From contig NZ_JABBKX010000001.1 of the NCBI RefSeq assembly GCF_012927745.1, forward strand, positions 1-64,000: 64,000 bases of DNA, given 5' to 3'. Below are positions 1 through 64,000 of this stretch, piece after piece. Position 1 is the stretch's first letter. The number at the start of each line of letters is the position of its first letter. The notes under the pieces are model-generated. The model was given only the letters and a program-made list of their open reading frames with translations, made no database searches and was not told the DNA's origin. This stretch comes from Neoroseomonas marina. Its GTDB lineage: Bacteria > Pseudomonadota > Alphaproteobacteria > Acetobacterales > Acetobacteraceae. Both the position numbers and the translations under genes were made by a program.

Positions 1-187
1 TGGGGTGCTGGCCCATGCCGAGATAGTCGTTCGAGCACCAGACGGTGACCTCGCGCGCCGCGCCGGCATCGTGGCGGATCGCGCGCGGGTACTGGCCGGC
101 CTGGCGCTCGATGTCGGCGAAGACGCGGTAGCGGCCCTCCTTGCGGAGGGCATCGACTTCGGAACGGAACCAGGACTGGTAGTCCAT
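1..187 (-). CDS. hemA: 5-aminolevulinate synthase, N-terminal part (cut by window edge)
   Basis: Only the first 62 codons lie in the window, read leftwards off its edge. The reading begins MDYQSWF, continues EGRYRVFADIER and reaches VTVWCSNDYLGMG, the characteristic amino end of 5-aminolevulinate synthase. This PLP enzyme condenses glycine with succinyl-CoA, the first step of haem synthesis in alphaproteobacteria (C4 pathway). The start is supported by a GGAGGT ribosome site a few bases upstream. The active-site lysine region is outside the window. It diverges from a cytochrome c gene, and an FNR-like dyad lies about 95 bases upstream of the start, which fits oxygen-linked control of haem synthesis. 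The identification is confident despite the truncation. Confidence 0.93.
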   Translation of the reverse strand, partial: MDYQSWFRSEVDALRKEGRYRVFADIERQAGQYPRAIRHDAGAAREVTVWCSNDYLGMGQHP

Positions 188-492
188 ATCTCGACCTCCG
201 GGGCCATCCGGTCGCCGCAGCCGCCCCTGGCGCCCCGGTCCCGCATCTTCCCCATCAAAGCGGAGCCGGCGGCAGATGTCTTGACGCAGATCATGTCGCC
301 GGCCCGGGCGCGGCCACGAAGGCTGCGCAGATCAGCGGGGCCATAGGACCATTCGTCCGGCCGGACAAGCACCGCGGGCATCACCGGCCGTGGCCTTGCC
401 AGATCGGCCTGCCGGGCCCATTGCCTAGGTCCGGCCAAAGCGGGGCTGGCGCCGACGCCTCCCTGCACCGGGCTGCAAGAAAGGGAGTTCGC
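188..492. other. Divergent intergenic region between hemA and cytochrome c
   Basis: This 305-base gap separates two divergent genes and holds no convincing coding frame; an open frame on the plus strand here is the mirror of hemA plus non-coding sequence. The one clear element is the FNR-like dyad at 281-294, listed separately. The ribosome site AAGGGAG of the cytochrome lies at its right edge. Confidence 0.6.
281..294. promoter_or_regulatory. Candidate FNR/FnrL-type binding site
   Basis: The sequence TTGACGCAGATCAT matches the FNR consensus TTGAT-N4-ATCAA at eight of ten specified positions; TTGAC half-sites are accepted in alphaproteobacterial FnrL sites. It is centred about 100 bases upstream of the hemA ATG and about 205 bases upstream of the cytochrome ATG. 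In Rhodobacter, hemA is a known FnrL target, so the position makes sense. No clear -10/-35 pair was found beside it. The site is inferred from pattern and context only. Confidence 0.5.
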
Positions 493-879
493 ATGCGACG
501 CTTGATCCTGCCGATGCTCGTGGCCGCCGCGGCCAGCCTGCCGGGCCTCGCCTCCGCCCAGTCAGGCGACGCTGCCGCCGGGCAGCGCGTGTTCAACCAG
601 TGCCGGGCCTGCCACACCGCGGACCAGAACGGGCGCAACGGGGTCGGGCCGAACCTGTTCGGCATCGTGGGCCGCAAGGCCGGCTCGATCGAAGGCTTCC
701 GCTATTCCGCCAACATGCGCAGCCTGGCCGATGGCGGCCTGGTGTGGTCCGAGGACCGGCTGCGGGCCTACATCGCCAACCCGAAGGCCGTCGTGCCGCA
801 GGGCAGCATGTCCTTCCCCGGCCTGCGCAACGAGACGCAGATCAACGACCTGATGGCCTACCTCGCCACGCTGAAGTGA
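493..879 (+). CDS. Periplasmic class I cytochrome c (c2/c550-like)
   Basis: A 128-residue exported mono-haem electron carrier. Residues 1-22 form a signal peptide (MRRLILPMLV...LASA), so the protein should be periplasmic. The haem attachment motif CRACH is at 37-41, and the sixth ligand is probably Met106 in GSMSFPG. The segment VGPNLFGIVGRKAG after the haem motif is typical of cytochrome c2/c550. The start is chosen at the ATG preceded by AAGGGAG; the frame stays open upstream but loses the signal peptide. It diverges from hemA, so haem supply and a haem protein share one intergenic region. The exact redox partner cannot be told from sequence. Confidence 0.93.
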   Translation: MRRLILPMLVAAAASLPGLASAQSGDAAAGQRVFNQCRACHTADQNGRNGVGPNLFGIVGRKAGSIEGFRYSANMRSLADGGLVWSEDRLRAYIANPKAVVPQGSMSFPGLRNETQINDLMAYLATLK

Positions 880-913
880 GGCGCGCGGCGGCGCTGCCGA
901 TGCGCGGCGCCGC

Positions 914-1888
914 CTATTCCTTCTCGATCCCGGCCATCTGCACCACGCGACCCCAGCGCTCGCGGTCCTCGGCCAGCATGCGGTCCATATCCTCCGGCGT
1001 GCCGCCGAGCGGCTCCGACCCCCAGGAGACCAGCCGCTCGCGGATCGCGGGCACCTTCACGATCGCATCGATCTCGGTGGCCAGGCGGCGGCGGATCTCG
1101 ATCGGCGTGCCGGCCGGGGCGCCATAGCCCATCCAGGCATTGGCCTCGTAGCCCGGCAGGCCGGCTTCTTCCATGGTCGGCACGTCGGGCAGCAGAGAGA
1201 AGCGCCGCTTCGTCCCGACCGCGAGGGCGCGCAGCCGCCCCGCGCGGAAATCCTCGAGGAAGGCGGGCGCCTGCTCGATCACCAGCTGAATGCGCCCCGC
1301 GAGCAGGTCCGTCCGCGCCGGCGCGCCGCCACGATACTGCACCATCTCGAGTTCGATCCCGCCGGCCATGGCGCGGAACATCTCGACCGTCAGGCGGGAC
1401 GCCATGCCCGAGGTCGCGAAGTTCAGGCTGCCCGGCCGCGCGCGGGCCAGCGCGATGAATTCCTGGACGTTCGCCACCGGCAGCGAGGTCGGCACCGCCA
1501 TCACATAGGGGATGTTCGCGACCATGCAGACGCCGCAGAGGTCGCGGGCCGGGTCGTAGGGCAGGTTGCGGTAGACATGCCCGTTCACTGCCATCGGTCC
1601 CGGGCTGCCGGCGAGCAGCGTGTAGCCGTCCGGGGCGGCCTTCGCGACGGCATCGGCGCCGATCACGCCGAAGGCCCCGGCGCGGTTCTCGACCACCACC
1701 TGCTGGCCGAGCGGCGCGCCCAGATGATCGGCGACGAGGCGCGTCATCAGGTCCGTCGTGCCGCCCGGCGCGAAGGGCACGATCACGCGGACGGGGCGGC
1801 TGGGGTAGCCGCCCTGACCGAAGGCGGGCTGCACAAGACCTGCGGCGGCGGTGAGGCCCAGGGCCTGGCGGCGTGTGGTGATCGTCAT
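914..1888 (-). CDS. Bug/TctC-family tripartite tricarboxylate transporter binding protein
   Basis: A 324-residue periplasmic binding protein of the Bug family (PF03401). It begins with a signal peptide carrying a twin arginine (TTRRQALGLTAAAGL, cleavage near FGQG), followed by the family hallmark YPSRPVRVIVPFAPGG. Further marks are the G-A-D-A-V-A-K-A-x-P-D-G-Y-T segment and the late PDVPTMEEAGLPGY motif. Bug proteins capture small carboxylates or other organic acids for a TctAB-type permease. No tctA/tctB lies nearby, so this is an orphan binding component. The ATG was chosen over an upstream in-frame one because it gives the signal peptide. It is downstream of gntR and has its own copy of the TTGAATTCAA palindrome upstream, so it is probably controlled by that regulator. 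Confidence 0.9.
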   Translation of the reverse strand: MTITTRRQALGLTAAAGLVQPAFGQGGYPSRPVRVIVPFAPGGTTDLMTRLVADHLGAPLGQQVVVENRAGAFGVIGADAVAKAAPDGYTLLAGSPGPMAVNGHVYRNLPYDPARDLCGVCMVANIPYVMAVPTSLPVANVQEFIALARARPGSLNFATSGMASRLTVEMFRAMAGGIELEMVQYRGGAPARTDLLAGRIQLVIEQAPAFLEDFRAGRLRALAVGTKRRFSLLPDVPTMEEAGLPGYEANAWMGYGAPAGTPIEIRRRLATEIDAIVKVPAIRERLVSWGSEPLGGTPEDMDRMLAEDRERWGRVVQMAGIEKE

Positions 1889-1967
1889 CGGCGGCTCCGG
1901 CTCGCGGCTTGGCCGGTCGTTGCCGGCGGTGTGGTGACGACTGGCGCCCTCATCCCCGATGGCAGCC

Positions 1968-1985
1968 GATTTGAATTCAATTTGC
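1968..1985. promoter_or_regulatory. Palindromic operator, copy 1 (upstream of Bug gene)
   Basis: A perfect palindrome, TTGAATTCAA at 1971-1980, sits in an AT-rich patch inside very GC-rich DNA. Read on the minus strand the wider match is AAATTGAATTCAAA. The same 14 bases recur at 2703-2716 in the gntR/monooxygenase promoter region. It lies about 83 bases upstream of the Bug gene start, a plausible promoter-proximal operator. FCD-type GntR proteins bind short palindromes of this kind, so the adjacent GntR protein is the probable ligand. Confidence 0.7.
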
Positions 1986-1996
1986 AACCGCCCTTC

Positions 1997-2698
1997 TCAG
2001 CGCTCCTTCAGCGATCGCAGCAGCCTTGCCCCCGCATCGTGCACATGCAGGCGCAGCAACAGGCCGAGCCGCTGGCCGTCGCCGTCGCGCAGGGCCCCGA
2101 GGATGTCGCGGTGTTCCCGGTTCACCTGCTCCCGGCTGTTGGCGAGGCGGCCGCCGAGCCGGATGTAACGCTCCACCCGGTTCGCCAGCACGCCGAGCAA
2201 CTCGCCCATGACCCGCATCCCGCTCGCGGCGCGGATGCGGTCGTGGAAGCGGCGGTTGTGCAGGCCGAAGGCGCGCCCGCCTTCCGGGGAGCCGGGGGGC
2301 AGCGCCTCCATGGCCAGGACCTCGGCTTCCAGCGCCACGAGATCCTCCTCGGTGCGATGCTGGGCGGCGGCCTGCCCGATGCGTTCCTCGAACAGGGCGC
2401 GGATCTCGAAGATCTCGGCGATGTCCTGCGGGTCGAGCGCGGCGACGACATAGCCGCGGCGCGGCCGATACTGCGCCAGGCCCTCGGTCTCGAGCTGCTT
2501 CAGCGCCTCGCGCACCGGCGGGCGGCTGACGCCGAGCCGGCCGGCGACATCCTCCTGCCGCAGCAGCGCGCCGGGCGGGATCGTGCCGGCGAGGATCGCC
2601 TCGCGCAGCCGCTCGGCGACGAAGGCCGGCAGGCTTTCATGGGCGTCCTGCGCGCCGGGGCGCGGTTTCGGGAGGCGGAGGTAGGGAGCACGGGTCAT
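1997..2698 (-). CDS. GntR-family transcriptional regulator (FadR/FCD type)
   Basis: A 233-residue regulator. Residues about 20-85 form the GntR winged helix: AERLREAILAGTIPPGALLRQEDVAGRLGVSRPPVREALKQL-type sequence, including the canonical SRPPVREALK recognition helix. The remainder is the helical FCD domain, which senses small organic acids, with the EIRALFEE and HNRRFHD landmarks that include metal-ligand positions. It lies between a Bug binding protein and a divergent flavin monooxygenase. Identical palindromes occur upstream of both transcription units, so it probably represses both until a substrate or intermediate binds. The ATG follows a GGAGG-rich stretch. The long open frame upstream of it is not coding. 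The ligand is unknown. Confidence 0.92.
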   Translation of the reverse strand: MTRAPYLRLPKPRPGAQDAHESLPAFVAERLREAILAGTIPPGALLRQEDVAGRLGVSRPPVREALKQLETEGLAQYRPRRGYVVAALDPQDIAEIFEIRALFEERIGQAAAQHRTEEDLVALEAEVLAMEALPPGSPEGGRAFGLHNRRFHDRIRAASGMRVMGELLGVLANRVERYIRLGGRLANSREQVNREHRDILGALRDGDGQRLGLLLRLHVHDAGARLLRSLKER

Positions 2699-2702
2699 GG
2701 CG

Positions 2703-2718
2703 AAATTGAATTCAAAAT
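2703..2718. promoter_or_regulatory. Palindromic operator, copy 2 (gntR / monooxygenase divergent promoter)
   Basis: The second copy of TTGAATTCAA (2706-2715) starts 8 bases upstream of the gntR ATG and lies about 65 bases upstream of the divergent monooxygenase start. The shared core with copy 1 is AAATTGAATTCAAA in opposite orientation. Its position immediately at the gntR start suggests autorepression together with control of the monooxygenase. Confidence 0.7.
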
Positions 2719-2779
2719 GCTGGACAGCCTCGCGCAATGCAAGCAGCCTCTGGCCCGACACCGCGACCGGAGCCCCCGC

Positions 2780-4108
2780 ATGCCGATGATCCTCGCCGCC
2801 AACGCCAATGCCCAGGGCAGCCATGTCGGGGAATGGCGCCACCCCGATGCGTGGGAGCGGCCGGCGGCGAACATCGCCAACGCGCTGCGCCTCGCGCAGA
2901 TCGCGGAGGCCGGGAAGTTCGACCTGCTCTTCCTCGCCGACGGCAACGGCGTGCGGCAGATGGACAAGCCGGATCTCTTCGCCGCGACCTCGCCCTCCGA
3001 CCGGCCTGGCGTCTTCGAGCCCGTCACGCTGCTCTCGGCCCTCGCGATGGCGACGCAGCACATCGGCCTCGTCGCCACGACGACCACGACCTATGATGAG
3101 CCCTTCCACGTCGCCCGCCGCTTCGCCTCCCTCGACCACATCAGCGGCGGGCGGGCGGGGTGGAACCTGGTCACCACCTCCAATCCCGGCGATGCGCTGA
3201 ACTTCAGCCATGCGGAGCATGTCGCGCGCGACGAGCGGTACGAGCGCGCCAACGAATTCGCCGACGTCGTGAAGGGGCTGTGGGATTCCTGGGCCGACGA
3301 CGCCTTCCCGCAGGACAAGGCGACGGGACGCTTCCTGGACCCTTCCAAGGTCCAGGTGCTCGGCCACAAGGGCAAGCACTTCCAGGTCGCGGGGCCGCTG
3401 AACGCACCGCGGCCGCCACAGGGATACCCGGTGGTCTTCTCGGCCGGTCAGTCTGAGGCCGGGCGCGACCTGTCCGCCCGCCACGCCGACTGCATCTTCG
3501 CGATCGAGGCGACGCTGCCCTCCGCGCAGGCGCTCTATGCCGACTTCAAGGGGCGGCTTGCGAAGTACGGCCGTGGCCCGGACGACCTCAAGATCCTGAG
3601 CGGTGTGACCATCATCGTCGGCGAGACGGCGCAACAGGCCGAGGACATCGCCGGGGAGCTCGACGACCTGGTGCCGCCGCCGGTCGGCGTCGACTACCTT
3701 TCCAAGATGGTCGGGCGGAGCATGAAGGACTATCCGCTCGACGGCCCCATGCCCGACTTCGAGGAGGAGCATGTCGGCCATACCGGCATCGGGCGCGCCA
3801 TCGTGAAGGTGGCGAAGGAACAGGGGCTGACGGTACGCCAGACCTACCGGCGCATCCTGCCGCAGATGGCGGGCAACATGTTCAAGGGCGACGCGCGGCA
3901 GGTCGCCGACGTGATGGAGGAATGGTACCGCGGCAAGGGCTGCGACGGCTTCATGATCGCGGCGCCCGTGGTGCCGACGGGCCTCGAGCGCTTCACCCGC
4001 CTGGTGGTACCGGAACTGCAGCGCCGCGGGCTGTTCCGGCGGGAGTATGAGGGGCGGACGCTGCGGGAGAACCTGGGGCTGAAGCGCCCGCCGCGCCGGT
4101 TTGGGTGA
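2780..4108 (+). CDS. LLM-class flavin-dependent monooxygenase (NtaA/SnaA/DmoA-like)
   Basis: A 442-residue luciferase-like monooxygenase. It has the family's pattern of EAGKFDLLFLADG near residue 50, IGLVATTTTTYDEPFHVARRFASLDHISGGRAGWN around 100-130, and GYPVVFSAGQSEAGRDLSARHADCIF after the insertion that marks the NtaA/DszA branch. These enzymes use FMNH2 from a separate reductase plus O2 to cleave C-N or C-S bonds in compounds such as nitrilotriacetate, dimethyl sulfide or sulfones. No flavin reductase is adjacent. The start is the ATG at the MPMILAAN end, with GGAG upstream; another in-frame ATG 63 bases earlier is possible. It diverges from gntR with a shared palindrome, so it is probably induced with the Bug protein. 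The substrate is unknown. Confidence 0.88.
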   Translation: MPMILAANANAQGSHVGEWRHPDAWERPAANIANALRLAQIAEAGKFDLLFLADGNGVRQMDKPDLFAATSPSDRPGVFEPVTLLSALAMATQHIGLVATTTTTYDEPFHVARRFASLDHISGGRAGWNLVTTSNPGDALNFSHAEHVARDERYERANEFADVVKGLWDSWADDAFPQDKATGRFLDPSKVQVLGHKGKHFQVAGPLNAPRPPQGYPVVFSAGQSEAGRDLSARHADCIFAIEATLPSAQALYADFKGRLAKYGRGPDDLKILSGVTIIVGETAQQAEDIAGELDDLVPPPVGVDYLSKMVGRSMKDYPLDGPMPDFEEEHVGHTGIGRAIVKVAKEQGLTVRQTYRRILPQMAGNMFKGDARQVADVMEEWYRGKGCDGFMIAAPVVPTGLERFTRLVVPELQRRGLFRREYEGRTLRENLGLKRPPRRFG

Positions 4109-4120
4109 GCCGGGCCTGGA

Positions 4121-5326
4121 TCACGCAGTGCGGCGTGCCAGGATACCCGCGCGCCGCAGGACAAGAGCGAGCACGATGGCTGCCGGGATCGGGCCGAGGC
4201 TGATGCCGAAGGTCTGACCGATGTACATCGTGGGCGCCGGTAGAATGATGGCCGTCGCCAGGGCGAACTTCTCCCAGGCCAGAAATCCGGCCTGCCTCGC
4301 CTGCGCAAGGCACCAGAACATGGGCACCAGCAGGATGGGCAAGTCGTAGACGAAGACATAAGGCGTCACGAGGGGGGCCGCCGCGGCCATCGCCGCCACC
4401 TCGCCCTGGCCGCCCGGCCGGCGCGTGACCACCCACAGGGCTGCTGCGACGGCCCCGAGCGCGACGACCAGGTGAACGCCCATCGCCACGCCCCGGGGCG
4501 CGCCGAGTAGTTGCAACGAAGCAAACAGGCTCTGGACTTGCCACAGCGGCACGACCCCGTCCCCGCTCAGGCCCTCACCCGCAACCCGAAGTGCCGACGC
4601 AAAGGCCGTCCAGCTCTCCCAGCCCAGGACCATGGAGCTCAACGCGACCCAGCCGATCCCGGTCGCCACGGCGAAGGCGATGACCTGCCAGCGCCGCCCG
4701 ACCAGCAGCGCCGGCAGCACGACCAGACCGAGTTGCGGCTTGAATGCGAGCGTTGCGATCAACGCACCGGCGGCCATGGGTCGCCGATCGAGCGTCAGTC
4801 CAGCGGCCGCGAAAAGGGATGCGGTCACGAAGCCCGTTTGCCCGGCAACGGCGACGAGCAAGGTGGCGGGCGAGAACGCCACAAGCGCGATGATCGCCGG
4901 CCAGGGCAAGACGCGGTACCGGGACAGGATCGCCACGAAGGCCCCACCCGTGATCAGCACCCACAGGCCGAAAGCGACCTTGTAGGACAGCAGAGCCAGG
5001 GGCAGGCAGAGGAGCAGGAAGGGCGGCGGATAGAAGAACGGCAGCCGGCCCGACGGCATGATGGCCTGCTGCACGGCGCCATGCTGCTGCAGGTCCCACG
5101 CATCGACCGGCCGTCCGTCGAGCGCGAGGACCGATGCGGTGTAGAAACTCAGGAAATCCGTCGGGGCACCGACCCCGTCCGCAGCAAAGACGCGGACGAA
5201 GCCGGCGAAAAGATAGAAGGCCGGCAGCAGCGCCAGCAGTGCCCCGTAGACCGCCGCGCGCCGGGCCGTCAGCCAGCGCGCGTCGCGCAACCAGGACCAC
5301 GCGCCACCGCTGGGTCCAGCTGCCAC
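4121..5326 (-). CDS. GT87-like multi-pass membrane glycosyltransferase (DUF2029)
   Basis: A 401-residue membrane protein with roughly ten hydrophobic segments. After the first transmembrane helix comes a periplasmic loop with GAPTDFLSFYTASVLALDGRPVDAWDLQQH, then SGRLPFFYPPPFLLLCLPLALL. The D-F-x-x-F/Y-x-A-x-x-A-L pattern followed by F-x-Y-P-P is characteristic of the DUF2029/GT87 family, related to polyprenol-phosphate-mannose-dependent mannosyltransferases. The family works on lipid-linked sugars at the outer face of the inner membrane, but donor and acceptor here are unknown. It starts 5 bases after the hydroxy-acid oxidase stop, so the two are probably co-transcribed, although no functional link is obvious. 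Its stop lies just beyond the convergent monooxygenase. Confidence 0.8.
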   Translation of the reverse strand: MAAGPSGGAWSWLRDARWLTARRAAVYGALLALLPAFYLFAGFVRVFAADGVGAPTDFLSFYTASVLALDGRPVDAWDLQQHGAVQQAIMPSGRLPFFYPPPFLLLCLPLALLSYKVAFGLWVLITGGAFVAILSRYRVLPWPAIIALVAFSPATLLVAVAGQTGFVTASLFAAAGLTLDRRPMAAGALIATLAFKPQLGLVVLPALLVGRRWQVIAFAVATGIGWVALSSMVLGWESWTAFASALRVAGEGLSGDGVVPLWQVQSLFASLQLLGAPRGVAMGVHLVVALGAVAAALWVVTRRPGGQGEVAAMAAAAPLVTPYVFVYDLPILLVPMFWCLAQARQAGFLAWEKFALATAIILPAPTMYIGQTFGISLGPIPAAIVLALVLRRAGILARRTA

Positions 5327-5331
5327 GGTGG

Positions 5332-6567
5332 CTAGCGAACCTTCACCAGGAATTCCGGCCCGAGCTGATCCATCGCATTCGCGCCGATCAGCGCAAGGTC
5401 GCGATGGACCTCTTCCTGCAGCAGGTCGATCGCGCGCTCGACGCCGGGCTGACCGCGCACCACGGCCGCGCTCAGCATGGGCCGCCCGACGAAGACGAAG
5501 GCCGCGCCAAGCGCATAGGCCTTCATCACGTCCGTCCCGCGCCGGATGCCGCCGTCGTAGATCACGGGCAGGCCGCCCGCGACCTTCACGATCTCGGGCA
5601 GCATGCGCAGGCCGGACACCGCGCCGTCGAGCTGCCGCCCGCCATGGTTCGACACCATGAAGCCGTCGACGCCGATCTCCTTCGCACGCACCACGTCATC
5701 CGGGTGCAGCACGCCCTTGATCAGCAGCTTGCCGGGGAAGCGCTTGCGGATGAGTTCCAGATGCGGCCAGGACAGCCCGTCGCGCGCGCCGAAGGCGCGT
5801 TCGAGCTCGCGCGAGAGGATGGGCGGGCCGCGGCCGGCGTCCATGTTCTCGAAATACGGCATGCCGTGGTTCTTCAGCGTCCGGAACCAGGTGCCAAAGG
5901 CCCATTGGGGGTGCGTCGCCCCCTGCCAGAACAGCTTGAAGGTCGGCTTCAGCGGGATGGTGTAGCCGTTGCGGATGTTGTTCTCGCGGTTCGAGGAAAC
6001 CTGCACGTCCACCGTGAGGACGAAGGTCTTGAACCCCGCCGCGATGACGCGGTCGACCAGCGGCTCGATGCGGGACGGCTCGCCCGGCAGGTAGGCCTGG
6101 TACCAGGCGTCGGGGTTGGCCTTCGCGATCTCCTCGAGCTTGATGAGCGAGGAGGCCGACATGATCATCGGGATGTTCTTGGCGCGCGCCGCCTGGGTCA
6201 GCACCAGGTCGCCGCGATAGGCCATCAGCGCGGAGGATCCCATCGGCGGGATGCCGAAGGGGGCGCTGTACTCCTTGCCGAACAGGCTGACGCGCGTGTG
6301 CCGCGACCGCGCATCGACCAGGCAACGGGGGATGAAGCCCCATTCGGCGAATGCACGACGATTGTCCTCGAGCGACCAGTCCGTCTCCACGCCGCCCGCG
6401 AGGTAGCCGTGCAGCATCTTCGGCAGATGCTTCGCGGCCGCACGCTCGAAATCCGCGAGCGAGAGGAACTTCGCGAGATGCGGCGGCACCGGCGGCGCCG
6501 AACGCTTCTGGGACAGGGCCTGGGTCGTGGCCGGCGCGCGGGACTGCGCAGGGCCTTCAGCGGTCAT
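5332..6567 (-). CDS. FMN-dependent alpha-hydroxy-acid oxidizing protein (lactate dehydrogenase/glycolate oxidase family)
   Basis: A 411-residue TIM-barrel flavoprotein of the lldD/glycolate oxidase/mandelate dehydrogenase family. Near the amino end is LSLADFERAAAKHLPKMLHGYLAGGVETDWS, the usual first FMN-proximal segment. The catalytic histidine is in VSNHGGRQLDGA, followed by the phosphate-binding GGIRRGTDVMKAYALGA. It oxidises an L-2-hydroxy acid to the 2-oxo acid, passing electrons to quinone or O2. About 30 poorly conserved residues precede the domain; the ATG at 6567 is the best start. It lies upstream of the GT87 gene on the same strand and diverges from an SDR gene. The substrate is not predictable beyond the class. 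Confidence 0.9.
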   Translation of the reverse strand: MTAEGPAQSRAPATTQALSQKRSAPPVPPHLAKFLSLADFERAAAKHLPKMLHGYLAGGVETDWSLEDNRRAFAEWGFIPRCLVDARSRHTRVSLFGKEYSAPFGIPPMGSSALMAYRGDLVLTQAARAKNIPMIMSASSLIKLEEIAKANPDAWYQAYLPGEPSRIEPLVDRVIAAGFKTFVLTVDVQVSSNRENNIRNGYTIPLKPTFKLFWQGATHPQWAFGTWFRTLKNHGMPYFENMDAGRGPPILSRELERAFGARDGLSWPHLELIRKRFPGKLLIKGVLHPDDVVRAKEIGVDGFMVSNHGGRQLDGAVSGLRMLPEIVKVAGGLPVIYDGGIRRGTDVMKAYALGAAFVFVGRPMLSAAVVRGQPGVERAIDLLQEEVHRDLALIGANAMDQLGPEFLVKVR

Positions 6568-6738
6568 GGACGGGTCACCCGGAGTTGATTTCACGCAATT
6601 CTGGCCGCTAAGGCCCGGCGAGGCCAGAGCCCCAGGCGCGCGCAGCCCGCAAGGCAGGGCCGCCGGGCAACGGAACCACCTTCTGTCCGGCTGCCGCCCG
6701 GCCTGCGAGGATGCGGCCGCCAGACACGGAGGACCCGC

Positions 6739-7491
6739 ATGACCGACCGCTTCGCGCGCTACCCCAGCCTCGAGGACCGCGTCGTCCTCATCACCGGCGG
6801 GGCGGGCGGCATCGGTGCCCAGATGGTCCGCCGCTTCTCGGAACAGGACGCGCGGGTCGCCTTCCTGGATTTCGACGTGCCGGGCGGCGAGGCCATGGCG
6901 GCGGCGACAGGTGCGCTCTTCCTGCCCTGCGACCTTCGGGACATCACCGCCCTCCGCGCGGCGGTGGCCGAGGTCGGGCAGCGGCTCGGCGACGTCACCG
7001 TCCTGGTCAACAACGCCGCGCGGGACGACCGCCACGGCTTCGAGACAGTGGAGCCGGACTACTGGGACGAACGCATGGCGACCAACCTGCGCCACCAGTT
7101 CTTCTGCGCCCAGGCGGTGGTGCCGATGATGCGCCGCGCCGGGGGCGGGTCGATCGTGAACCTCGGCTCCGTCTCCTGGGTGAAGGCGCAGGGCGGCATG
7201 CCGGCCTACACCACCGCGAAATCCGCGGTCCGCGGACTGACGCGCGGGCTGGCGCGGGACCTGGGCCCCGACCGGATCCGAGTGAACGAGGTGGTGCCCG
7301 GCTGGGTGTACACCGAACGTCAGATCGCGCTCTGGGTGACGCCGGAGGCCGAGGCCCGCAGCCAGGCCCAGCAATGCCTGAAGGGTCGGCTCCAGCCGGA
7401 CGACATCGCGCGGATGGTGCTGTGGCTGGCAGCGGATGACAGCGCCATGGTCACCGCCCAGGCCTTCGCGGTGGATGGCGGGGGCAGCTGA
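6739..7491 (+). CDS. Short-chain dehydrogenase/reductase (SDR)
   Basis: A 250-residue classical SDR. The cofactor loop TGGAGGIG is near residues 20-27, NNAA follows at about 92, the catalytic serine is in NLGSVSW, and the YxxxK pair appears as YTTAKSAVRGL. The carboxyl end MVTAQAFAVDGGGS is typical of the family. It therefore should oxidise or reduce an alcohol/carbonyl with NAD(P). A strong GGAGG site precedes the ATG. It stands alone, divergent from the hydroxy-acid oxidase, and a shared small-molecule pathway is possible but unproven. An acidic residue (Asp) at the end of beta strand 2 (FLDFD) suggests NAD preference. Confidence 0.92.
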   Translation: MTDRFARYPSLEDRVVLITGGAGGIGAQMVRRFSEQDARVAFLDFDVPGGEAMAAATGALFLPCDLRDITALRAAVAEVGQRLGDVTVLVNNAARDDRHGFETVEPDYWDERMATNLRHQFFCAQAVVPMMRRAGGGSIVNLGSVSWVKAQGGMPAYTTAKSAVRGLTRGLARDLGPDRIRVNEVVPGWVYTERQIALWVTPEAEARSQAQQCLKGRLQPDDIARMVLWLAADDSAMVTAQAFAVDGGGS

Positions 7492-7554
7492 CCCTGCGCG
7501 GCCGGGCGGGATCATGTTCTTGATTTGTTCTTCACCTTCGCCCACTCTGCCGCC

Positions 7555-7782
7555 ATGGTCCTCGATCTGGTGGAGCGGCCGCTGGCGCCCCCGGCGCCGG
7601 CGTGGCTGGGCGTTGCGACCCTGCGCCTGGCCCGCGCTGCGGGCGCCGCGGCGGCCGCGCGCGGTCGCCCCGCCCGGGAGGTGCGTCAGGTCGTGCAGGA
7701 CGTCCTGCTCGCCCGCCACCCTGCCCTGCCGATGACCATGATCGCCGAGGCGCTGGCGGCGGCGGCCGGCGCCCCGGAGTAG
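7555..7782 (+). CDS. Small uncharacterised protein
   Basis: A 75-codon frame beginning MVLDLVERPL and ending AAAAGAPE. Third codon positions are almost all G or C, as in the confident genes around it, and the predicted peptide has an alternating Ala/Arg amphipathic middle (TLRLARAAGAAAAARGRPAREVRQVVQDVLL). That supports real coding. The ribosome site is weak, and a TTG 30 bases upstream in frame is an alternative start. I recognise no family and no membrane segment. It lies between an SDR and the convergent acyl-CoA synthetase with about 10 bases to spare. Confidence 0.45.
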   Translation: MVLDLVERPLAPPAPAWLGVATLRLARAAGAAAAARGRPAREVRQVVQDVLLARHPALPMTMIAEALAAAAGAPE

Positions 7783-7791
7783 CCGCGCCGG

Positions 7792-9474
7792 TCAGCGCAG
7801 TTCGGGGAAGTCCTCCTCCCGGAACTCGCCGGGGGACCGGGTGCCCTCGCGGAAGTGCCGCTGCTCGGCCTGGCGCAGCTCGACCCGGCGGATCTTGCCG
7901 GAGATGGTCTTGGGCAGGTCGTAGATCTCGATCCGGCGCACCCGCTTGTAGGGGGCGAGGCGTTCGCGGAGGTGCCGGAAGATCGAGGCGATGGTCTCCC
8001 GCCCCGGATCGGCGCCCTGGGCCAGCACGATGAAGGCCTTGGGCACGGCGAGGCGTACGGCATCCGGCGCGGGCACCACCGCCGCCTCGGCCACCGCCTC
8101 GTGCTCGACCAGCACGCTTTCGAGTTCGAAGGGGGAGATGCGGTAGTCGGAGGCTTTGAACACGTCGTCCGCACGGCCGACATAGGTGAAGCGGCCCTCG
8201 GCGTCCTTCGTCGCGACGTCGCCGGTGCGATACGCCCCCTGCCCCAGCGGCGCCAGCGTCCCGTCATCCTGCTGGTAGCCGCGCATCAGCCCGACCGGCG
8301 GATTGTCGAGCAGGATCGAGACCTCGCCCTCCTCCACCTCCCGGTCCTCGGGGTCGAGCAGGCGGATGCGGTAGCCGGGCGATTCATGGCCCATCGCGCC
8401 GGGTTCGACCGTCTGGCCGGGGAAGAAGCCGATCTGCAGCGTCGTCTCGGTCTGGCCGTAGCCCTCGCGGATCGTCATGCCCCAGACCTTGCGGACATGC
8501 TCGATCACCTCGGGGTTCAGCGGTTCGCCGGCCGAGCAGACTTCGCGCAACTGCCCCCGGAAGGGCGCCATGTCCTGCTGGACCAGCATCCGCCAGACGG
8601 TGGGCGGGGCGCAGAAGGTCTGCACGCCCTCCGCGGCGATCGCTTCCAGCGTGCCGCGCGCATCGAAGCGCGGCTGGTTGTTCACGAAGACCGTCGCCCC
8701 CGCGTTCCAGGGCGCGAAGAAGCAGGACCAGGCGTGCTTCGCCCAGCCCGGCGAGGAGATGTTGAGGTGCACGTCCCCCGGCTGGAGGCCCAGCCAGTAC
8801 ATCGTGACCAGATGCCCGACCGGATAGGATTGCTGGTCGTGCAGCACGAGCTTCGGCTTCGCCGTGGTGCCGGAGGTGAAGTACAGCAGCAGCGGGTCGG
8901 TCGCGCGCGTCGTCCCGTCCGGCGCGAAGGTGGCGCTGCCCTGCTTCACCGCGTCGTAGTCGGTCCAGCCCGGCGCGCCGCCCACCGCGATGCGCGTGAC
9001 CGAGGCATCGAGCCCGTCGAACTTCGCGGCTTCCGCCGATCCGGTGACGACGTGGCGGACCCGGCCGCGGGTGAAGCGGTCGGCAAGATCGACCGGCGTG
9101 AGCAGCGTCGTCGCCGGGATCACGACGGCGCCGAGCTTCATCGCGGCGAGCATCGTCTCCCACAGCGGCACGGTGTTGCCGAGCATGATCAGGATGCGGT
9201 CGCCCCGCTTCACGCCGAGGTCGCGCAACCCGTTGGCGAGGCGCGAGGAGTCTGCGGACAGTTCGGCGAAGCTGCGCGTCGCCGCCCCGTCGCCGACGAT
9301 CCTGAGCGCCGTGGAATTGCCGAGCGGCCCGCGCGCGAGTTCCGCGTCGAACCAGTCGAGCGCGTAGTTGAAGGTCTCGAGCTTCGGCCAGCGGAAGCCG
9401 CGATGCGCGCCTCCGTAATCCCCGCGATGCGCGAAGAGGAAGTCGCGCGCCTCCTTGAAGGCTGCGGTGCCCAT
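7792..9474 (-). CDS. AMP-dependent acyl-CoA synthetase (medium-chain/benzoate-CoA ligase-like)
   Basis: A 560-residue ANL-superfamily ligase. Motifs in order: the P-loop-like LLYFTSGTTAKPKLVLH near residue 215, the REGYGQTE adenylate-binding motif near 340, YRTGDVATKD near 420, GRADDVFKASDYRISPFELE near 440, and the catalytic lysine in KTISGKIRRVELR close to the end. It activates a carboxylic acid with ATP and joins it to CoA. The domain structure and HDQQSYPVGHL stretch resemble acyl-CoA synthetases of the acetyl/medium-chain branch rather than long-chain FadD. The gene stands alone with about 110 bases upstream to the next gene on the same strand. The acid is not predictable. Confidence 0.9.
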   Translation of the reverse strand: MGTAAFKEARDFLFAHRGDYGGAHRGFRWPKLETFNYALDWFDAELARGPLGNSTALRIVGDGAATRSFAELSADSSRLANGLRDLGVKRGDRILIMLGNTVPLWETMLAAMKLGAVVIPATTLLTPVDLADRFTRGRVRHVVTGSAEAAKFDGLDASVTRIAVGGAPGWTDYDAVKQGSATFAPDGTTRATDPLLLYFTSGTTAKPKLVLHDQQSYPVGHLVTMYWLGLQPGDVHLNISSPGWAKHAWSCFFAPWNAGATVFVNNQPRFDARGTLEAIAAEGVQTFCAPPTVWRMLVQQDMAPFRGQLREVCSAGEPLNPEVIEHVRKVWGMTIREGYGQTETTLQIGFFPGQTVEPGAMGHESPGYRIRLLDPEDREVEEGEVSILLDNPPVGLMRGYQQDDGTLAPLGQGAYRTGDVATKDAEGRFTYVGRADDVFKASDYRISPFELESVLVEHEAVAEAAVVPAPDAVRLAVPKAFIVLAQGADPGRETIASIFRHLRERLAPYKRVRRIEIYDLPKTISGKIRRVELRQAEQRHFREGTRSPGEFREEDFPELR

Positions 9475-9588
9475 GGACGACCCTCCCAGGGTGGCTCTTG
9501 CCGCGAGCCTAGCCGGGCGTCGGCGTCGGCGGCAAACCGAAGGATGGCGGTGTCCCGCCTTCAGGATCCGGCACGGTCGCGCTGTCCG

Positions 9589-10140
9589 TCAGCTCGTCCG
9601 CAGGCAGTGCGTGACACCGTCGAGAAGGCGATCGACGACCTCGGCATAGGCGCCGAAGTGGGCCGACACGCGCGCCCTGGCCGGCGGTTCGGTGATGTAG
9701 CGCGACAGGAAGTGTCGGCCCGTCTCGGCAAAGACGATGGTCTGGCGCCGATCGATCTGGCGGATGTCCTGGCGCAACACCGGCTCATAAGTGGCCATGC
9801 CGGCGTAGACCTGCCCGTAGATCGCCTGGGCGAAGCTCGTCCGCTCATCCTGGGTGAAGGGGCGCTTCCCGACGTGTCCGCGGTCCGCATAGTAGGTGAT
9901 GGTGCGCGTCAGCTCCGACGCCAAGGTGCCGTTGAGCGTCGATAGCTGCGGCGCCAGGTGGTTGTCGGCGGCGATGAAGAAGGCGAAGGCGCAGTAGACG
10001 AGGACGAACGCCTCCCCGTCGTTCAGCCATGCCTCGACGAGGCCGTCCCGGCCCACGGCCTGCGCCTTCATGCCGCTGATCGTCTCGTTCACCAGGAGCA
10101 GGAAGTTCCGTTCGATGCTCTCTGACTGCTGCGTAATCAT
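9589..10140 (-). CDS. Unrecognised 183-residue protein
   Basis: No family recognised. The frame starts MITQQSESIERNF and is largely helical, with one hydrophobic stretch (AFVLVYCAFAFFIAADNHL) that is too polar at its flanks to be a certain membrane helix. Aromatic and charged residues later in the protein (ITYYADRGHVGK, RQDIRQIDRR) look like a soluble helical bundle. No signal peptide. An ACGGA-like ribosome site precedes the ATG. Codon use is less uniformly G/C at third positions than in neighbouring enzymes. It sits with another unrecognised gene on the 3' side of tRNA-Ser, a common place for acquired genes. Confidence 0.6.
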   Translation of the reverse strand: MITQQSESIERNFLLLVNETISGMKAQAVGRDGLVEAWLNDGEAFVLVYCAFAFFIAADNHLAPQLSTLNGTLASELTRTITYYADRGHVGKRPFTQDERTSFAQAIYGQVYAGMATYEPVLRQDIRQIDRRQTIVFAETGRHFLSRYITEPPARARVSAHFGAYAEVVDRLLDGVTHCLRTS

Positions 10141-10350
10141 TCCGTGATCACGCCCCCACCACGTCCTGTGAATCGAGCGGAACGATAGCCGATGGGCCGC
10201 TGAACCGCACGGGGCCGCCGCGTCCGGTCAGGATCGCGAAGCGCGGTGAACGCGGCCGGAGCCGGCTGAGCGCTCCTCGGCCCAGCCGTGCCTCACTCCG
10301 AGGCGGAAGCGGTTGCCGTCAGGCCGAGGCGGGGAGACCGCTCCGACGTC

Positions 10351-10674
10351 TCAGGCGGAGCGCGCACCAGGATCGGTGCCGGTCTGGGCGGCGGTGGCGG
10401 CGGATGCCCGCGCGACATTCTCGCTCAGCGCTTCCTCTGCGGCGGACCAGCCCCGGCGATAACCGCGCTGCTCCGCCTCCTCGAGCAACTGGGCCAATGC
10501 CGCCCGTTCGGCGTCGCTGCGGTCGGTGCCCGAGTTGTACCACCACAGCGCGCCGCGCCACGCGACCCGGGGCAGCGACCACGCCAGAAGCACCATGACC
10601 AGCGCTCCGCCGGTCTGCAGTGCCTGCGTCACGACGCCCGCCCAATTGATTCCGTCCAACACGCCAATCTCCAT
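10351..10674 (-). CDS. Small membrane-anchored protein of unknown function
   Basis: A 107-residue frame from the ATG at MEIGVLDGINW. Residues about 14-35 (VTQALQTGGALVMVLLAWSLPRVA) form one membrane helix. A basic/aromatic segment follows (WRGALWWYN), then a charged helical tail (RSDAERAALAQLLEEAEQRGYRRGW). The layout resembles small phage-holin-like or scaffold proteins but no family is recognised. The frame can be extended upstream by 26 codons to another ATG at 10752; neither start has a strong ribosome site. It lies downstream of tRNA-Ser on the same strand, beside another orphan gene. Confidence 0.5.
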   Translation of the reverse strand: MEIGVLDGINWAGVVTQALQTGGALVMVLLAWSLPRVAWRGALWWYNSGTDRSDAERAALAQLLEEAEQRGYRRGWSAAEEALSENVARASAATAAQTGTDPGARSA

Positions 10675-10821
10675 CAGGTCGCGCAACGTGATCGGCGTCC
10701 CGGTCTCGTTGTCGCGGCACCGTGCAGCCGTCGGCAATAGGGCCGATTCCATTGTCGTCGCAGGGCAAGGACATCCACGCGATCATCCGTCCCTGACCAC
10801 GACCAAGTTCTGCCCGCGTTG

Positions 10822-10838
10822 CATGCCGCACCGGCATG
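10822..10838. promoter_or_regulatory. Short inverted repeat upstream of small membrane-protein gene
   Basis: CATGCCG and CGGCATG are separated by three bases in the gap between tRNA-Ser and the small membrane-protein gene. A 7-base perfect dyad of this kind can be an operator or a weak hairpin. No regulator is encoded next to it, so its role is open. Confidence 0.3.
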
Positions 10839-10961
10839 ACGCTTGGCATGGAATTCGGCCGTTGAGCCGTCACAAAAACAGGCGCGATCGCCGTCGATCG
10901 GCCTCACCGGCGCGAAGCGCAGCGCGCCGGATCGTCAGATTATTGCGTCTTTTCAGGAGGG

Positions 10962-11054
10962 TGGCGGAGGGGATGGGATTCGAACCCACGATAGGACTTG
11001 ACATCCTATAACGGTTTAGCAAACCGCCGCCTTCGGCCACTCGGCCACCCCTCC
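10962..11054 (-). tRNA. tRNA-Ser (anticodon GCT)
   Basis: Read on the minus strand this folds as a class II tRNA. The acceptor stem GGAGGGG pairs with CCCCTCC, then a G discriminator and an encoded CCA end (10962-10964). The D-loop contains GGCCGAGTGGCC. The anticodon arm CGGTTTGCTAAACCG carries GCT, reading AGC/AGT serine codons. The long variable arm AGGATGTCAAGTCCT and the T-loop GTTCGAATC complete the serine-type structure. A strong promoter lies just upstream at 11092-11120. Confidence 0.97.
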
Positions 11055-11091
11055 GCAGGAGTGGAAAGTCACACGGCGTTGCAGGGCGCTG

Positions 11092-11120
11092 CTTCTAACG
11101 GCGGGGGCACGGGCCGTCAA
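11092..11120 (-). promoter_or_regulatory. Sigma-70-type promoter of tRNA-Ser
   Basis: On the minus strand TTGACG (11120-11115) and TAGAAG (11097-11092) are separated by exactly 17 bases. Transcription would begin near 11085, about 30 bases before the tRNA 5' end, which is a normal tRNA leader length. Confidence 0.7.
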
Positions 11121-11146
11121 ACATCCCGCGCCGCCCGCCGCAAAAA

Positions 11147-11779
11147 CTACGACAGCGCCACCTCGAAGCCCCGCTGCGTGGCCGGACGCGCCATCATCGT
11201 CTCATACCACCGCTTCACGTTCGGCACGGTCGCAAGGTCCACCTGGTGCCGCTCATGCCGCCAGGCCCAGCCCAGAATCGCGAAATCGGCCACGCTCGGC
11301 TCGCCGGTCGTGGCGACGAAGTCGCGTCCCTCCAGCCGGCGATCCAGCACGCCATACAGGCGCACCGTCTCCTTGTGGTAACGGCCGAAGCCGTAATCCC
11401 GCGCCGGCCCCTCGGGCTGCATCAGGAAATGGTGCACCTGGCCCGGCATCGGCCCGAAGCCGCCCATCTGCCACATCAGCCATTCATAGACCGGCACCCG
11501 GTCGCGCAGGCTCTTCGGCAGGAACTTGCCCGTCTTCTCGGCGAGGTAGAGCAGGATCGCCCCGCTTTCGAACACCGTGATCGGCTGGCCGTCCGGACCG
11601 CTGGGATCCTTGATCGCCGGGATCCGGTTGTTCGGGCTGAAGGCGAGAAATTCCGGGTTGAACTGCTCGTCCTTCGAGATGTTCACGGTCTTCACCGTGT
11701 AGGGCAGCCCCATTTCCTCCAGGGCGACGCTGATCTTGCGGCCATTCGGCGTGTTCCAGGTCCAGAGCTCGATGCTCAT
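11147..11779 (-). CDS. Glutathione S-transferase, nu class-like (YfcG/YghU type)
   Basis: A 210-residue GST. The thioredoxin-like half begins MSIELWTWNTPNGRKISVALEEMGLPY; the TPNG motif near the amino end is the signature of nu-class enzymes such as YfcG, which reduce disulfides with glutathione rather than conjugating substrates. The cis-proline NNRIPAI and the FESGAILLYLAEK glutathione-binding segment follow. The C-terminal helical domain includes SVADFAILGW with the conserved N-capping region. The protein is cytosolic. An AGGAT ribosome site precedes the ATG. A clear paralogue is encoded at 36290-36997. Confidence 0.92.
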   Translation of the reverse strand: MSIELWTWNTPNGRKISVALEEMGLPYTVKTVNISKDEQFNPEFLAFSPNNRIPAIKDPSGPDGQPITVFESGAILLYLAEKTGKFLPKSLRDRVPVYEWLMWQMGGFGPMPGQVHHFLMQPEGPARDYGFGRYHKETVRLYGVLDRRLEGRDFVATTGEPSVADFAILGWAWRHERHQVDLATVPNVKRWYETMMARPATQRGFEVALS

Positions 11780-11850
11780 GCGCGTATCCTCTGTGGGCGG
11801 TTGCCCGCAGGATTCGCATGCCGATCCCGGCCCGTCCATCGCAGGCGGGG

Positions 11851-12966
11851 TTACGCCTGGATGCGGCTGCGCCCCCTGCCCTGCCATGCGGCCAGCAATC
11901 CATGCGCCACGGCCAGAAGCGCCGGACCGACGAACAGGCCGAGGAACCCGAAAGCCACCAGGCCGCCGAACACACCCAGGATGATGAGCCCGAGTGGCAT
12001 CGCGCTGCCCCGCTGGATCAGCAGCGGCCGGACGATGTTGTCGCTGCCCGACACCAGCACCCCGCCCCACACCAGCATGAACAGCGCCCAACCCACGTCG
12101 CCCTGCCCGTAGAGCCACGCCGCCGCCCCGCCCCAGGTCACGATGACGAGCGGTCCCAGCACCTGGCTGATCGAGAAGATCATCGTCAGGAAGCCGAGCA
12201 CCGCCGCCCCGGGGACGCCCGCGATGGCGAGGCCCACGCCCATCAGCACCGCCTGCAGCACGCCGGTGCCCACGACGCCCCAGGCGACGCCGCGCACGGC
12301 CCCGCCAGCCGATTCGATCGCCTCGACCCCGACCGGCCCGCCCAGGCGCCCCGCGATGTCGCGGAGCTGCGCGACCATGCGGTCCCCGCTGATCCAGAAC
12401 ATCGTCGCGACGACGAGGGAGAGCAGCAACTGCAGGAGGCTGGCCGCCGCCTGCTGGCCGATGCCCACCAGCAGCCGCGCGATCTGTCCGCTGTACGGTT
12501 CGATCAGGGACCGCACATCGCCCTGCCAGGCCCGCAACTGCGCCCAGCCGGCGGCGGCGCGCTCGCCCACCAGCGGCAGGTCCCGCACCCAGGACGGCGC
12601 CTCGGGGGGCAGGCGCTCGACCATCTCCCGCCCGCGCGTCACGACGTCGCCGATCTGATCGGCGAGATCCGGCGCCATCATCATCATCGGCAGCGCGACG
12701 ACCAGGATGACGCCGACCAGCATCGTCACCGCGGCCACGCCGGGCCGCAATCCGCGCGCGACCAGCCAGGCCCGCAGCGGCCATGTGCCGATCGCCGTGA
12801 AGGCGCCGAAGGCGATCGCCATGGCAAAGGGGGCCAGGACCAGCCCCACGCCATAGAGCAGGAGCGCCAGCAGGATCAGGACCGCCGCGCGCTCCGCCAG
12901 CAGCACGGTCTGGACGTAGCGCGCGCCCGGCGCATTGGCGTCCTCGCCCCGCGACTCGCTTTCCAT
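11851..12966 (-). CDS. AI-2E family transporter (PerM/TqsA-like)
   Basis: A 371-residue membrane protein with paired hydrophobic helices near the amino end (VLILLALLLYGVGLVLAPFAM), a soluble stretch (residues about 110-190, DLADQIGDVVTRGREMVERLPPEAP) and a cluster of C-terminal helices. This is the PF01594 layout, and the motif NIVRPLLIQRG is the conserved signature (typically N-x-x-x-P-x-x-x-G) in the C-terminal half. Family members export autoinducer-2 or act as Na+/H+ antiporters; which applies here is unknown. The ATG with GGGGAG upstream is chosen over one 36 bases earlier. It lies just downstream of gatB on the same strand side. Confidence 0.88.
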   Translation of the reverse strand: MESESRGEDANAPGARYVQTVLLAERAAVLILLALLLYGVGLVLAPFAMAIAFGAFTAIGTWPLRAWLVARGLRPGVAAVTMLVGVILVVALPMMMMAPDLADQIGDVVTRGREMVERLPPEAPSWVRDLPLVGERAAAGWAQLRAWQGDVRSLIEPYSGQIARLLVGIGQQAAASLLQLLLSLVVATMFWISGDRMVAQLRDIAGRLGGPVGVEAIESAGGAVRGVAWGVVGTGVLQAVLMGVGLAIAGVPGAAVLGFLTMIFSISQVLGPLVIVTWGGAAAWLYGQGDVGWALFMLVWGGVLVSGSDNIVRPLLIQRGSAMPLGLIILGVFGGLVAFGFLGLFVGPALLAVAHGLLAAWQGRGRSRIQA

Positions 12967-13030
12967 GCCGGCTCCCCAGGCTCCTGCGGCCGAGCGAAGC
13001 ATGCCCGGCCGCGACAGGGGAAGTCCGCTG

Positions 13031-14482
13031 TCAGGCCAGCTTCTTCTTCAGGACCTCGTTCACCAGGGCCGGATTTCCCTTGCCCTGCATGGCCTTCATC
13101 GTCTGGCCCACGAAGAAGCCGAACAGCTTGTCCTTGCCCGAGCGATACTCGGCGACCTTGTCGGCGTTCTTCGCCAGCACCTCGTCGATCACCGCCTCGA
13201 TCGCGCCGGTGTCGGTGACCTGCTTGAGGCCGCGCTCCTCGACGATCAGCCCCGGGGCGCGGCCGGTCTCGACCATCACCTCGAAGACCTCCTTCGCGAG
13301 CTTCCCGGACAGGGTGCCGTCGGCCATCAGGTCCAGCAGGGCGCCAAGATCGGCCGCCGAGACCGGCGGTTCCGCGATCGAGGTCTTGGTCCGGTTGATG
13401 GCCGCGAACAGGTCGCCCATCACCCAGTTGGCCGCCTGCTTCGCGTCGCGTCCCTTGGCGACCGCCTCGTAATAGGCCGCGGTCTCCTTCTCGAGCGTCA
13501 GGACGTGCGCGTCATAGGGCGTGATGCCGTAATCGCGCACGTAGCGCGCGCGGCGCTGGTCCGGCAGTTCCGGCAGCGCGGCCTTGAGCTGGTCGACCCA
13601 GGACTGCTCGATCACCAGCGGCGGCAGGTCGGGGTCGGGGAAGTAGCGATAGTCGTGCGCGTCTTCCTTCGACCGCATCGACCGCGTGATGCCGCGGCCG
13701 GTGTCGAACAGCCGCGTCTCCTGTTCCACCGTGCCGCCGGATTCCCACACCTCGATCTGGCGCCGCGCCTCGGCCTCCACCGCCTGCATGACGAAGCGAA
13801 TGGAGTTGACGTTCTTCACCTCGCAGCGCGTGCGGTAGCCCTCGCCCGCCTTGCGCACCGACACGTTCACGTCGGCGCGCATGGACCCTTCCTCCATGTT
13901 GCCGTCGCAGGTGCCGAGATAGCGGAGGATCTGCCGCAGCTTGGTCAGGTAGGCGCCCGCTTCCTCCGGGGACCGCATGTCGGGTTCCGACACGATCTCC
14001 ATCAGCGCGACGCCCGACCGGTTCAGGTCGATGAAGGACTTGGTCGGATGCTGGTCGTGCAGCGACTTGCCCGCATCCTGTTCCAGATGCAGGCGCGTGA
14101 TGCCGATGGTCTTGGTCGAACCGTCCTGCAGCTCGATATCGATCTGCCCGGTGCCGATGATCGGATGCGCGAACTGGCTGATCTGATAGCCCTGCGGCAG
14201 GTCGGCATAGAAGTAGTTCTTGCGGTCGAAGCGCGACCACAGATTGACCTGCGCATTCAGCCCGAGGCCCGTGCGCACCGCCTGCGCCACGCATTCGCGG
14301 TTGATCACCGGCAGCATGCCGGGGAAGCCGGCATCGACGAAGGACACCTGGCTGTTCGGCTCGGCGCCGAATTCCGTCGCCGCGCCGGAGAACAGCTTCG
14401 CGTTGCTGACAACCTGGGCATGGACCTCGAGCCCGATGACCAGTTCCCAGGGGCCGGTCTCGCCCTCGATGGTGTAGCTCAT
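13031..14482 (-). CDS. gatB: Aspartyl/glutamyl-tRNA(Asn/Gln) amidotransferase subunit B
   Basis: A 483-residue GatB. The amino end [13 protein letters not shown] with [14 protein letters not shown] is diagnostic. The kinase-like cradle carries [17 protein letters not shown] and [23 protein letters not shown], and the helical/YqeY tail ends [21 protein letters not shown]. GatB phosphorylates the Glu- or Asp-tRNA intermediate with ATP and accepts ammonia from GatA to make Gln-tRNA or Asn-tRNA. It overlaps the gatA stop by four bases (ATGA), completing a gatC-gatA-gatB operon. Length and motifs are standard. Confidence 0.98.
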
Positions 14483-15966
14483 GCCCCGGCCCTCATGCCC
14501 GGAAGTGCCTTGAAGTCGGCCGCGCGCTCGATGGCCGCACCGACGGCGAAGACGGTCTCCTCGTCGAACGGCCGCCCCAGCACCTGCAGCCCCAGCGGCA
14601 GACCCTGCGGGTCGAGCCCCGCCGGGACCGACAGCCCGGGCAGGCCCGCGAGGTTCGCCGTCACGGTGAACACGTCGTTGAGGTACATCTGCACGGGGTC
14701 GTCGGACCCCTCGCCTTCGGCAAAGGCGGCACTCGGCGTCGCCGGCGCGAGGATCGCATCCACCTTCGACCAGGCCTCGCGGAAGTCCCGCGCGATCAGC
14801 GCACGCACCTTCTGCGCCTTCAGGTAGTAGGCGTCGTAGTAGCCGGCGGACAGCACATAGGTGCCGATCATGATCCGCCGCCGCACCTCCGGCCCGAAGC
14901 CCGCGGCCCGGGTGCGCTCATACAGGTCGCGCAGGTCGGACTCCTTCTCCGCGGCGCGCAGCCCGAACCGCACCCCGTCATACCGCGCGAGGTTCGACGA
15001 CGCCTCGGCCGGTGCGACGATGTAGTAGGTCGGCAGCGCGTATCCCGCATGCGGCAGGGAGATCTCGACGATCTCCGCGCCCGCGTCGCGAAGCCAATCC
15101 AGGCCCTGCCGCCACAGCTTCTCGATCTCCGCCGGCATGCCGTCGATGTGGTATTCCTTCGGCACCCCGATGCGCAGGCCCTTCACCGACCGCGTGCAGG
15201 CCGCGGCGAAATCCGGCACCGCGCGGTCCGCACTCGTCGAATCCTTCGGATCGTGCCCGGCCATGGACCGCAGCAGCACCGCGCAATCCTCGACGGTCCG
15301 CGCGAAGGGGCCGGCCTGATCGAGCGAGGATGCATAGGCGACGATCCCGAAGCGCGAGCAGCGCCCGTAGGTCGGCTTGATGCCCGCAATGCCGCAGAAG
15401 GCGGCGGGCTGGCGGATCGATCCGCCGGTATCCGTCCCGGTCGCGCCCAGCACCATGCGGGCCGCGACGGCCGCGGCCGAACCGCCGGACGACCCGCCCG
15501 GCACCAGGCGCGCATCCGGGTCGTTCCGCCGCGACCAGGGATTCAGGACCGCCCCATAGGCGCTCGTCAGGTTCGACGATCCCATGGCGAATTCGTCGAG
15601 GTTCGCCTTGCCCAGGAACACCGCGCCGTCCCGCTTCAGCTGGGCGGTGACGGTGCTCTCGTAGGGCGGAATGAAGCCGTCCAGGATCTTCGACCCGGCC
15701 GTCGTCTGCACACCCTCGGTGCAGAACAGGTCCTTGATCGCGAGGGGAATGCCCTCGAGGGGGCCGGCCTCGCCCCGCGCGCGCTTCGCGTCCGAGGCGC
15801 GCGCCGCCTCGATCGCGTGTTCCGCGGTCACGGTGATCAGCGCGTTGATCTTCGGGTTCAGCGCCTCGATCGCCGCGACATGGGCCCGGGTCAGCTCTTC
15901 GGCCGAGATCACGCCTTCCTCGAGCGCGGCCACCGCGCCGGCAATGGTGAAATCCGTCGGATGCAT
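14479..15966 (-). CDS. gatA: Aspartyl/glutamyl-tRNA(Asn/Gln) amidotransferase subunit A
   Basis: A 495-residue amidase-signature protein. The Ser-cisSer-Lys triad is visible: Lys78 in IPLAIKDLF, Ser159 in [14 protein letters not shown] and Ser183 in [14 protein letters not shown]. GatA frees ammonia from glutamine and channels it to GatB. The start overlaps the gatC stop as TGATG, and the stop overlaps gatB by four bases, so translation of the operon is tightly coupled. A second, unrelated amidase-signature protein lies at 47722-49131, but it lacks the GatA-specific surroundings. Confidence 0.98.
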
Positions 15967-16262
15967 CACTCGACCACCTTCGGCACGCCGAAATACTCGC
16001 CCTCGCGATCGGGGGCATTGGCCAGGACCTTCGGGGCGATGCCGCCATCGGTCACGACATCGTCGCGCATCGGCATGGCGGCGATGCCTTCGGGATTGCC
16101 GCCGGCCATCGGCTCCACGCCGTCGGTGTTCACCGCCTGCAGTTGCTCGATCCAGCCCAGGATGCCGTTGAGCTCGCCCTGCACGCGGGCGACCTCCTCT
16201 TCCGGCAGGCGGATGCGGGCAAGGGCGGCGACGCGCCGCACGGTGGCGGTATCGAGGGACAT
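15966..16262 (-). CDS. gatC: Aspartyl/glutamyl-tRNA(Asn/Gln) amidotransferase subunit C
   Basis: A 98-residue GatC, the belt-like subunit that holds GatA and GatB together. It starts [32 protein letters not shown], the usual N-terminal helix pair, and ends with the conserved [12 protein letters not shown]. It is the first gene of gatCAB; the stop and the gatA start share one base (TGATG). It diverges from ruvX across a 46-base gap that must contain both promoters. Confidence 0.97.
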
Positions 16263-16308
16263 TACTCTCTGCTTCCAGGGAAACGGGCGGCGGACCATAA
16301 GGCCGCGC

Positions 16309-16806
16309 ATGGCCATCATCAACCTGAAGGACCTGCGCGCGGACCTCGGCCGGAACGAACGGCTGATCGGCCTCGACCCGGGAACCAAGACGATCGGCGT
16401 GGCGCTGTCGGACGTCACGCTGATGCTGGCGAGCCCCTATGGCAGCCTCAGGCGCGGGAAGCTCGCCGCCAACGCGGCCGAGATCGCCGCCATCGCGAGG
16501 AAGGAAGGCGCGGCGGGCCTCGTGGTCGGCCTCCCGCTGTCCATGGACGGGACCATGGGTCCGGCGGCCCAGGCGGCGAAGGACTGGGCGCGGGCCGTGT
16601 CGGACGCCACCGGCCTGCCCTGCGCGCTGTTCGACGAGCGTCTCTCCTCGGCCGCCGTGAACCGGATGCTGATCAGCGAAGCGGACCTGACACGGGCAAA
16701 GCGGGCCGAAGCCGTGGACCGCGCCGCGGCGGCGTATATGCTCCAATCCGCCCTGGACGCGACGAGGCCTGCGCCAGGGGGGAGAGACATGGAGGGCGAT
16801 GGCTGA
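16309..16806 (+). CDS. ruvX: Holliday junction resolvase-like / pre-16S rRNA nuclease YqgF
   Basis: A 165-residue RNase H-fold protein. It has [18 protein letters not shown] near residues 19-34 with the first catalytic Asp23, then [13 protein letters not shown] at about 70-83 and the second acidic motif in LFDERLSS near 110. The late [15 protein letters not shown] segment carries the last catalytic Asp. YqgF matures the 16S rRNA 5' end in E. coli; a role in recombination is only by fold. It diverges from gatC and its stop lies inside the next gene (8-base overlap), suggesting co-translation with the FkbM methyltransferase. Confidence 0.95.
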
Positions 16807-17581
16807 TGTGACGGCTGCGGTCGGACAGCCCGGCCGCCCTTGGATGCCGCCCTCCTCCTTCAAGGAGCGGTTGAAGTCCCTGCTCGTGCCGCCGCGCCTC
16901 GGCCTGCGCTGGGCCCTGGCCCGGGAGATGCTCCGCGGGGAGCGCGAGATCCACCTGGTGCCGCGCCTGGCCGATCCGCGCCGGGTATCGCTCGATATCG
17001 GCGCCAACCGGGGCGTCTGGACCGAGGCCCTGCGGCGGCATTCCCGCGCCGTCGTCGCCTTCGAACCGAACCCCAAGATCTTCGCCGACCTTCGGCGCCG
17101 CATCGGACCGGGTGTCACCGCCCTGCCCCACGCCCTGTCGGACCGCAGCGGGACCGGCGAGCTCCGCATTCCGCGTCGGCGCCGGGGCTTTTCGAACCAG
17201 GGCGGGACGCTTGCGCATGAGAGCCTCGGCGATGCGGCCTTCGGCGCCGTCGCCGTGGAGCTGCGCCGGCTCGACGAGCTGGACCTCGGCGATGTCGGGC
17301 TGATCAAGATCGATGTCGAGGGCCATGAACTCGCGGTGCTGCGCGGTGGTGCCCGGCTGATCGCGCGCTGCCGGCCGGTGCTGATCGTCGAGATGGAGGA
17401 AAAGCACCTCGGCCGGCCGATCGCCGGCGCGCTCGCCGAGGTCGCGGCCCTCGGCTACGAGCCCTGTGCCCTGCGGGGTGGCGTGCCGGTGCCGGTGTCG
17501 CGATTGGACCTCGCCCGGCTCCATGGCCCCGGCGTCGCGCCGCAGGACTACGTCTTCAATTGGGTCTTCCTGCCCCGCTGA
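16799..17581 (+). CDS. FkbM-family SAM-dependent methyltransferase
   Basis: A 260-residue methyltransferase. Motif I is [16 protein letters not shown] near residue 63, followed by [37 protein letters not shown], and the family mark [17 protein letters not shown] near 168, then [10 protein letters not shown]. FkbM proteins O-methylate hydroxyls on polyketides, sugars or lipopolysaccharide; here the acceptor is unknown. Translation overlaps ruvX by 8 bases. No polysaccharide or polyketide genes are adjacent, so a surface glycan or glycolipid is only a guess. Confidence 0.93.
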
Positions 17582-17609
17582 ACCCGGCGGCGTGATGGGA
17601 GCGCGGCCG

Positions 17610-17933
17610 ATGCCCGCGACGGACGCGCCGGTCGGATCCCTGTGGCCGGGCACCTTCTCGCCCAGCCCGGCACCCGCCTGGCGGTGGCAGGGGTCGGTGC
17701 CAGGACGCCGTTCCGCCGGTCGCTGCTGATCCCAGGGGGTCGAGGCCTTTCCGTCCGGCGGCTGCGCCGTCGAGGTCCGGCCGGGGAAGGACGACGCGGG
17801 CGACCGCACCTGGCGGACCCTGATCCGCGCCGCAGATGGCCGCGAAAGGCTCGTGCGGGAAAGTCCGCCATGGGAGGAGCAGGACGCCCTGGCCGCCCGG
17901 GTGACCCTGGCCGAATCCGGCCCGGCAGCCTAA
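17610..17933 (+). pseudogene. Small gene interrupted by an in-frame TGA
   Basis: From an ATG at 17610, with GGGAG a suitable distance upstream, an open frame runs 39 codons to a TGA at 17727-17729. It then continues in exactly the same frame for 67 more codons to a TAA at 17931-17933. Both halves have high G/C third positions. The second half (GGCAVEVRPGKDDAGDRTW, LIRAADGRERLVRESPPWEEQDALAA) reads like a real protein but has no start codon of its own. A single TGG to TGA change would explain it. I recognise no family. Either a recent pseudogene or a sequencing error; readthrough is less likely. Confidence 0.55.
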
Positions 17934-17943
17934 GGTCCGCCCC

Positions 17944-18879
17944 GTGTCCTACCCGTCCAAACACCTCCTCGCCATCGAGGGCCTCGAGCCGCCGCACATC
18001 GCGGACCTGCTCGATCTCGCCGAGTCCTATGCGCTGCTGAACCGCAGCGGGAAGACGCAGCGCGACCTGCTCAAGGGCCGCACGCTGATCAACCTGTTCT
18101 TCGAGGACAGCACCCGCACGCGGACCTCCTTCGAACTCGCCGGCAAGCGGCTGGGCGCGGACGTGATCAACATGTCCGTCAGCACCAGCAGCGTGAACAA
18201 GGGGGAGACGCTGCTCGACACCGCCTCGACCCTGAACGCGATGCAGTGCGACCTGTTGGTGATCCGGCATGCGCAGTCGGGCGCGCCGGCGCTGCTGTCG
18301 CAGAAGGTCGATGCGGCGGTGATCAACGCCGGTGACGGCACGCATGAGCACCCGACCCAGGCGTTGCTCGACGCGCTGACCATCCGCCGCCACAAGGGCA
18401 GCCTGCAGGGCCTGGTGGTCGCGATCTGCGGCGACATCGCCCATTCGCGCGTCGCGCGGTCCAACATCCACCTGCTGACGACAATGGGCAGCCGGGTGCG
18501 GGTCGTCGGGCCGCCGACGCTGATCCCGGCGGACGCCGCGCGGCTCGGCGTCGAGGTCTTCCACGACATGAAGGCGGGCCTGAAGGACGCCGACGTCGTG
18601 ATGATGCTGCGCCTGCAGCGCGAACGCATGTCCGGCGGCCTCGTTCCCTCGGCGCGCGAGTTCTTCCGCTTTTACGGCCTGGACGCCGAGAAGCTCGCCG
18701 TCGCGAAGCCGGACAGCATCGTGATGCATCCGGGGCCGATGAACCGTGGCGTCGAGATCGACAGCGCCATCGCCGACCACCCGACGCGCAGCGTGATCGG
18801 GGAACAGGTGGAAATGGGCGTCGCCTGCCGCATGGCGGTGCTCGACGTGCTGGCGCGGCGGCTGCCGCGGAACCGGTGA
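17944..18879 (+). CDS. pyrB: Aspartate carbamoyltransferase catalytic subunit
   Basis: A 311-residue ATCase that joins carbamoyl phosphate to aspartate in pyrimidine synthesis. The carbamoyl-phosphate motif STRTR is at residues 56-60, followed by [26 protein letters not shown] and the late [14 protein letters not shown] are also canonical. The start is GTG with AAGG upstream. Its TGA overlaps the GTG of the following GNAT gene. A non-catalytic dihydroorotase-like gene (21536-22813) lies 2.7 kb downstream; in many bacteria that partner assembles with PyrB. Confidence 0.97.
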
Positions 18880-19331
18880 CCCCGCGCCGCGCCCGGCCCG
18901 AGGAGGCCGCGGCGCTGCGCGATCTCGTCCGCGCCGCCTATGCCGAATGGGTGCCGCTGATCGGGCGTGAGCCCGGCCCGATGACGGACGACTACGTTGC
19001 GCGCATCGCCGCAGGCGAGGCCTGGGTGATGGAGGCCGAGGGCACCCTTGCCGCCGCGATCATCCTCGAGGACTCCGACGGCGCGCTGCTGCTCGACAAC
19101 ATCGCGATCGCGCCGTCCACGCGCGGCCGCGGCCTGTTCCGGCACCTGATGGACTTCGCCGAGGCCGAGGCGCGCCGCCGCGGGCATCCCTGCATCCGCC
19201 TCTATACGCATGAGCGGATGGCGCGGAACGTCGCGCTCTATCTCGCCCTGGGCTACGTCGAGACGCGCCGGGCCGAGCAGGACGGCTTCCCCCGGGTGTT
19301 CATGGAGAAGCCCCTCGGCACCGCGGCATGA
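18876..19331 (+). CDS. GNAT-family N-acetyltransferase
   Basis: A 151-residue GNAT protein. The acetyl-CoA loop is in [25 protein letters not shown] near residues 80-104, preceded by the beta-4 strand LLLDNIAI and followed by the usual [15 protein letters not shown]. It transfers an acetyl group from acetyl-CoA to an amine; the substrate is unknown. The GTG start overlaps the pyrB stop by four bases, so expression is coupled to pyrimidine synthesis genes although no metabolic link is apparent. Confidence 0.9.
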
Positions 19332-19460
19332 CGTCTGCCGGTCGACGAACCACCGGCCGCTGGGCGGCGGTCGCGTGCATGCTGCATACGGATATCGGGA
19401 AGAACTCTGTCGTTCGTCCCACCCGCGGCGCACTCGTGGTGGCCGGCCCTGGGGGTCGTG

Positions 19461-19910
19461 ATGTCCCCCGGCATCGCCGCGCTCCTTCTATCCGCCGGCT
19501 GCGAGCGCCGGACCATGCTGCGCGACTGGCCGAGAGCCGATGCGGAGGTCGTTGCCGTTGTGCGCGAGCATGCCGGTAAGGGCGGCCCCTTCTTCGACCT
19601 CGAGCTCCGCGCAGCCTTGCCGGATGGCCGCTAGGCCACAGGCCATACGATCAAACCTCATCCGCTCCGCACATCCTGGTCGGAACCTCGCCGCCGCCCC
19701 GAACCGGGTGACAGGCTGACCGTGGCGCTGGACCCGCTGGACCGTCGGCGGATGGCGACCCTCGCAAGCATCGGCGGATCGACGGGACTTGTCCTTTGGG
19801 GGTTGGCATTCGTGACCTTTTCGGCCTTCAGCCTGCTCGGGCTCGCAGCAGGCCTTCATGTTCGCCGCCATGACGGCGCGGGCGGCCCACGTCAGCCGGA
19901 CCGCCACTGA
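19461..19910 (+). pseudogene. DUF3592-like membrane protein interrupted by an in-frame TAG
   Basis: One continuous frame of 150 codons is interrupted only by TAG at 19632-19634. The first part has a hydrophobic helix (SPGIAALLLSAGC) and then DWPRADAEVVAVVREHAG; the second reads ATGHTIKPHPLRTSW, GDRLTVALDPLDRRRMATL and ends with a second helix (STGLVLWGLAFVTFSAFSLLGLA). Helix, beta-rich soluble part with the v.v.yDP pattern, helix is the DUF3592 layout. A CAG to TAG change in DGR-TAG-ATG would account for it. The start is uncertain; the frame stays open upstream. Probably a recently inactivated gene, or a sequencing error. Confidence 0.6.
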
Positions 19911-19951
19911 CGCACAGCCACCCCGTCGGGGAATGCCTGCGACGCCCGCGG

Positions 19952-20845
19952 TTAGCCCGCGCCATAGGCCGTGAAGATCGCGGCGGCGACCTCGGCCAGC
20001 ACCGCGTCGCGCGCCGCCAAGGTCTGCTGCGGTCCCTCGGCCAGGTAGGCCGTCACCAGCAACGGCGCCTGCCCGCCTGAGGGCCAGATCACGGCGGCGA
20101 TGCCCCGGGTGTTGAAGCCGCCGGCGCCGCTGCGGTCGCCGATGCGCCAGCCCTGCGGCAGCCGCGCCCGGAACAGCCCCCCGCTGACCCGGTTGCCTTC
20201 CATCAGGGCGACGAGCCGTGCGCGGGACGCCGCCGACAGGACCTCCCCCAGCGTCAGCGCCCGCATCGTGGCGAGCATCGCCGCCGGGCTGGTGGTGTCC
20301 CGGGGATCGCCCGGCCGGGCCTCGTTCAGCGCCGTTTCCATGCGATCCAGCCGGGTGACGGCATCGCCGTGCCGGCGCAGGAAGGCGGTCAGCCCCTCCG
20401 GCCCGCCGATCGCCGTCAGCAGCAGGTTCGCCGCGGTGTTGTCGCTGAGGGTCATCATCGCCTCGAGCAGGGCGGCGACCGTCATGCCCTCCCCGCCCAC
20501 CTGGCCTTCGGTGACCGGCGAATAGGTGACGAGATCCCCCCGCCCGAAGCGGATGCGGCGATCGAGGCTGTCCTGCCCCGCGTCGATCCGGGCGAGAACC
20601 GCACCGGCGGCGAGCATCTTGAAGGTGCTCGCCATCGGAAAGCGGTCGCCGCTGCGGTGTTCGGCCGCGCGGCGATGGCCGAGGTCGAGCACCGCGACGC
20701 CGAGACGCCCGCCCTCGCGCCGCTCGATCCGCGCGAATTCGGCCGGCAGCCCCGCCCAGGCGGATTGCGCCGATACGGGCGCGGCGCCAGCGGCGACGCC
20801 GATGGCCGCGCCGATGGCGCCGATACAGTCGCGTCTGCCGCGCAT
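19952..20845 (-). CDS. Class A beta-lactamase (RSG/CARB-like active site)
   Basis: A 297-residue exported serine beta-lactamase. Signal peptide at residues 1-26 (ending APVSA). All active-site elements are present: Ser73-T-F-Lys76 (Ambler 70-73), the SDN loop at 134-136, and the omega-loop Glu170 in RMETALNEARPGDPRDTTSP (Ambler 166). The third motif is Arg-Ser-Gly at 238-240 instead of Lys-Thr-Gly, the variant found in CARB/PSE carbenicillinases and the RTG subgroup. An AAGGG ribosome site precedes the ATG. It should hydrolyse penicillins; the spectrum cannot be fixed from sequence. No ampR-like regulator is adjacent, so expression is probably constitutive and chromosomal. Confidence 0.93.
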   Translation of the reverse strand: MRGRRDCIGAIGAAIGVAAGAAPVSAQSAWAGLPAEFARIERREGGRLGVAVLDLGHRRAAEHRSGDRFPMASTFKMLAAGAVLARIDAGQDSLDRRIRFGRGDLVTYSPVTEGQVGGEGMTVAALLEAMMTLSDNTAANLLLTAIGGPEGLTAFLRRHGDAVTRLDRMETALNEARPGDPRDTTSPAAMLATMRALTLGEVLSAASRARLVALMEGNRVSGGLFRARLPQGWRIGDRSGAGGFNTRGIAAVIWPSGGQAPLLVTAYLAEGPQQTLAARDAVLAEVAAAIFTAYGAG

Positions 20846-20922
20846 CTCAACCCTTCCCGCACCGTCCGGAGCGCGTCGTCTAGGACGGCGGTGGGAAGGG
20901 GCAAAGCCCGCCGACGGTCCGA

Positions 20923-21354
20923 TCACGCAGGTTTGGGCTTGAGCGCCCCGGCCGCCCGGCCCTGCGCATAATGCTCGATCCCGGGCGGCAGCAGGACCCA
21001 GCGGTGCATCGTCTCCTCGAAGACCGAGGCGGTGGGCGCTGGGAAGTCGGGATCCGCGAAGGCGCCCACCACCACCATGCATAGGCCCGGGAACTTCTCG
21101 CCCTGCGAGAAGACGGTGGTGCCGCAGTCGGGGCAGAAATGATGGCGCACCTTCCGCCCTTCCTGCCCGTCCCGGACATAGACACGGTGCGCGCCCTCCA
21201 GCCGCACGTCGGCGGTCCGGAAGAAGGCGTTGCAGGTGAGCGGCACGCCCGAGCGGCGCTGGCAGTCCCTGCAGTGACAGATCGTCACCCCCTGCGGCGG
21301 CGCCGAGACGATGGCGCGCAACCCACCGCAGAGGCACTGGGCGGTCCTGTTCAT
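20923..21354 (-). CDS. GFA/CENP-V-domain zinc protein (Gfa-like)
   Basis: A 143-residue protein with the metal-binding pattern of PF04828: C7-x-C9-G-G, C26-H-C28-R-D-C31, and C74-P-D-C77-G. These bind structural and catalytic zinc. The family founder was described as glutathione-dependent formaldehyde-activating enzyme, but most members have no tested activity. The protein is cytosolic. It lies just upstream of the beta-lactamase on the same strand with about 80 bases between, so co-transcription is possible but a shared function is not implied. Confidence 0.9.
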   Translation of the reverse strand: MNRTAQCLCGGLRAIVSAPPQGVTICHCRDCQRRSGVPLTCNAFFRTADVRLEGAHRVYVRDGQEGRKVRHHFCPDCGTTVFSQGEKFPGLCMVVVGAFADPDFPAPTASVFEETMHRWVLLPPGIEHYAQGRAAGALKPKPA

Positions 21355-21521
21355 GGGACGTCTCCCTGCCGCGCAAGGGTTGCGGGCTTGTGCCGTGGCG
21401 CGGGGCATCGGCCGGGGGAGGCGAGCACGTCGCCGGGCCGCGGCACACAGGAAAAACGCCCCAGGGGCCGGAACGGCCGGCGGGACGCACGGCGCCCCAT
21501 GGCAGGACTCGGCCGCCCGTC

Positions 21522-21527
21522 TATAAC
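21522..21527 (+). promoter_or_regulatory. Possible -10 element directly upstream of pyrC'
   Basis: TATAAC lies 8 bases upstream of the pyrC' ATG, in otherwise GC-only surroundings, and the ATG has no Shine-Dalgarno sequence. If used, the transcript would start at or within a base or two of the ATG, giving a leaderless mRNA. No good -35 hexamer is visible at the right distance. Confidence 0.35.
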
Positions 21528-21535
21528 CGCTCCCG

Positions 21536-22813
21536 ATGCGCGACCTCCTGATCACCAATGCCCGCCTGCTCGACCCTGCCTCCGGCCTCGACGGCCCGGG
21601 CGCGCTGCTGGTGCGGGACGGCGTCATCGCCGATCTCGGCCCGGGGCTGACGGCGCCCGAGGGCGCCGAGGTGCTCGACGCCGCCGGCTGCTGCCTGGCG
21701 CCGGGTCTCGTGGACCTGCGCGCGAATGTCGGCGAGCCCGGCTCGGAGCACCGGGAGAGCATCGCGAGTGCCGCCGCCGCCGCCGCCGCGGGGGGCATCA
21801 CGACGCTCTGTGTCCTGCCCGACACCGACCCGGCGCTGGACGACCCCGCCCTGCTGTCCTTTATGGTCCGCCGCGGCGAGGCGACCGGCTCGGTCAGCCT
21901 GCTGCCCTATGGCGCGGCGACGGCCGGCTGCGCGGGCAAGGAACTGGCGGAATTCGGCCTGCTGCGGGAAGCCGGCGCGATCGCCTTCACCGATGGGGCC
22001 AAGGCGATCGGGAATGCGCGGACGATGCGCCTCGCCCTGTCCTACGCGCGGGCCTTCGGCGCCTTCGTGGTGCAGCACCCGGAGGAACCCACGCTCGCCG
22101 CCGGTGGCGCCGCGACCGAGGGCGAGCTCGCCACCCGCCTCGGCCTGCCCGCCATACCGCCCGCCGCCGAGGCGATGATGGTCGCGCGCGACATCGCGCT
22201 CGCCCGAATCACTGGCGGGCATGTCCATTTCGCCCATGTCTCGACCATCGCCGCGCTGGACCTGATCCGCGCCGCGAAGGCCGAGGGGCTGCAGGTCACG
22301 GCCGATACCGCGCCGCCCTATTTCGACCTGAACGAGACGGCGATCGGCGACTACCGCACCTACGCGAAGCTTTCGCCCCCGCTGCGCACCGAGGCCGACC
22401 GGCAGGCGATCGTCGCCGCGCTGAAGGACGGGACGCTGGACGCCATCGCCTCGGACCATCAGCCGCGGGATGCCGACGACAAGCGCCTGCCCTTCGCCCA
22501 GGCCGAGGCCGGCGGCGCGGGCCTCGCGACGCTGCTCGGCGTGACGCTCGCCCGCGTGCATGGCGGGGACCTGACCATGCTCGAGGCGCTGGCGCTGCTC
22601 ACCTGCAAGCCCGCTGCGCTGCTCGGCCTGCCGGTTGGGCGGCTCGCCAAGGGCGCGCCTGCGGACCTCGTGCTGTTCCATCCCGACCGCGGCTGGAAGG
22701 TCGAGGCCGGGAAGCTGCCGGGCAAGGCGCAGAACTCGCCCTTCGACGGGCGGGCCCTGGAAGGTCGCGTCTTCGGCACCTGGAAGGCCGGGCGCCGGGT
22801 CTTCCCGGCATGA
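21536..22813 (+). CDS. pyrC': Dihydroorotase-like protein lacking the first metal ligands (PyrC')
   Basis: A 425-residue amidohydrolase-fold protein matching dihydroorotase throughout: GLVD..GEPG near 60-69, GGITTLCVLPDTDP near 90, TADTAPPYFDLNE, KLSPPLR, ASDHQPRDADDK and AQNSPFDGRALEGRV. The essential HxH zinc pair at positions 62 and 64 is replaced by Arg and Asn (DLRANVGEPG instead of DMHVHxxEPG), and the H-x-E segment reads QHPEEP. It is therefore probably not catalytic. In Pseudomonas a comparable PyrC' is needed to assemble active PyrB, and pyrB is 2.7 kb upstream. A functional dihydroorotase must be encoded elsewhere. It overlaps plsY by four bases. Confidence 0.9.
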   Translation: MRDLLITNARLLDPASGLDGPGALLVRDGVIADLGPGLTAPEGAEVLDAAGCCLAPGLVDLRANVGEPGSEHRESIASAAAAAAAGGITTLCVLPDTDPALDDPALLSFMVRRGEATGSVSLLPYGAATAGCAGKELAEFGLLREAGAIAFTDGAKAIGNARTMRLALSYARAFGAFVVQHPEEPTLAAGGAATEGELATRLGLPAIPPAAEAMMVARDIALARITGGHVHFAHVSTIAALDLIRAAKAEGLQVTADTAPPYFDLNETAIGDYRTYAKLSPPLRTEADRQAIVAALKDGTLDAIASDHQPRDADDKRLPFAQAEAGGAGLATLLGVTLARVHGGDLTMLEALALLTCKPAALLGLPVGRLAKGAPADLVLFHPDRGWKVEAGKLPGKAQNSPFDGRALEGRVFGTWKAGRRVFPA

Positions 22814-23406
22814 CCGACCCGTCCATCGCCTTCGCGCTCGCCCTGGTGGGCGGGTACCTGATCGGGTCGATCCCGTTCGGCCTGCTGCTGACGCGCGCGG
22901 CCGGGCTCGGCGACATCCGCGGCATCGGGTCGGGCAACATCGGCGCGACGAACGTGCTGCGGACTGGGCGCAAAGGCCTCGCCATCGCGACCCTGCTGCT
23001 CGATGCGCTGAAGGGCGTGGCGGCGGTGCTGCTGGCGCGGTGGTTCCTCGGCGACCAGGACCTCGTCGCCGGGACCGCGGCGGTGCTCGGCCACACCATG
23101 CCCGTCTGGCTCGGCTTCAAGGGCGGCAAGGGTGGGGCGACCGGGCTTGGCGTGTGCCTCGCCGCGATGTGGCCGGTCGGGCTCGCCTGCATGGCGATCT
23201 GGTTGATCTCGGCCAGGGTGACGCGGATTTCCTCGGCCGCGACGCTCATCGGCGTGGCCTCCGCGCCGGTGCTGGCTCTGATGCTGTCGGACACCGAGCA
23301 TGCGCTGCTCGCCCTGCTGGTCGGAATCCTGATCTTCTGGAAGCACGAGGCCAACATCCGCCGCCTGATCGCGGGCACCGAGCCGCGGATCGGCCAGAAG
23401 GGCTGA
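22810..23406 (+). CDS. plsY: Glycerol-3-phosphate acyltransferase
   Basis: A 198-residue integral membrane acyltransferase with about five hydrophobic helices. The three PlsY signatures are visible: GSIPFGLLLTRAAGLGDIRGIGSGNIGATNVLRTG near residues 19-53, GHTMPVWLGFKGGKGGATGLG near 95-115, and the C-terminal FWKHEANIRRLIAGTEPRIG. It uses acyl-phosphate to acylate glycerol-3-phosphate, the first committed step of phospholipid synthesis. ATGA overlap with pyrC' shows one operon; this pyrC-plsY arrangement is common in alphaproteobacteria. Confidence 0.97.
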   Translation: MTDPSIAFALALVGGYLIGSIPFGLLLTRAAGLGDIRGIGSGNIGATNVLRTGRKGLAIATLLLDALKGVAAVLLARWFLGDQDLVAGTAAVLGHTMPVWLGFKGGKGGATGLGVCLAAMWPVGLACMAIWLISARVTRISSAATLIGVASAPVLALMLSDTEHALLALLVGILIFWKHEANIRRLIAGTEPRIGQKG

Positions 23407-23509
23407 ACGGCGCGATCATCGCGCCGCCCATTCCGGACATGCGCCCACGGCCCTAGCCTGCCCTTGGCGGTGCGCGTGGCGCGCCCCGTCCTGCGCGGGA
23501 GGCGACGGC

Positions 23510-23947
23510 ATGCGTACCTGGCTCCTCGGGTCCTGGTCCTTCTGGGCGCTGCTGTCGGCCGGCTTCGCCGCGCTGACCGCGATCTTCGCGAAGGTCGGCG
23601 TGGCCAATGTCGGGTCGGACTTCGCGACCTTCGTGCGCACCATCGTCGTCATCGTCGCGCTCGGCGGCATCCTGACCGCGACGCAGGGCTGGCAGGACCC
23701 CGGCAGCGTGCCGTCGCGGACCTGGATCTTCCTGGTGCTGTCGGGGCTCGCCACCGGCGCGTCCTGGGTCTGCTACTTCCGGGCGCTGAAGCTCGGCGAT
23801 GCGGCGCGGGTGGCGCCGATCGACAAGCTGTCGGTCGTGCTGGTGGCGGTCTTCGGCGTGGTGTTCCTGGGCGAGCGCCTGGCGGCGGTGAACTGGCTCG
23901 GCGTCGCGCTGATCGCGGCGGGGGCCGTGCTCGTGGCGCTGAAGTGA
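23510..23947 (+). CDS. EamA-domain transporter, single-domain form
   Basis: A 145-residue membrane protein with five hydrophobic stretches and one EamA repeat: WALLSAGFAALTAIFAKVGVANVGSDFATFVRT at the start and VAPIDKLSVVLVAVFGVVFLGERLAAVNWLGVALI at the end. Typical DMT/EamA carriers have two such repeats and about 300 residues; this is a half-size form that would need to dimerise, like SMR-type proteins. The substrate is unknown. GGAGGC precedes the ATG. It follows plsY after a 100-base gap and precedes an MFS transporter. Confidence 0.88.
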   Translation: MRTWLLGSWSFWALLSAGFAALTAIFAKVGVANVGSDFATFVRTIVVIVALGGILTATQGWQDPGSVPSRTWIFLVLSGLATGASWVCYFRALKLGDAARVAPIDKLSVVLVAVFGVVFLGERLAAVNWLGVALIAAGAVLVALK

Positions 23948-24010
23948 CGCGCGGCGTTCCTTCGGCGCGCACCTGAGCATCGCGGCGCGGCGACCGGACA
24001 TATCCCGGCC

Positions 24011-25240
24011 ATGCACGGACCAACCCGACCCTTCCACGGCTGGCGCGTCGTCGCCGGCGCCTTCGTCGTCGCCGTCTTCGGATGGGGCCTCGGCTTCTAT
24101 GGGCCGCCCGTCTACCTGCATGCGGTGACGGCCGCGCGGGGGTGGCCGGTGGCGCTCGTCTCGGCGGCGATCACGGTGCACTACCTGGCGGGCGCCGGGC
24201 TCGTGGCGATGCTGCCGCGGCTCTATGCGCGCTGGGGGCTGGCGACGGTGACGCGGGTGGGAACCGTCGCGCTCGCGGTCGGGCTGTGCGGCTGGGCAGC
24301 GGCCGAGGAACCCTGGCAGTTGTTCGCCGCCACGCTGCTGACCGGCGGCGGATGGGTGACGCTCGGCGCGGCGGCGATCAACGCCATGGTCGCCCCCTGG
24401 TTCGTGCGGCTGCGGCCGAAGGCGCTGTCGTCGGCCTACAACGGGGCGAGCGTCGGGGGGATCGTCTTCTCCCCGCTCTGGGTCCTGCTGATCGAGCGGT
24501 TCGGCTTCCTGGCCGCGACGGCTGCGGTCGGCCTCGCGGCGATCGTGGTCGTGGGCTGGCTGATGGTGCGCGTCGTGGCGGTGACGCCGGACGATCTCGG
24601 GCAGGTCCCGGATGGCGAGGCGGCCGCCGCGGCTGCCGGCACCGGCGCGGAGGTCGCGGCGCTGCCCGGACCCCTGCTGTGGCGCGACCGGTCCTTCCGC
24701 AGCCTGGCGGCCGGCATGTCGCTCGGCCTCTTCGCGCAGATCGGACTGCTGGCGCACCTGTTCTCGTTGATCGCGGGACCGCTGGGGCCGGGGCTCGCCG
24801 GGGTGGTTGCGGGGCTTGCGACGGTCGCGGCCATCCTCGGCCGGACGCTGTTCGGCTGGCTGATGCCGGCCGGGGCGGACCGCCGGCGCTGGGCCTGCGC
24901 GAGCTACGCGGTGCAGGCGGCGGGCGTTGTCGTGCTGCTGGCCTCGGGGCTCGAGGGACCGGTGGCGATCCTGACCGGCGTGCTGCTGTTCGGCTTCGGT
25001 ATCGGCAATGCGACCTCGCTGCCGCCGCTGATCGCGCAGGCGGAGTTCCGGCGGGAGGATGTGGCACGCGCCGTGCCGATGATCGTCGCCGTGGCCCAGG
25101 CGACCTACGCCTTCGCCCCGGCGGCGTTCGGCCTGGTGCGCGGCTGGTCCGGCCCCGGCGCGGAGGCGATGCTGGTCCTGACCCTTGTCGTGCAGGCCCT
25201 GGCGGTCGTGGCCTTCCTGGCCGGTCGCCGTCGCGGATAA
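24011..25240 (+). CDS. MFS transporter
   Basis: A 409-residue major facilitator protein with twelve hydrophobic helices. It begins FHGWRVVAGAFVVAVFGWGLGFYGPPVYLHAV, typical of the monocarboxylate/oxalate-formate-like MFS branch; the middle loop holds TPDDLGQVPDGEAAAAAA and the second half starts WRDRSFRSLAAGMSLGLFAQIGLLAHL. It moves a small organic molecule across the inner membrane, direction and substrate unknown. It has no regulator beside it. A short dyad (25241-25255) begins immediately after its stop codon. Confidence 0.88.
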   Translation: MHGPTRPFHGWRVVAGAFVVAVFGWGLGFYGPPVYLHAVTAARGWPVALVSAAITVHYLAGAGLVAMLPRLYARWGLATVTRVGTVALAVGLCGWAAAEEPWQLFAATLLTGGGWVTLGAAAINAMVAPWFVRLRPKALSSAYNGASVGGIVFSPLWVLLIERFGFLAATAAVGLAAIVVVGWLMVRVVAVTPDDLGQVPDGEAAAAAAGTGAEVAALPGPLLWRDRSFRSLAAGMSLGLFAQIGLLAHLFSLIAGPLGPGLAGVVAGLATVAAILGRTLFGWLMPAGADRRRWACASYAVQAAGVVVLLASGLEGPVAILTGVLLFGFGIGNATSLPPLIAQAEFRREDVARAVPMIVAVAQATYAFAPAAFGLVRGWSGPGAEAMLVLTLVVQALAVVAFLAGRRRG

Positions 25241-25255
25241 TCTACCCAAGGTAGA
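25241..25255. terminator. Short hairpin after MFS gene
   Basis: TCTACC and GGTAGA separated by CAA form a 6-base stem directly after the MFS stop codon, in an unusually AT-rich patch. It lacks a T-run, so it is a weak terminator or an operator. Confidence 0.35.
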
Positions 25256-25297
25256 ATTACCCGACTAATTTCTCGCCATGACGATTCCGGGCGGGGT

Positions 25298-25389
25298 CCG
25301 GGGTGCGCCGCGCACCCCGGTGACTAAGGCACCCGTGGCAGATGCGTTCGCCTGCCGCGGGCGGCGGGCGTGGGGGCAGCGCCCCCACG
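25298..25389. repeat. Pair of strong GC-rich hairpins before dprA (REP-like)
   Basis: Two perfect inverted repeats occur in tandem. The first has arms CCGGGGTGCG (25298-25307) and CGCACCCCGG (25311-25320). The second has arms CGTGGGGGC (25369-25377) and GCCCCCACG (25381-25389), ending 7 bases before the dprA ATG. Such paired palindromes in intergenic space resemble REP/BIME-type elements, or a terminator followed by a hairpin that masks the dprA ribosome site. Copy number elsewhere in the genome is unknown. Confidence 0.6.
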
Positions 25390-25396
25390 AACCGCG

Positions 25397-26500
25397 ATGA
25401 CGCGCGACGTCCTCGCCATGCTGCGCCTGGCGCGCACGGATGGCGTCGGTCCGATGACCTTCCGGCGCCTGATGGCGCGGCACCGGGACGGCACCGCGGC
25501 CTTGGCAGCCCTGCCGTCCCTGAACCGGGGGCTCGAGGCCTGTGCCGAGGCGGATGCGAAGCGCGAGATGACCGCGCTGGCCCGCCTCGGTGGTCGTTTC
25601 GTCTTCCTCGATGACCCGCTCTACCCGCCGCTCTTGGCGCTGCTGCCCGATGCGCCGCCGGTGCTGGCGGTGCTCGGCGATGCCTCATTGCTCGCCGCAC
25701 CGGCGGTCGCCGTGGTCGGCGCGCGCAACGCATCCTCCGCCGGTCGACGCGTGGCGGAGGAACTATCGGAAGCCCTGGCCGCCAAGGGCCTGACGGTCGT
25801 GTCGGGCCTCGCCCGCGGCATCGACACCGCCGCGCACGACGGCGCGCTGCGGAGCGGCGGGACCATCGCCGTGCTGCCCGGCGGCGTGGACGTCCCCTAC
25901 CCGCCCGAGAATGCCGCGCTCGTCGCGCGCATCGCCGATCGCGGCGCGGTGGTCAGCGAGACGCCTCTCGGCACCGCGCCGCTGAACCGCCACTTCCCGA
26001 AGCGCAACCGGATCGTCGCCGGGCTGTCGCTCGGCGTGGTGGTGGTGGAGGCCGCGCACCGGTCCGGCACGCTGATCACCGCGCGGCTCGCACTCGAGCA
26101 TGGGCGGGAGGTCTTCGCCGTCCCCGGCAGCCCGCTCGACCCGCGCTGCCGGGGCTCGAACGACCTGCTGCGCCAGGGCGCGCACCTGACCGAGACCGCC
26201 GAGGACGTCCTGGAACACCTCCCCGACGCCCCCCGCGAAGCCCCCCTCTTCGACCCCGCCCGGATGGCCCCCCGGGGGCCGGAAAGCCCGGAAACCGCCC
26301 CGGACCCGCTCGGCCCGCCCCCGGAAGGGGCCGCCGAAATCATTGAATTGATTGGATTGTCGCCAGTATCGGTTGACGAGGTGCTGCGGCGCTGCCACCT
26401 GACTGCCCCCGAACTCCAGGCCGTGCTGACGGATCTGGAGCTCGAAGGCCGGGTGGAACTGCTGCCGGGCCATCGCGTCATGCGATCTGCGAACGGGTGA
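25397..26500 (+). CDS. dprA: DNA-processing protein DprA
   Basis: A 367-residue protein with an N-terminal helical segment (LRLARTDGVGPMTFRRLM), the extended Rossmann fold (VAVVGARNASSAGRRVAEEL, VSGLARGIDTAAHDGAL, GGTIAVLPGGVDVPYPPEN, FPKRNRIVAGLS, AAHRSGTLITARLALEHGREVFAVPG) and a C-terminal winged helix (EIIELIGLSPVSVDEVLRRC). DprA loads RecA on incoming single strands during natural transformation. The start is uncertain: the ATG has no ribosome site and sits just after a strong hairpin; a GTG 27 bases earlier, inside that hairpin, is in frame. The stop overlaps the region before topA. Confidence 0.95.
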   Translation: MTRDVLAMLRLARTDGVGPMTFRRLMARHRDGTAALAALPSLNRGLEACAEADAKREMTALARLGGRFVFLDDPLYPPLLALLPDAPPVLAVLGDASLLAAPAVAVVGARNASSAGRRVAEELSEALAAKGLTVVSGLARGIDTAAHDGALRSGGTIAVLPGGVDVPYPPENAALVARIADRGAVVSETPLGTAPLNRHFPKRNRIVAGLSLGVVVVEAAHRSGTLITARLALEHGREVFAVPGSPLDPRCRGSNDLLRQGAHLTETAEDVLEHLPDAPREAPLFDPARMAPRGPESPETAPDPLGPPPEGAAEIIELIGLSPVSVDEVLRRCHLTAPELQAVLTDLELEGRVELLPGHRVMRSANG

Positions 26501-26511
26501 TCCTCAATCCA

Positions 26512-29208
26512 ATGTCGGACGTCGTCGTCGTCGAATCCCCGGCCAAGGCCAAGACGATCGAGAAGTATCTCGGGCGGGATTTCACCGTGCTCGCCTCCTT
26601 CGGCCATGTCCGCGACCTGGAGGAGAAGGACGGCGCCGTCCTGCCCGACCAGGACTTCGCCATGGTCTGGGGCAAGGACGGACGCGGCGAGGCGCAGGTC
26701 GCCAAGATCGCCACCGCGCTGAAGGGCGCGAAGCGCCTCTTCCTCGCCACCGACCCGGATCGCGAGGGCGAGGCGATCTCCTGGCACGTCAAGGACATGC
26801 TCGGCAGCCGCGGGGCGCTGAAGGGCAAGGACGTCCGCCGCATCACCTTCAACGAGATCACCAAGCGCGCGGTGCAGCACGCGGTCGCCCATCCGCGCGA
26901 CCTCGACGTGCCGCTGATCGATGCCTACCTGGCGCGCCGCGCGCTCGACTACCTGGTGGGCTACACCCTCTCGCCCCTGCTGTGGCGCAAGCTGCCGGGC
27001 AGCCGGTCCGCGGGCCGCGTGCAGTCGGTCGCGCTGCGCCTGATCTGCGAGCGCGAGGCCGAGATCGAGGCCTTCAAGGCCCGCGAATACTGGACGCTGG
27101 AAGCGAAGTTCCAGACGCCGGCCGGCGCGCCCTTCACGGCGCGGCTGACGCATCTGGACGGCAAGAAGCTCGAGCAGTTCGACCTGCCGGACGCGGCGAC
27201 GGCGCAGCGCGCCAAGGCGTTGGCCGAAGGCGGGACCTACGCCGTCGCCTCGGTCGAGAAGAAGCGCGTCCGGCGCAACCCGCCGCCGCCCTTCATGACC
27301 TCGACGCTGCAGATGGAAGCCAGCCGCAAGCTCGGCATGGGCGCGCAGCAGACCATGCGCACCGCCCAGCAGCTCTATGAGGCCGGGCACATCACCTACA
27401 TGCGGACGGACGGCGTCTCGATGGCGCGGGAGGCGATGTTCGCCATCCGCGACCATGTGAAGGACGCCTTCGGGGCCGACTACCTGCCGCCCGCCCCGCG
27501 CGAGTACCAGACCAAGGCGAAGAACGCCCAGGAAGCGCACGAGGCGATCCGCCCGACCGACGTGACCCGCTCGCCCGAGAGCATGCAGGGCGAGTTGGAA
27601 GGCGCGCAGGCGCGGCTCTACGAACTCATCTGGAAGCGCGCCGTCGCGTCCCAGATGGCCGCGGCCGAGCTCGACCAGACCGCGGTCGACATCACCTCGG
27701 CCGATGGGAAGATCCGCTTCCGCGCCACCGGCTCGGTCGTCGCCTTCGACGGCTTCCTGAAGCTGTACCGGGAGGACGAGGACGACCGCGCCGCCGACCT
27801 GCGCGCCGGCCTCAAGCCCGCCGAACCGACCGAGGACGAGGACAGTCGTCTCCTCCCGCCCATGAAGGAGCGGGACCCGCTCAAGCGCGGCGACGTCACG
27901 GCGAGCCAGCACTTCACCCAACCGCCGCCACGGTATTCGGAAGCATCCCTGGTCAAGCGGCTCGAGGAACTCGGCATCGGCCGGCCCTCGACCTACGCCT
28001 CGATCCTGCAACGGCTGCAGGACCTGAAATACGTGACGCTCGAGAAGCGGCGCTTCATCGCGCAGGACCTCGGGCGGATGGTCACGACCTTCCTGGTCCG
28101 CTTCTTCGAACGCTACGTGGACACGGGCTTCACCTCCGCGATGGAGGAGAAACTCGACGAGATCTCCGCCGGCCAGACCGATTGGCGCGCGGTGATGCGG
28201 GCCTTCTGGAAGGATTTCTCGGCCGCGGTCGAGGCGACCAAGGATCTCAAGATCCGCGACGTCATCGACGCGCTGGACGAGGACCTCGGCCCGCACATCT
28301 TCCCCGAGCGTGCCGACGGCACCGACCCGCGGCTCTGCCCGACCTGCGGCAACGGGCGCCTGGGCCTGCGGCTCGGGCGCACCGGGGCCTTCATCGGCTG
28401 CTCGAACTACCCCGAATGCCGCTACACGCGGCCCTTCGGCGTGGATTCCGGCAATGCCGAGGCCGCGGGCGGCGACCAGGAGCTCGGCGAGGATCCGGCG
28501 ACAGGGCAGAAGGTCACGCTCAAGCGCGGGCCCTACGGCTTCTACATCCAGCTCGGCGAGCCCGGGACGGATGCCAAGGGCAAGCCGACCAAGCCCAAGC
28601 GGACCAGCCTGCCGAACGGCGTCTCCCCGGATTCCGTCTCGCTCGACCAGGCGCTGGGCCTGCTGTCCCTGCCGCGGATCATTGGCGTCGATCCGGAAAC
28701 GGGCGAGGAGATCACCGCGGGCCTCGGCCGCTTCGGCCCGTATGTCCGCTGCGGATCGGTGTTCAAGTCGCTCGACAAGGACGACGACGTGCTGACGGTC
28801 GGCATGAACCGCGCGCTGGCGCTGCTCGCCGATGCGCGGTCGCGGGTGCGCGAACTCGGACCGCATCCGAAGGACAAGGAACCGGTCGTGGTCCGCAAGG
28901 GCCGCTTCGGGCCCTATGCCCAGCACGGCAAGACGGTTGCGAACCTGCCGCGCGACGTGGCGATGGAAGACATCAGCCTCGAGGACGCCATCGCGCTGCT
29001 CGAGGAGAAGGGGAAGGCGCTGAAGCCGCGCGGCGCCGCCGGGCGCAAGGCCGCCGCAGCGAAGCCGGCCGCGCGCAAGGCGACGGACGGCGACGCCAAG
29101 GCCGCGCGCAAGCCGACCGCGGCGAAGACACCGGCCCGCAAGGCGGCCGCGAAAAAGCCCGCCGCCAAGGCCAAGGCGGCGCCGCGCGCCGGGAAGTCCC
29201 CCCGCTGA
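26512..29208 (+). CDS. topA: DNA topoisomerase I (type IA)
   Basis: An 898-residue topoisomerase that relaxes negative supercoils. The TOPRIM domain begins MSDVVVVESPAKAKTIEKYLG and contains the acidic DPDREGEAISWH motif. The catalytic tyrosine is Tyr296 in GHITYMRTDG. A four-cysteine zinc ribbon (CPTCG ... GCSNYPEC) lies near 608-640, then two further C-terminal repeats, and a long Lys/Ala-rich tail (about residue 840 on) of the kind found in many alpha- and actinobacterial TopA proteins. ATG is preferred over an upstream GTG that overlaps the dprA stop. The topA stop and rnr start share one base (TGATG). Confidence 0.98.
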   Translation: MSDVVVVESPAKAKTIEKYLGRDFTVLASFGHVRDLEEKDGAVLPDQDFAMVWGKDGRGEAQVAKIATALKGAKRLFLATDPDREGEAISWHVKDMLGSRGALKGKDVRRITFNEITKRAVQHAVAHPRDLDVPLIDAYLARRALDYLVGYTLSPLLWRKLPGSRSAGRVQSVALRLICEREAEIEAFKAREYWTLEAKFQTPAGAPFTARLTHLDGKKLEQFDLPDAATAQRAKALAEGGTYAVASVEKKRVRRNPPPPFMTSTLQMEASRKLGMGAQQTMRTAQQLYEAGHITYMRTDGVSMAREAMFAIRDHVKDAFGADYLPPAPREYQTKAKNAQEAHEAIRPTDVTRSPESMQGELEGAQARLYELIWKRAVASQMAAAELDQTAVDITSADGKIRFRATGSVVAFDGFLKLYREDEDDRAADLRAGLKPAEPTEDEDSRLLPPMKERDPLKRGDVTASQHFTQPPPRYSEASLVKRLEELGIGRPSTYASILQRLQDLKYVTLEKRRFIAQDLGRMVTTFLVRFFERYVDTGFTSAMEEKLDEISAGQTDWRAVMRAFWKDFSAAVEATKDLKIRDVIDALDEDLGPHIFPERADGTDPRLCPTCGNGRLGLRLGRTGAFIGCSNYPECRYTRPFGVDSGNAEAAGGDQELGEDPATGQKVTLKRGPYGFYIQLGEPGTDAKGKPTKPKRTSLPNGVSPDSVSLDQALGLLSLPRIIGVDPETGEEITAGLGRFGPYVRCGSVFKSLDKDDDVLTVGMNRALALLADARSRVRELGPHPKDKEPVVVRKGRFGPYAQHGKTVANLPRDVAMEDISLEDAIALLEEKGKALKPRGAAGRKAAAAKPAARKATDGDAKAARKPTAAKTPARKAAAKKPAAKAKAAPRAGKSPR

Positions 29209-31613
29209 TGCCCCGGCGCGGGCCGCCCGTGAAGGGCCACAAGGCCCGCGCCCGCAAGCCGGGCGCCGCCCCGTCCGCCGGCAGGGGCACGCCGCGCCAC
29301 GCCGAGGACGCCACGCCCGGCCGGGACGCAGTCGAGGGTCCCGCCCGCGTCGCCAAGGCCCCGGCCAAGCCGCACCGCGCCGTGGCCAAGTCCGCCGCCG
29401 GCCCGCGCGCCAGCGCGAAGCGCCGCGCCGCCGCACGCAGCGACGAACCTGCCGCGTTGCCAAGCAAGGCCGAACTCCGCACCTTCCTCGCCTCGGCATC
29501 CGGGCGCGTCACCAAATCCGACATCGCGCGGCATTTCGGCCTGACCTCGGACCAGCGGCCTGCGCTGCGCGCGCTGATGCGCGACCTCGCCGCCGAGGGC
29601 GGCTCCGCGCCGGCCGGCAAGCGCGCCGTCATCCATCCGACACGCCTGCCCGAGATCGCCCCCGTCGAGGTCACCGGCACCGACCCCGACGGCGACCCGA
29701 TCGCGCGGCCCGTCGCCTGGCAGGGCGAGGGCCGCCCGCCCGTCATCTACATGCGCCCCGAACCCAATGGGCATCCGGCGCTGACCGCCGGGGAACGCGT
29801 GCTCGCGCGTCTCAGGCCGATCGGTCCGGGCAAGTACGAAGGCCGCACCTTCAAGCGCATCGGCGGTGCGGCGCCGGCGCGCATCCTCGGCGTCTTCGAG
29901 GATGGCCGCATCATCCCCACCGACCGCCGCCAGAAGGGCATCTGGCAGGTGCCGCCCGGCGAGGAGAACGGCGCGAAACCCGGCGAGATCGTCTTCGCCG
30001 AGCCCCTGCCCTCCACCCGCCACCTCGGCCCCAAGCCCGCGCGCATCACCGAACGCCTCGGCGTCATGGGGGAACCGCGCTCGGTCTCGCTGGTGTGCAT
30101 CCACGCCCATGGCATCCCCGACATCTTCCCGGCCGAGGCCGTGCAGCAGGCCGAGAAGGCGCGCGCCGTCGCCGCGCGCGGCCGCACCGACCTGCGCGAC
30201 ATCCCGCTGGTGACGATCGACGGGGAGGATGCGCGCGACTTCGACGACGCCGTCTTCGCCGAACCGGACGGCGATGGCTGGCGCGTCCTCGTCGCCATCG
30301 CGGACGTCGCGCATTACGTCACGCCCGGCAGCCATCTCGATCGCGAGGCCTGGGCGCGCGGCAATTCCGTCTATTTCCCCGATCGCGTCGTGCCGATGCT
30401 GCCCGAGGCGCTGTCCAACGGCTGGTGCAGCCTGCGTCCGAACGAGGAACGCGGCTGCCTCTATGTCGAGATGCGCTTCGACGCGCAGGGCCGGAAGCAC
30501 GCCCACGCCTTCGGCCGCGGCCTGATGCGCTCCGCCGCCCGCCTGACCTACGAGCAGGTGCAGGAGGCCGCCGATGCCGGAACCGACCCGGCGTCGCTCG
30601 CCTCCGGCCATGTCGCGCGGCTCTACGGCGCCTTCCGCGCGCTGCTGGCGGCGCGGGAGAAGCGCGGCACGCTGGACCTCGACATGCCCGAGCGCCGGGT
30701 GGTCCTCGACAAGCAGGGCCGCGTCACGGCCGTGGTGCCGCGGGCGCGACTCGATTCGCACCGGCTGATCGAGGAGTTCATGGTCGCCGCGAATGTCTGC
30801 GCGGCGGAGGAACTCGAGCGCCTCATCCAGCCCTGCATGTACCGCGTCCACGACCGCCCGTCGGACCAGAAGCTCGAAGGGCTGCGGCAGTTCCTCGCGA
30901 CCTTCGAGATCACCCTGCCCCCGGGCGGCAACCTGCATCCGCGCGACTTCGCCCGCGTGCTGGACAAGGTCCGTGGCACGCCGGAGGAACGCCTGGTCAA
31001 CGAGGCCGTCCTGCGCGGCCAGTCCCAGGCGGCCTATTCGCCCGACAACATCGGTCATTTCGGCCTGGCACTCGCGCGCTACGCGCATTTCACCTCGCCG
31101 ATCCGCCGCTATGCCGATCTGCTGGTGCATCGCGCGCTGATCCGCGGACTGAAGCTCGGCCCGGACGGGCTGCACGAGACGGAAGCCGCCCGCTTTCCGG
31201 ACACCGCGGAGCACATCACGGCAACCGAACGACGTGCCGCGGCGGCGGAGCGCGACGCCGTCGACCGCTACCTCGCGGCCTTTATGGCACAACGAGTCGG
31301 AGAGTCGTTCGAAGCGCGCATTTCCGGGGTGACTCGCTTCGGTCTCTTCGTCACGCTGGAAGAGAACGGGGCGAGCGGGATCGTCCCACTCGGTTCTCTA
31401 CCGGACGACAGATGGGACTTGGACGAGGCCACGCAGATGCTGGCCGGTCGCAGGACACGACTGACCTTCAGCCTGGGCCAGGCGGTGGAGGCCAGGCTTG
31501 CGGAGGCCACGCCGCGCACCGGCGGCATGGTGTTCCACATCATGCAGGGGCTGCCCGCCCGCGGTCGCGGCCGTCCGGCGCCCAAGGGGCGGCAGCGCGA
31601 GCGGCGGCACTGA
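29208..31613 (+). CDS. rnr: Ribonuclease R
   Basis: An 801-residue 3'-5' exoribonuclease. A basic, Ala/Lys-rich leader of about 80 residues precedes the N-terminal helix-turn-helix (KAELRTFLASASGRVTKSDIARHFGL), then cold-shock domains, the RNB catalytic domain with DGEDARDFDDAVF near 343-355 and AHFTSPIRRYADLLVHR near 625, and a C-terminal S1 domain (FEARISGVTRFGLFVTL). It degrades structured RNA. The N-terminal extension is longer than in E. coli RNase R. It is translationally coupled to topA, and the downstream S41 protease starts at its stop codon. Confidence 0.96.
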   Translation: MPRRGPPVKGHKARARKPGAAPSAGRGTPRHAEDATPGRDAVEGPARVAKAPAKPHRAVAKSAAGPRASAKRRAAARSDEPAALPSKAELRTFLASASGRVTKSDIARHFGLTSDQRPALRALMRDLAAEGGSAPAGKRAVIHPTRLPEIAPVEVTGTDPDGDPIARPVAWQGEGRPPVIYMRPEPNGHPALTAGERVLARLRPIGPGKYEGRTFKRIGGAAPARILGVFEDGRIIPTDRRQKGIWQVPPGEENGAKPGEIVFAEPLPSTRHLGPKPARITERLGVMGEPRSVSLVCIHAHGIPDIFPAEAVQQAEKARAVAARGRTDLRDIPLVTIDGEDARDFDDAVFAEPDGDGWRVLVAIADVAHYVTPGSHLDREAWARGNSVYFPDRVVPMLPEALSNGWCSLRPNEERGCLYVEMRFDAQGRKHAHAFGRGLMRSAARLTYEQVQEAADAGTDPASLASGHVARLYGAFRALLAAREKRGTLDLDMPERRVVLDKQGRVTAVVPRARLDSHRLIEEFMVAANVCAAEELERLIQPCMYRVHDRPSDQKLEGLRQFLATFEITLPPGGNLHPRDFARVLDKVRGTPEERLVNEAVLRGQSQAAYSPDNIGHFGLALARYAHFTSPIRRYADLLVHRALIRGLKLGPDGLHETEAARFPDTAEHITATERRAAAAERDAVDRYLAAFMAQRVGESFEARISGVTRFGLFVTLEENGASGIVPLGSLPDDRWDLDEATQMLAGRRTRLTFSLGQAVEARLAEATPRTGGMVFHIMQGLPARGRGRPAPKGRQRERRH

Positions 31614-33118
31614 TCCTCGTCTTCCTGCTCCCCGGCCTCGCGGCCGCGCAGGAAGCCGTCCGCATCGCCCCCTACCCGCGCGAGGAAATGCGCCTCGTCC
31701 TCGGCACCGGCTTCGCCGCGATCCTGGAACGCCACCTCGAGGCCGCATCGCCGGCGGATCTCATCGTCTGGGCGCTGGCGGGCCTGACGGATATCGACCC
31801 GTCGCTGTCGTTGCGACGGTCCGGCCGGGACGTCACCCTGGCCGTCAGCGGCCGCGCGCTGCTGACTCGCACCGCGCCGGCGATGAACGGACCGGATGGC
31901 CCGGCGCGCGCCGGCGGCGCGGCGGCGGACGATCTGACGCGCTTCCAGGAAGCGGCCTGGGCGCAGTCGCAACTGTTGCGCCGCGCCGGCGCCCCGCGAC
32001 TCATCGCCGAGAGTTTCGAGGGGATCTTCGCGCATCTCGATCCCTTCAGCCGCTACATCACGCCGGAGGAAGCGCAGGCCGCGCGCGAGCGCCGCACCGG
32101 CGAGGCGGGACTCGGCCTGCGCCTCGCGCCCGGCCGCGGCGCGGGCGCCGTCATCGCGGCCGTGTCCTCCAGCGGTCCTGCCGCGCGGGCGGGGCTGCGC
32201 ATCGGGGACCGGGTGCTCGCGATCGATGGCCAGGCGCTGCGCACGCGCGACCCGGGCGTCGCGGCGGGACTCCTGGAAGGTCCGGCGGGCTCCGAAGTGC
32301 AGCTGCTGGTCCAGCAGGGCCGCACGCGGAAGGAAGTGCGGCTGGTGCGGACCCTCCCGATGGGCTCGCCGGTGACATCGGAGCGGCGGGACGACATCCT
32401 GGTGATCCGCATCCCCACCTTCTCGGCGCAGACCGATCGGCAGGTCGCCGCGGCGCTGCTCGGCGCCATCGCCCAGGGACGGCCCCGCGGGGTCGTGCTC
32501 GACCTGCGGGGCAATCGCGGCGGATTGCTCTCCCAGGCCGCGGCCGTGGCCGACATCTTCCTCGGCGAAGGGGAGGCGTTCCGCACCATCGGCCGGCACC
32601 CCGACGCCAGCCGCATCTACGTCACGACCGGTCCCGACATCACAGACGGCCTGCCGGTGGTCACCCTGGTGGACGGCCGCACGGCCTCCTCCGCCGAGAT
32701 CCTGGCCGCGGCCCTGGGCGATCGCGGACGGGCGGCGGTCGCAGGCACCGTCACCATGGGCAAGGGAACGGTGCAGGTCGTGATACCCCTGCCCGATGGC
32801 GGGGAACTGCTGATCTCGTGGTCGCGCCTCGTGATGCCGGCCGGGTGGCCGCTGCAGTTGGTGGGCGTGATCCCCGGTCTGTGCACCGCCGGCGGGCCGG
32901 AGCGGACCGCCGTGAACCTCGCCGCGCTGCAGGCCGGCGCGCGTCCGATGGGGCCGGTCCAGGCCGCGGAACGCGCCCTGCGCCTGCCGGTCCGGGAAGC
33001 CGAGGCCGAGCGGCTACGCGCCGCCTGCCCCCCCGGGGATGCGACCGAGTCGGAACTCGCCGCGGCCCGCGCCCTGGCGGCCGATCCCTTCGCCATTGTC
33101 GCCGCCCTGCCCCGCTGA
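31610..33118 (+). CDS. S41-family C-terminal processing-type protease with PDZ domain (start uncertain)
   Basis: About 500 residues, exported: a hydrophobic signal segment LILVFLLPGLAAAQ opens the frame. A PDZ domain (VIAAVSSSGPAARAGLRIGDRVLAIDGQ) lies near 185-215, followed by the S41 fold with VVLDLRGNRGGLLSQA, the catalytic serine in GRTASSAEILAAAL and the lysine in GTVTMGKGTVQ. The family cleaves proteins at C-termini in the periplasm. No ATG, GTG or TTG precedes the signal peptide for nearly 200 bases; the only nearby initiator is a CTG overlapping the rnr stop (CTGA). The first ATG in frame (31688) would delete the signal peptide. The start is therefore unresolved. Confidence 0.85.
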   Translation: MILVFLLPGLAAAQEAVRIAPYPREEMRLVLGTGFAAILERHLEAASPADLIVWALAGLTDIDPSLSLRRSGRDVTLAVSGRALLTRTAPAMNGPDGPARAGGAAADDLTRFQEAAWAQSQLLRRAGAPRLIAESFEGIFAHLDPFSRYITPEEAQAARERRTGEAGLGLRLAPGRGAGAVIAAVSSSGPAARAGLRIGDRVLAIDGQALRTRDPGVAAGLLEGPAGSEVQLLVQQGRTRKEVRLVRTLPMGSPVTSERRDDILVIRIPTFSAQTDRQVAAALLGAIAQGRPRGVVLDLRGNRGGLLSQAAAVADIFLGEGEAFRTIGRHPDASRIYVTTGPDITDGLPVVTLVDGRTASSAEILAAALGDRGRAAVAGTVTMGKGTVQVVIPLPDGGELLISWSRLVMPAGWPLQLVGVIPGLCTAGGPERTAVNLAALQAGARPMGPVQAAERALRLPVREAEAERLRAACPPGDATESELAAARALAADPFAIVAALPR

Positions 33119-33151
33119 GGATATTCCGGCGGCGTCAGGCCGTGCTTCCGC

Positions 33152-33179
33152 TTGACTGGCGCGCGGCGGACGCTAGTTT
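33152..33179 (+). promoter_or_regulatory. Sigma-70-type promoter of rpmG
   Basis: TTGACT (33152-33157) and TAGTTT (33174-33179) are 16 bases apart. The predicted start near 33186 leaves a leader of about 45 bases before the rpmG ATG. Confidence 0.65.
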
Positions 33180-33230
33180 CCGGTCCCTCGCACCCGGGGC
33201 CCCTTGGCCTGCGGGCCACGGAGTTTTGTC

Positions 33231-33398
33231 ATGGCCAAGTCCAACACGATCCTGATCCGCCTCGTGAGCAGCGCCGACACCGGCTACTTCTACGTGACGA
33301 AGAAGAACACGCGCACGATGACCTCCAAGATGGAGAAGAAGAAGTACGACCCGGTCGCGCGCAAGCACGTCGTCTTCCGCGAAGCCAAGATCAAGTGA
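33231..33398 (+). CDS. rpmG: 50S ribosomal protein L33
   Basis: A 55-residue ribosomal protein, [14 protein letters not shown] at the start and [19 protein letters not shown] at the end. It is the cysteine-free (C-minus) form: where zinc-binding L33 has Cys-x-x-Cys pairs, this has neither. L33 sits near the E site of the large subunit. It has its own promoter (33152-33179) and a GGAG ribosome site, so it is a single-gene unit. A hairpin follows its stop at 33405-33435, shared with the convergent PleD-like gene. Confidence 0.98.
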
Positions 33399-33404
33399 TT
33401 GGAA

Positions 33405-33435
33405 GGCCGGGGCGCCGCCTCAGCGCGCCTCGGCC
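33405..33435. terminator. Hairpin between rpmG and the convergent PleD-like gene
   Basis: GGCCGGGGCG pairs with CGCCTCGGCC with one wobble-type mismatch across an 11-base loop. It starts 7 bases after the rpmG stop and overlaps the last codons of the convergent gene, so it could end transcription from both sides. There is no clear T-run. Confidence 0.45.
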
Positions 33436-34793
33436 CCTCGGTCCTCCAGGACCGCCTTCTCCACGCGGTTACGACCGCGATCCTTGGCGCGGTACAGCGC
33501 GGCATCGGCCGCAGCGATCAGCTGTTCCGGGTTATCGCCGTCTTCCGACACCGCCGCGCCCACACTGATCGTCACCGGCAGCGACAGCCCCGGCGCCGTC
33601 ACCGGCTCGCCGGCGATCGACGCGCGCAGTCGCTCCGCCACGGCGAGGACTTCCTCCTCGCCCGCAGCGGCGATCACCACCATGAACTCCTCGCCCCCGT
33701 AGCGCGCGACGACGTCCACGGCGCGCAGGTGCTCGCGCAGCCGCGACGCGACCTCCCGCAGGGCGATGTCGCCGACGGCGTGGCCGTAGCGGTCGTTCAG
33801 CGGCTTGAAACGGTCCACATCGATCAGCAGCACGGCCGCCGGCGCACCCGAGGCCAGCAGCTGGTCGAGATGCCGGCGCACATACCGCCGGTTCCGAAGG
33901 CCGGTCAGCGGATCGGTCACCGCCAGCTCCAGAGAGCGGTCGAGGCTGTCGCGCAGCAATTCCTGATACCGCCGCCGGCGCAGCTGGTTGCGGATGCGCG
34001 CCCGCAGTTCCGGGGCGTCCACCGGGCGCATGACATGATCGCTGGCGCCGAGATCGAAGGCCCGCAGCAGGGACTGGCGCTGCTCTTCGGCCGCCAGCAT
34101 GACCAGCGGCATGTCCCGGCTTTCGGTCCGCGCGCGGAGCCGGGAGGTGAGCCGCAGCGCATCCCCGCCGGCCAGTGGCAGGCTCAGCAGCGCCAGGTCG
34201 TGCTCGTCGTCCTGCAGGCGTTCCCAGGCGGAGGCTTCGTCCGGCGCATGTTCCACCAGCACGCCATCGGGCGCGAGCGCGGCCGCGACGGCTGCCGCCT
34301 CGCCCGGCACCCCGCCGGCAAAGAGCAGGCGTGACCCGAGCGACACCTCGGCGGGCGGCTCGGCCGGTTCGACGCCGAGTTCGCGCACGGTGTCGGCACG
34401 CAGGCGCCACGCATCGAGCACCTGCTTCACGCGCAGCAGGGCGCGGAGCCGCGCCAGCAGCAGCGCCGTGTCCACCGGCTTCGAGAGGAAATCGTCGGCC
34501 CCTGCCTCGAGACCGCGGACGCGCTCGACCTGTTCGACCAGGGCCGTGACCATCACCACGGGGATATGGGCGGTGTTGGTCTGCGACTTCAGGCGCCGGC
34601 AGACCTCGTAGCCGTCCATGCCGGGCATCATCACGTCGAGCAGCACGACGTCGGGGGCCCAGGCGGAGCACAGGGCGAGCGCCTCCGGCCCGGACGCCGC
34701 CAGCGCGACCTCGAAATACTCGGCGCGGAGCTTCGCCTCGAGCAGGCGGAGATTCGCCGGCACGTCGTCGACGACGAGGATGCGGGCCGTCAT
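33420..34793 (-). CDS. PleD-like response regulator / diguanylate cyclase (REC-REC-GGDEF)
   Basis: A 457-residue cytosolic signalling protein. REC1 (1-120) begins TARILVVDDVPANLRLLEAKL with phosphoacceptor Asp53 in VLLDVMMPGMDGYEV and conserved lysine in FLSKPVD. REC2 (about 150-270) has lost the phosphoacceptor (LALLSLPLAGG), as in PleD, and probably serves dimerisation. The GGDEF domain starts DPLTGLRNRRYVRRHL and has the active GGEEF at 366-370. The inhibitory I-site RAVD lies five residues upstream, so the enzyme should make c-di-GMP and be product-inhibited. No histidine kinase is adjacent. Confidence 0.95.
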   Translation of the reverse strand: MTARILVVDDVPANLRLLEAKLRAEYFEVALAASGPEALALCSAWAPDVVLLDVMMPGMDGYEVCRRLKSQTNTAHIPVVMVTALVEQVERVRGLEAGADDFLSKPVDTALLLARLRALLRVKQVLDAWRLRADTVRELGVEPAEPPAEVSLGSRLLFAGGVPGEAAAVAAALAPDGVLVEHAPDEASAWERLQDDEHDLALLSLPLAGGDALRLTSRLRARTESRDMPLVMLAAEEQRQSLLRAFDLGASDHVMRPVDAPELRARIRNQLRRRRYQELLRDSLDRSLELAVTDPLTGLRNRRYVRRHLDQLLASGAPAAVLLIDVDRFKPLNDRYGHAVGDIALREVASRLREHLRAVDVVARYGGEEFMVVIAAAGEEEVLAVAERLRASIAGEPVTAPGLSLPVTISVGAAVSEDGDNPEQLIAAADAALYRAKDRGRNRVEKAVLEDRGAEAR

Positions 34794-34909
34794 GGCGACC
34801 GTCCCTCGTGAGCGCCACCGAACGGTAACTGGCCGCCCCGGGATGCGCGACCTATCACCGGATGGATGACAACCCGTTGAATCGTCATCATTTCGTCACG
34901 GAGAGAGGC

Positions 34910-35509
34910 ATGTCGGGCATCATACTCGGAAACCGGTCGGAAGGTGGTGCGGCGGGCGGCGCGGCACTGTTCTTCCGCCGCTGGCTCGCCAATCCGCTGC
35001 AGATGGGTTCGGTCGTCCCCTCCTCCCCGGCGCTCGGGCGCCGCATCGCGGCGCTGGTCGAACGCGGGGCCGATGAGGTCGTCGTGGAACTCGGCGCCGG
35101 AACCGGCGCCATCTCGCGCGCCCTGCTTGCGGGAGGCGTGCCGCCCGACCGCCTGGTCGTGGTCGAGATCGTGCCCGACATGGCCGAGCACCTGGCCCGC
35201 ACGCTTCCCGGCGTCACGGTCGTGTCGAGCGATGCCTTCGCCCTGCCGGAAGCCCTGCCGACCGCGCTGCACGGCAAGGTGGGCACGGCGATCTGCGGAA
35301 TCCCCCTGGTGCTGCTGCCGATCGAGCAGCAAAGACGCTTCGTCGCTGCCGTCGAGGCTGTGGCCCCGGGACGTGGCTTCCTGCTCTACAGCTATTGCGT
35401 GACGTCGCCCCTGCCGATGAAGGCCCTCGGCCTCACCGGCCGCCGGGAGGCATGGACGCCGGTGAACTTCCCGCCGGCCAGCGTCTGGCGATACCGTCCG
35501 GCCGTGTGA
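34910..35509 (+). CDS. SAM-dependent methyltransferase, PmtA-like (phospholipid N-methyltransferase type)
   Basis: A 199-residue class I methyltransferase. It opens with FFRRWLANPLQMGSVVPSSPALGRRIA, the stretch typical of Rhodobacter-type PmtA and related proteins, then motif I VVELGAGTGAISRALL, the acidic VVVEIVPDMAEHLA and a late GFLLYSYCVTSPLP. PmtA methylates phosphatidylethanolamine towards phosphatidylcholine; relatives methylate rRNA or small molecules, so the substrate is tentative. The ATG at 34910 is chosen for its strong GGAGAGAGG site; an in-frame ATG 48 bases earlier lacks one. It stands alone between the PleD-like gene (divergent) and a glyoxalase-like gene (convergent). Confidence 0.8.
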   Translation: MSGIILGNRSEGGAAGGAALFFRRWLANPLQMGSVVPSSPALGRRIAALVERGADEVVVELGAGTGAISRALLAGGVPPDRLVVVEIVPDMAEHLARTLPGVTVVSSDAFALPEALPTALHGKVGTAICGIPLVLLPIEQQRRFVAAVEAVAPGRGFLLYSYCVTSPLPMKALGLTGRREAWTPVNFPPASVWRYRPAV

Positions 35510-35532
35510 AGGCGCCATACCACTCCTCGCAT

Positions 35533-35555
35533 GCGGTGGCGCATTGCGCCGCCGC
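35533..35555. terminator. GC-rich hairpin after PmtA-like gene
   Basis: GCGGTGGCGC and GCGCCGCCGC pair with one G-T-type mismatch around a three-base ATT loop, 24 bases after the stop codon. No T-run follows. It lies in the gap between two convergent genes. Confidence 0.4.
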
Positions 35556-35612
35556 ACGAGTCTACACAGGCAAGTTCACCAGGATATGAAAAGGTTAGTG
35601 ATCGCGATTCCG

Positions 35613-36254
35613 TCAGGCGCTCGTCAGGGTCACTTCACGCCCGTCACGGCCCCGGAGATGCGCGATCAGCCGCGGGTGCGGGCTCTGGCGCACCTTCACC
35701 GCATCGCCCAGCCCCCGCGCCGTCAAGGAGGAGCGGACCGCTACCGCGTCGGGGTGTTCGGCCTCGAGCCCCGTCAGGCGCCACCCCGAATCCTTGATGT
35801 GCTTCGCCGCGCGCTCGCCATCCCACTGAATGAGCGGCGGGATGAGGTTGTCCATGTCCTGCCGCTGCGGCGGGAAGGCCATGCGCCACGACAGGTTGCC
35901 GCGCGTCATGGCGCGGATCTCCCCCGCATGGGACGGCCCGAGCCGCGCGACCACGGCATCGAGGGCCGGCGTCGAGGCGACATAGGCGATCAGTCGCGGC
36001 TCGGCCTCCAGCGCCGTCCTGAGCGATGCGTCATCGAGGTCGAAGGGCCGCGCATGCGGCGGGTCGGGCTGCGCCGGATCCGGTGCGATCACCTCGATGT
36101 AGCAGTTCGCCCCCATGCCCAGCAGCATGTTGTGCGTGCCGACGCCCGGATGCGCGCCGCCCTTCGAGGGCTTCACGCCCAGCAGTTCCTCGATGTAGCG
36201 CGCACCTTCGTCGAGCGTGCGCGCACCGATGACGATATGGTCGATCTCGGCCAT
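35613..36254 (-). CDS. Glyoxalase-like VOC-superfamily protein
   Basis: A 213-residue protein starting MAEIDHIVIGARTLDEGARYIEELLGVKPSKGGAHPGVGTHN, a clear PF13468 (glyoxalase-like) opening, with a metal-ligand His near position 6 and an acidic ligand in NCYIEVIAPDP. The second half contains RGNLSWRMAFPPQRQDM. VOC proteins bind a metal and act on diverse substrates; none can be named here. It is cytosolic. It lies on the same strand as, and 30 bases downstream of, the second GST gene, so the two may form a small detoxification unit. Confidence 0.85.
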   Translation of the reverse strand: MAEIDHIVIGARTLDEGARYIEELLGVKPSKGGAHPGVGTHNMLLGMGANCYIEVIAPDPAQPDPPHARPFDLDDASLRTALEAEPRLIAYVASTPALDAVVARLGPSHAGEIRAMTRGNLSWRMAFPPQRQDMDNLIPPLIQWDGERAAKHIKDSGWRLTGLEAEHPDAVAVRSSLTARGLGDAVKVRQSPHPRLIAHLRGRDGREVTLTSA

Positions 36255-36289
36255 GTGGTTCCTGGCGTCCGTGTTGGTCCGGGGACGGG

Positions 36290-36997
36290 TCAGCGTACCG
36301 CGAACTGGGTCTTGCCGAACATGATCTCCCGCTCGGCGTCGGTCATGGTGCCGCGGCGCTGGTTCTCCGCCAGGACCGCGACGCCGCGCTGCACGGCGGG
36401 GCGGGCGGCGATGGCATCGTGCCAGCGCTTGACGTTGGGATATTGACCGAGATCAACGTTGCGCCGGTCCGGGTTCCGGATCCAGGGAAAGGTCGCGATG
36501 TCGGCGATCGAATAGTCCGGCCCGGCCAGGTAGGCGCTTTCGCCGAGCCGCTTGTCGAGCACGCGGTGCAGGCGCGCGACCTCGTTCGTATAGCGCTCGA
36601 TGGCGTAGGGCAGCTTTTCCGCCGCGTAGTTCGCGAAGTGGTTGTACTGGCCGAACATCGGCCCGACGCCGCCCATCTGGAACATCACCCATTGCAGGCA
36701 GCGATAACGGGTCGCCGGATCCTTCGGCAGGAGGTCCGACGCTGCCTTCTCTGCAAGGTAGATCAGGATCGCGCCGCTCTCGAACAGGCTGAACCGCTCG
36801 CCCCCCGGGCCTCCCGGATCGACGATGGCGGGGATGCGGTGGTTGGGCGTGATCGCGAGGAACTCGGGGCGGAACTGCTCGCCCTTGCCGATCGCGACGG
36901 GCACGATCGTGTAGGGCAGCCCGATCTCCTCGAGCATGATGTGGACCTTGTGGCCGTTGGGCGTCGGCCAGGTCCAGACCTCAATGGGGGCGGGCAT
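36290..36997 (-). CDS. Glutathione S-transferase, nu class-like (second copy)
   Basis: A 235-residue GST that parallels the 11147-11779 protein: EVWTWPTPNGHKVHIMLEEIGLPY with the TPNG motif, TPNHRIPAIVD at the cis-proline, FESGAILIYLAEK, and NVKRWHDAIAARPAVQRG near the end. It is about 25 residues longer at the carboxyl end (GTMTDAEREIMFGKTQFAVR), as in E. coli YfcG/YghU relatives with extended tails. Probable glutathione-dependent disulfide reductase. GAGGAG precedes the ATG. It is followed on the same strand by the glyoxalase-like gene. Confidence 0.92.
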   Translation of the reverse strand: MPAPIEVWTWPTPNGHKVHIMLEEIGLPYTIVPVAIGKGEQFRPEFLAITPNHRIPAIVDPGGPGGERFSLFESGAILIYLAEKAASDLLPKDPATRYRCLQWVMFQMGGVGPMFGQYNHFANYAAEKLPYAIERYTNEVARLHRVLDKRLGESAYLAGPDYSIADIATFPWIRNPDRRNVDLGQYPNVKRWHDAIAARPAVQRGVAVLAENQRRGTMTDAEREIMFGKTQFAVR

Positions 36998-37150
36998 GGA
37001 AGTCTCCTCGGGTCGTTCCACCCACGATGGGCACGCCTCGGCGGGGACGCAAGGCGGCCGTGACGATGGGATGAAACCCGTCCGCCAGCGGATGGCGGCG
37101 CGGGTCCTCCGCATTGACCCGGGCGCGCCGCGGGCGCCCATTCCCGGCCC

Positions 37151-37792
37151 ATGGACCAGCCCGCCCCGCGCCCGAAGCTCGCCGAGACCTTCATCCACCC
37201 AAGCGCGAAGCTGCGCGAGGCCATGATCGGCGCGCGCTGCGAGATCCTCGAACGCTGCGCGGTCTCCTACGCGACGCTCGGCGACTACTCGTACCTCGGC
37301 CATGACTGCCAGGTCGCGGATGCGGAGATCGGGAAGTTCTGCGCCATCGCCGCGCAGGTGCGCATCGGCCCGCCGAACCATCCGATGGAGCGGCCGTCGC
37401 AGCACCGCTTCACCTACTGCCCGGAATACTACGACGCGACGAAGCAGCGCGACGCCGCCTTCTTCGCAGCCCGGCGCGCGGCGCGCACGCGCATCGGCAA
37501 CGATGTATGGATCGGGCACGGGGTGACGGTGCTCGCCGGTGTCTCGGTCGGCGATGGTGCGGTGCTCGCCGCCGGCGCGGTGGTCGCGAAGGACGTGCCG
37601 CCCTATGCCATCGTCGGCGGCGTGCCGGCGCGCGCGATCCGCGCGCGCTTCCCCGCGGAGATCGCCGCGCGGCTGCAGCGCATCGCCTGGTGGGACTGGC
37701 CCTTCGAGGCCATCATGGAGCGCCTCGGGGAATTCCAGTCAGGCGATGTCGCGGCCTTCTGCGACCGCTGGGATCAGCCGCGGTCGCCGTAG
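37151..37792 (+). CDS. Hexapeptide-repeat acyltransferase (phosphonate-associated / DapH-VatD-like family)
   Basis: A 213-residue left-handed beta-helix acyltransferase. Hexapeptide turns run through [45 protein letters not shown] and later [47 protein letters not shown]. The insertion [19 protein letters not shown] resembles a subgroup often found in phosphonate gene clusters (TIGR03308), also loosely like chloramphenicol/streptogramin acetyltransferases. No phn genes are in the window. It acylates an unknown hydroxyl or amine with acyl-CoA. Its 3' end overlaps the convergent galE gene by 19 bases. Confidence 0.85.
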
Positions 37793-38769
37793 CCCTTGGG
37801 GTGCGCCTCGCGCCACGCCCAGGCGGTGCGGACGATCTCGTCCAGCGAACCATGCTTCGGCGTCCAGCCGGTCTCGGCGCGCAGCCGGTCCGACGCGGCG
37901 ACGAGGATCGCCGGATCGCCCGCGCGGCGTGGGCCCATGGCATGCGGCACCGCGCGGCCGCCGACGCGCTCCACCGCCGCGATCACCTCCTTGACCGAGG
38001 CGCCGTGGCCGCTGCCGACATTGTACCGGCAGGAGCCATGCGTCTCGAGCCGCGCCAGCGCCGCGATGTGCGCCTCCGCGAGGTCGGTGACATGGACGTA
38101 GTCGCGGATGCAGGTGCCGTCCGGCGTCGCGTAGTCGTCGCCGAAGATGGTCAGCGCCGGACGGCGACCGAGCGCGGCATCGATCGCAAGCGGCACCAGA
38201 TGCGTCTCGGGGTCGTGGTCCTCGCCCGCCCGGCCGGCGGGATCGGAACCCGCGGCGTTGAAGTAGCGCAGCGTGGCGAATCGCAGGCCGTGGATGCGCC
38301 CCGCCCAGGCGAGACCTTCCTCGACCATCCGCTTGCTGTCGCCATAGGGATTCGACGGGGCGATGCGACAGTCCTCGTCGATCGGCACGCGATCGGGGTC
38401 GCCGAACAGCGCGGCCGTGGACGACAGCACGAAGCGAAGGCAGCCCGCCTTGATCGCCGCCTCCGCCAGGCGGAGCGAATGCGCGACATTCTCGGCGATG
38501 TAGTGCAGCGGCTCGCGCATGCTCGCACCGACGATCGACAGGGCGGCGAAATGCAGCACCGCGTCGAAGCGCCAGGTGGCGAAGACCTCCGCGACGCGCC
38601 GGGTGTCGGCCAGTTCCGCCTCGACGAGCGTGGCCGCCGACGGAACGGCGGCGCGATGGCCCTGGGTGAGGTTGTCGAGCACGACGACTTCGTGCCCGCG
38701 ATCGAGAAGTGCCAGCACCGCGTGGCTGCCGACGAAGCCGGCGCCGCCGGTGACGAGATAACGCGCCAA
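37774..38769 (-). CDS. galE: UDP-glucose 4-epimerase (TTG start)
   Basis: A 331-residue extended SDR. It opens [37 protein letters not shown], has [19 protein letters not shown], the catalytic serine in [10 protein letters not shown], the YxxxK pair in [12 protein letters not shown] and [26 protein letters not shown], all typical of GalE. It interconverts UDP-glucose and UDP-galactose for surface polysaccharides. The start is TTG, 6 bases after a GGAGGATCGAC-type ribosome site; another TTG 21 bases earlier is less well placed. No other sugar genes are adjacent, but a GT87-like gene occurs at 4121-5326. Confidence 0.95.
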
Positions 38770-38841
38770 GTCGATCCTCCGGGACCGCAATCACGATGAC
38801 GGGCATTTCCGCCCCGCCGCCATCTGCTCTAGCAATCGGGC

Positions 38842-39681
38842 ATGGGCAAGGCAGCGCTGAGCGCAATTCTTACGTTGATCCTCTCCGGCGCCGCGGTGGC
38901 GCAGGGGATCACGCGGGCGGAACTCTGGGGCGCGGCGCCGACGCCCGCCCCGGGGCCGGCGCGGATCGTCGGCAGCGCGGGGCTCGGCTGCATCGCCGGC
39001 GCGGTACAACTGCCCGATCATGGGCCGGGCTGGCAGGCGGTGAACACCGGCCGCAACCGGCACTGGGGCCATCCGGCGATGGTCGCCTGGCTGACCACCT
39101 TCGCGCAGCGCGCGCGGGCGGCGGGATTTCCCGACCTCTGGATGGGGGACATCTCCCAGCCACGCGGCGGGCCGATGACCTACGGCCATGCCAGCCACCA
39201 GATCGGCATCGATGCCGACATCTGGCTGGACCTGTCCGTGAAGCCCCTGCTGCCGACCGCGCAGCGGGAGGGCATCCAGCCCGCCTCGCTCGTGTTGCCG
39301 GACGGGTCGGGCGTCGATCCGCGCCGCTTCACCGAACGTCATGCGGCGCTGATCCGGCTGGCCGCCGAACAGCCCGGGATCGACCGGCTGCTGGTCCATG
39401 CGGCGATCAAGCGGGAACTCTGCCGCCGTCATGCCGGCGAGCCCTGGCTGCGCCGCGTGCGGCCCTGGTGGGGGCACGATTCCCACATGCATATCCGCCT
39501 GCCCTGCCCGGCCGGCCAGGCGGAGTGCACCGGCGCGCCGCCGCCCCCGCCGCCCGGCGATGGCTGCGATGCGAGCCTCGACTGGTGGTTCTCGGCCGAG
39601 GCACGCGCCCCGCGGCCGCGGCGCCAGGGCCCGGCGCCGCAACTGGCCGCGGCCTGCGCCGGGGTGCTGAACGCGCGCTAG
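38842..39681 (+). CDS. mepA: Penicillin-insensitive murein endopeptidase
   Basis: A 279-residue exported zinc endopeptidase (M74/LAS family). The signal peptide ends near residue 20 (AVA-QG). Catalytic-site histidines and acids appear in YGHASHQIGIDADIW (His116, His119, Asp124) and in WGHDSHMHIRLPCP near 203-216. Cysteines at C50 and in the second motif fit the family's disulfides. It cuts D-alanyl-meso-diaminopimelyl cross-links in peptidoglycan. It is the first of three cell-wall enzymes here, converging on a DUF882 peptidase and an L,D-transpeptidase on the other strand. Confidence 0.95.
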   Translation: MGKAALSAILTLILSGAAVAQGITRAELWGAAPTPAPGPARIVGSAGLGCIAGAVQLPDHGPGWQAVNTGRNRHWGHPAMVAWLTTFAQRARAAGFPDLWMGDISQPRGGPMTYGHASHQIGIDADIWLDLSVKPLLPTAQREGIQPASLVLPDGSGVDPRRFTERHAALIRLAAEQPGIDRLLVHAAIKRELCRRHAGEPWLRRVRPWWGHDSHMHIRLPCPAGQAECTGAPPPPPPGDGCDASLDWWFSAEARAPRPRRQGPAPQLAAACAGVLNAR

Positions 39682-39685
39682 GCGC

Positions 39686-40267
39686 CTACCAGCGCCGCGC
39701 CGGCCCGCAATCGAGGTGGACGAAGCCGTCGCGGCGATAGAGCCCGACGCCGCCGATCTGCATGTCCGCCGCCAGCCGCGCGATGGCGATCGCCTGGCGC
39801 CCGGGCAGGCGCACATCCGCGGCCATCCCCGACATGTGCAGCGACACGCGGGAGACGCGCCGCGACTGCCGCGCGCGGGCGGCATTCGTCTCGGGCGCGC
39901 GGTAGCCGCTGATGACCTCGAAGGATTCGTCGGAATCGAGGCGCGTCGCGACGACGTTCAGCACGTCGAACAGGCGGGGATCCATCGGCGTGGTTTCGTC
40001 CATGGACGGGTCGCGCAGCACGACGTCGAGGCGCCGCAGCGCATCCCGGTCGTAACGGCCGTCGCGCCAATAGACGCCTTCGAAGGATTCGCCGGTCTGC
40101 ACCCGCTTGATGCGGACGACCCGGGTGCCGCCCATCTGGGCCTGCACCGCGGCGGGGGTCACGGCCAGGGCGGCAAGCCCGCCCAGCGCCGCCCTGATGA
40201 CCTCACGCCGGTTCGGCGCGCCCGGCGCACAGCACGGGCACGCGAACGGATGAAACAGCCTCGCCAT
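39686..40267 (-). CDS. DUF882/YcbK-family murein peptidase-like protein
   Basis: A 193-residue exported protein. The amino end has a twin-arginine motif (NRREVIRAALGGLAALAV), so export through Tat is likely. The DUF882 (peptidase M15A-like) fold shows FEVISGYRAPETNAARARQSRRVSRVSLHMSGMAADVRLPG, with the HxxGxAxD zinc motif in SLHMSGMAADV and a final His in GFVHLDCGPARRW. Relatives (YcbK/MepK) are D,D- or L,D-endopeptidases. It starts 3 bases after the stop of the L,D-transpeptidase gene, the same ycbB-ycbK order as in E. coli. Confidence 0.93.
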   Translation of the reverse strand: MARLFHPFACPCCAPGAPNRREVIRAALGGLAALAVTPAAVQAQMGGTRVVRIKRVQTGESFEGVYWRDGRYDRDALRRLDVVLRDPSMDETTPMDPRLFDVLNVVATRLDSDESFEVISGYRAPETNAARARQSRRVSRVSLHMSGMAADVRLPGRQAIAIARLAADMQIGGVGLYRRDGFVHLDCGPARRW

Positions 40268-40270
40268 GGG

Positions 40271-41827
40271 TCAGCGGAGCGCGGTTCCGCGCTGCGCGCC
40301 CCCTTCGGCGGCCGCGACGCGCTGCGCCGGCGCGCGTTCCATCGCGCGGGCGTAGTCGGCATCGAGGCCATAGATGTCCTGTCGCATGATCACTCGGCCC
40401 CCTTCCACGATGGTGGTCGTGTAGTGCAGCCGCACGGGGATCGAGCGTGCGATCGGCGTGCTCGCGGTGCGGCGGCTGGCCAGGACCTGGTCGACCCGGG
40501 TCCTGTCCCACCCCGTGGTGCCCGAGAGCGCCTCGGAAAGCAACTCCATGGGCCGTTCGAGCCGGATGCAGCCGGAGGAGAACGCCCGCTGGCCCCGCGT
40601 GAACAGGTGCCGGTCGGGCGTGTCATGCATGTAGATGTCGTCGCCGTTCGGCATCACGAACTTGATGCGGCCGAGGGCGTTCCGCTCCCCGGCATCCTGG
40701 CGGATGTAGTAGGGAAAGTTGTTGCGGTTGTAGGCCGAGAAGTCGACGGTCGAAGGATCGACCTCGACGACCTCGCCCTCGACGCGCTGGTACAGTCGGA
40801 AGCCGGCGGATTGCACGGCGGCGGGATTGCGCTGCAGGCGCGGCAGCAGGTCCTCGCGCGCGTTGCGCTCGGGCACGCCCCATTGCGGGTTGAACTGCAC
40901 CGAGGTCATGCGGACGTTGAGCATCGGCGTCTGGCGATCGCGCCGGCCGACGATCACCGCCATGTCGCGCACCACCCGGTCGCCTTCCAGCAGGTGCAGC
41001 CGGAAATGCGGGATGTTCACCTCGATGCGCCGTTCCGCGGCGGGCGCCGGCGCCCCGCGGCGCATGTCGAGTGCCACGCGCAGCTGCGAGATCTTGTCCT
41101 CGACGCTCTGGTTCAGCGCCGTCCAGGTGATGGAGCCGACGCGGCCATCGGCCTCGAGACCTTCCTGCTCCTGGAAGGCGCGCGCCGCGGCCTGAAGCTG
41201 AGCATCATAGACGGGGCTCGTCGCCGATGCGCCCTGCATCACCGCCGGGTCCACGAAGGCAAGGCGCGCACGCAGCTGCGGCACCCGCACCGGGTCCGTC
41301 GCGCCGGGTTCGAGGGTGCGAACGCGGTCCCCGGTGATGCGCGGCCAGCCACCGGCGGCCGCGAGTGCCCGGTAGCGCGCCAGTTCCGCCTTCAGCGCCC
41401 GCGCATCGGCCGGCAGCACGGCGGCGCGGTCGATGACGTCGGCCGGTTCGGACGCCGTAGAGAGGTCGTTCACCCAGGCGGCGAGCCGCACCGAGGCAGG
41501 GTCCCGGCGCAGGTCCACCCGGCCGCGGATCTGCGCGACGCGGCCGAGCAACAGGTCCTGCATCGCGGCCTGCGCGGCGCGCATCGTCTCGGCCCGGTAG
41601 CGCGCGGGGTCGCTCGCCGCGAGCTCTGCGCCGGGAATGTTGTACCAGCGCGGGTCGAGGCCATCCTCCTCGAGCCGCGCCAGACGCTCGGCCAGGCGGC
41701 CGATCGCGGCTGGGGAGACGGCCTCGGTTGCGAGGACGGCGGCATCGGCCCCGGTCGCCTGGGCCCGCGCGGGCAGGATGGCGACGATCGAGGCGGACAG
41801 TATCGACAGGGCAAGGACAGCGCGCAT
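40271..41827 (-). CDS. L,D-transpeptidase, YcbB/LdtD type
   Basis: A 518-residue exported transpeptidase. The signal peptide (MRAVLALSILSASIVAILPARAQ) is followed by a scaffold domain, a peptidoglycan-binding segment (AARAFQEQEGLEADGRVGSITWTALN) and the YkuD domain (HFRLHLLEGDRVVRDMAVIVG ... QFNPQWGVPERNAREDLLP). The catalytic cysteine is in FSSGCIRLERP after HDTPDRHLF. It makes meso-Dap to meso-Dap (3-3) cross-links, which are insensitive to most beta-lactams. The ATG with the signal peptide is chosen over an upstream one. It is operonic with the DUF882 gene. Confidence 0.95.
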   Translation of the reverse strand: MRAVLALSILSASIVAILPARAQATGADAAVLATEAVSPAAIGRLAERLARLEEDGLDPRWYNIPGAELAASDPARYRAETMRAAQAAMQDLLLGRVAQIRGRVDLRRDPASVRLAAWVNDLSTASEPADVIDRAAVLPADARALKAELARYRALAAAGGWPRITGDRVRTLEPGATDPVRVPQLRARLAFVDPAVMQGASATSPVYDAQLQAAARAFQEQEGLEADGRVGSITWTALNQSVEDKISQLRVALDMRRGAPAPAAERRIEVNIPHFRLHLLEGDRVVRDMAVIVGRRDRQTPMLNVRMTSVQFNPQWGVPERNAREDLLPRLQRNPAAVQSAGFRLYQRVEGEVVEVDPSTVDFSAYNRNNFPYYIRQDAGERNALGRIKFVMPNGDDIYMHDTPDRHLFTRGQRAFSSGCIRLERPMELLSEALSGTTGWDRTRVDQVLASRRTASTPIARSIPVRLHYTTTIVEGGRVIMRQDIYGLDADYARAMERAPAQRVAAAEGGAQRGTALR

Positions 41828-41885
41828 GCCGTTTTCGTAGGGTGCGGCGGAGGAAAAGCCAAGAATACGATGCGCCTGCGGAGTG

Positions 41886-43265
41886 TTATGGCCCGCGCTG
41901 TTGCAAGGATTCCGCACCCGCCGCCAGCATGCCGACCGTGATCGGCTTGTAGGGCGCCCGCGGGCGCAGCGGCGGAACCTCCCCCGGCGCGAGGCCTCGC
42001 ACCTCCGCGATCAGGGCCGCGACCGTGGGCGCGCAGAGGCGCCCCTGGCAGGGCCCCATGCCGCAGCGGAGATAGGCCTTCATCTGGTTCGGCCCCGTCG
42101 CGCCCAGGGCCGCCGCCCGGCGGATGGCGCCGGCTGTCACTTCCTCGCAGCGGCAGGCGACGGTCTCGTCGGGCGGGGTCAGGATGGCCGCCGGCGGGGC
42201 ATAGAGCGCATCCAGGAAGGGCCGCAGGGCCAGCGCCGCGCGACGGTCGGCGCGCGGGGCCGCAACCGCCCGCGCGAACCCGTCCTCGGACAGCGCGCCG
42301 AGACGCCGGGCGGCGTCGAGCGCGGCCAGCCGACCCGCCGCCGCCGCGGCCTGCCAGCCGCCGATCCCGGCCCCGTCGCCAGCCACGGCCACGCGCGCGG
42401 CCGAGGTCGCACCGACATCGTCGGTCACCGGCCGCCAGCAGGCCTGCCCGGCATCCCAGGCGTGGTCGAGGCCGATGGCGCGCGAGACATGGGTGGAGGG
42501 GATCACCCCCTCATGCAGCAGCAGCGTGTCGCAGGGGGCTGAGCCGCCATCCCAGACGACGCGCTCGACGCGGGTGCCGCCCTCCGCGCGCAGGCCGCGC
42601 ACGTCGCAGATGACCCGCACGCCGCGACGTCGCGCCTCGGTCATCAGGGACAGGCCCTTGGCCAGCAATGCGCGCCCGGCCCAAAGCCCGCCGCCGGCCT
42701 TGGCCAGCGCGGCGGCGATGGACACCGTCCGCGTCTCGAGCACCAGCGGCGACGCGCCGGCACGGGCAAGTTGCACCGCCAACAGCCAGACCAGCGGCCC
42801 CTGCCCCGCCAGCACGGTCGGCCCCGCCGGCACCGCCCCGGCCGTCTTGAGCAGGATCTGCGCCGCGCCCGCCCCCATCACGCCCGGCAGCGTCCAGCCC
42901 GGCATCGGCACCGGGCGTTCCTGCGCGCCGGTCGCGAGGAGGATGCGCCGCGCGGTGACGGTCTCCGTCGCCCCTCCGGCGGCGAGCGACAGGAGGCCTT
43001 CCTCCGGGTCGAGGTGCCACAGCGTCGTCGCGGCGCGGTAGTCGGCGCCGCAGGCCCGGAAGGCCGCGATCAGCGGCAGGCCCGGCATGATGTCGGGGCC
43101 GACGGCAGGGTCGGGCGCGCAGGCCTCGGCGGCGCGGAAGACCTGGCCGCCGGGGGCGGCGTTCTCGTCGACGACCAGGACGCTGAGGCCCTGAAGCCGC
43201 GCCTCGACCGCCGCGGCCATGCCGGCCGGTCCGGCGCCGATGATGGCGAGGTCGACGTCGCTCAT
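41886..43265 (-). CDS. FAD/NAD(P)-dependent oxidoreductase with BFD-like Fe-S tail (HcnB/opine oxidase subunit A type)
   Basis: A 459-residue flavoprotein. An FAD Rossmann motif opens the protein (LAIIGAGPAGMAAAVEARLQGLSVLVVDE); a second nucleotide fold follows (GPTVLAGQGPLVWLLAVQL), then ATGAQERPVPMPGWTLPGVMGAGAAQ. The C-terminal 70 residues carry CRCEEVTAGAIRRAAALGATGPNQMKAYLRCGMGPCQGRLC, a BFD-like iron-sulfur cluster. This is the HcnB/OoxA/D-hydroxyproline dehydrogenase large-subunit architecture. It overlaps the ferredoxin-like gene by four bases as the last gene of a three-gene operon. Confidence 0.92.
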   Translation of the reverse strand: MSDVDLAIIGAGPAGMAAAVEARLQGLSVLVVDENAAPGGQVFRAAEACAPDPAVGPDIMPGLPLIAAFRACGADYRAATTLWHLDPEEGLLSLAAGGATETVTARRILLATGAQERPVPMPGWTLPGVMGAGAAQILLKTAGAVPAGPTVLAGQGPLVWLLAVQLARAGASPLVLETRTVSIAAALAKAGGGLWAGRALLAKGLSLMTEARRRGVRVICDVRGLRAEGGTRVERVVWDGGSAPCDTLLLHEGVIPSTHVSRAIGLDHAWDAGQACWRPVTDDVGATSAARVAVAGDGAGIGGWQAAAAAGRLAALDAARRLGALSEDGFARAVAAPRADRRAALALRPFLDALYAPPAAILTPPDETVACRCEEVTAGAIRRAAALGATGPNQMKAYLRCGMGPCQGRLCAPTVAALIAEVRGLAPGEVPPLRPRAPYKPITVGMLAAGAESLQQRGP

Positions 43266-43558
43266 CGCAGCGCCTCCCGCGCGCCGTGCTGGCGCGCGAT
43301 GCGCATGCCCGGGGCGACCGTCACCATGCAGGCCTGGCGGTTCGGGATGCCGTCGATCTCGGCGAGGCAGTCGAAGCAGACGCCCATCTGGCAGAGCGGC
43401 AGGCGCGGGCTGCCGGTGACCGGCGTCTCGCGGATCGCGGGCAGGCCCGCGAGCAGCACCGCCGCGGCCGCCGTCGCGCCCTCCGGCACCAGGACGGGGC
43501 TGCCTTCGACGAAGACCTCCACCGTGGCGGGCCGGACCTCAGGCCGCGCGCGGAACAT
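43262..43558 (-). CDS. Small 2Fe-2S ferredoxin-like subunit (HcnA type)
   Basis: A 98-residue protein with four cysteines, C56, C61, C64 and C77 (LPLCQMGVCFDC ... QAC), spaced as in 2Fe-2S subunits of HcnABC-type dehydrogenases. The amino half (VEVFVEGSPVLVPEGATAAAAVLLAG) is the ubiquitin-like ferredoxin fold. It would relay electrons between the two flavin subunits. The start lies 20 bases inside the DadA-like gene and the stop overlaps the next gene by four bases, so the three proteins should be made together. Confidence 0.92.
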   Translation of the reverse strand: MFRARPEVRPATVEVFVEGSPVLVPEGATAAAAVLLAGLPAIRETPVTGSPRLPLCQMGVCFDCLAEIDGIPNRQACMVTVAPGMRIARQHGAREALR

Positions 43559-44681
43559 CGAAGCGCTTCGCCGAGAAGGGGTCGAGGACCGGATCGAGCA
43601 CGCCGCGCGCGATCATCGGCGCGAGCAGCCGCGCATGGGCGCCCGCGAGCGTGACGCCGGAATGGCAATTGGCCGTGAAGGCACCGGGGAAGCGCTCCGA
43701 CTGGTCGTAGATGGGCAGGCCGTCCGGCGCCATGACGCGCAGCGCCGACCACGCGCGGACGATGTTGAGTTCGGCGATCCAGGGGAAGGACAGCGCCGCG
43801 CGCTGCGCGACCTGCGCCATCACGGGCGGCGACTGGCGCGTGTCGAAGCCGACCTCCTCCATGCTGTCGCCGAGCATGATCGTGCCCTCCCCCGTCTGGC
43901 GGATGGTCGTGCAGGGCATGGGCAGGACGGTGCGGGCGCGTTCGGTCACCAGGATCTGGCCACGCTGCGGGCGCACCGGCGTGTTCAGCCCGAAGACTGG
44001 CGCGAGGTCGGCATTGCCGAGGCCCGCGGCGAGGACGATGCGTGGCGCGGCGAAGGTGCCGGCCGCGGTCTCGACCCGGAAGTCGTTCGGCGCGGCGGTG
44101 CCGCCGGTGACCTTGGCGTTGGGAACGTAGGCGCCGCCGGCCTCGGTGAAGGCGCGGTGCAGCGCCTGCAGCAGCGCGAGCGGGCTCGCATGCCCGTCAT
44201 AGGGCGACCAGGAGGCGCCGACGACGGAAGGGCCGAGGCCCGGCAGCATCTCCGCCAGTTCGTCGCGGCGGATCATGCGGTACTCGAGGCCGAAATTCCC
44301 GGCCTCGACCTGCATCTGCGCCATGCGGCGGCCGCGATCCTCGAATTCCTGCTCGCTGAGGCAGAGATGCACGCCACCGGGCTGCTGCAGCGCGGTGTCG
44401 ATGCCGGTGCGCGCGGCGAGGTCGGCGGCCAGGCCCGGCCATTCGCCGGCCGAACCACGCGTCCAGCGCTGGTACCAGGGCGCGCCGAACCCCTTCGACT
44501 GCACCCAGACCAGGCCGAAATTGCCGCGGCTGGCGCGGAAGGCGATGTCGCCTTCGTCCAGCAGCACGGTGTCGAGCCCTTCGCCGCGCAGGCCGTGCGC
44601 GATGGCCGCGCCGACCAGGCCGCCACCCACCACGATCACGTCGCTGCCGCGCGTCTGCATGCTCGCATGGGACGGCGCCAT
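43539..44681 (-). CDS. DadA-family FAD oxidoreductase (HcnC / D-hydroxyproline dehydrogenase beta type)
   Basis: A 380-residue flavoprotein: VIVVGGGLVGAAIAHGLRGEGLDTVLLDEGD at the FAD fold, RASRGNFGLVWVQSKGF, the substrate loop HASPLALLQALHRAFTEAGG and the late motif RAWSALRVMAPDGLPIYDQSERFPGAFTANCHSGVTLAGA. This is the amine-oxidising partner in three-part imino/amino acid dehydrogenases such as HcnC, opine oxidase and D-hydroxyproline dehydrogenase. The likely substrate is an imino acid, opine or glycine-like amine. Start choice is between ATGs at 44681 and 44660, neither with a strong ribosome site. It heads the three-gene operon. Confidence 0.88.
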   Translation of the reverse strand: MAPSHASMQTRGSDVIVVGGGLVGAAIAHGLRGEGLDTVLLDEGDIAFRASRGNFGLVWVQSKGFGAPWYQRWTRGSAGEWPGLAADLAARTGIDTALQQPGGVHLCLSEQEFEDRGRRMAQMQVEAGNFGLEYRMIRRDELAEMLPGLGPSVVGASWSPYDGHASPLALLQALHRAFTEAGGAYVPNAKVTGGTAAPNDFRVETAAGTFAAPRIVLAAGLGNADLAPVFGLNTPVRPQRGQILVTERARTVLPMPCTTIRQTGEGTIMLGDSMEEVGFDTRQSPPVMAQVAQRAALSFPWIAELNIVRAWSALRVMAPDGLPIYDQSERFPGAFTANCHSGVTLAGAHARLLAPMIARGVLDPVLDPFSAKRFDVPRAA

Positions 44682-44812
44682 GGCCGGGCCGTCAACCAGG
44701 GCCCATGCCTGGCGTTCCATTGGCAGGTCTTCGGCGCAATTTCGGCCACCCTTCGGGACCTGCCGGCAAGTCCGGCGCGATCCTGGCTGCGGTCCCAAGG
44801 GAGATGCGTGCC

Positions 44813-45469
44813 ATGCCCCTTCCCGCCTGCCTCGCCGCGCTGGTCCTGCTGATGGACAGTTCCGGTTCGGTCTCCGAGGCCCATTTCCGTGCCCAGCGCG
44901 AAGGCACCGCCGCGGCCTTCGAGCATCACGACGTCGTCGCGGGGCTCGAGGCATCGGACGGCGTCGCCGTGACGGCGGTGGATTTCGCGCAGGTCCCGAC
45001 GACCCGCCTGCCTTGGACCATGATCCGCCATGCCGAGGACGGCCGCCGCTTCGCCGCGGCGCTGCGCGCCACGGGGCGGCTCGGCCACCCGTTGGCCACC
45101 GCCATCGGCGACGCGCTGCTGCACGCCGGCGCGGCGCTGGGCGAAGCGCCCTGCGAGCCGGAACGTCGCGTCGTCGACATCTCGACGGATGGCTACGAGA
45201 CGGCGGGTCACGTCCTGGCAGCGCGGGCGCGGTCGCTCCTCGCCGACCAGGGGATCACGATCAATGCCATCGCCTTCAGTTCCATCGACGACCCCGAGAC
45301 GGCGCCGGAAGACCCGGCCGTGCTCGCGGACATCGAGGACTGGCTGCGCGAGCATGTGGTCACCGGCTTCCTGCGCTCCTCCACCGCGCCCGGCGCCTAT
45401 GCGGACGCCTTCCGGGCCAAGCTGACGACCGAGATCGCCCTCCGGATCCCGGGGCTTCCCGGCGGTTGA
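44813..45469 (+). CDS. DUF1194 von Willebrand factor A-like protein
   Basis: A 218-residue protein of the DUF1194 family. It starts with a short hydrophobic leader (MPLPACLAALVLLM) running straight into the MIDAS motif D15-S-S-G-S19, then EAHFRAQREGTAAAFEHH and GVAVTAVDFAQ. Later come DGYETAGHVLAARARSLLADQGITINAIAF. DUF1194 proteins have a vWA fold and are probably exported, but no activity is known. The second ATG is chosen because AAGGGAG is at the right distance; an ATG 9 bases upstream overlaps that site. It stands between two catabolic units and no chaperone-like AAA+ partner is nearby. Confidence 0.85.
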   Translation: MPLPACLAALVLLMDSSGSVSEAHFRAQREGTAAAFEHHDVVAGLEASDGVAVTAVDFAQVPTTRLPWTMIRHAEDGRRFAAALRATGRLGHPLATAIGDALLHAGAALGEAPCEPERRVVDISTDGYETAGHVLAARARSLLADQGITINAIAFSSIDDPETAPEDPAVLADIEDWLREHVVTGFLRSSTAPGAYADAFRAKLTTEIALRIPGLPGG

Positions 45470-45517
45470 CGCGGCCGGGCGGCGGCGCGAGCCTCCCTTG
45501 CCCTGCCGGAGGACGCC

Positions 45518-46855
45518 ATGAGCCCGCTCGACGCCCCGCGCGACCCGCGCAACAGCGACCTCGAGGCCGCGCTGGCCGAAGCGCGCGAGACCTATGTCGC
45601 CGCCCGCCCGAAGAGTGCCGCCATCCACGCCAAGGCGCGCGAGGTCATGCCCGGCGGGAACACCCGCACGGTGCTGTTCTACACGCCCTTCCCCACCGCC
45701 ATGGTGCGCGGCGAGGGCACCACCGTCTGGGACGCGGACGGGCACGCATACCTCGACCTTTGCGGCGAGTATTCCGCGGGACTGTTCGGGCATTCCGAGA
45801 AACGGATCCTCGATGCCGTGAAGGCGGCGATGGATCGCGGCATCAACCTCGCCGCGGTGGGCGAGAAGGAAGGGATGCTCGCCGCACTGATCTGCGGGCG
45901 CTTCCCCTCGGTCGAGCAGGTGCGCTTCACCAATTCGGGCACCGAGGCGAACATCATGGCGCTGGCCGGCGCGCGCGGCTTCACCGGGCGCACCGAGGTG
46001 ATGGCCTTCCGCGGCGGCTACCACGGTGGCGTCTTCACCTTCCCGGTCGGCGTGCCGGTCTCGGCGGTGAACCTGCCGATCCCGATGCGCTTCGCCGACT
46101 ACAACGACCCGGCGGGCGCCGCGGCGGCGATCCGCGAGGCCGGCGACAAGCTGGCCGCGGTGATCGTCGAGCCGATGCAGGGATCGGGCGGCTGCATCCC
46201 CGCGACGCGCGAATTCCTGCAGGCGCTGCGCGACGCGACGGCCGAGACCGGCGCGCTGCTGATCTTCGACGAGGTGATGACCAGCCGCCACGGCTACGGC
46301 GGGCTGCAGCAGCGCATGGGCATCACGCCCGACATGACGACCTTCGGGAAGTACATGGCGGGCGGGATGTCCTTCGGTGCCTTCGGCGGGCGGCGCGACG
46401 TGATGGCCGTGTTCGACGGCCACAAGCCCGGCGCCCTGCCCCATGCCGGCACCTTCAACAACAACGTGCTGTCCATGGCCGCGGGCTGCGTGGCGATGGG
46501 CGAGATCTTCGACGAGGCGGCGGCCGAGGCGCATTTCGCGCGCGGGGAGCGGCTGCGCGCGGCGCTCAACGCGGTCTGCGCGAAGCATGGCCTCGCGATG
46601 CACTTCACCGGCGCGGGGTCGATGCTGAACCCGCATTTCCGCGCCGGCCCGGTGACCGCCCCCTACAAGGCCGCGCCGGCCGAGGAACAGATGCGCGAGC
46701 TGTTCTTCTTCGACATGCTCGCGGCCGGTATCTACCTGGCCCGCCGCGGCATGGCCGCGCTGATGCTGCCGACGACCGACGCCGATTGCGACCGCTTCGT
46801 CGCCGCGGTGGAGGAATTCTGCGCGGCGCGGAAGCCGGTGCTGACGGCGGCGTAG
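45518..46855 (+). CDS. Class III PLP aminotransferase (glutamate-1-semialdehyde aminomutase-like)
   Basis: A 445-residue fold-type I PLP enzyme. Marks in order: IHAKAREVMPGGNTRTVLFYTPFP, EQVRFTNSGTEANIMALAGAR, AFRGGYHGGVF, IVEPMQGSGGCIP, LLIFDEVMTSRHGYGG, and the PLP lysine in DMTTFGKYMAGGMSFGAFGGRRDVM. The opening is shared with HemL, but an alphaproteobacterium with HemA of the C4 pathway does not need HemL, so this is more likely an amino-acid or omega-amine aminotransferase or racemase. GGAGG precedes the ATG. Its stop abuts the stop of a convergent SDR gene with no spacer. Confidence 0.9.
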   Translation: MSPLDAPRDPRNSDLEAALAEARETYVAARPKSAAIHAKAREVMPGGNTRTVLFYTPFPTAMVRGEGTTVWDADGHAYLDLCGEYSAGLFGHSEKRILDAVKAAMDRGINLAAVGEKEGMLAALICGRFPSVEQVRFTNSGTEANIMALAGARGFTGRTEVMAFRGGYHGGVFTFPVGVPVSAVNLPIPMRFADYNDPAGAAAAIREAGDKLAAVIVEPMQGSGGCIPATREFLQALRDATAETGALLIFDEVMTSRHGYGGLQQRMGITPDMTTFGKYMAGGMSFGAFGGRRDVMAVFDGHKPGALPHAGTFNNNVLSMAAGCVAMGEIFDEAAAEAHFARGERLRAALNAVCAKHGLAMHFTGAGSMLNPHFRAGPVTAPYKAAPAEEQMRELFFFDMLAAGIYLARRGMAALMLPTTDADCDRFVAAVEEFCAARKPVLTAA

Positions 46856-47605
46856 CTACCGCCCCCCGCCCACGGGCAGGCAGGCCGCCGCGACATAGGA
46901 CGCGGCGTCCGAGGCGAGGAAGAGGACGCATTCCGCCACTTCCTGCGCCGTGCCGCCGCGCCCCATCGGCACGCCGGCGGACAGGCGCGCCACGCGGTCG
47001 GGCGCACCGGCCGCCGCGTGGATCTCGGTTTCGATCAGACCGGGATCGACGGCGTTGACACGGATGCCCTCGGCCGCGACCTCGCGCGCCAGGCCGACGG
47101 TCAGCGTATCCACCGCGCCCTTGCTCGCGCCGTAATGGACCCATTCGCCGCCGCCGCCGATCTCGGCCGCGCGAGAGGAGACATTGACGATCGCGCCGCC
47201 CTTGCCGCCGCGCTTGGTCGACATCCGCCGCACCGCCTCCCGGCAATGCAGCGCGACGCCGATGACATTGGGCGTGAAGACCGAGACCCAGTCCTCGAGC
47301 GTGCTGTCCGCGAGCAGCCGGCGCGGGCCGGTGATGCCGGCATTGTTCACCAATACGTCGATGCGGCCGAAGGCCTCGTCGATCCGGTTGAAGGCAGCGA
47401 GGATGTCGCTCTCGGATCCCGCATCGCCCTGCATGAGGATGACGCGCGCGCCCGCCGCCTCGCAGGCACGGGCGGTGGCCTCGGCGCGCGCGACCTCGCT
47501 GCGATAGGTCAGCAGCAGATCGTAGCCGCGCTGCGCACCCAGGACCGCCGTCGCCGCGCCGATGCCTCGCGAACCGCCCGTCACCATCATCACGCGGCGT
47601 GCCAT
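46856..47605 (-). CDS. Short-chain dehydrogenase/reductase (SDR)
   Basis: A 249-residue classical SDR: TGGSRGIGAATAVLGAQRG at the cofactor site, LVNNAGITG, catalytic serine in NVSSRAAEIGG and YGASKGAVDTLTVGLAREV, then IRVNAVDPGLIETEIH. The arginine after beta-2 (TYRSEVARAEATARAC) favours NADP. It resembles FabG/glucose dehydrogenase-type reductases. The ATG follows GGAGGG closely. It is convergent with the aminotransferase (stops adjacent) and diverges from the amidase gene. Confidence 0.92.
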   Translation of the reverse strand: MARRVMMVTGGSRGIGAATAVLGAQRGYDLLLTYRSEVARAEATARACEAAGARVILMQGDAGSESDILAAFNRIDEAFGRIDVLVNNAGITGPRRLLADSTLEDWVSVFTPNVIGVALHCREAVRRMSTKRGGKGGAIVNVSSRAAEIGGGGEWVHYGASKGAVDTLTVGLAREVAAEGIRVNAVDPGLIETEIHAAAGAPDRVARLSAGVPMGRGGTAQEVAECVLFLASDAASYVAAACLPVGGGR

Positions 47606-47721
47606 GCGTCCCTCCATCCCGATCCTGACCGCATCTTTGCGGAAGCGGCGCGCGCTGTCAGCCGGCGCGGCTTGCCGGGGCGTCGCGCGCGGGCAAGCAT
47701 GCGCCGCCGAGGAGAGACCCG

Positions 47722-49131
47722 ATGGACCTGCCCGCCCCGCAATCCTATTCGCCCGAGACCTTCCGACCGCTCACTTTCCACGATGCGGTGCCACGCTTCC
47801 GCGACGGGTCGGACACGCCGCGCGCCTATCTGGAACGCTGCCTCGAGACCATCGCAGCACTCGAACCGCAGGTGATGGCCTTCGCCAGCGTGAACGAGGC
47901 TGGCGCGCGCGAGGCGGCGGACGCTTCGACGGCGCGCTACCGTGCCGGCGCGCCGCTCTCGCCGATCGACGGGTTGCCGATCGGCATCAAGGACCTGCTC
48001 GAGACCCGCGACCTGCCGACCGAGATGGGCAGCGCCTTCTACAAGGGGAACCGCCCGGGCCGCGATTCCGCGCTGGTGCAGGCGCTGCGCCAGGCCGGCG
48101 CGGTGATCGTCGGCAAGACCGTCACGACCGAGCTCGGCATGTCGCATCCGGGGCCGACGCGTCATCCCTTCGACCTGCGGCGGACCCCGGGCGGTTCTTC
48201 GTCCGGTTCGGGCGCGGTGATCAGCGCGCGGATGCTGCCGGCGGCGATCGGCACGCAGGTCCTCGGCAGCGTCATCCGCCCGGCATCGTTCAACGCCAAC
48301 TGGGCGCTCAAGCCGACGCAAGGGGCGATCAACCGCGGCGAACGCCAGGGCTTCAGCCAGTCGACCGTCGGCATCCACGCGGGCTGCGCCGAGGACATGT
48401 GGCAGATCGCGGTCGAGATCGTGAAGCGCGTCGGCGGCGATCCCGGCGCGCCGGGGATGTATTTCACCGGGGAGGCGCCGCCGCCCGCGTTCAGGCCCCG
48501 CCGCTTGGCAGTGCTGGAGACGGAGGGCTGGGCCGTCGTCGAACCCGCCGCCGCGGCGGCCTTCGAACGTGCGCTCGACGCGCTGCGCGCCCAGGGCGTC
48601 GATGTCATCCGCCGCGGCGACCATCCGCTGCTCGAAATGCTGGAACAGCGTGTGATGGGGGCGATGGCGCTCGCCACCGATGTCTGCGCCTATGAAAGCG
48701 CCTGGTCGGTCGCGAACATGATGGCGAAGAACCCGGATGCGCTGAGCGCCAGTCTGAAGGCGCGCTTCGAGCTGGGCTGCTCCGTGACGCTCGCGCAATA
48801 TCGCGCACGCCTGCTGCAGCGGGAGGAGATGCGCCGCGCCCAGGCCGCGCTCGCTGGCGAGGTCGACGCCTTCATCGGCCTGCCCGCCTGCGGCCCGGCG
48901 CCGCTGCCGGGCGACACCGGCGGTTCGACCAACCGTATCCTGCACACCACGGGCAATCCGATCATGAACACGGCCTCCTCCGGCCTCGGCTGCCCGGTGG
49001 TCACGGTGCCGCGGATGGCGGTCGGGGGCATGCCGCTCGGCCTCGCTGTCACGGCCCAGCCGCACCAGGACGAAAGGGCCACGGCGATTGCGCGCTGGAT
49101 CGCGGACGCCATTCCGCCGATCATCGCCTGA
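47722..49131 (+). CDS. Amidase-signature family amidase
   Basis: A 469-residue amidase. The triad is recognisable: lysine in GLPIGIKDLLET near 90, serines in TPGGSSSGSGAVISARMLPAAIGTQVLGSVIRPAS near 155-190. The glycine/serine-rich block is the signature sequence. It hydrolyses an amide of unknown structure; it is not GatA, which is encoded at 14479-15966. GGAGAG precedes the ATG. It is followed on the same strand by an enoyl-CoA hydratase with 18 bases between, suggesting an operon that converts an amide to an acid and on towards beta-oxidation. Confidence 0.9.
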   Translation: MDLPAPQSYSPETFRPLTFHDAVPRFRDGSDTPRAYLERCLETIAALEPQVMAFASVNEAGAREAADASTARYRAGAPLSPIDGLPIGIKDLLETRDLPTEMGSAFYKGNRPGRDSALVQALRQAGAVIVGKTVTTELGMSHPGPTRHPFDLRRTPGGSSSGSGAVISARMLPAAIGTQVLGSVIRPASFNANWALKPTQGAINRGERQGFSQSTVGIHAGCAEDMWQIAVEIVKRVGGDPGAPGMYFTGEAPPPAFRPRRLAVLETEGWAVVEPAAAAAFERALDALRAQGVDVIRRGDHPLLEMLEQRVMGAMALATDVCAYESAWSVANMMAKNPDALSASLKARFELGCSVTLAQYRARLLQREEMRRAQAALAGEVDAFIGLPACGPAPLPGDTGGSTNRILHTTGNPIMNTASSGLGCPVVTVPRMAVGGMPLGLAVTAQPHQDERATAIARWIADAIPPIIA

Positions 49132-49149
49132 ACGCGTGCGGAGGAAACC

Positions 49150-49932
49150 ATGAGCGAGATCGACGTCACCGACGATGCCGGGCTGCGGACCGTCCACATC
49201 AACCGCCCCGACAAGAAGAACGCCCTGACGCGCGCCATGTACGCCGCGATGGGGGCGGCGCTGCGGGAGGCCGCGACCTCGCCCGCCGTGCGCGTCGTGC
49301 TCATCACCGGCGGATCGGCCTGCTTCACCTCGGGCAACGATGTCGGCGACTTCAAGGCGCGCGGGGACCAGGCGGCGGACGTGCCCTCCCCGGCGCGGGA
49401 GTTCCTCGCCGCGCTGCGCGAATGCCCGAAGCCCGTCGTCGCGGCGGTGGCGGGCTACGCCATCGGCATCGGCACGACGCTGCTGCTGCATTGCGACTTC
49501 GTCTATGCCGCGGATACCGCCGTGTTCCGCATGCCCTTCGTGGATCTCGGGCTCTGCCCCGAGGGCGGGTCGTCGCTGGTGGTGCCGCAGCGCGCGGGGC
49601 AGCTGCTCGCGAACGAATTGCTGATGCTGGGCGAGGCCTTCACGCCCGAAACCGCGCTGCGCGCCGGCATCGTGAACGCGGTAGTGCCGCTGCCCGACCT
49701 GTTCCACACCGCGGGCGGCGTCGCGCGCAAGCTCGCCGCCAAGCCGCCCACCGCCATGGCGACGACCAAGCGCCTGCTGCGCCAGGCCGAGGAAGCCCGG
49801 CTGAGCGCCCACATGACCGAGGAATTCGCGAAGTTCGGCGCCCTGCTGCGCGGCCCCGAGGCCGCGGAGGCCGTTGCCGCGTTCCAGGAGAAGCGCAAGC
49901 CCGACTTCTCCCGCTTCCTCGCGGCGGACTGA
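49150..49932 (+). CDS. Enoyl-CoA hydratase/isomerase (crotonase family)
   Basis: A 260-residue crotonase-fold protein. RTVHINRPDKKNALTRAMYAAMGAAL opens it, the oxyanion-hole segment GGSACFTSGNDVGDFKAR and AVAGYAIGIGTTLLLHCDFVYAADTAVFRMPFVDLGLCPEGGSS follow. The second oxyanion segment keeps glycine, and a glutamate appears in LCPEGGSS. It adds water to, or isomerises, 2-enoyl-CoA esters. GGAGGAAACC precedes the ATG. Co-directional with the amidase and, 120 bases on, with an orphan amino-acid binding protein. Confidence 0.9.
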   Translation: MSEIDVTDDAGLRTVHINRPDKKNALTRAMYAAMGAALREAATSPAVRVVLITGGSACFTSGNDVGDFKARGDQAADVPSPAREFLAALRECPKPVVAAVAGYAIGIGTTLLLHCDFVYAADTAVFRMPFVDLGLCPEGGSSLVVPQRAGQLLANELLMLGEAFTPETALRAGIVNAVVPLPDLFHTAGGVARKLAAKPPTAMATTKRLLRQAEEARLSAHMTEEFAKFGALLRGPEAAEAVAAFQEKRKPDFSRFLAAD

Positions 49933-50052
49933 GGTCTACCGGCGCTGATGCGCCAACCTGACGTGCATGGACGCCTGCGCGCCGGAGCCAGGGCGCAGAT
50001 CGAACGCAACAGGCCGGGCGGGCCACTGCCGCCGGCGATGGGAGGAGCGATC

Positions 50053-51078
50053 ATGAAGATCACACATTGGGCCGCGGCACTTGCGGTCGGATTGGGGCTT
50101 GGCCTCGCCGGGCCCGCGCAGGCCGGCGCCACCCTCGATGGGGTGAAGTCGCGCGGCGTGCTCGCCTGCGGCGTCAATGTCGGCGTGGCCGGCTTCTCGC
50201 TGCCCGACAGCCAGGGCGTCTGGCGCGGCATGGATGCGGATCTCTGCCGTGCCGTCGCCGCCGCGGTGCTCGGCGACCCGAACAAGGTCCGCTTCGTGCC
50301 GCTGACCGCGGTGCAGCGCTTCACCGCCCTGCAATCGGGCGAGATCGACGTGCTGATCCGCCAGACGACGCTGTCGATGACGCGCGACACCACGCTGGGC
50401 CTGCGGCTCACCATCGCCAACCTCTATGACGGCCACGGCTTCATGGTGCGGCGCGACGCCAACATCACCAATCCGCGCGAGATGGACGGCATGACCATCT
50501 GCCTCTCGCCCGGCACGACGAACGAACTCGTCACCACCGACTGGTTCCGCGCCAACAACCTGCGCTTCACGCCGGTGCTGCAGGAACGCATGCAGGACAA
50601 CGCGGCCTCGCTGCAGGCCGGGCGCTGCGACGCGATCGGCACGGATGCGACGCAGCTCGCCGCACTGCGCAGCCAGTTCACCAATCCCAACGACTACGTG
50701 ATCCTGCCCGAGCGCTTCTCGAAGGAGCCCTACGGCCCCGTCGTGCGGCGCGACGACCAGGAATGGTTCGACGTCATCCGCTGGACGATCTCCGCGCTGA
50801 TCAACGCGGAGGAGCTCGGCGTGACCAGCCAGAATGCCGAGGAGCTGCGCCGCACCAGCACCAACCCCGAGATCCGTCGCCTGCTCGGCGCCGATCCGCT
50901 GCTGGGCAATGCCCTGAAGCTGGACACGGCCTGGGCCTACAACGCGATCCGCGCGGTGGGGAACTATGGCGAGCTGTTCGACCGCACCATCGGCCCGAGC
51001 ACCCCGATCGGGCTCGAACGCGGGCTGAATCGCCTGTGGACCAATGGCGGGCTGATGTATTCCTGGCCGATGCGCTGA
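50053..51078 (+). CDS. Polar amino-acid ABC transporter substrate-binding protein (AapJ/BztA-like)
   Basis: A 341-residue periplasmic protein. The signal peptide ends near residue 24 (GPAQAGATLD). The body matches general L-amino-acid binding proteins: GVLACGVNVGVAGFSLPDSQGVWRGMDADLCRAVAAAVLGDPNKVRFVPLTAVQRFTALQSGEIDVLIRQTTLSMTRDT and, late, NYGELFDRTIGPSTPIGLERGLNRLWTNGGLMYSWPMR. AapJ/BztA normally sit in an aapJQMP operon; here no permease or ATPase gene follows, so it must share a transporter or act alone. GGAGGAGCGA precedes the ATG. A strong palindrome follows the gene. Confidence 0.93.
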   Translation: MKITHWAAALAVGLGLGLAGPAQAGATLDGVKSRGVLACGVNVGVAGFSLPDSQGVWRGMDADLCRAVAAAVLGDPNKVRFVPLTAVQRFTALQSGEIDVLIRQTTLSMTRDTTLGLRLTIANLYDGHGFMVRRDANITNPREMDGMTICLSPGTTNELVTTDWFRANNLRFTPVLQERMQDNAASLQAGRCDAIGTDATQLAALRSQFTNPNDYVILPERFSKEPYGPVVRRDDQEWFDVIRWTISALINAEELGVTSQNAEELRRTSTNPEIRRLLGADPLLGNALKLDTAWAYNAIRAVGNYGELFDRTIGPSTPIGLERGLNRLWTNGGLMYSWPMR

Positions 51079-51098
51079 ACCGCGCATCGTCCTCGCTC

Positions 51099-51157
51099 GC
51101 CCCCGCCGCGCGGCGGGGGCCGGACGGCGTCCTTCGCCGACAGGTGAAACGCCGTCC
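51099..51157. terminator. Perfect 22-base palindrome plus second dyad after the amino-acid binding protein
   Basis: From 51099 to 51120 the sequence is a perfect GC palindrome (arms GCCCCCGCCGC and GCGGCGGGGGC). A second inverted repeat follows: GGACGGCGT at 51122-51130 and ACGCCGTCC at 51149-51157. The first is a plausible terminator for the binding-protein gene; the second lies about 85 bases upstream of the next gene and could be an operator. Confidence 0.55.
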
Positions 51158-51241
51158 ATCGCTTTGCGGTTGCAGACCGGCGCGGCCCGGACGGATGATC
51201 CCCTCAACCGGCAGGAACCGGAGACGAGGAGGAAGCGACCG

Positions 51242-52354
51242 ATGGAATTCGGCTATTTCACCATGCCGTCCCATCCGCCCGAGCGCGGCCTGAAGGCGGG
51301 GCATGACTGGGACCTTCAGGTGCTCCGCTGGCTTGACGAGATGGGCTACTCCGAGGCCTGGATCGGCGAGCACTACACCGCCCCCTGGGAACCGCATCCC
51401 TCCCCCGACCTGCTGATCGCGCAGGCCCTGCTGCAGACCAAGCGGCTGCGCATCGGGCCCGGCGGCTTCCTGCTGCCCTACCATCACCCCGCCGAGCTCG
51501 CGCACCGCGTCGCCATGCTGGACCACCTGTCCGAAGGGCGGCTGATGTTCGGCGTGGCGGCCTCGGGCCTGCCATCCGACTGGGCGATGTTCAACGTCGA
51601 CGGCATGTCCGGCCAGAACCGCGACATGACGCGCGAGGCGCTCGAGATCATCCTCAAGATGTGGGCCGACGACGGGCCCTGGCACTACGAGGGCAAGTAC
51701 TGGAAGGTCGACAAGCCCGAGCTGATGTTCGGCTTCCTCAAGCCGCACATCAAGCCGCTGCAGACGCCGCATCCGCCGATCGGCGTCGCGGGGCTGTCGA
51801 AGAATTCCGACACGCTGAAGCTCGCCGGCGAGAAGGGCTTCCTGCCCCTCTCGCTCAACCTCAACCCGGCCTACGTCTCCTCGCATTGGGACAGCGTCGA
51901 GGCCGGGGCGCGCAAGGCGGGCCGCACCCCCTGGCGCGGCGACTGGCGGCTGGTGCGCGAGGTCTTCGTCGCCGAGACCGACGAGGAAGCCTGGCGGCTG
52001 TCGGTCGGCTCCATGATGGGCCGGATGATGAACGAGTACTTCCTGCAGCTGCTCGCGCAGTTCGGCTTCAAGGACTACCTGAAGCACAGCCCGGACGTGG
52101 CGGATTCCGACGTCACGGCGGAATACTGCGCGCAGCACAACTGGATCGTCGGCAGCCCGAAGACGGTCGCCGAGAAGATCGAGCGCATCTACCACGAGGT
52201 CGGCGGCTTCGGTCAGCTCCTCGTCTTCGGCTTCGACTATGTCGAGAACCCGGAGGCGTGGAAGACCTCGCTCGGCCTGCTGCAGACCGAAGTACTGCCG
52301 AAGGTGAAGCACCTGGTGCCGCCGCGCCCGACGGCGCTCGCCGCCGCCCAGTAG
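51242..52354 (+). CDS. LLM-class flavin-dependent monooxygenase (luciferase-like)
   Basis: A 370-residue bacterial-luciferase-type monooxygenase. It starts MEFGYFTMPSHPPERGL, with GYSEAWIGEHYTAPWEPHPSPDLLIAQALLQTKRLRIGPGGFLLPYHHPAELAHRVAMLDHLSEGR covering the flavin pocket, then GVAASGLPSDWAMFNVDG. The GEH and HHP histidines are typical of the LuxA-like branch, distinct from the NtaA branch of the enzyme at 2780-4108. It needs reduced flavin from elsewhere. Substrate unknown. It precedes an iron alcohol dehydrogenase/maleylacetate reductase-like gene and a gene of unknown function on the same strand. Confidence 0.9.
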   Translation: MEFGYFTMPSHPPERGLKAGHDWDLQVLRWLDEMGYSEAWIGEHYTAPWEPHPSPDLLIAQALLQTKRLRIGPGGFLLPYHHPAELAHRVAMLDHLSEGRLMFGVAASGLPSDWAMFNVDGMSGQNRDMTREALEIILKMWADDGPWHYEGKYWKVDKPELMFGFLKPHIKPLQTPHPPIGVAGLSKNSDTLKLAGEKGFLPLSLNLNPAYVSSHWDSVEAGARKAGRTPWRGDWRLVREVFVAETDEEAWRLSVGSMMGRMMNEYFLQLLAQFGFKDYLKHSPDVADSDVTAEYCAQHNWIVGSPKTVAEKIERIYHEVGGFGQLLVFGFDYVENPEAWKTSLGLLQTEVLPKVKHLVPPRPTALAAAQ

Positions 52355-52411
52355 CCTTGTCCGGCGCCGGCCGCCGTCCCATCCTCGCCCGCAGGGATCG
52401 AGGAGGGACGG

Positions 52412-53560
52412 ATGGCCGCGCACCTGCATCAATGGCCGGCCCAGGGCCGCGTGCATCTCGGCGCCGCGCTGGCCGAAGCGCTGCCGCGCGAGGTGAACGA
52501 GGCGTCGCGCGTGGTGCTGGTGACGACGCGCTCGCTCGCCGGCGGTGCGCTCGTGCAGGTGGCCAGGACGGCGATCGGCGATCGGCTCGTCGGCACCTTC
52601 GCGGCGATGCGTGCCCACAGCCCGGTGGAGGACGTGGTCGCGCTGGCCGCGCTGCTGCGGGACCAGGAGGCCGATCTGGTCGTCGCGCTCGGCGGCGGGT
52701 CCGTCATCGACGGATCGAAGGTCGCCTGCCTCGCGACCTGGCGCGGCATCGGCGATGCGGGGTCGTTGATCGCGGCGGCGGCATCGCGCGGCGCGGCCCC
52801 GGGGAACTGGGACGGACCGGCGCCGGCGCCGCGCATCGTCGCCATCCCGACGACGCTGTCGGCCGCCGAGTTCGCGCCTCATGCCGGCTACACCGACATC
52901 GCAGTAGGGACGAAGTATCGCGCGCTCGATCCCTGGATGGTGCCGCGCGCGGTGATCCTCGACCCGGCAGCGACGCTCGAGACGCCGGCGGAACTGCTGC
53001 TCTCCTCCGGCATCCGCGCGCTCGACCACGCGGCGGAGCGTTGGTGCTCGACGGCGCCGCAGGCCTATTCGGACGCCGTCTCGCGCCAGGCGATGCTGAT
53101 GCTGGCGGAGAACCTGCCGCGCGTGCGCCGCAACCCCGGGGATCTCGCGGCCCGCGCGGCCTGCCAGGAAGCAGCGTGGCTGTCGGTGATGGGAGGATGG
53201 TCCGGCGTACCGGTCGGGGCGAGCCATGGAATCGGCTACATCCTGGGTGCGGCGCGGGGCGTGCCGCACGGCATCACCTCCTGCCTCATGCTGCATGCGG
53301 TGATGCGCTGGAACGCACCGGTCAACGAGCACCGCCAGCGTGACGTCGCGCACATCTTCAGCGGCGAGGAGGCCGGGCCGGCCATCGAAGCCTTCGTGCG
53401 CAGCCTCGGCCTGCCGACGCGGCTGTCGGAACAGGGCATCGCGGCGAATGAAATCCCGGGCCTCGCGGCGCGCTGGAAGGGCGACGCGCCGATCGCGACC
53501 AATCCGCGGCCGGTGCGCGGGCCCGCGGATCTCGAGGCGATCCTGCGCCTGGCGGCCTGA
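52412..53560 (+). CDS. Iron-containing alcohol dehydrogenase / maleylacetate reductase-like
   Basis: A 382-residue member of the group III alcohol dehydrogenase superfamily: ALGGGSVIDGSKVACLAT is the NAD-binding loop, VAIPTTLSAAEFAPHAGYTD follows, and metal-ligand histidines lie in SSGIRALDHAAERWCS and VGASHGIGYILGAARGVPHGITSCLMLHAVM. The sequence ASHGIGYILGA with GVPHGxTSCxMLP-type ending matches maleylacetate reductases, which act late in aromatic-ring degradation, as well as iron ADHs. GGAGGGACGG precedes the ATG. Together with the upstream monooxygenase it suggests oxidation of a cyclic or aromatic compound, not proven. Confidence 0.88.
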   Translation: MAAHLHQWPAQGRVHLGAALAEALPREVNEASRVVLVTTRSLAGGALVQVARTAIGDRLVGTFAAMRAHSPVEDVVALAALLRDQEADLVVALGGGSVIDGSKVACLATWRGIGDAGSLIAAAASRGAAPGNWDGPAPAPRIVAIPTTLSAAEFAPHAGYTDIAVGTKYRALDPWMVPRAVILDPAATLETPAELLLSSGIRALDHAAERWCSTAPQAYSDAVSRQAMLMLAENLPRVRRNPGDLAARAACQEAAWLSVMGGWSGVPVGASHGIGYILGAARGVPHGITSCLMLHAVMRWNAPVNEHRQRDVAHIFSGEEAGPAIEAFVRSLGLPTRLSEQGIAANEIPGLAARWKGDAPIATNPRPVRGPADLEAILRLAA

Positions 53561-53564
53561 CGGG

Positions 53565-54440
53565 ATGGCCGGCGCGCTGACCCTCGCGCCGGGCGCCTGG
53601 TGGGGCTGGCTGGAGGTGCCGCCCCGCCAGGCCGGCTGGGGCGCGAGCCCGGTCCTGCTGACCGGCATCCAGCCCCTCGGCAACGGGCGCGGCGACCTTC
53701 GGCTCGATTTCATTCAGGCGCTGCATCCGGTCGCCGCGGCGCGGCGCAGCGTCGTGCTGCGGGTGACGCATCGCGGGCCGACGCATCTCGCGGGAACGCT
53801 GCGCGCGGCGGACGGCATGGTCCGCAGCGCGGTGATCGCGGTGGCGGATTACGGCTGGCTTGCCGCCTTCTGCCCGGCGTTCTGGAAGCGGCGCCCGCCC
53901 ACGATGCCGAGCCTTCTCATCGACGGCAAACCGCTGCCGGGCCCCTCCCCCCAGGCGCATCTCGTCGCCGTGCTCGGTCGCGACGAGGAGACGGCGCTGC
54001 GGGGCGCGCATGCGGGCCATCTCGGCGGCCATGTCCATCCCATGCCGGACCGGACATCGACCTTCCGTCTCGACGTCACTTTCGGGCCCTTCGAATCCTG
54101 GCTGATCGCGCGCGGCTTCCGTCCGACCGAGATGGAGGAGAAGTGGTTCATCCATCTGGACGGCGACCGCCTGCTGTTCCGCCGGTCGTGGACGGGCAAC
54201 CTGATCTACGACGTCGCGGCGCGCTGGCAGGGCGACCGGCTGACGCTTGGCGAGGTCACCGTCAACCGCGATCCGGAGCAGTACAAACAGAACGATGACG
54301 CGCAGGACCGCCGGATCCTGGTCTTCCTGATCCGGGCCATCCTGCTCGCCGAACCGGCGTCCTTCCCGACAGAGCAGGGGATGCCGGCCGAGGACGCGGC
54401 CATCCAGGCCTGGTCGATCGCCGGGAAGGCGATGTTCTAG
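53565..54440 (+). CDS. Unrecognised 291-residue protein in the monooxygenase/alcohol dehydrogenase unit
   Basis: No family recognised. It starts 4 bases after the dehydrogenase stop, so it is co-translated with it. The amino part is beta-rich (LTLAPGAWWGWLEVPPRQAGWGASPVLLTG); the middle has a histidine-rich stretch (HAGHLGGHVHPMPDRTSTF); and the carboxyl part (MEEKWFIHLDGDRLLFRRSWTGNLIYDVAARW ... DRRILVFLIRAIL) looks like a compact alpha/beta domain. No signal peptide or membrane helix. High G/C third positions support coding. Its stop overlaps the convergent DadA-like gene by three to four bases. Confidence 0.75.
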   Translation: MAGALTLAPGAWWGWLEVPPRQAGWGASPVLLTGIQPLGNGRGDLRLDFIQALHPVAAARRSVVLRVTHRGPTHLAGTLRAADGMVRSAVIAVADYGWLAAFCPAFWKRRPPTMPSLLIDGKPLPGPSPQAHLVAVLGRDEETALRGAHAGHLGGHVHPMPDRTSTFRLDVTFGPFESWLIARGFRPTEMEEKWFIHLDGDRLLFRRSWTGNLIYDVAARWQGDRLTLGEVTVNRDPEQYKQNDDAQDRRILVFLIRAILLAEPASFPTEQGMPAEDAAIQAWSIAGKAMF

Positions 54441-55690
54441 GCGAAGCGCTCCGCGCTGAAGGGCGCGAAGTCGAAGTTCGGCTTCTCGCCCGCGATCGCC
54501 GCCGCCACCACCGCGCCGGTCGGCGCCGAGCCGGTCAGGCCCAGATGGCCATGGCCGAAGGCGCACCAGATGCCATCCCAGGTCTTGAGCGGCCCCATCA
54601 CCGGAACACTGTCCGGCAGGCAGGGGCGATGGCCCATCCAGGTCGTCGCGCCCTCGGTGCGGACGTTCGGGAAGACGGCGCGCAGGTCGCCGAGCAGCAG
54701 CCGCGCGCGCGCCTCGTTCGGCGGCGCCTCGAGCCCGCCGAATTCCACCGAACCCGCAACGCGCAGGCCGTCTTCCATCGGTGTGATGAACACCTTGCGG
54801 TCGGCGGGCGAGAGGATGCGGCCCGGTCGCACCCCCGCATCCGGCAGCATGACGTGGTAGCCGCGCTGCGTTTCCAGCGGCACCTTGATGCCGAGCGGCG
54901 CGAGCAGCCGCGCCGACCAGGCGCCCGCCGAGAGCACCACCTGGGACGCCGGCACCAGCCCGGCATCGGTCACGACGCCGGCGGCGCGGCGGCCATCGAG
55001 CTTGATCGCGCGCACCTCGGCCTCGCGGATCTCGCCGCCCATGCGGCGGATGCCGCTGGCGATGACCGAGGCCATGCGCGCCGGGTTCACGCAGGATCCG
55101 TGGTCCGGCAGGAAGACCGCGCGGGTGTAGGCGGGGGAGATCTCGGGCTCCAGCGCGGCGAGCGCGGCGCGGTCCAGCACCTCCATCCGCAGGCCGTGGC
55201 GCCGCCGCAGCTCCAGCCCGGCGGCGTCCTTCGCCATCTGCGCCTCGTCCCGGTAGAGGTACATCTGGCCTTCGTGGCGGATGAGGTCGAGCGCGCCCTC
55301 GGCGGCGAGGATCTCCTGGTGGCGTTCCGGCGCGCTGAACAGCAGGGAGGCGAGCGCGCTCGCCGAAGCCTCGACCTTCGCGCTGCGCGCCGAGGCCACG
55401 AACCGCGCCAGCCACGGCGCCGCCTTCAGCCAGTAGCGCAGCGGGATATGCAGCGCCCCGGCCGGGTCGGTCAGCATCTTCGGCACCTGGCGCAGCACGC
55501 CCGGCATGGCGAGCGGCGCCACCGAGCCATGGCTGATCGCCCCGGCATTGCCGGTATAGGCGGCGTTGGGCTTGCGGGCCTCGATCACCAGCGGGGCGAG
55601 GCCGCGCCGGGCCAGGTGCCAGGCGACGCAGAGGCCGACGATGCCGCCGCCGATCACGACGATCCGCGACTGTTCCGGAATGCTGTCCAT
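54437..55690 (-). CDS. DadA-like D-amino-acid dehydrogenase (FAD oxidoreductase)
   Basis: A 417-residue FAD protein. The dinucleotide fold is RIVVIGGGIVGLCVAWHLARRGLAPLVIEA, followed by NAGAISHGSVAPLAMPGVLRQVPKMLTDPAGALHIPLRYWLKAAPWLARF, which is diagnostic of DadA, and late WMGHRPCLPDSVPVMGPL and FGHGHLGLTGSAPTG. It oxidises a D-amino acid to the 2-oxo acid at the membrane side, passing electrons to the respiratory chain. It is unlike the HcnC-type enzyme at 43539-44681. Start is one of two close ATGs. It diverges from a TauD-type dioxygenase gene with about 105 bases between. Confidence 0.92.
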   Translation of the reverse strand: MDSIPEQSRIVVIGGGIVGLCVAWHLARRGLAPLVIEARKPNAAYTGNAGAISHGSVAPLAMPGVLRQVPKMLTDPAGALHIPLRYWLKAAPWLARFVASARSAKVEASASALASLLFSAPERHQEILAAEGALDLIRHEGQMYLYRDEAQMAKDAAGLELRRRHGLRMEVLDRAALAALEPEISPAYTRAVFLPDHGSCVNPARMASVIASGIRRMGGEIREAEVRAIKLDGRRAAGVVTDAGLVPASQVVLSAGAWSARLLAPLGIKVPLETQRGYHVMLPDAGVRPGRILSPADRKVFITPMEDGLRVAGSVEFGGLEAPPNEARARLLLGDLRAVFPNVRTEGATTWMGHRPCLPDSVPVMGPLKTWDGIWCAFGHGHLGLTGSAPTGAVVAAAIAGEKPNFDFAPFSAERFA

Positions 55691-55795
55691 GGCGGCCATG
55701 CTGGCGCAGCTCGGGGCGGCGCGGAAGACCGCGAGCGCGTTGACGGCCTGCCGGGGCCAGCGCACCCTTCCCGCAACCAAGACGAGGAACGTCCG

Positions 55796-56677
55796 ATGCG
55801 GATCACCCCGAACAATGCCGGGCTGGGCGCGCGCGTGGAGGGCATCGACCTCTCGCAATCCCTCACGCCGGCCGACTTCAAGACAGTGCTGCGCGCGCTC
55901 GGCCAGTATGGCGTGCTGTGCTTCCCGAAGCAGGACCTGGATGCGCCGGCGCTGTCGGCCTTCGGCAGCCGCTTCGGCGAGCTCGAGGTGAACGTCGCCA
56001 ACCTGTTCCACGCCGAAGGGCATCCCGAGGTGATGCACCTGTCCAACATGAAGGACGCGGACGGCAAGCCGATCGGCCTGTCGGACGCTGGGCAGGGCTG
56101 GCACACGGACATGTCCTATTCGAAGGAGATCGCGCTCGCGAACGTGCTGCACGCCAAGCGCGTGCCGCGCCGCGACGGCCGCGTGCTGGGCTGCACGCAG
56201 TTCCGCAACGTCCACGCCGCCTATGACGACCTGCCGGCCGAGGTGAAGGCGCGCATCGAGGGCCGCACCGCGATCCACGACTTCCAGAAGTTCTGGGACA
56301 TGATGCGCATCCGCCCGGGGTCGATCCGCGGGCCGCTGACGCCGGAGCAGCGGGCGAAGAAGCCGCCGGTCTCCCAGCCGCTGGTGCGCATCCACCCGAT
56401 CACCGGGCGGCGCGTTCTCTACGCCAATTCCGGTTACGCCATGTACGTGGAGGGGATGGAGCGCGCGGAAAGCGACGCGTTGCTCGACTACCTGTTCCGC
56501 CACCAGGCGCAGGAGAAATACCTCTACACGCATGAGTGGGACGAGGGCGACGTGCTGATGTGGGACAACATCGGCACCACCCACAATGCCGTCGCGGATT
56601 ACGGCCCGGACGAGCACCGCTTCATCCTGCGGGTGCAGGTGATGGCGAACCTCGACTACGCGGCGCTGGCGGCATGA
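55796..56677 (+). CDS. TauD/TfdA-family 2-oxoglutarate-dependent dioxygenase
   Basis: A 293-residue Fe(II)/2-oxoglutarate oxygenase. The facial triad is His103 and Asp105 in GWHTDMSYSK and His263 in GTTHNAVADYG, with the 2-oxoglutarate arginine in HRFILRVQV. It begins NAGLGARVEGIDLSQSLTPADFKTVLRAL, the family opening. TauD relatives oxidise taurine, aryloxyalkanoates or similar acids and release the product by hydroxylation. The gene overlaps the following FAH hydrolase by four bases and is followed by a Bug binding protein, so uptake and breakdown of one organic acid seem to be grouped. Confidence 0.92.
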   Translation: MRITPNNAGLGARVEGIDLSQSLTPADFKTVLRALGQYGVLCFPKQDLDAPALSAFGSRFGELEVNVANLFHAEGHPEVMHLSNMKDADGKPIGLSDAGQGWHTDMSYSKEIALANVLHAKRVPRRDGRVLGCTQFRNVHAAYDDLPAEVKARIEGRTAIHDFQKFWDMMRIRPGSIRGPLTPEQRAKKPPVSQPLVRIHPITGRRVLYANSGYAMYVEGMERAESDALLDYLFRHQAQEKYLYTHEWDEGDVLMWDNIGTTHNAVADYGPDEHRFILRVQVMANLDYAALAA

Positions 56678-57582
56678 GGCTCGTCACTTTCGAGGGCTCC
56701 GCCGGCCCCGTGCTCGGCGGAATGATCGGCGACAGCGTGGTGGAACTGCGCCCGGCGCTCGCCGCGGCGATGCGCACGGCGGGCGAGGCCGACACCGCCG
56801 CGGCCGCGATCCCCGCCGAGATGGTCGCGCTGATCGCCGACGAGGCCGCGATGGTCGCCGCCGGCCGTGCGCTCGCCTTCGCCGCGCGGGCGGAGAACGC
56901 GTCGCTGCGCCGTCCGGTCGGGTCCGTGCGGCTGCTGGCGCCGCTGCGGCCGGGCAAGATCCTCGGCATCGGGCGCAACTACGGCGACCATGCGAAGGAG
57001 GTCGGCGGGCCGAAGCTGGACCTGCCGCGCATCTTCCTCAAGCCCGCTTCCTCCGTCGTCGGCCCCGGTGCCGCGGTGCGCATCCCGCCATCGGTGAAGA
57101 AGCCGGACTGGGAGATCGAACTCGCCGTCGTCATCGGCCGGACCGCGAAGGATGTCAGCGAAGGGACGGCGCTCGACTACGTCGCGGGCTACACCGTCCT
57201 CGACGACGTCAGCGCGCGGGAATTCCAGTTCGACGTGCCGCTCGCCATGACCTCCTTCGCCAAGGGCATGGACGGCTTCTGCCCGATGGGCCCCTGCATC
57301 GCGACGGCGGACGAGGTGGGCGAGCCCTGGGCGCTCGACCTGCGCTGCTGGCTGAACGGGGAGGAAGTGCAGCACGGCAATACCCGTGACCTGATCTTCC
57401 CGGTGCCCGCGCTGATCGCCTTCCTCAGCCGCTACATGACGCTCGAGCCCGGCGACGTGATCGCCACCGGCACGCCTTCCGGCGTGGGGCATTTCCGCGA
57501 TCCGCCGCGCTACCTGAAGCCGGGCGACCGGCTGCGGATGGAAGTCGAGCGCGTCGGCATCCTCGAACACTCGATCGCATAA
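56674..57582 (+). CDS. Fumarylacetoacetate hydrolase family protein
   Basis: A 302-residue FAH-fold hydrolase. An N-terminal domain (MRLVTFEGSAGPVLGGMIGD) precedes the catalytic domain: ILGIGRNYGDHAKEVGG with the catalytic histidine, PKLDLPRIFLKPASSVVGPG, DWEIELAVVIGRTAKDVS with acidic metal ligands, YTVLDDVSAREFQ and the closing PGDVIATGTPSGVGHFRDPPRYLKPGD. Members hydrolyse C-C bonds of acylpyruvates or decarboxylate/isomerise ring-cleavage products. It overlaps the TauD-type gene by ATGA and probably processes that enzyme's product or a related acid. Confidence 0.93.
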   Translation: MRLVTFEGSAGPVLGGMIGDSVVELRPALAAAMRTAGEADTAAAAIPAEMVALIADEAAMVAAGRALAFAARAENASLRRPVGSVRLLAPLRPGKILGIGRNYGDHAKEVGGPKLDLPRIFLKPASSVVGPGAAVRIPPSVKKPDWEIELAVVIGRTAKDVSEGTALDYVAGYTVLDDVSAREFQFDVPLAMTSFAKGMDGFCPMGPCIATADEVGEPWALDLRCWLNGEEVQHGNTRDLIFPVPALIAFLSRYMTLEPGDVIATGTPSGVGHFRDPPRYLKPGDRLRMEVERVGILEHSIA

Positions 57583-57603
57583 GAACCACGGGAGGAACTC
57601 GTC

Positions 57604-58590
57604 ATGATCCGGAGGATGATCCTCGGCGCCGCCCTGGCGCTCGCGGCACTGCCCGCGCTCGCCCAGCCGCGGGCGCCGGGCACCGACTACCCGAACCGGC
57701 CGGTCCGCATCGTCGTTGCCCTCGCCCCGGGCGGCAATGCCGACATCAATGCGCGCCTGGTCGCGACTGCGCTGTCGCAGCGGCTCGGGCAGCAATTCGT
57801 GGTCGAGAACCGGCCCTCCGGCGGCGGCACCGTTGCCTTCGAGACGGTCGCCCAGACGCCGCCCGACGGCTACACGCTGCTGGTCGGCGCGCTGGGATCG
57901 CACACGCTGAATGTGGGGCTCTACGGTGACCGGCTGCGGGTGCATCCGCTGACTGGCGTGGACCACATCACCATCAGCAGCCATTCGGCGATCGTGCTGG
58001 TGGTGAACAACAATTTCCCGGCCCGCACCCTGGCCGAGTTCCGCCAGCAGGTCGCGGCCAATCCGGGCCGCTTCGACTATGGGTCCTCGGGCAATGGCAC
58101 CACCGGACACATCGCGGCGGCGCTGATGCTGCACCTGATGGGCGTACAGGCGCAGCACGTGCCCTATCGCGGCTCGGCGGCGGCCTTCCAGGACCTGCTG
58201 GCGGGGCGCACCGCCTTCCAGGCCGACACCATCTCCTTCGTCACGGAACCCATCCGCACCGGACAGGTGCGCGGCCTGGTCATCGCGACGCCCGAACGGT
58301 CCCCGATGATCCCCGACGTGCCGACCGCCGCCGAGGCCGGCTTGCCCGCCTTCCAGGCGACGACCTGGACGCCGTGGTCGACCACGCTCGGCACGCCGAT
58401 GGTCATCCGCCAGTTCCTCTATGAGCAGATCGCCGAGGTGCTGAAGCAGCCCGACGTCCGCGACCGCCTCATCGCCCTGGGCAACACCATCCCCCAGGGC
58501 ATGACGCCGGATGCGACGCGGGCCTTCATCGCCTCCGAGATCGAGAAATGGGTGCCCGTGGTCCGCGCGACCGGGGCGCGGGTGGACTGA
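57604..58590 (+). CDS. Bug/TctC-family binding protein
   Basis: A 328-residue periplasmic binding protein with a signal peptide (MIRRMILGAALALAALPALAQ) and the Bug hallmarks DYPNRPVRIVVALAPGGNADINARLVATALSQRLGQQFVVENRPSGG, QTPPDGYTLLVG, FDYGSSGNGTTGHIAAALMLHLMG, HVPYRGSAAAFQDLLAG and PDVPTAAEAGLPAFQATTW. It should bind a small organic acid for a TctAB-like permease not encoded here. GGAGGAACTC precedes the ATG. It follows the TauD and FAH genes on the same strand with a 21-base gap. Confidence 0.92.
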   Translation: MIRRMILGAALALAALPALAQPRAPGTDYPNRPVRIVVALAPGGNADINARLVATALSQRLGQQFVVENRPSGGGTVAFETVAQTPPDGYTLLVGALGSHTLNVGLYGDRLRVHPLTGVDHITISSHSAIVLVVNNNFPARTLAEFRQQVAANPGRFDYGSSGNGTTGHIAAALMLHLMGVQAQHVPYRGSAAAFQDLLAGRTAFQADTISFVTEPIRTGQVRGLVIATPERSPMIPDVPTAAEAGLPAFQATTWTPWSTTLGTPMVIRQFLYEQIAEVLKQPDVRDRLIALGNTIPQGMTPDATRAFIASEIEKWVPVVRATGARVD

Positions 58591-58669
58591 TCCCGTCCCG
58601 CGAATTCCCTTGATCCCGGCCATCGCCGCGCGCGACCTTCCGGCGCCAGAACGACGGGAGGTTCATGCG

Positions 58670-59083
58670 ATGGCCGAGGATGCGACGGCGCGGAACCGCG
58701 CGCGGGTAGAGGCGATCTACGCCGCCTATCTCGCGGGCGACCTGCCCGCGGTGCTGGACGCCATGGCCCCCGAAATCCGCTGGGTGTCCGGCGAGGCGAC
58801 CTCCGGCGCGCCGTGGAGCGGCGAACGCCTCGGCCGCGCGGGCGTCGAAGCCTACTTCGCCGCCCTCGCCGCCGCCTGCCGCATCGTGGACTACCGCGTC
58901 GGGCGCATCATCGCCGATGGCGACTGGGTCGCCGTCACCGCGACGGTGCGCGCACGCTTCCACCAGACCGGCGAGGAGCAGCAGCTCGACAAGGTCGACG
59001 TGCTGCGCCTGCGCGACGGCCAGGTGGTGGAGTTCCGCGAGTTCTACGACACCACGGCCATCGCCGCCGCCTGCGCCGCCTGA
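58670..59083 (+). CDS. SnoaL-like / nuclear transport factor 2 family protein
   Basis: A 137-residue alpha+beta barrel protein: RVEAIYAAYLAGDLPAVLDAMAPEIRWVSGE, YFAALAAACRIVDYRVGRIIADGDWVAVTATVRARF and LDKVDVLRLRDGQVVEFREFYDTTAI are typical of SnoaL_2. Such proteins are cyclases, isomerases or ligand-binding helpers; none can be named. GGGAGG precedes the ATG. It follows the Bug gene in the dioxygenase/FAH/Bug unit. A protein of the same fold is encoded convergently at 59097-59474. Confidence 0.85.
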   Translation: MAEDATARNRARVEAIYAAYLAGDLPAVLDAMAPEIRWVSGEATSGAPWSGERLGRAGVEAYFAALAAACRIVDYRVGRIIADGDWVAVTATVRARFHQTGEEQQLDKVDVLRLRDGQVVEFREFYDTTAIAAACAA

Positions 59084-59096
59084 CCCGCGGCAGCGC

Positions 59097-59474
59097 CTAC
59101 TCCCGCACGTCGGTGCGGAACACCTTGCTGACGATCTTCCAGCCCTGCTGGGTCTTGAGGAAGACGAGGTAGTCCGTGAAGTAGCGGGGCGGGATCTGGC
59201 AGGCGACCTTGGCCAGCGCCGTCTCCGGCCCCGACTGGTCGAGCATCAGGATGCGGTCCTCCCGCGCCAGCCCCTTGGCCTTGGGGTTCGGGCGGCTCTT
59301 CACCCACTCGAACCACTGTTCGCGCGGCAGGTCCTGCACCACCCCGTCCTTGTCGGAATAGAGATGCGCGCAGGGGTGGAAGGCGGCGTCGAGCTTGGCC
59401 GTGTCACCTTCGTGCAATCCGTCGAAATAGGTCTGGAGCACCGCTTCGATGGCGGCAATGTCGCTGGCTGGCAT
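59097..59474 (-). CDS. SnoaL/lumazine-binding-like (DUF4440-type) protein
   Basis: A 125-residue cone-shaped alpha+beta protein: DIAAIEAVLQTYFDGLHEGDTAKLDAAFHPCAHLYSDKDG, EQWFEWVKSRPNPKAKG and TDYLVFLKTQQGWKIVSKVF are typical of the putative lumazine-binding branch of the NTF2 superfamily. No enzymatic activity can be assigned. It is preceded by GGAGGATCCC, and it diverges from a Bug gene at 59582. It converges on the SnoaL-like gene with 13 bases between stops. Confidence 0.85.
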   Translation of the reverse strand: MPASDIAAIEAVLQTYFDGLHEGDTAKLDAAFHPCAHLYSDKDGVVQDLPREQWFEWVKSRPNPKAKGLAREDRILMLDQSGPETALAKVACQIPPRYFTDYLVFLKTQQGWKIVSKVFRTDVRE

Positions 59475-59581
59475 GGGATCCTCCCGGGTGGTCGTCGGGC
59501 CGATCATTGCGCGCCGCGGCGCCGGTTTACAGGGGCGGCGTTGCGGGGCATGTGAACGGCACAACGAAGGGACGAAACGCC

Positions 59582-60553
59582 ATGATGCTCGGTCGTCGAC
59601 CGCTCCTGCTCTCCGCCGCTGCCCTGGCGGCGCCGGCCACGGTCTCGGCCCAGACGGCGGGCTGGCCGTCGCGTCCCGTCCGGGTGATCGTCCCCTATGC
59701 GGCCGCCGGCGGGACCGACCTGCTGTCCCGCGCGATCAGCGAGGCGCTGCGCCCGGTCTTCCCGCAGCCCTTCGTCGTGGAGAACCGTGCCGGCGCGGCC
59801 GGCGTCGTCGGGTCCGAGGTGGTCGCGCGGGCGGAACCGGACGGCTACACGCTGCTGGTGGTGGTCTCGACCCATGTGATGAACCGCTACCACCTGCCCT
59901 CCCTGCCCTATGACCCGATCCGCGACTTCACGCCGATCGCCATGCTGTCGCGCAACACCATGGTGCTGGTCTCCGGCACCAACCAGCCCTTCGACAGCCT
60001 GCGCGGCATGATCGAGCACGCGAAGCGCAATCCGGGCCGCGTCGGCACCGGCAGCACCGAGGCGCTGTCCTCCTTCGTCGGACAGGAACTCGCGCGCCGC
60101 GTGGGCGTGGAAATGCCGGATGTCGCCTATCGCTCCGGCGGGCAGCTGATGAACGACATCGTGGCGGGCCACCTGCCGACCGGCTGGACCAGCACGGTGA
60201 GCGCCGCGCCGCATATGCAGACGGGCAAGGTGCGGGTCCTCGCGGTCTCCACCGCCGAGCGCACCGCCGCCTTCCCCGACGTGCCGACCGTGCAGGAGCA
60301 GGGCATCGCCGACTTCGACCTGTCGGGCTGGGTCGCGATGCTCGCCCCGCCGCGCATGGATCCCGCACTCGCCGCCCGCATCACCGAGACGATGCAGCGC
60401 GTCTTCGACGACGCCGCGTTCCGCCAGCGCCTGGTCGGCATGGGCGTCGAGCGCGATTTCCGTCCGGCCCCCGCGCTGCTCGAAGCGATGCAGCGCGACG
60501 ACCGCATCTGGGCCGCCGCCGCGCAGGCCGGCCACATCCGTCCGCAGCAGTAG
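59582..60553 (+). CDS. Bug/TctC-family binding protein
   Basis: A 323-residue periplasmic binding protein. The leader (MMLGRRPLLLSAAALAAPATVSAQ) carries paired arginines and a hydrophobic core. The body has GWPSRPVRVIVPYAAAGGTDLLSRAISEALRPVFPQPFVVENRAGAAGVVG, RAEPDGYTLLVVV, VGTGSTEALSSFVGQELARRVG, VAYRSGGQLMNDIVAGHLPTGW and PDVPTVQEQGIADFDLSGW. It should capture a small organic acid. AAGGGACG precedes the ATG. It heads a three-gene unit with a PEP mutase-family enzyme and a HAD dehalogenase. Confidence 0.92.
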   Translation: MMLGRRPLLLSAAALAAPATVSAQTAGWPSRPVRVIVPYAAAGGTDLLSRAISEALRPVFPQPFVVENRAGAAGVVGSEVVARAEPDGYTLLVVVSTHVMNRYHLPSLPYDPIRDFTPIAMLSRNTMVLVSGTNQPFDSLRGMIEHAKRNPGRVGTGSTEALSSFVGQELARRVGVEMPDVAYRSGGQLMNDIVAGHLPTGWTSTVSAAPHMQTGKVRVLAVSTAERTAAFPDVPTVQEQGIADFDLSGWVAMLAPPRMDPALAARITETMQRVFDDAAFRQRLVGMGVERDFRPAPALLEAMQRDDRIWAAAAQAGHIRPQQ

Positions 60554-60563
60554 GATCACGAGC

Positions 60564-61442
60564 ATGGCCAATCCCGCCCTTCGACAGGCCTTCGCGCAGA
60601 AGAAGTTCATCGTGGCCCCCGGGATCTTCGACATGATCTCGGCCAAGGTGGCCGACGGCATGGGCTTCGACTGCCTCTACGGCACCGGCTTCGGCACGGT
60701 CGCGTCGCATCTCGGCGTCGCGGATGCCGGCATCGCGACCTACAGCGACATGGTCGCGCGCATGGGCCAGATGGCCCGCGGCGTGAAGACGCCGATGATC
60801 GCCGACGCCGACACCGGCTATGGTGGCCTGCTCAACGTCCGTCACACCGTGATGGGCTACGAGGCCGCCGGCATCTCGGGTATCCAGCTCGAGGACCAGG
60901 AGATGCCGAAGAAGTGCGGCCACACGCCCGGCCGCCGCGTCATCCCCGCCGAGGAGATGGTGCTGAAGATCAAGGTCGCCGCCGAGGCGCGCAAGAGCCC
61001 CGACTTCCTGATCGTCGCCCGCACCGATGCCCGCACCACCCTCGGGCTCGAGGAAGCGATCCGCCGCGGGCGGATGATGGGCGAGGCCGGCGCCGACATC
61101 GTCTTCATCGAAAGCCCCGAGAGCGAGGAGGAGATGCGCGCGATCGGCAAGGCCATCGACAAGCCGCTGCTCGCCAACATGGTGGAAGGCGGCCGCACGC
61201 CGATCCTGCCAGCCGACAAGCTGAAGGAGATCGGCTACGCCATCGCGATCTACCCCGCGATCGGCTTCCTCGCCGTCGCCGCGGCGCTCGAGCGCGCCTA
61301 TGGGCACCTGAAGCAGACCGGCGACAGCCTCGCCATCGGCGAATCCTACGGCTTCAAGCGCATGACCGAACTGATGGGCTTCCCCGAGGTGTGGGACTTC
61401 GAGACGCGCTGGGCCCAGCAGCCCCCGAAGGCCGCGGAATGA
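60564..61442 (+). CDS. Isocitrate lyase/PEP mutase family enzyme (oxaloacetate decarboxylase/2-methylisocitrate lyase-like)
   Basis: A 292-residue TIM-barrel enzyme. MISAKVADGMGFDCLYGTGFG is the substrate loop, IADADTGYGG carries metal ligands Asp81 and Asp83, IQLEDQEMPKKCGHTPGRRVIP holds the catalytic Cys118 and the LEDQ acids, and LIVARTDARTTLGLEEAIRRG completes the site. It cleaves a C-C (or C-P) bond of a 2-hydroxy/2-oxo dicarboxylate such as oxaloacetate, methylisocitrate or phosphonopyruvate. The branch cannot be fixed. It follows the Bug gene by 10 bases and overlaps the dehalogenase by four. Confidence 0.92.
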   Translation: MANPALRQAFAQKKFIVAPGIFDMISAKVADGMGFDCLYGTGFGTVASHLGVADAGIATYSDMVARMGQMARGVKTPMIADADTGYGGLLNVRHTVMGYEAAGISGIQLEDQEMPKKCGHTPGRRVIPAEEMVLKIKVAAEARKSPDFLIVARTDARTTLGLEEAIRRGRMMGEAGADIVFIESPESEEEMRAIGKAIDKPLLANMVEGGRTPILPADKLKEIGYAIAIYPAIGFLAVAAALERAYGHLKQTGDSLAIGESYGFKRMTELMGFPEVWDFETRWAQQPPKAAE

Positions 61443-62164
61443 GCGCGCTCCCGGGCGTGAAGGCGCTGGTCTTCGACGTCTTTGGGACCGTCGTGGACTG
61501 GCGCAGCGGCATCGCACGCGACGCGAGGACCTTCCTCGCGCGCCACGGCAAGGCGGATGTGGACCCGCACGCCTTCGCGGATGCTTGGCGCAAGCGCTAC
61601 CAGCCGGCGATGGAGGAGGTCCGTTCGGGCCGCCGTCCCTTCACCCGGCTCGACGTGCTGCACCGGGAGAACCTCGACGGCGTGCTGCGCGACCACGGCA
61701 TCGACGCGGCGGGCATCGCGGCGGAGGAGCTCGACTGGCTCAACCGCGCCTGGCACCGCCTCGATCCCTGGCCCGACACCATCCCGGGCCTGATCCGGCT
61801 GAAGGCGCGCCACTTCCTCGCGCCGCTGTCGAACGGGAACATCCTGCTGCTGGCCAACATGGCCAAGCGGGCGGGGATTCCGTGGGACGCCGTGCTCGGC
61901 GCCGAGGCCGCGCAGGCCTACAAGCCGCAGCCCGAGGCGTATCTCCGGACGGCCGAGATCCTCGGCCTGAAGCCGGAGCAGGTCGCGCTGGTCGCCGCGC
62001 ACAACGGCGACCTCGCTGCGGCGCGGAAGACGGGGCTCAAGACCGCCTTCGTCCTGCGCCCGACCGAGCACGGCCCCCACCAGGCGACCGACACCCGTGC
62101 CGAGCAGGACTGGGAGGTCGTGGCGAACTCCTTCGAGGACCTCGCCGACCGCCTCGGCTGCTGA
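61439..62164 (+). CDS. Haloacid dehalogenase type II (HAD superfamily)
   Basis: A 241-residue HAD hydrolase. The nucleophile is Asp13 in LVFDVFGTVVDWRSG, followed by a cap domain, the SNGN motif in HFLAPLSNGNILLLANMA, and the lysine in YKPQPEAYLRTAEILGLKPEQVALVAAHNGDL. These are the L-2-haloacid dehalogenase hallmarks: the enzyme would replace a 2-halogen with hydroxyl, although many type II relatives act as phosphatases on other acids. ATGA overlap with the PEP mutase-family gene shows one operon under the Bug gene at 59582. Confidence 0.9.
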   Translation: MSALPGVKALVFDVFGTVVDWRSGIARDARTFLARHGKADVDPHAFADAWRKRYQPAMEEVRSGRRPFTRLDVLHRENLDGVLRDHGIDAAGIAAEELDWLNRAWHRLDPWPDTIPGLIRLKARHFLAPLSNGNILLLANMAKRAGIPWDAVLGAEAAQAYKPQPEAYLRTAEILGLKPEQVALVAAHNGDLAAARKTGLKTAFVLRPTEHGPHQATDTRAEQDWEVVANSFEDLADRLGC

Positions 62165-62183
62165 CGCCTGTCCGCGCGGGGGG

Positions 62184-63167
62184 TCACTCCGCGCGGATGT
62201 TGCCCTCGCGGATCACGGGTTCCCACTTCTCCGCCTCCGCCTTGATGAAGGCGGCGAAGTCGGCCGGCGTGCCGGCGACGATCTCCGCCGCCTGCACGCG
62301 CTCCGTCTGCTCCTTGATGGCAGGCGTCGTGATGATGGCGCGCAGGGCCGCATTGGCCTGATTCACGAGTTCGGGCGCCATTCCCGCGGGGCCCACCACG
62401 CCGTGCCAGGTCGCCGAGTTGAACCCCGCATAGGTCGCCGCGACCGGCGGCACGCCGGGCAGCAGCGGCACGGGGTTGGCGGTGCTGACGGCGATGGTCT
62501 TCACCCGGTTCTCGCGGATGAAGGGCAGCGAGGTGGAGACCGAGGGGAAGGTCCAGTCCGTCTCGCCCGCGATCACGCTGCGCATCACGTCGGCGCCGGA
62601 GCGGTAATGGACCGCCGTCCAGCGGATGCCCGCGCGCCGCGCCAGCAATTCGGCGCTGAGGTGGCTGGCATGGCCGACGCCCGGGGAGGCGTAGGTCATC
62701 TCCCCGTTCCTGCGCTTCGCCAGATCGATCAGCTCCGGCAGGGTCGCGGCCTCGAGCCCCGGCCTTGTGACGATCACGAGCGGCAGGTTCACCAGGTGGA
62801 TGATCGGCGTGAAGGCCGTCATCGGGTCGTAGCCGAGGCTCGGCTGCAGCATCTTGCCGATGGCGTTGGCGCCGAGGTCGGCCATCATCAGCGTGTAGCC
62901 GTCGGGGCGGCTCTGCGCGACGACGGCGCCGGCGATGGTGCCCCCGGCACCCGAGCGGTTCTCGACCACCATGGGCTGGCCGTTGGCGTGCTGCGGGAAG
63001 GCGTTGGCCACGGTGCGCGACAGCGTGTCGACCGCCCCGCCCGCCCCGAAGGGCACGACGAGCCGCACCGGCCGGTCCGGCCAGGCGCCCTGGGCGCGGC
63101 CGATGCCCGGCAGGGCTGCGGCGAAGGCGGTGGCGCCGAGCGCGCGCCGGCGAAGGGTGATGGCCAT
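62184..63167 (-). CDS. Bug/TctC-family binding protein
   Basis: A 327-residue periplasmic binding protein. The leader MAITLRRRALGATAFAAALPGIGRAQG is followed by AWPDRPVRLVVPFGAGGAVDTLSRTVANAFPQ and NRSGAGGTIAGAVVAQSRPDGYTLMM, then TYASPGVGHASHLSAELLARRAG, VHYRSGADVMRSVIAGE and LPGVPPVAATYAGFNSATWHG. It should bind a small organic acid; no permease is nearby. GGAGGATCC precedes the ATG. It is the fourth Bug protein in the window and converges on the PEP mutase/dehalogenase unit, diverging from a DUF1028 gene. Confidence 0.92.
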   Translation of the reverse strand: MAITLRRRALGATAFAAALPGIGRAQGAWPDRPVRLVVPFGAGGAVDTLSRTVANAFPQHANGQPMVVENRSGAGGTIAGAVVAQSRPDGYTLMMADLGANAIGKMLQPSLGYDPMTAFTPIIHLVNLPLVIVTRPGLEAATLPELIDLAKRRNGEMTYASPGVGHASHLSAELLARRAGIRWTAVHYRSGADVMRSVIAGETDWTFPSVSTSLPFIRENRVKTIAVSTANPVPLLPGVPPVAATYAGFNSATWHGVVGPAGMAPELVNQANAALRAIITTPAIKEQTERVQAAEIVAGTPADFAAFIKAEAEKWEPVIREGNIRAE

Positions 63168-63273
63168 CGGTTCGGATCCTCCCGTGCGTTTGCGCCCACA
63201 TCTGCGCGGGGGTGGCCGGCTGTCAACCATTCCCGTCCGGTGCAGGATGGACGCGTCGCCGAGGAGTCGCCGC

Positions 63274-63993
63274 ATGACCTGGTCCATCGTCGCCCATGAC
63301 GCCGCAGCCGGCGCGTTCGCCGTCGCGGTCACCACCTGCAACCTCGCGGTCGGCGCCGCCTGCCCCTTCCTGCTCTCGGGCGTGGGGGCGGTGTCCACCC
63401 AATCGATGAGCAACCGCTACCTCGGCCCGGTGGTGCTGGACGGGCTGGCACGGGGGCTGACGCCGCAACTGGCGCTGGACAGCGCGCTGGCCGGCGACGA
63501 GGGGCGCGGGCTGCGGCAGATCCATGTGGTCGACCGCTTCGGCCGCACCGCCGCGCATACCGGGGCGAATTGCGTCGACTGGTGCGGCAGCGTCGCCGGC
63601 GACGGCTTCAGCGTCGCGGGCAACATGCTGGCGGGCGAGGCCGTCATCGCCGCGACCGCCGAGGTCTTCGCGCGGCGTGGCGACCTGCCCCTGCCCGAAC
63701 GCCTGATGACCGCGCTGCACGCCGGCCAGGCGGAGGGCGGCGACCGCCGCGGCAAGCAGTCGGCCGCGCTGGTGGTCACCACGACCGAGGACTTCCCCGA
63801 TATCAACCTGCGCGTGGACGACCACGCCGAGCCCCTGACGGAACTCTCCCGCCTGCTGGCGCTTTGGCGCGTCCAGGCCGAACCCAGCCAGCACACCCGC
63901 CCGTCCAAGGCCAATCCGGCGGGGCTGACCGACATGGACGCGATCGAGGCCGGCTGGCGGGCCCGGGGGCTCGACATCCGCTTCCGCCGCTGA
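63274..63993 (+). CDS. DUF1028-family protein (Ntn hydrolase-like)
   Basis: A 239-residue DUF1028 protein: MTWSIVAHDAAAGAFAVAVTTCNLAVGAACPFL at the start, GVGAVSTQSMSNRYLGPVVLDGLARGLTPQLALDSAL, RQIHVVDRFGRTAAHTGANCVDWCG and FSVAGNMLAGEAVI. The family has an Ntn-hydrolase fold and is found beside peptidases and amidohydrolases, but its reaction is not settled. Threonine or serine near the amino end may be exposed by processing. GAGGAG precedes the ATG. It diverges from the Bug gene by 106 bases. Confidence 0.88.
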   Translation: MTWSIVAHDAAAGAFAVAVTTCNLAVGAACPFLLSGVGAVSTQSMSNRYLGPVVLDGLARGLTPQLALDSALAGDEGRGLRQIHVVDRFGRTAAHTGANCVDWCGSVAGDGFSVAGNMLAGEAVIAATAEVFARRGDLPLPERLMTALHAGQAEGGDRRGKQSAALVVTTTEDFPDINLRVDDHAEPLTELSRLLALWRVQAEPSQHTRPSKANPAGLTDMDAIEAGWRARGLDIRFRR

Positions 63994-64000
63994 GGGCTTG

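Follow-up and report, generated by a model that had tools for sequence, protein, structure and literature searches.

The locus examined here, in Neoroseomonas marina, encodes a Bug-type binding protein, a GntR regulator, and a flavin monooxygenase, and it carries the same palindrome on either side of the regulator gene. This arrangement raises the question of whether the regulator controls both of its neighbors as one local regulon. We addressed the question by computational analysis of a 64,000-nucleotide stretch of DNA (hereafter called the window), of the whole genome, and of the genomes of related bacteria.

Genes of the locus

The central gene, gntR (positions 1997–2698, reverse strand), encodes an FCD-GntR transcriptional regulator of 233 aa, as judged by matches to the Pfam families GntR (65.1 bits; cut-off 27) and FCD (78.2 bits; cut-off 24.3). 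The best NCBIfam name for this protein, phnR_burk, fell short of its cut-off (107.6 versus 271.5), and the name was therefore not used. The Bug/TctC-type binding protein (914–1888, reverse strand) matches Pfam TctC, PF03401, with 220.2 bits (cut-off 27); its leader appears twin-arginine-like by eye, and its closest PDB sequences are 5oei and the terephthalate-binding protein 8hka. No TctA permease gene lies beside it. The four TctA genes of the genome are all located on contigs other than that of the window, and the Bug protein is therefore an orphan. A complete tripartite tricarboxylate transporter locus requires TctA beside the binding protein, and the present locus is not of that kind.

The third gene (2780–4108, forward strand) had been predicted to encode a flavin monooxygenase. 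This assignment held and could be narrowed to the luciferase-like, FMN-dependent NtaA/DmoA family (TIGR03860, 529.6 bits; cut-off 279.7), and the closest PDB sequences are YtnJ, MoxC, DszA, and the nitrilotriacetate (NTA)/EDTA monooxygenases. Further along the window, a GT87 gene (4124–5326) sits between the monooxygenase gene and an FMN_dh gene of the FMN-dependent alpha-hydroxyacid oxidase type (5335–6603, reverse strand). The latter is a neighbor past the monooxygenase in all five genomes of the genus that carry the three-gene module described below.

Two copies of a rare palindrome flank gntR

The original prediction placed the same 14 bases, in opposite orientation, upstream of Bug and in the gntR/monooxygenase promoter region. 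Exact matches to AAATTGAATTCAAA were indeed present at 1970–1983 on the reverse strand (copy 1) and at 2703–2716 on the forward strand (copy 2), and we treat both as putative operators. Copy 1 lies between gntR and Bug, in the 108 nt that separate the gntR stop codon from the Bug start, and its core (1971–1980) is 82 nt ahead of the Bug start codon. The 81 nt separating the divergent gntR and monooxygenase genes contain copy 2, whose core (2706–2715) is 7 nt ahead of the start codon of gntR and 64 nt ahead of that of the monooxygenase gene. The two copies are opposite on the chromosome, but each points the same way relative to its structural gene (Bug or monooxygenase).

A scan of the window for AAATTGAATTCAAA with up to three mismatches returned four rows, which are these two places read on either strand, where shuffles gave an expectation of 0.21; this is consistent with the claim that no further copy occurs nearby. 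In the whole genome (5,153,233 bp, 43 contigs), the 10-bp core TTGAATTCAA is found at the two places only, and a backwards-read control gave none. When up to three mismatches to the 14-mer were allowed, the genome gave 26 rows, four of which are the twin sites, and the reversed control gave one row. The remaining 22 rows each have at least two mismatches, and one alone (C12:513307) keeps both TTG and CAA. The 14-mer is thus not frequent at unrelated sites, which was the concern behind the genome-wide motif scan proposed with the original prediction.

Chance had been judged a very unlikely origin for such a repeat in GC-rich DNA, and the numbers agree. Markov models of order 0 to 3 trained on the window predict 0.12–0.39 copies of the 10-mer per genome, and two copies 735 bp apart are therefore far beyond chance. 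The window has a G+C content of 71%, and among its 179 perfect 10-bp palindromes only the twin sites contain eight or more A/T.

A larger regulon was considered and set aside, as no second strong site emerged in the genome from searches with the core, with related cores (TTGAAKWCAAW), or with three mismatches. One weak candidate, CAATTGAAGCCAAA, at C12:513307 (L147 1501–1514) of the same genome has three mismatches and stands just ahead of what appears by eye to be an Lrp/AsnC-like frame. In the sister and outgroup genomes, related cores occur at 14 further places. Eleven of the 14 were read, and several of these fall within reading frames or next to transposase-like genes, as judged by eye. 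When the three proteins were searched by tblastn against these 11 places and L147, the single match was to a 46% Bug relative, roughly 1.7 kb away from a related-core place of genome G007 that lies within another frame. One of the places, G029:C1:196032 (L200 2533), is a lone TTGAATTCAA roughly 10 bp ahead of an unrelated frame.

Conservation of the sites and genes

Close relatives of the three proteins are encoded by the same five of 35 same-genus genomes (G000, G010, G007, G001, and G029), with identities of at least 83% for the regulator and at least 86% for both Bug and the monooxygenase; other monooxygenase matches in the genus search have at most 61% identity. Both sites were found in all five of these module genomes; N. 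oryzicola KCTC 22478 is a strain that carries the pair. When the five sequences of the gntR gap were anchored on the core, the core plus two bases per side proved invariant at 14 of 14 columns versus 10 of 51 others, and the corresponding values for the Bug gap were 12 of 14 versus 10 of 72. With a gapped alignment, 33 of 71 and 39 of 80 of the remaining columns in the two gaps are invariant. By these measures the sites stand out, though the gaps around them are half conserved in the five genomes. Because the five module genomes are related, they do not represent five independent observations. A parallel change in a genome of another genus, G200, is stronger evidence than this within-genus footprint.

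G200 came from a family sample of 397 genomes, which yielded four further regulators with 48–64% identity. Its gene order is monooxygenase, gntR, Bug, with 64% identity for the regulator and 82% for both Bug and the monooxygenase. Both of its sites read TTGAAGACAA, such that the copies differ from those of the window, yet their cores are identical to each other. This is the one other genus in which the family sample revealed twin sites. In G037, the monooxygenase and Bug genes are side by side and divergent from gntR, and one site, TTGAAGACAA, lies between Bug and gntR. In G234, TTGAATACAA is found between Bug and gntR, and the 17 kb read contain no monooxygenase relative; G393 has a regulator with TTGAAGACAA but no Bug or monooxygenase relative within the 18 kb read. 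A site of this type is located upstream of gntR in all nine genomes of the regulator alignment described below (at least 44% identity over the alignment), and such sites accompany relatives of the regulator in four genera.

The parallel change in G200 and the single G037 site indicate that the sites track the regulator and the promoters beside it. Sequence comparison thus supports one local GntR regulon that joins an uptake protein to an oxidase, as predicted: the sites and genes co-occur in the same five of 35 genus genomes, both G200 copies are altered alike, and a single site is present in G037, where Bug and the monooxygenase adjoin.

Two other gene groups were observed in these genomes. 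In G008, a 61% monooxygenase relative belongs to a run of genes (L167 6809–12402) with another Bug (39%) and a SnoaL-like protein identified by Pfam, along with an aldehyde dehydrogenase and a quinone reductase recognized by eye; we saw no GntR related to the present one next to it. Near the regulator in both G393 (L159 10143–13315) and G037 (L161 2894–5979) there is a pair of genes for an M81/MlrC-type metallopeptidase and a family-5 binding protein. The pair is shared by the two genera with BLAST identities of 78% and 76%, and the Pfam assignments were made on the L161 copies.

Beyond these close relatives, 20 of 75 regulator-relative loci have a TTG-N4-CAA-type site near the start, where letter shuffles gave a mean of 0.83 and a maximum of 3; the 20 take in duplicate loci of the same genomes as well as several remote regulators whose sites have other centers, such as TTGTATACAA. 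Most relatives with 26–45% identity among the 75 loci have no such site, nor does the G008 regulator (48% in a local segment; 39% in the genus search) near its start. A class sample of 385 genomes contributed 12 places in 11 genomes besides the window's own. At four of these 12 loci, ATTGGATACAAT or ATTGGATCCAAT occurs close to the estimated start, four further loci have a half-like site by eye, the sole candidate at L221 is a G+C-rich TTG-N4-CAA far upstream, and none was seen at the rest. No Bug or monooxygenase relative was detected at E 1e-10 within the 1.5-kb flanks of the 12 places, and Pfam searches of 10 neighboring frames gave varied families, including ornithine cyclodeaminase, SBP_bac_5, molybdenum hydroxylase, and a ring-hydroxylating beta subunit. 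In our reading, this style of operator predates the Bug/gntR/monooxygenase module. Spread by plasmids was also considered and rejected: among 72,556 plasmid records there was no regulator relative at E 1e-40, and monooxygenase relatives at E 1e-100 occurred in 457 records, all below 60% identity.

Predicted fold group of the regulator

An AlphaFold2 model of the GntR protein (mean pLDDT 86) has six effector-domain helices, comprising residues 90–114, 117–132, 138–159, 162–181, 186–204, and 208–232. Because six rather than seven effector-domain helices are described for the VanR group of FCD regulators (PMC7797058), the regulator is, by its predicted fold, a member of the VanR group and not of FadR proper. 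The original description of a FadR-type GntR therefore stands for the FCD family, to which the Pfam match assigns the protein, and falls for FadR in the strict sense. Foldseek matches of the model include Atu1419, PmiR, McbR, and AlkR.

In an alignment of nine regulators (44–97% identity to that of the window), the segments R47–D50, S58–L66, and R78–A86 are invariant. Residues N148, H152, H196, and H218 are likewise invariant in all nine. Metal-binding members of the VanR group use three His residues and one Asn or Asp (PMC7797058), and these four residues may form an equivalent metal site.

Putative promoters and a model for control

Alignment of the five module genomes suggested positions for two promoters. 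For Bug, a putative −35 element TTGCAA (1982–1987, reverse strand) with its first three bases invariant in all five genomes is separated by 17 bp from a putative −10 element TGCCAT (1959–1964, reverse strand), whose last two bases are invariant in all five. For gntR, a putative −35 element TTGCAT (2737–2742, reverse strand; invariant in all five) precedes a putative −10 element CATTTT (2714–2719, reverse strand) with a spacer of 17 bp (18 in G001). With these placements, the core of copy 1 would reside in the spacer between the −35 and −10 elements of Bug, and copy 2 would overlap the −10 element of gntR, positions that would fit simple steric repression with autoregulation. A strict sigma-70 consensus scan of 860–4200 identified no promoter, and none could be placed for the monooxygenase gene.

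The hexamers are not the sole conserved pieces, since the five genomes also share invariant stretches closer to the start of Bug and in the gap that separates gntR from the monooxygenase gene. A second conserved block, CCGGCAAYGACCGG (1913–1926, reverse strand), lies in the Bug leader of all five module loci of the genus, and a search of the window with up to one mismatch matched only this place. Between the monooxygenase gene and gntR (2721–2750), GCTGCTTGCAT and CTGTCCA, read on the gntR strand, are invariant in all five and perhaps form part of a promoter for the monooxygenase, gntR, or both.

From these comparisons we consider it very likely that the palindromes are operators of the GntR protein encoded between them, which would repress its own gene, Bug, and the monooxygenase gene until an organic-acid-like ligand binds. 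Ligand-free repressor would occupy both sites. At 2703–2716 it would mask the −10 region of gntR just upstream of the monooxygenase gene and thereby repress both itself and that gene, and at 1970–1983, between the −35 and −10 elements of Bug, it would block RNA polymerase. Once the FCD pocket holds a small ligand resembling an organic acid, the repressor would leave the DNA, and the derepressed cell would make a periplasmic binding protein for capture of the substrate together with a flavin monooxygenase for its oxidation. We infer repression, and its relief by an organic acid, from the regulator family, on which basis the ligand is probably a carboxylate.

The proposed circuit provides a testable operator for an uncharacterized VanR-group regulator. 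It also ties an orphan Bug protein to a specific oxygenase and so offers a route to both the Bug ligand and the NtaA-type substrate. In addition, TTGAATTCAA, TTGAAGACAA, and TTGAATACAA make up a small natural operator series beside regulators with the same DNA-reading segments.

Alternative explanations

One tetramer might bridge both operators and loop out the repressor gene, as has been proposed for Atu1419, which would make repression of Bug and the monooxygenase cooperative. Tetrameric Atu1419 is among the top-ranked solved folds found by Foldseek, and the core is common to both sites in each of the six twin-site genomes. According to PMC7797058, Atu1419 has identical 10-bp palindromes 190 bp apart that overlap a −10 element or sit between −10 and −35, with loops visible by electron microscopy. 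However, the site spacings are 735, 735, 784, 729, 957, and (in G200) about 737 bp, and the absence of a shared helical phase argues against a tightly constrained loop. There would also be a gene inside the loop, and near gntR a single site of this type is present in G037 and likewise in G234. We consider looping unlikely. An extended version places gntR inside its own loop, with a VanR-group tetramer on same-core palindromes about 735 bp apart coupling the uptake and oxygenase genes, and adds operator drift from a canonical ATTGTATACAAT-like ancestor through the half-changed ATTGTMTTCAAT to ATTGAATTCAAT, which is fully symmetric and non-canonical, with no change in the DNA-reading segments. 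This combination seems to us quite unlikely.

We regard as improbable the proposal that GntR represses itself and one neighbor only, the other site being a duplication relic or weak. In G037 and G234 a single site close to gntR suffices. Bug also has the same direction as gntR, so that copy 1 might simply be internal to a gntR–Bug transcript. In contrast, copies 1 and 2 have equally conserved cores, and the core of copy 1 occurs in all six loci with this gene order and shares the G200 core change; moreover, the invariant TTG and AT at −35/−10 spacing around copy 1 suggest that Bug has its own promoter.

The palindromes could instead be bound by another factor or be AT-rich promoter sequence unconnected to this GntR. 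GAATTC occurs 20 times in the window, and 19 other same-genus genomes have 5–13 copies of the 10-mer. In those 19, no relative of the regulator exceeds 36% identity (search at E 1e-20), which means that the 10-mer by itself is not diagnostic. Three of the five module genomes, however, have no further copy of the core, and G007 and G029 have a single additional place apiece. Sites of this kind also go with relatives of the regulator in the four genera noted above. We judge this explanation highly improbable. A restriction site (GAATTC) as the explanation was dropped because G200 retains the site without GAATTC.

Comparison with known systems

Operation of the palindromes by the GntR protein encoded between them remains our preferred reading, and it can be set against several described regulators. 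The Bug/NtaA/GntR module is described in no title or abstract that we found in the open-licence PMC literature. Among the text matches listed there, one phage paper (PMC5377504) contains both the 10-mer and the word gntR, and four others with the 10-mer and a 12-mer carry no mention of GntR.

Atu1419 of Agrobacterium fabrum is, like the regulator studied here, a VanR-group FCD-GntR protein with local catabolic targets (PMC7797058), with 24–25% identity between the two in the fold alignment. The same source describes a tetramer, a metal site of three His and an Asn or Asp, for which our protein may have an equivalent, and identical 10-bp palindromes that recur either across a −10 element or in the −35/−10 spacer, as the putative promoters of the window would also have. 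Unlike the window, Atu1419 has the palindrome ATGTATACAT, with its copies in one intergenic region.

For the FadR subfamily, Suvorova et al. (2015, PMC4494728) describe TKGT/ACMA boxes in which 2 or 3 nt separate GT from AC. The window core, TTGA-AT-TCAA, has no GT/AC pairs and departs from this consensus (TKGT-N2/3-ACMA). The MdcY, PrpR, and HypR operators, which have the 2-nt spacing, resemble the window site as AT-rich palindromes with half-sites two bases apart in GT/AC numbering, and they too are found in divergons with the regulator gene, but they keep TKGT...ACMA where the window has TTGA...TCAA on both sides (PMC4494728). The sites of G200, G393, G037, and G234 have one half TTGT and the other half TTGA.

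The ATTG-N4-CAAT geometry without GT/AC is also that of ATTGGATCCAAT, which we take to be the operator of the Caulobacter vanillate repressor VanR and whose center is GATC where that of the window is AATT. Caulobacter VanR targets the vanillate demethylase genes, whereas the neighbors here are Bug and an NtaA/DmoA monooxygenase, and the Caulobacter regulon is not known to include Bug or NtaA-type genes. The 12 letters ATTGGATCCAAT appear, without being named, in the inserts of vanillate-driven reporters (PMC6538847). From the letters of these operators, we read the sites as belonging to an ATTG-N4-CAAT operator clade within the FCD regulators rather than to a new kind, and the locus as what appears to be a tidy, conserved instance of known local GntR control in which no step would be surprising.
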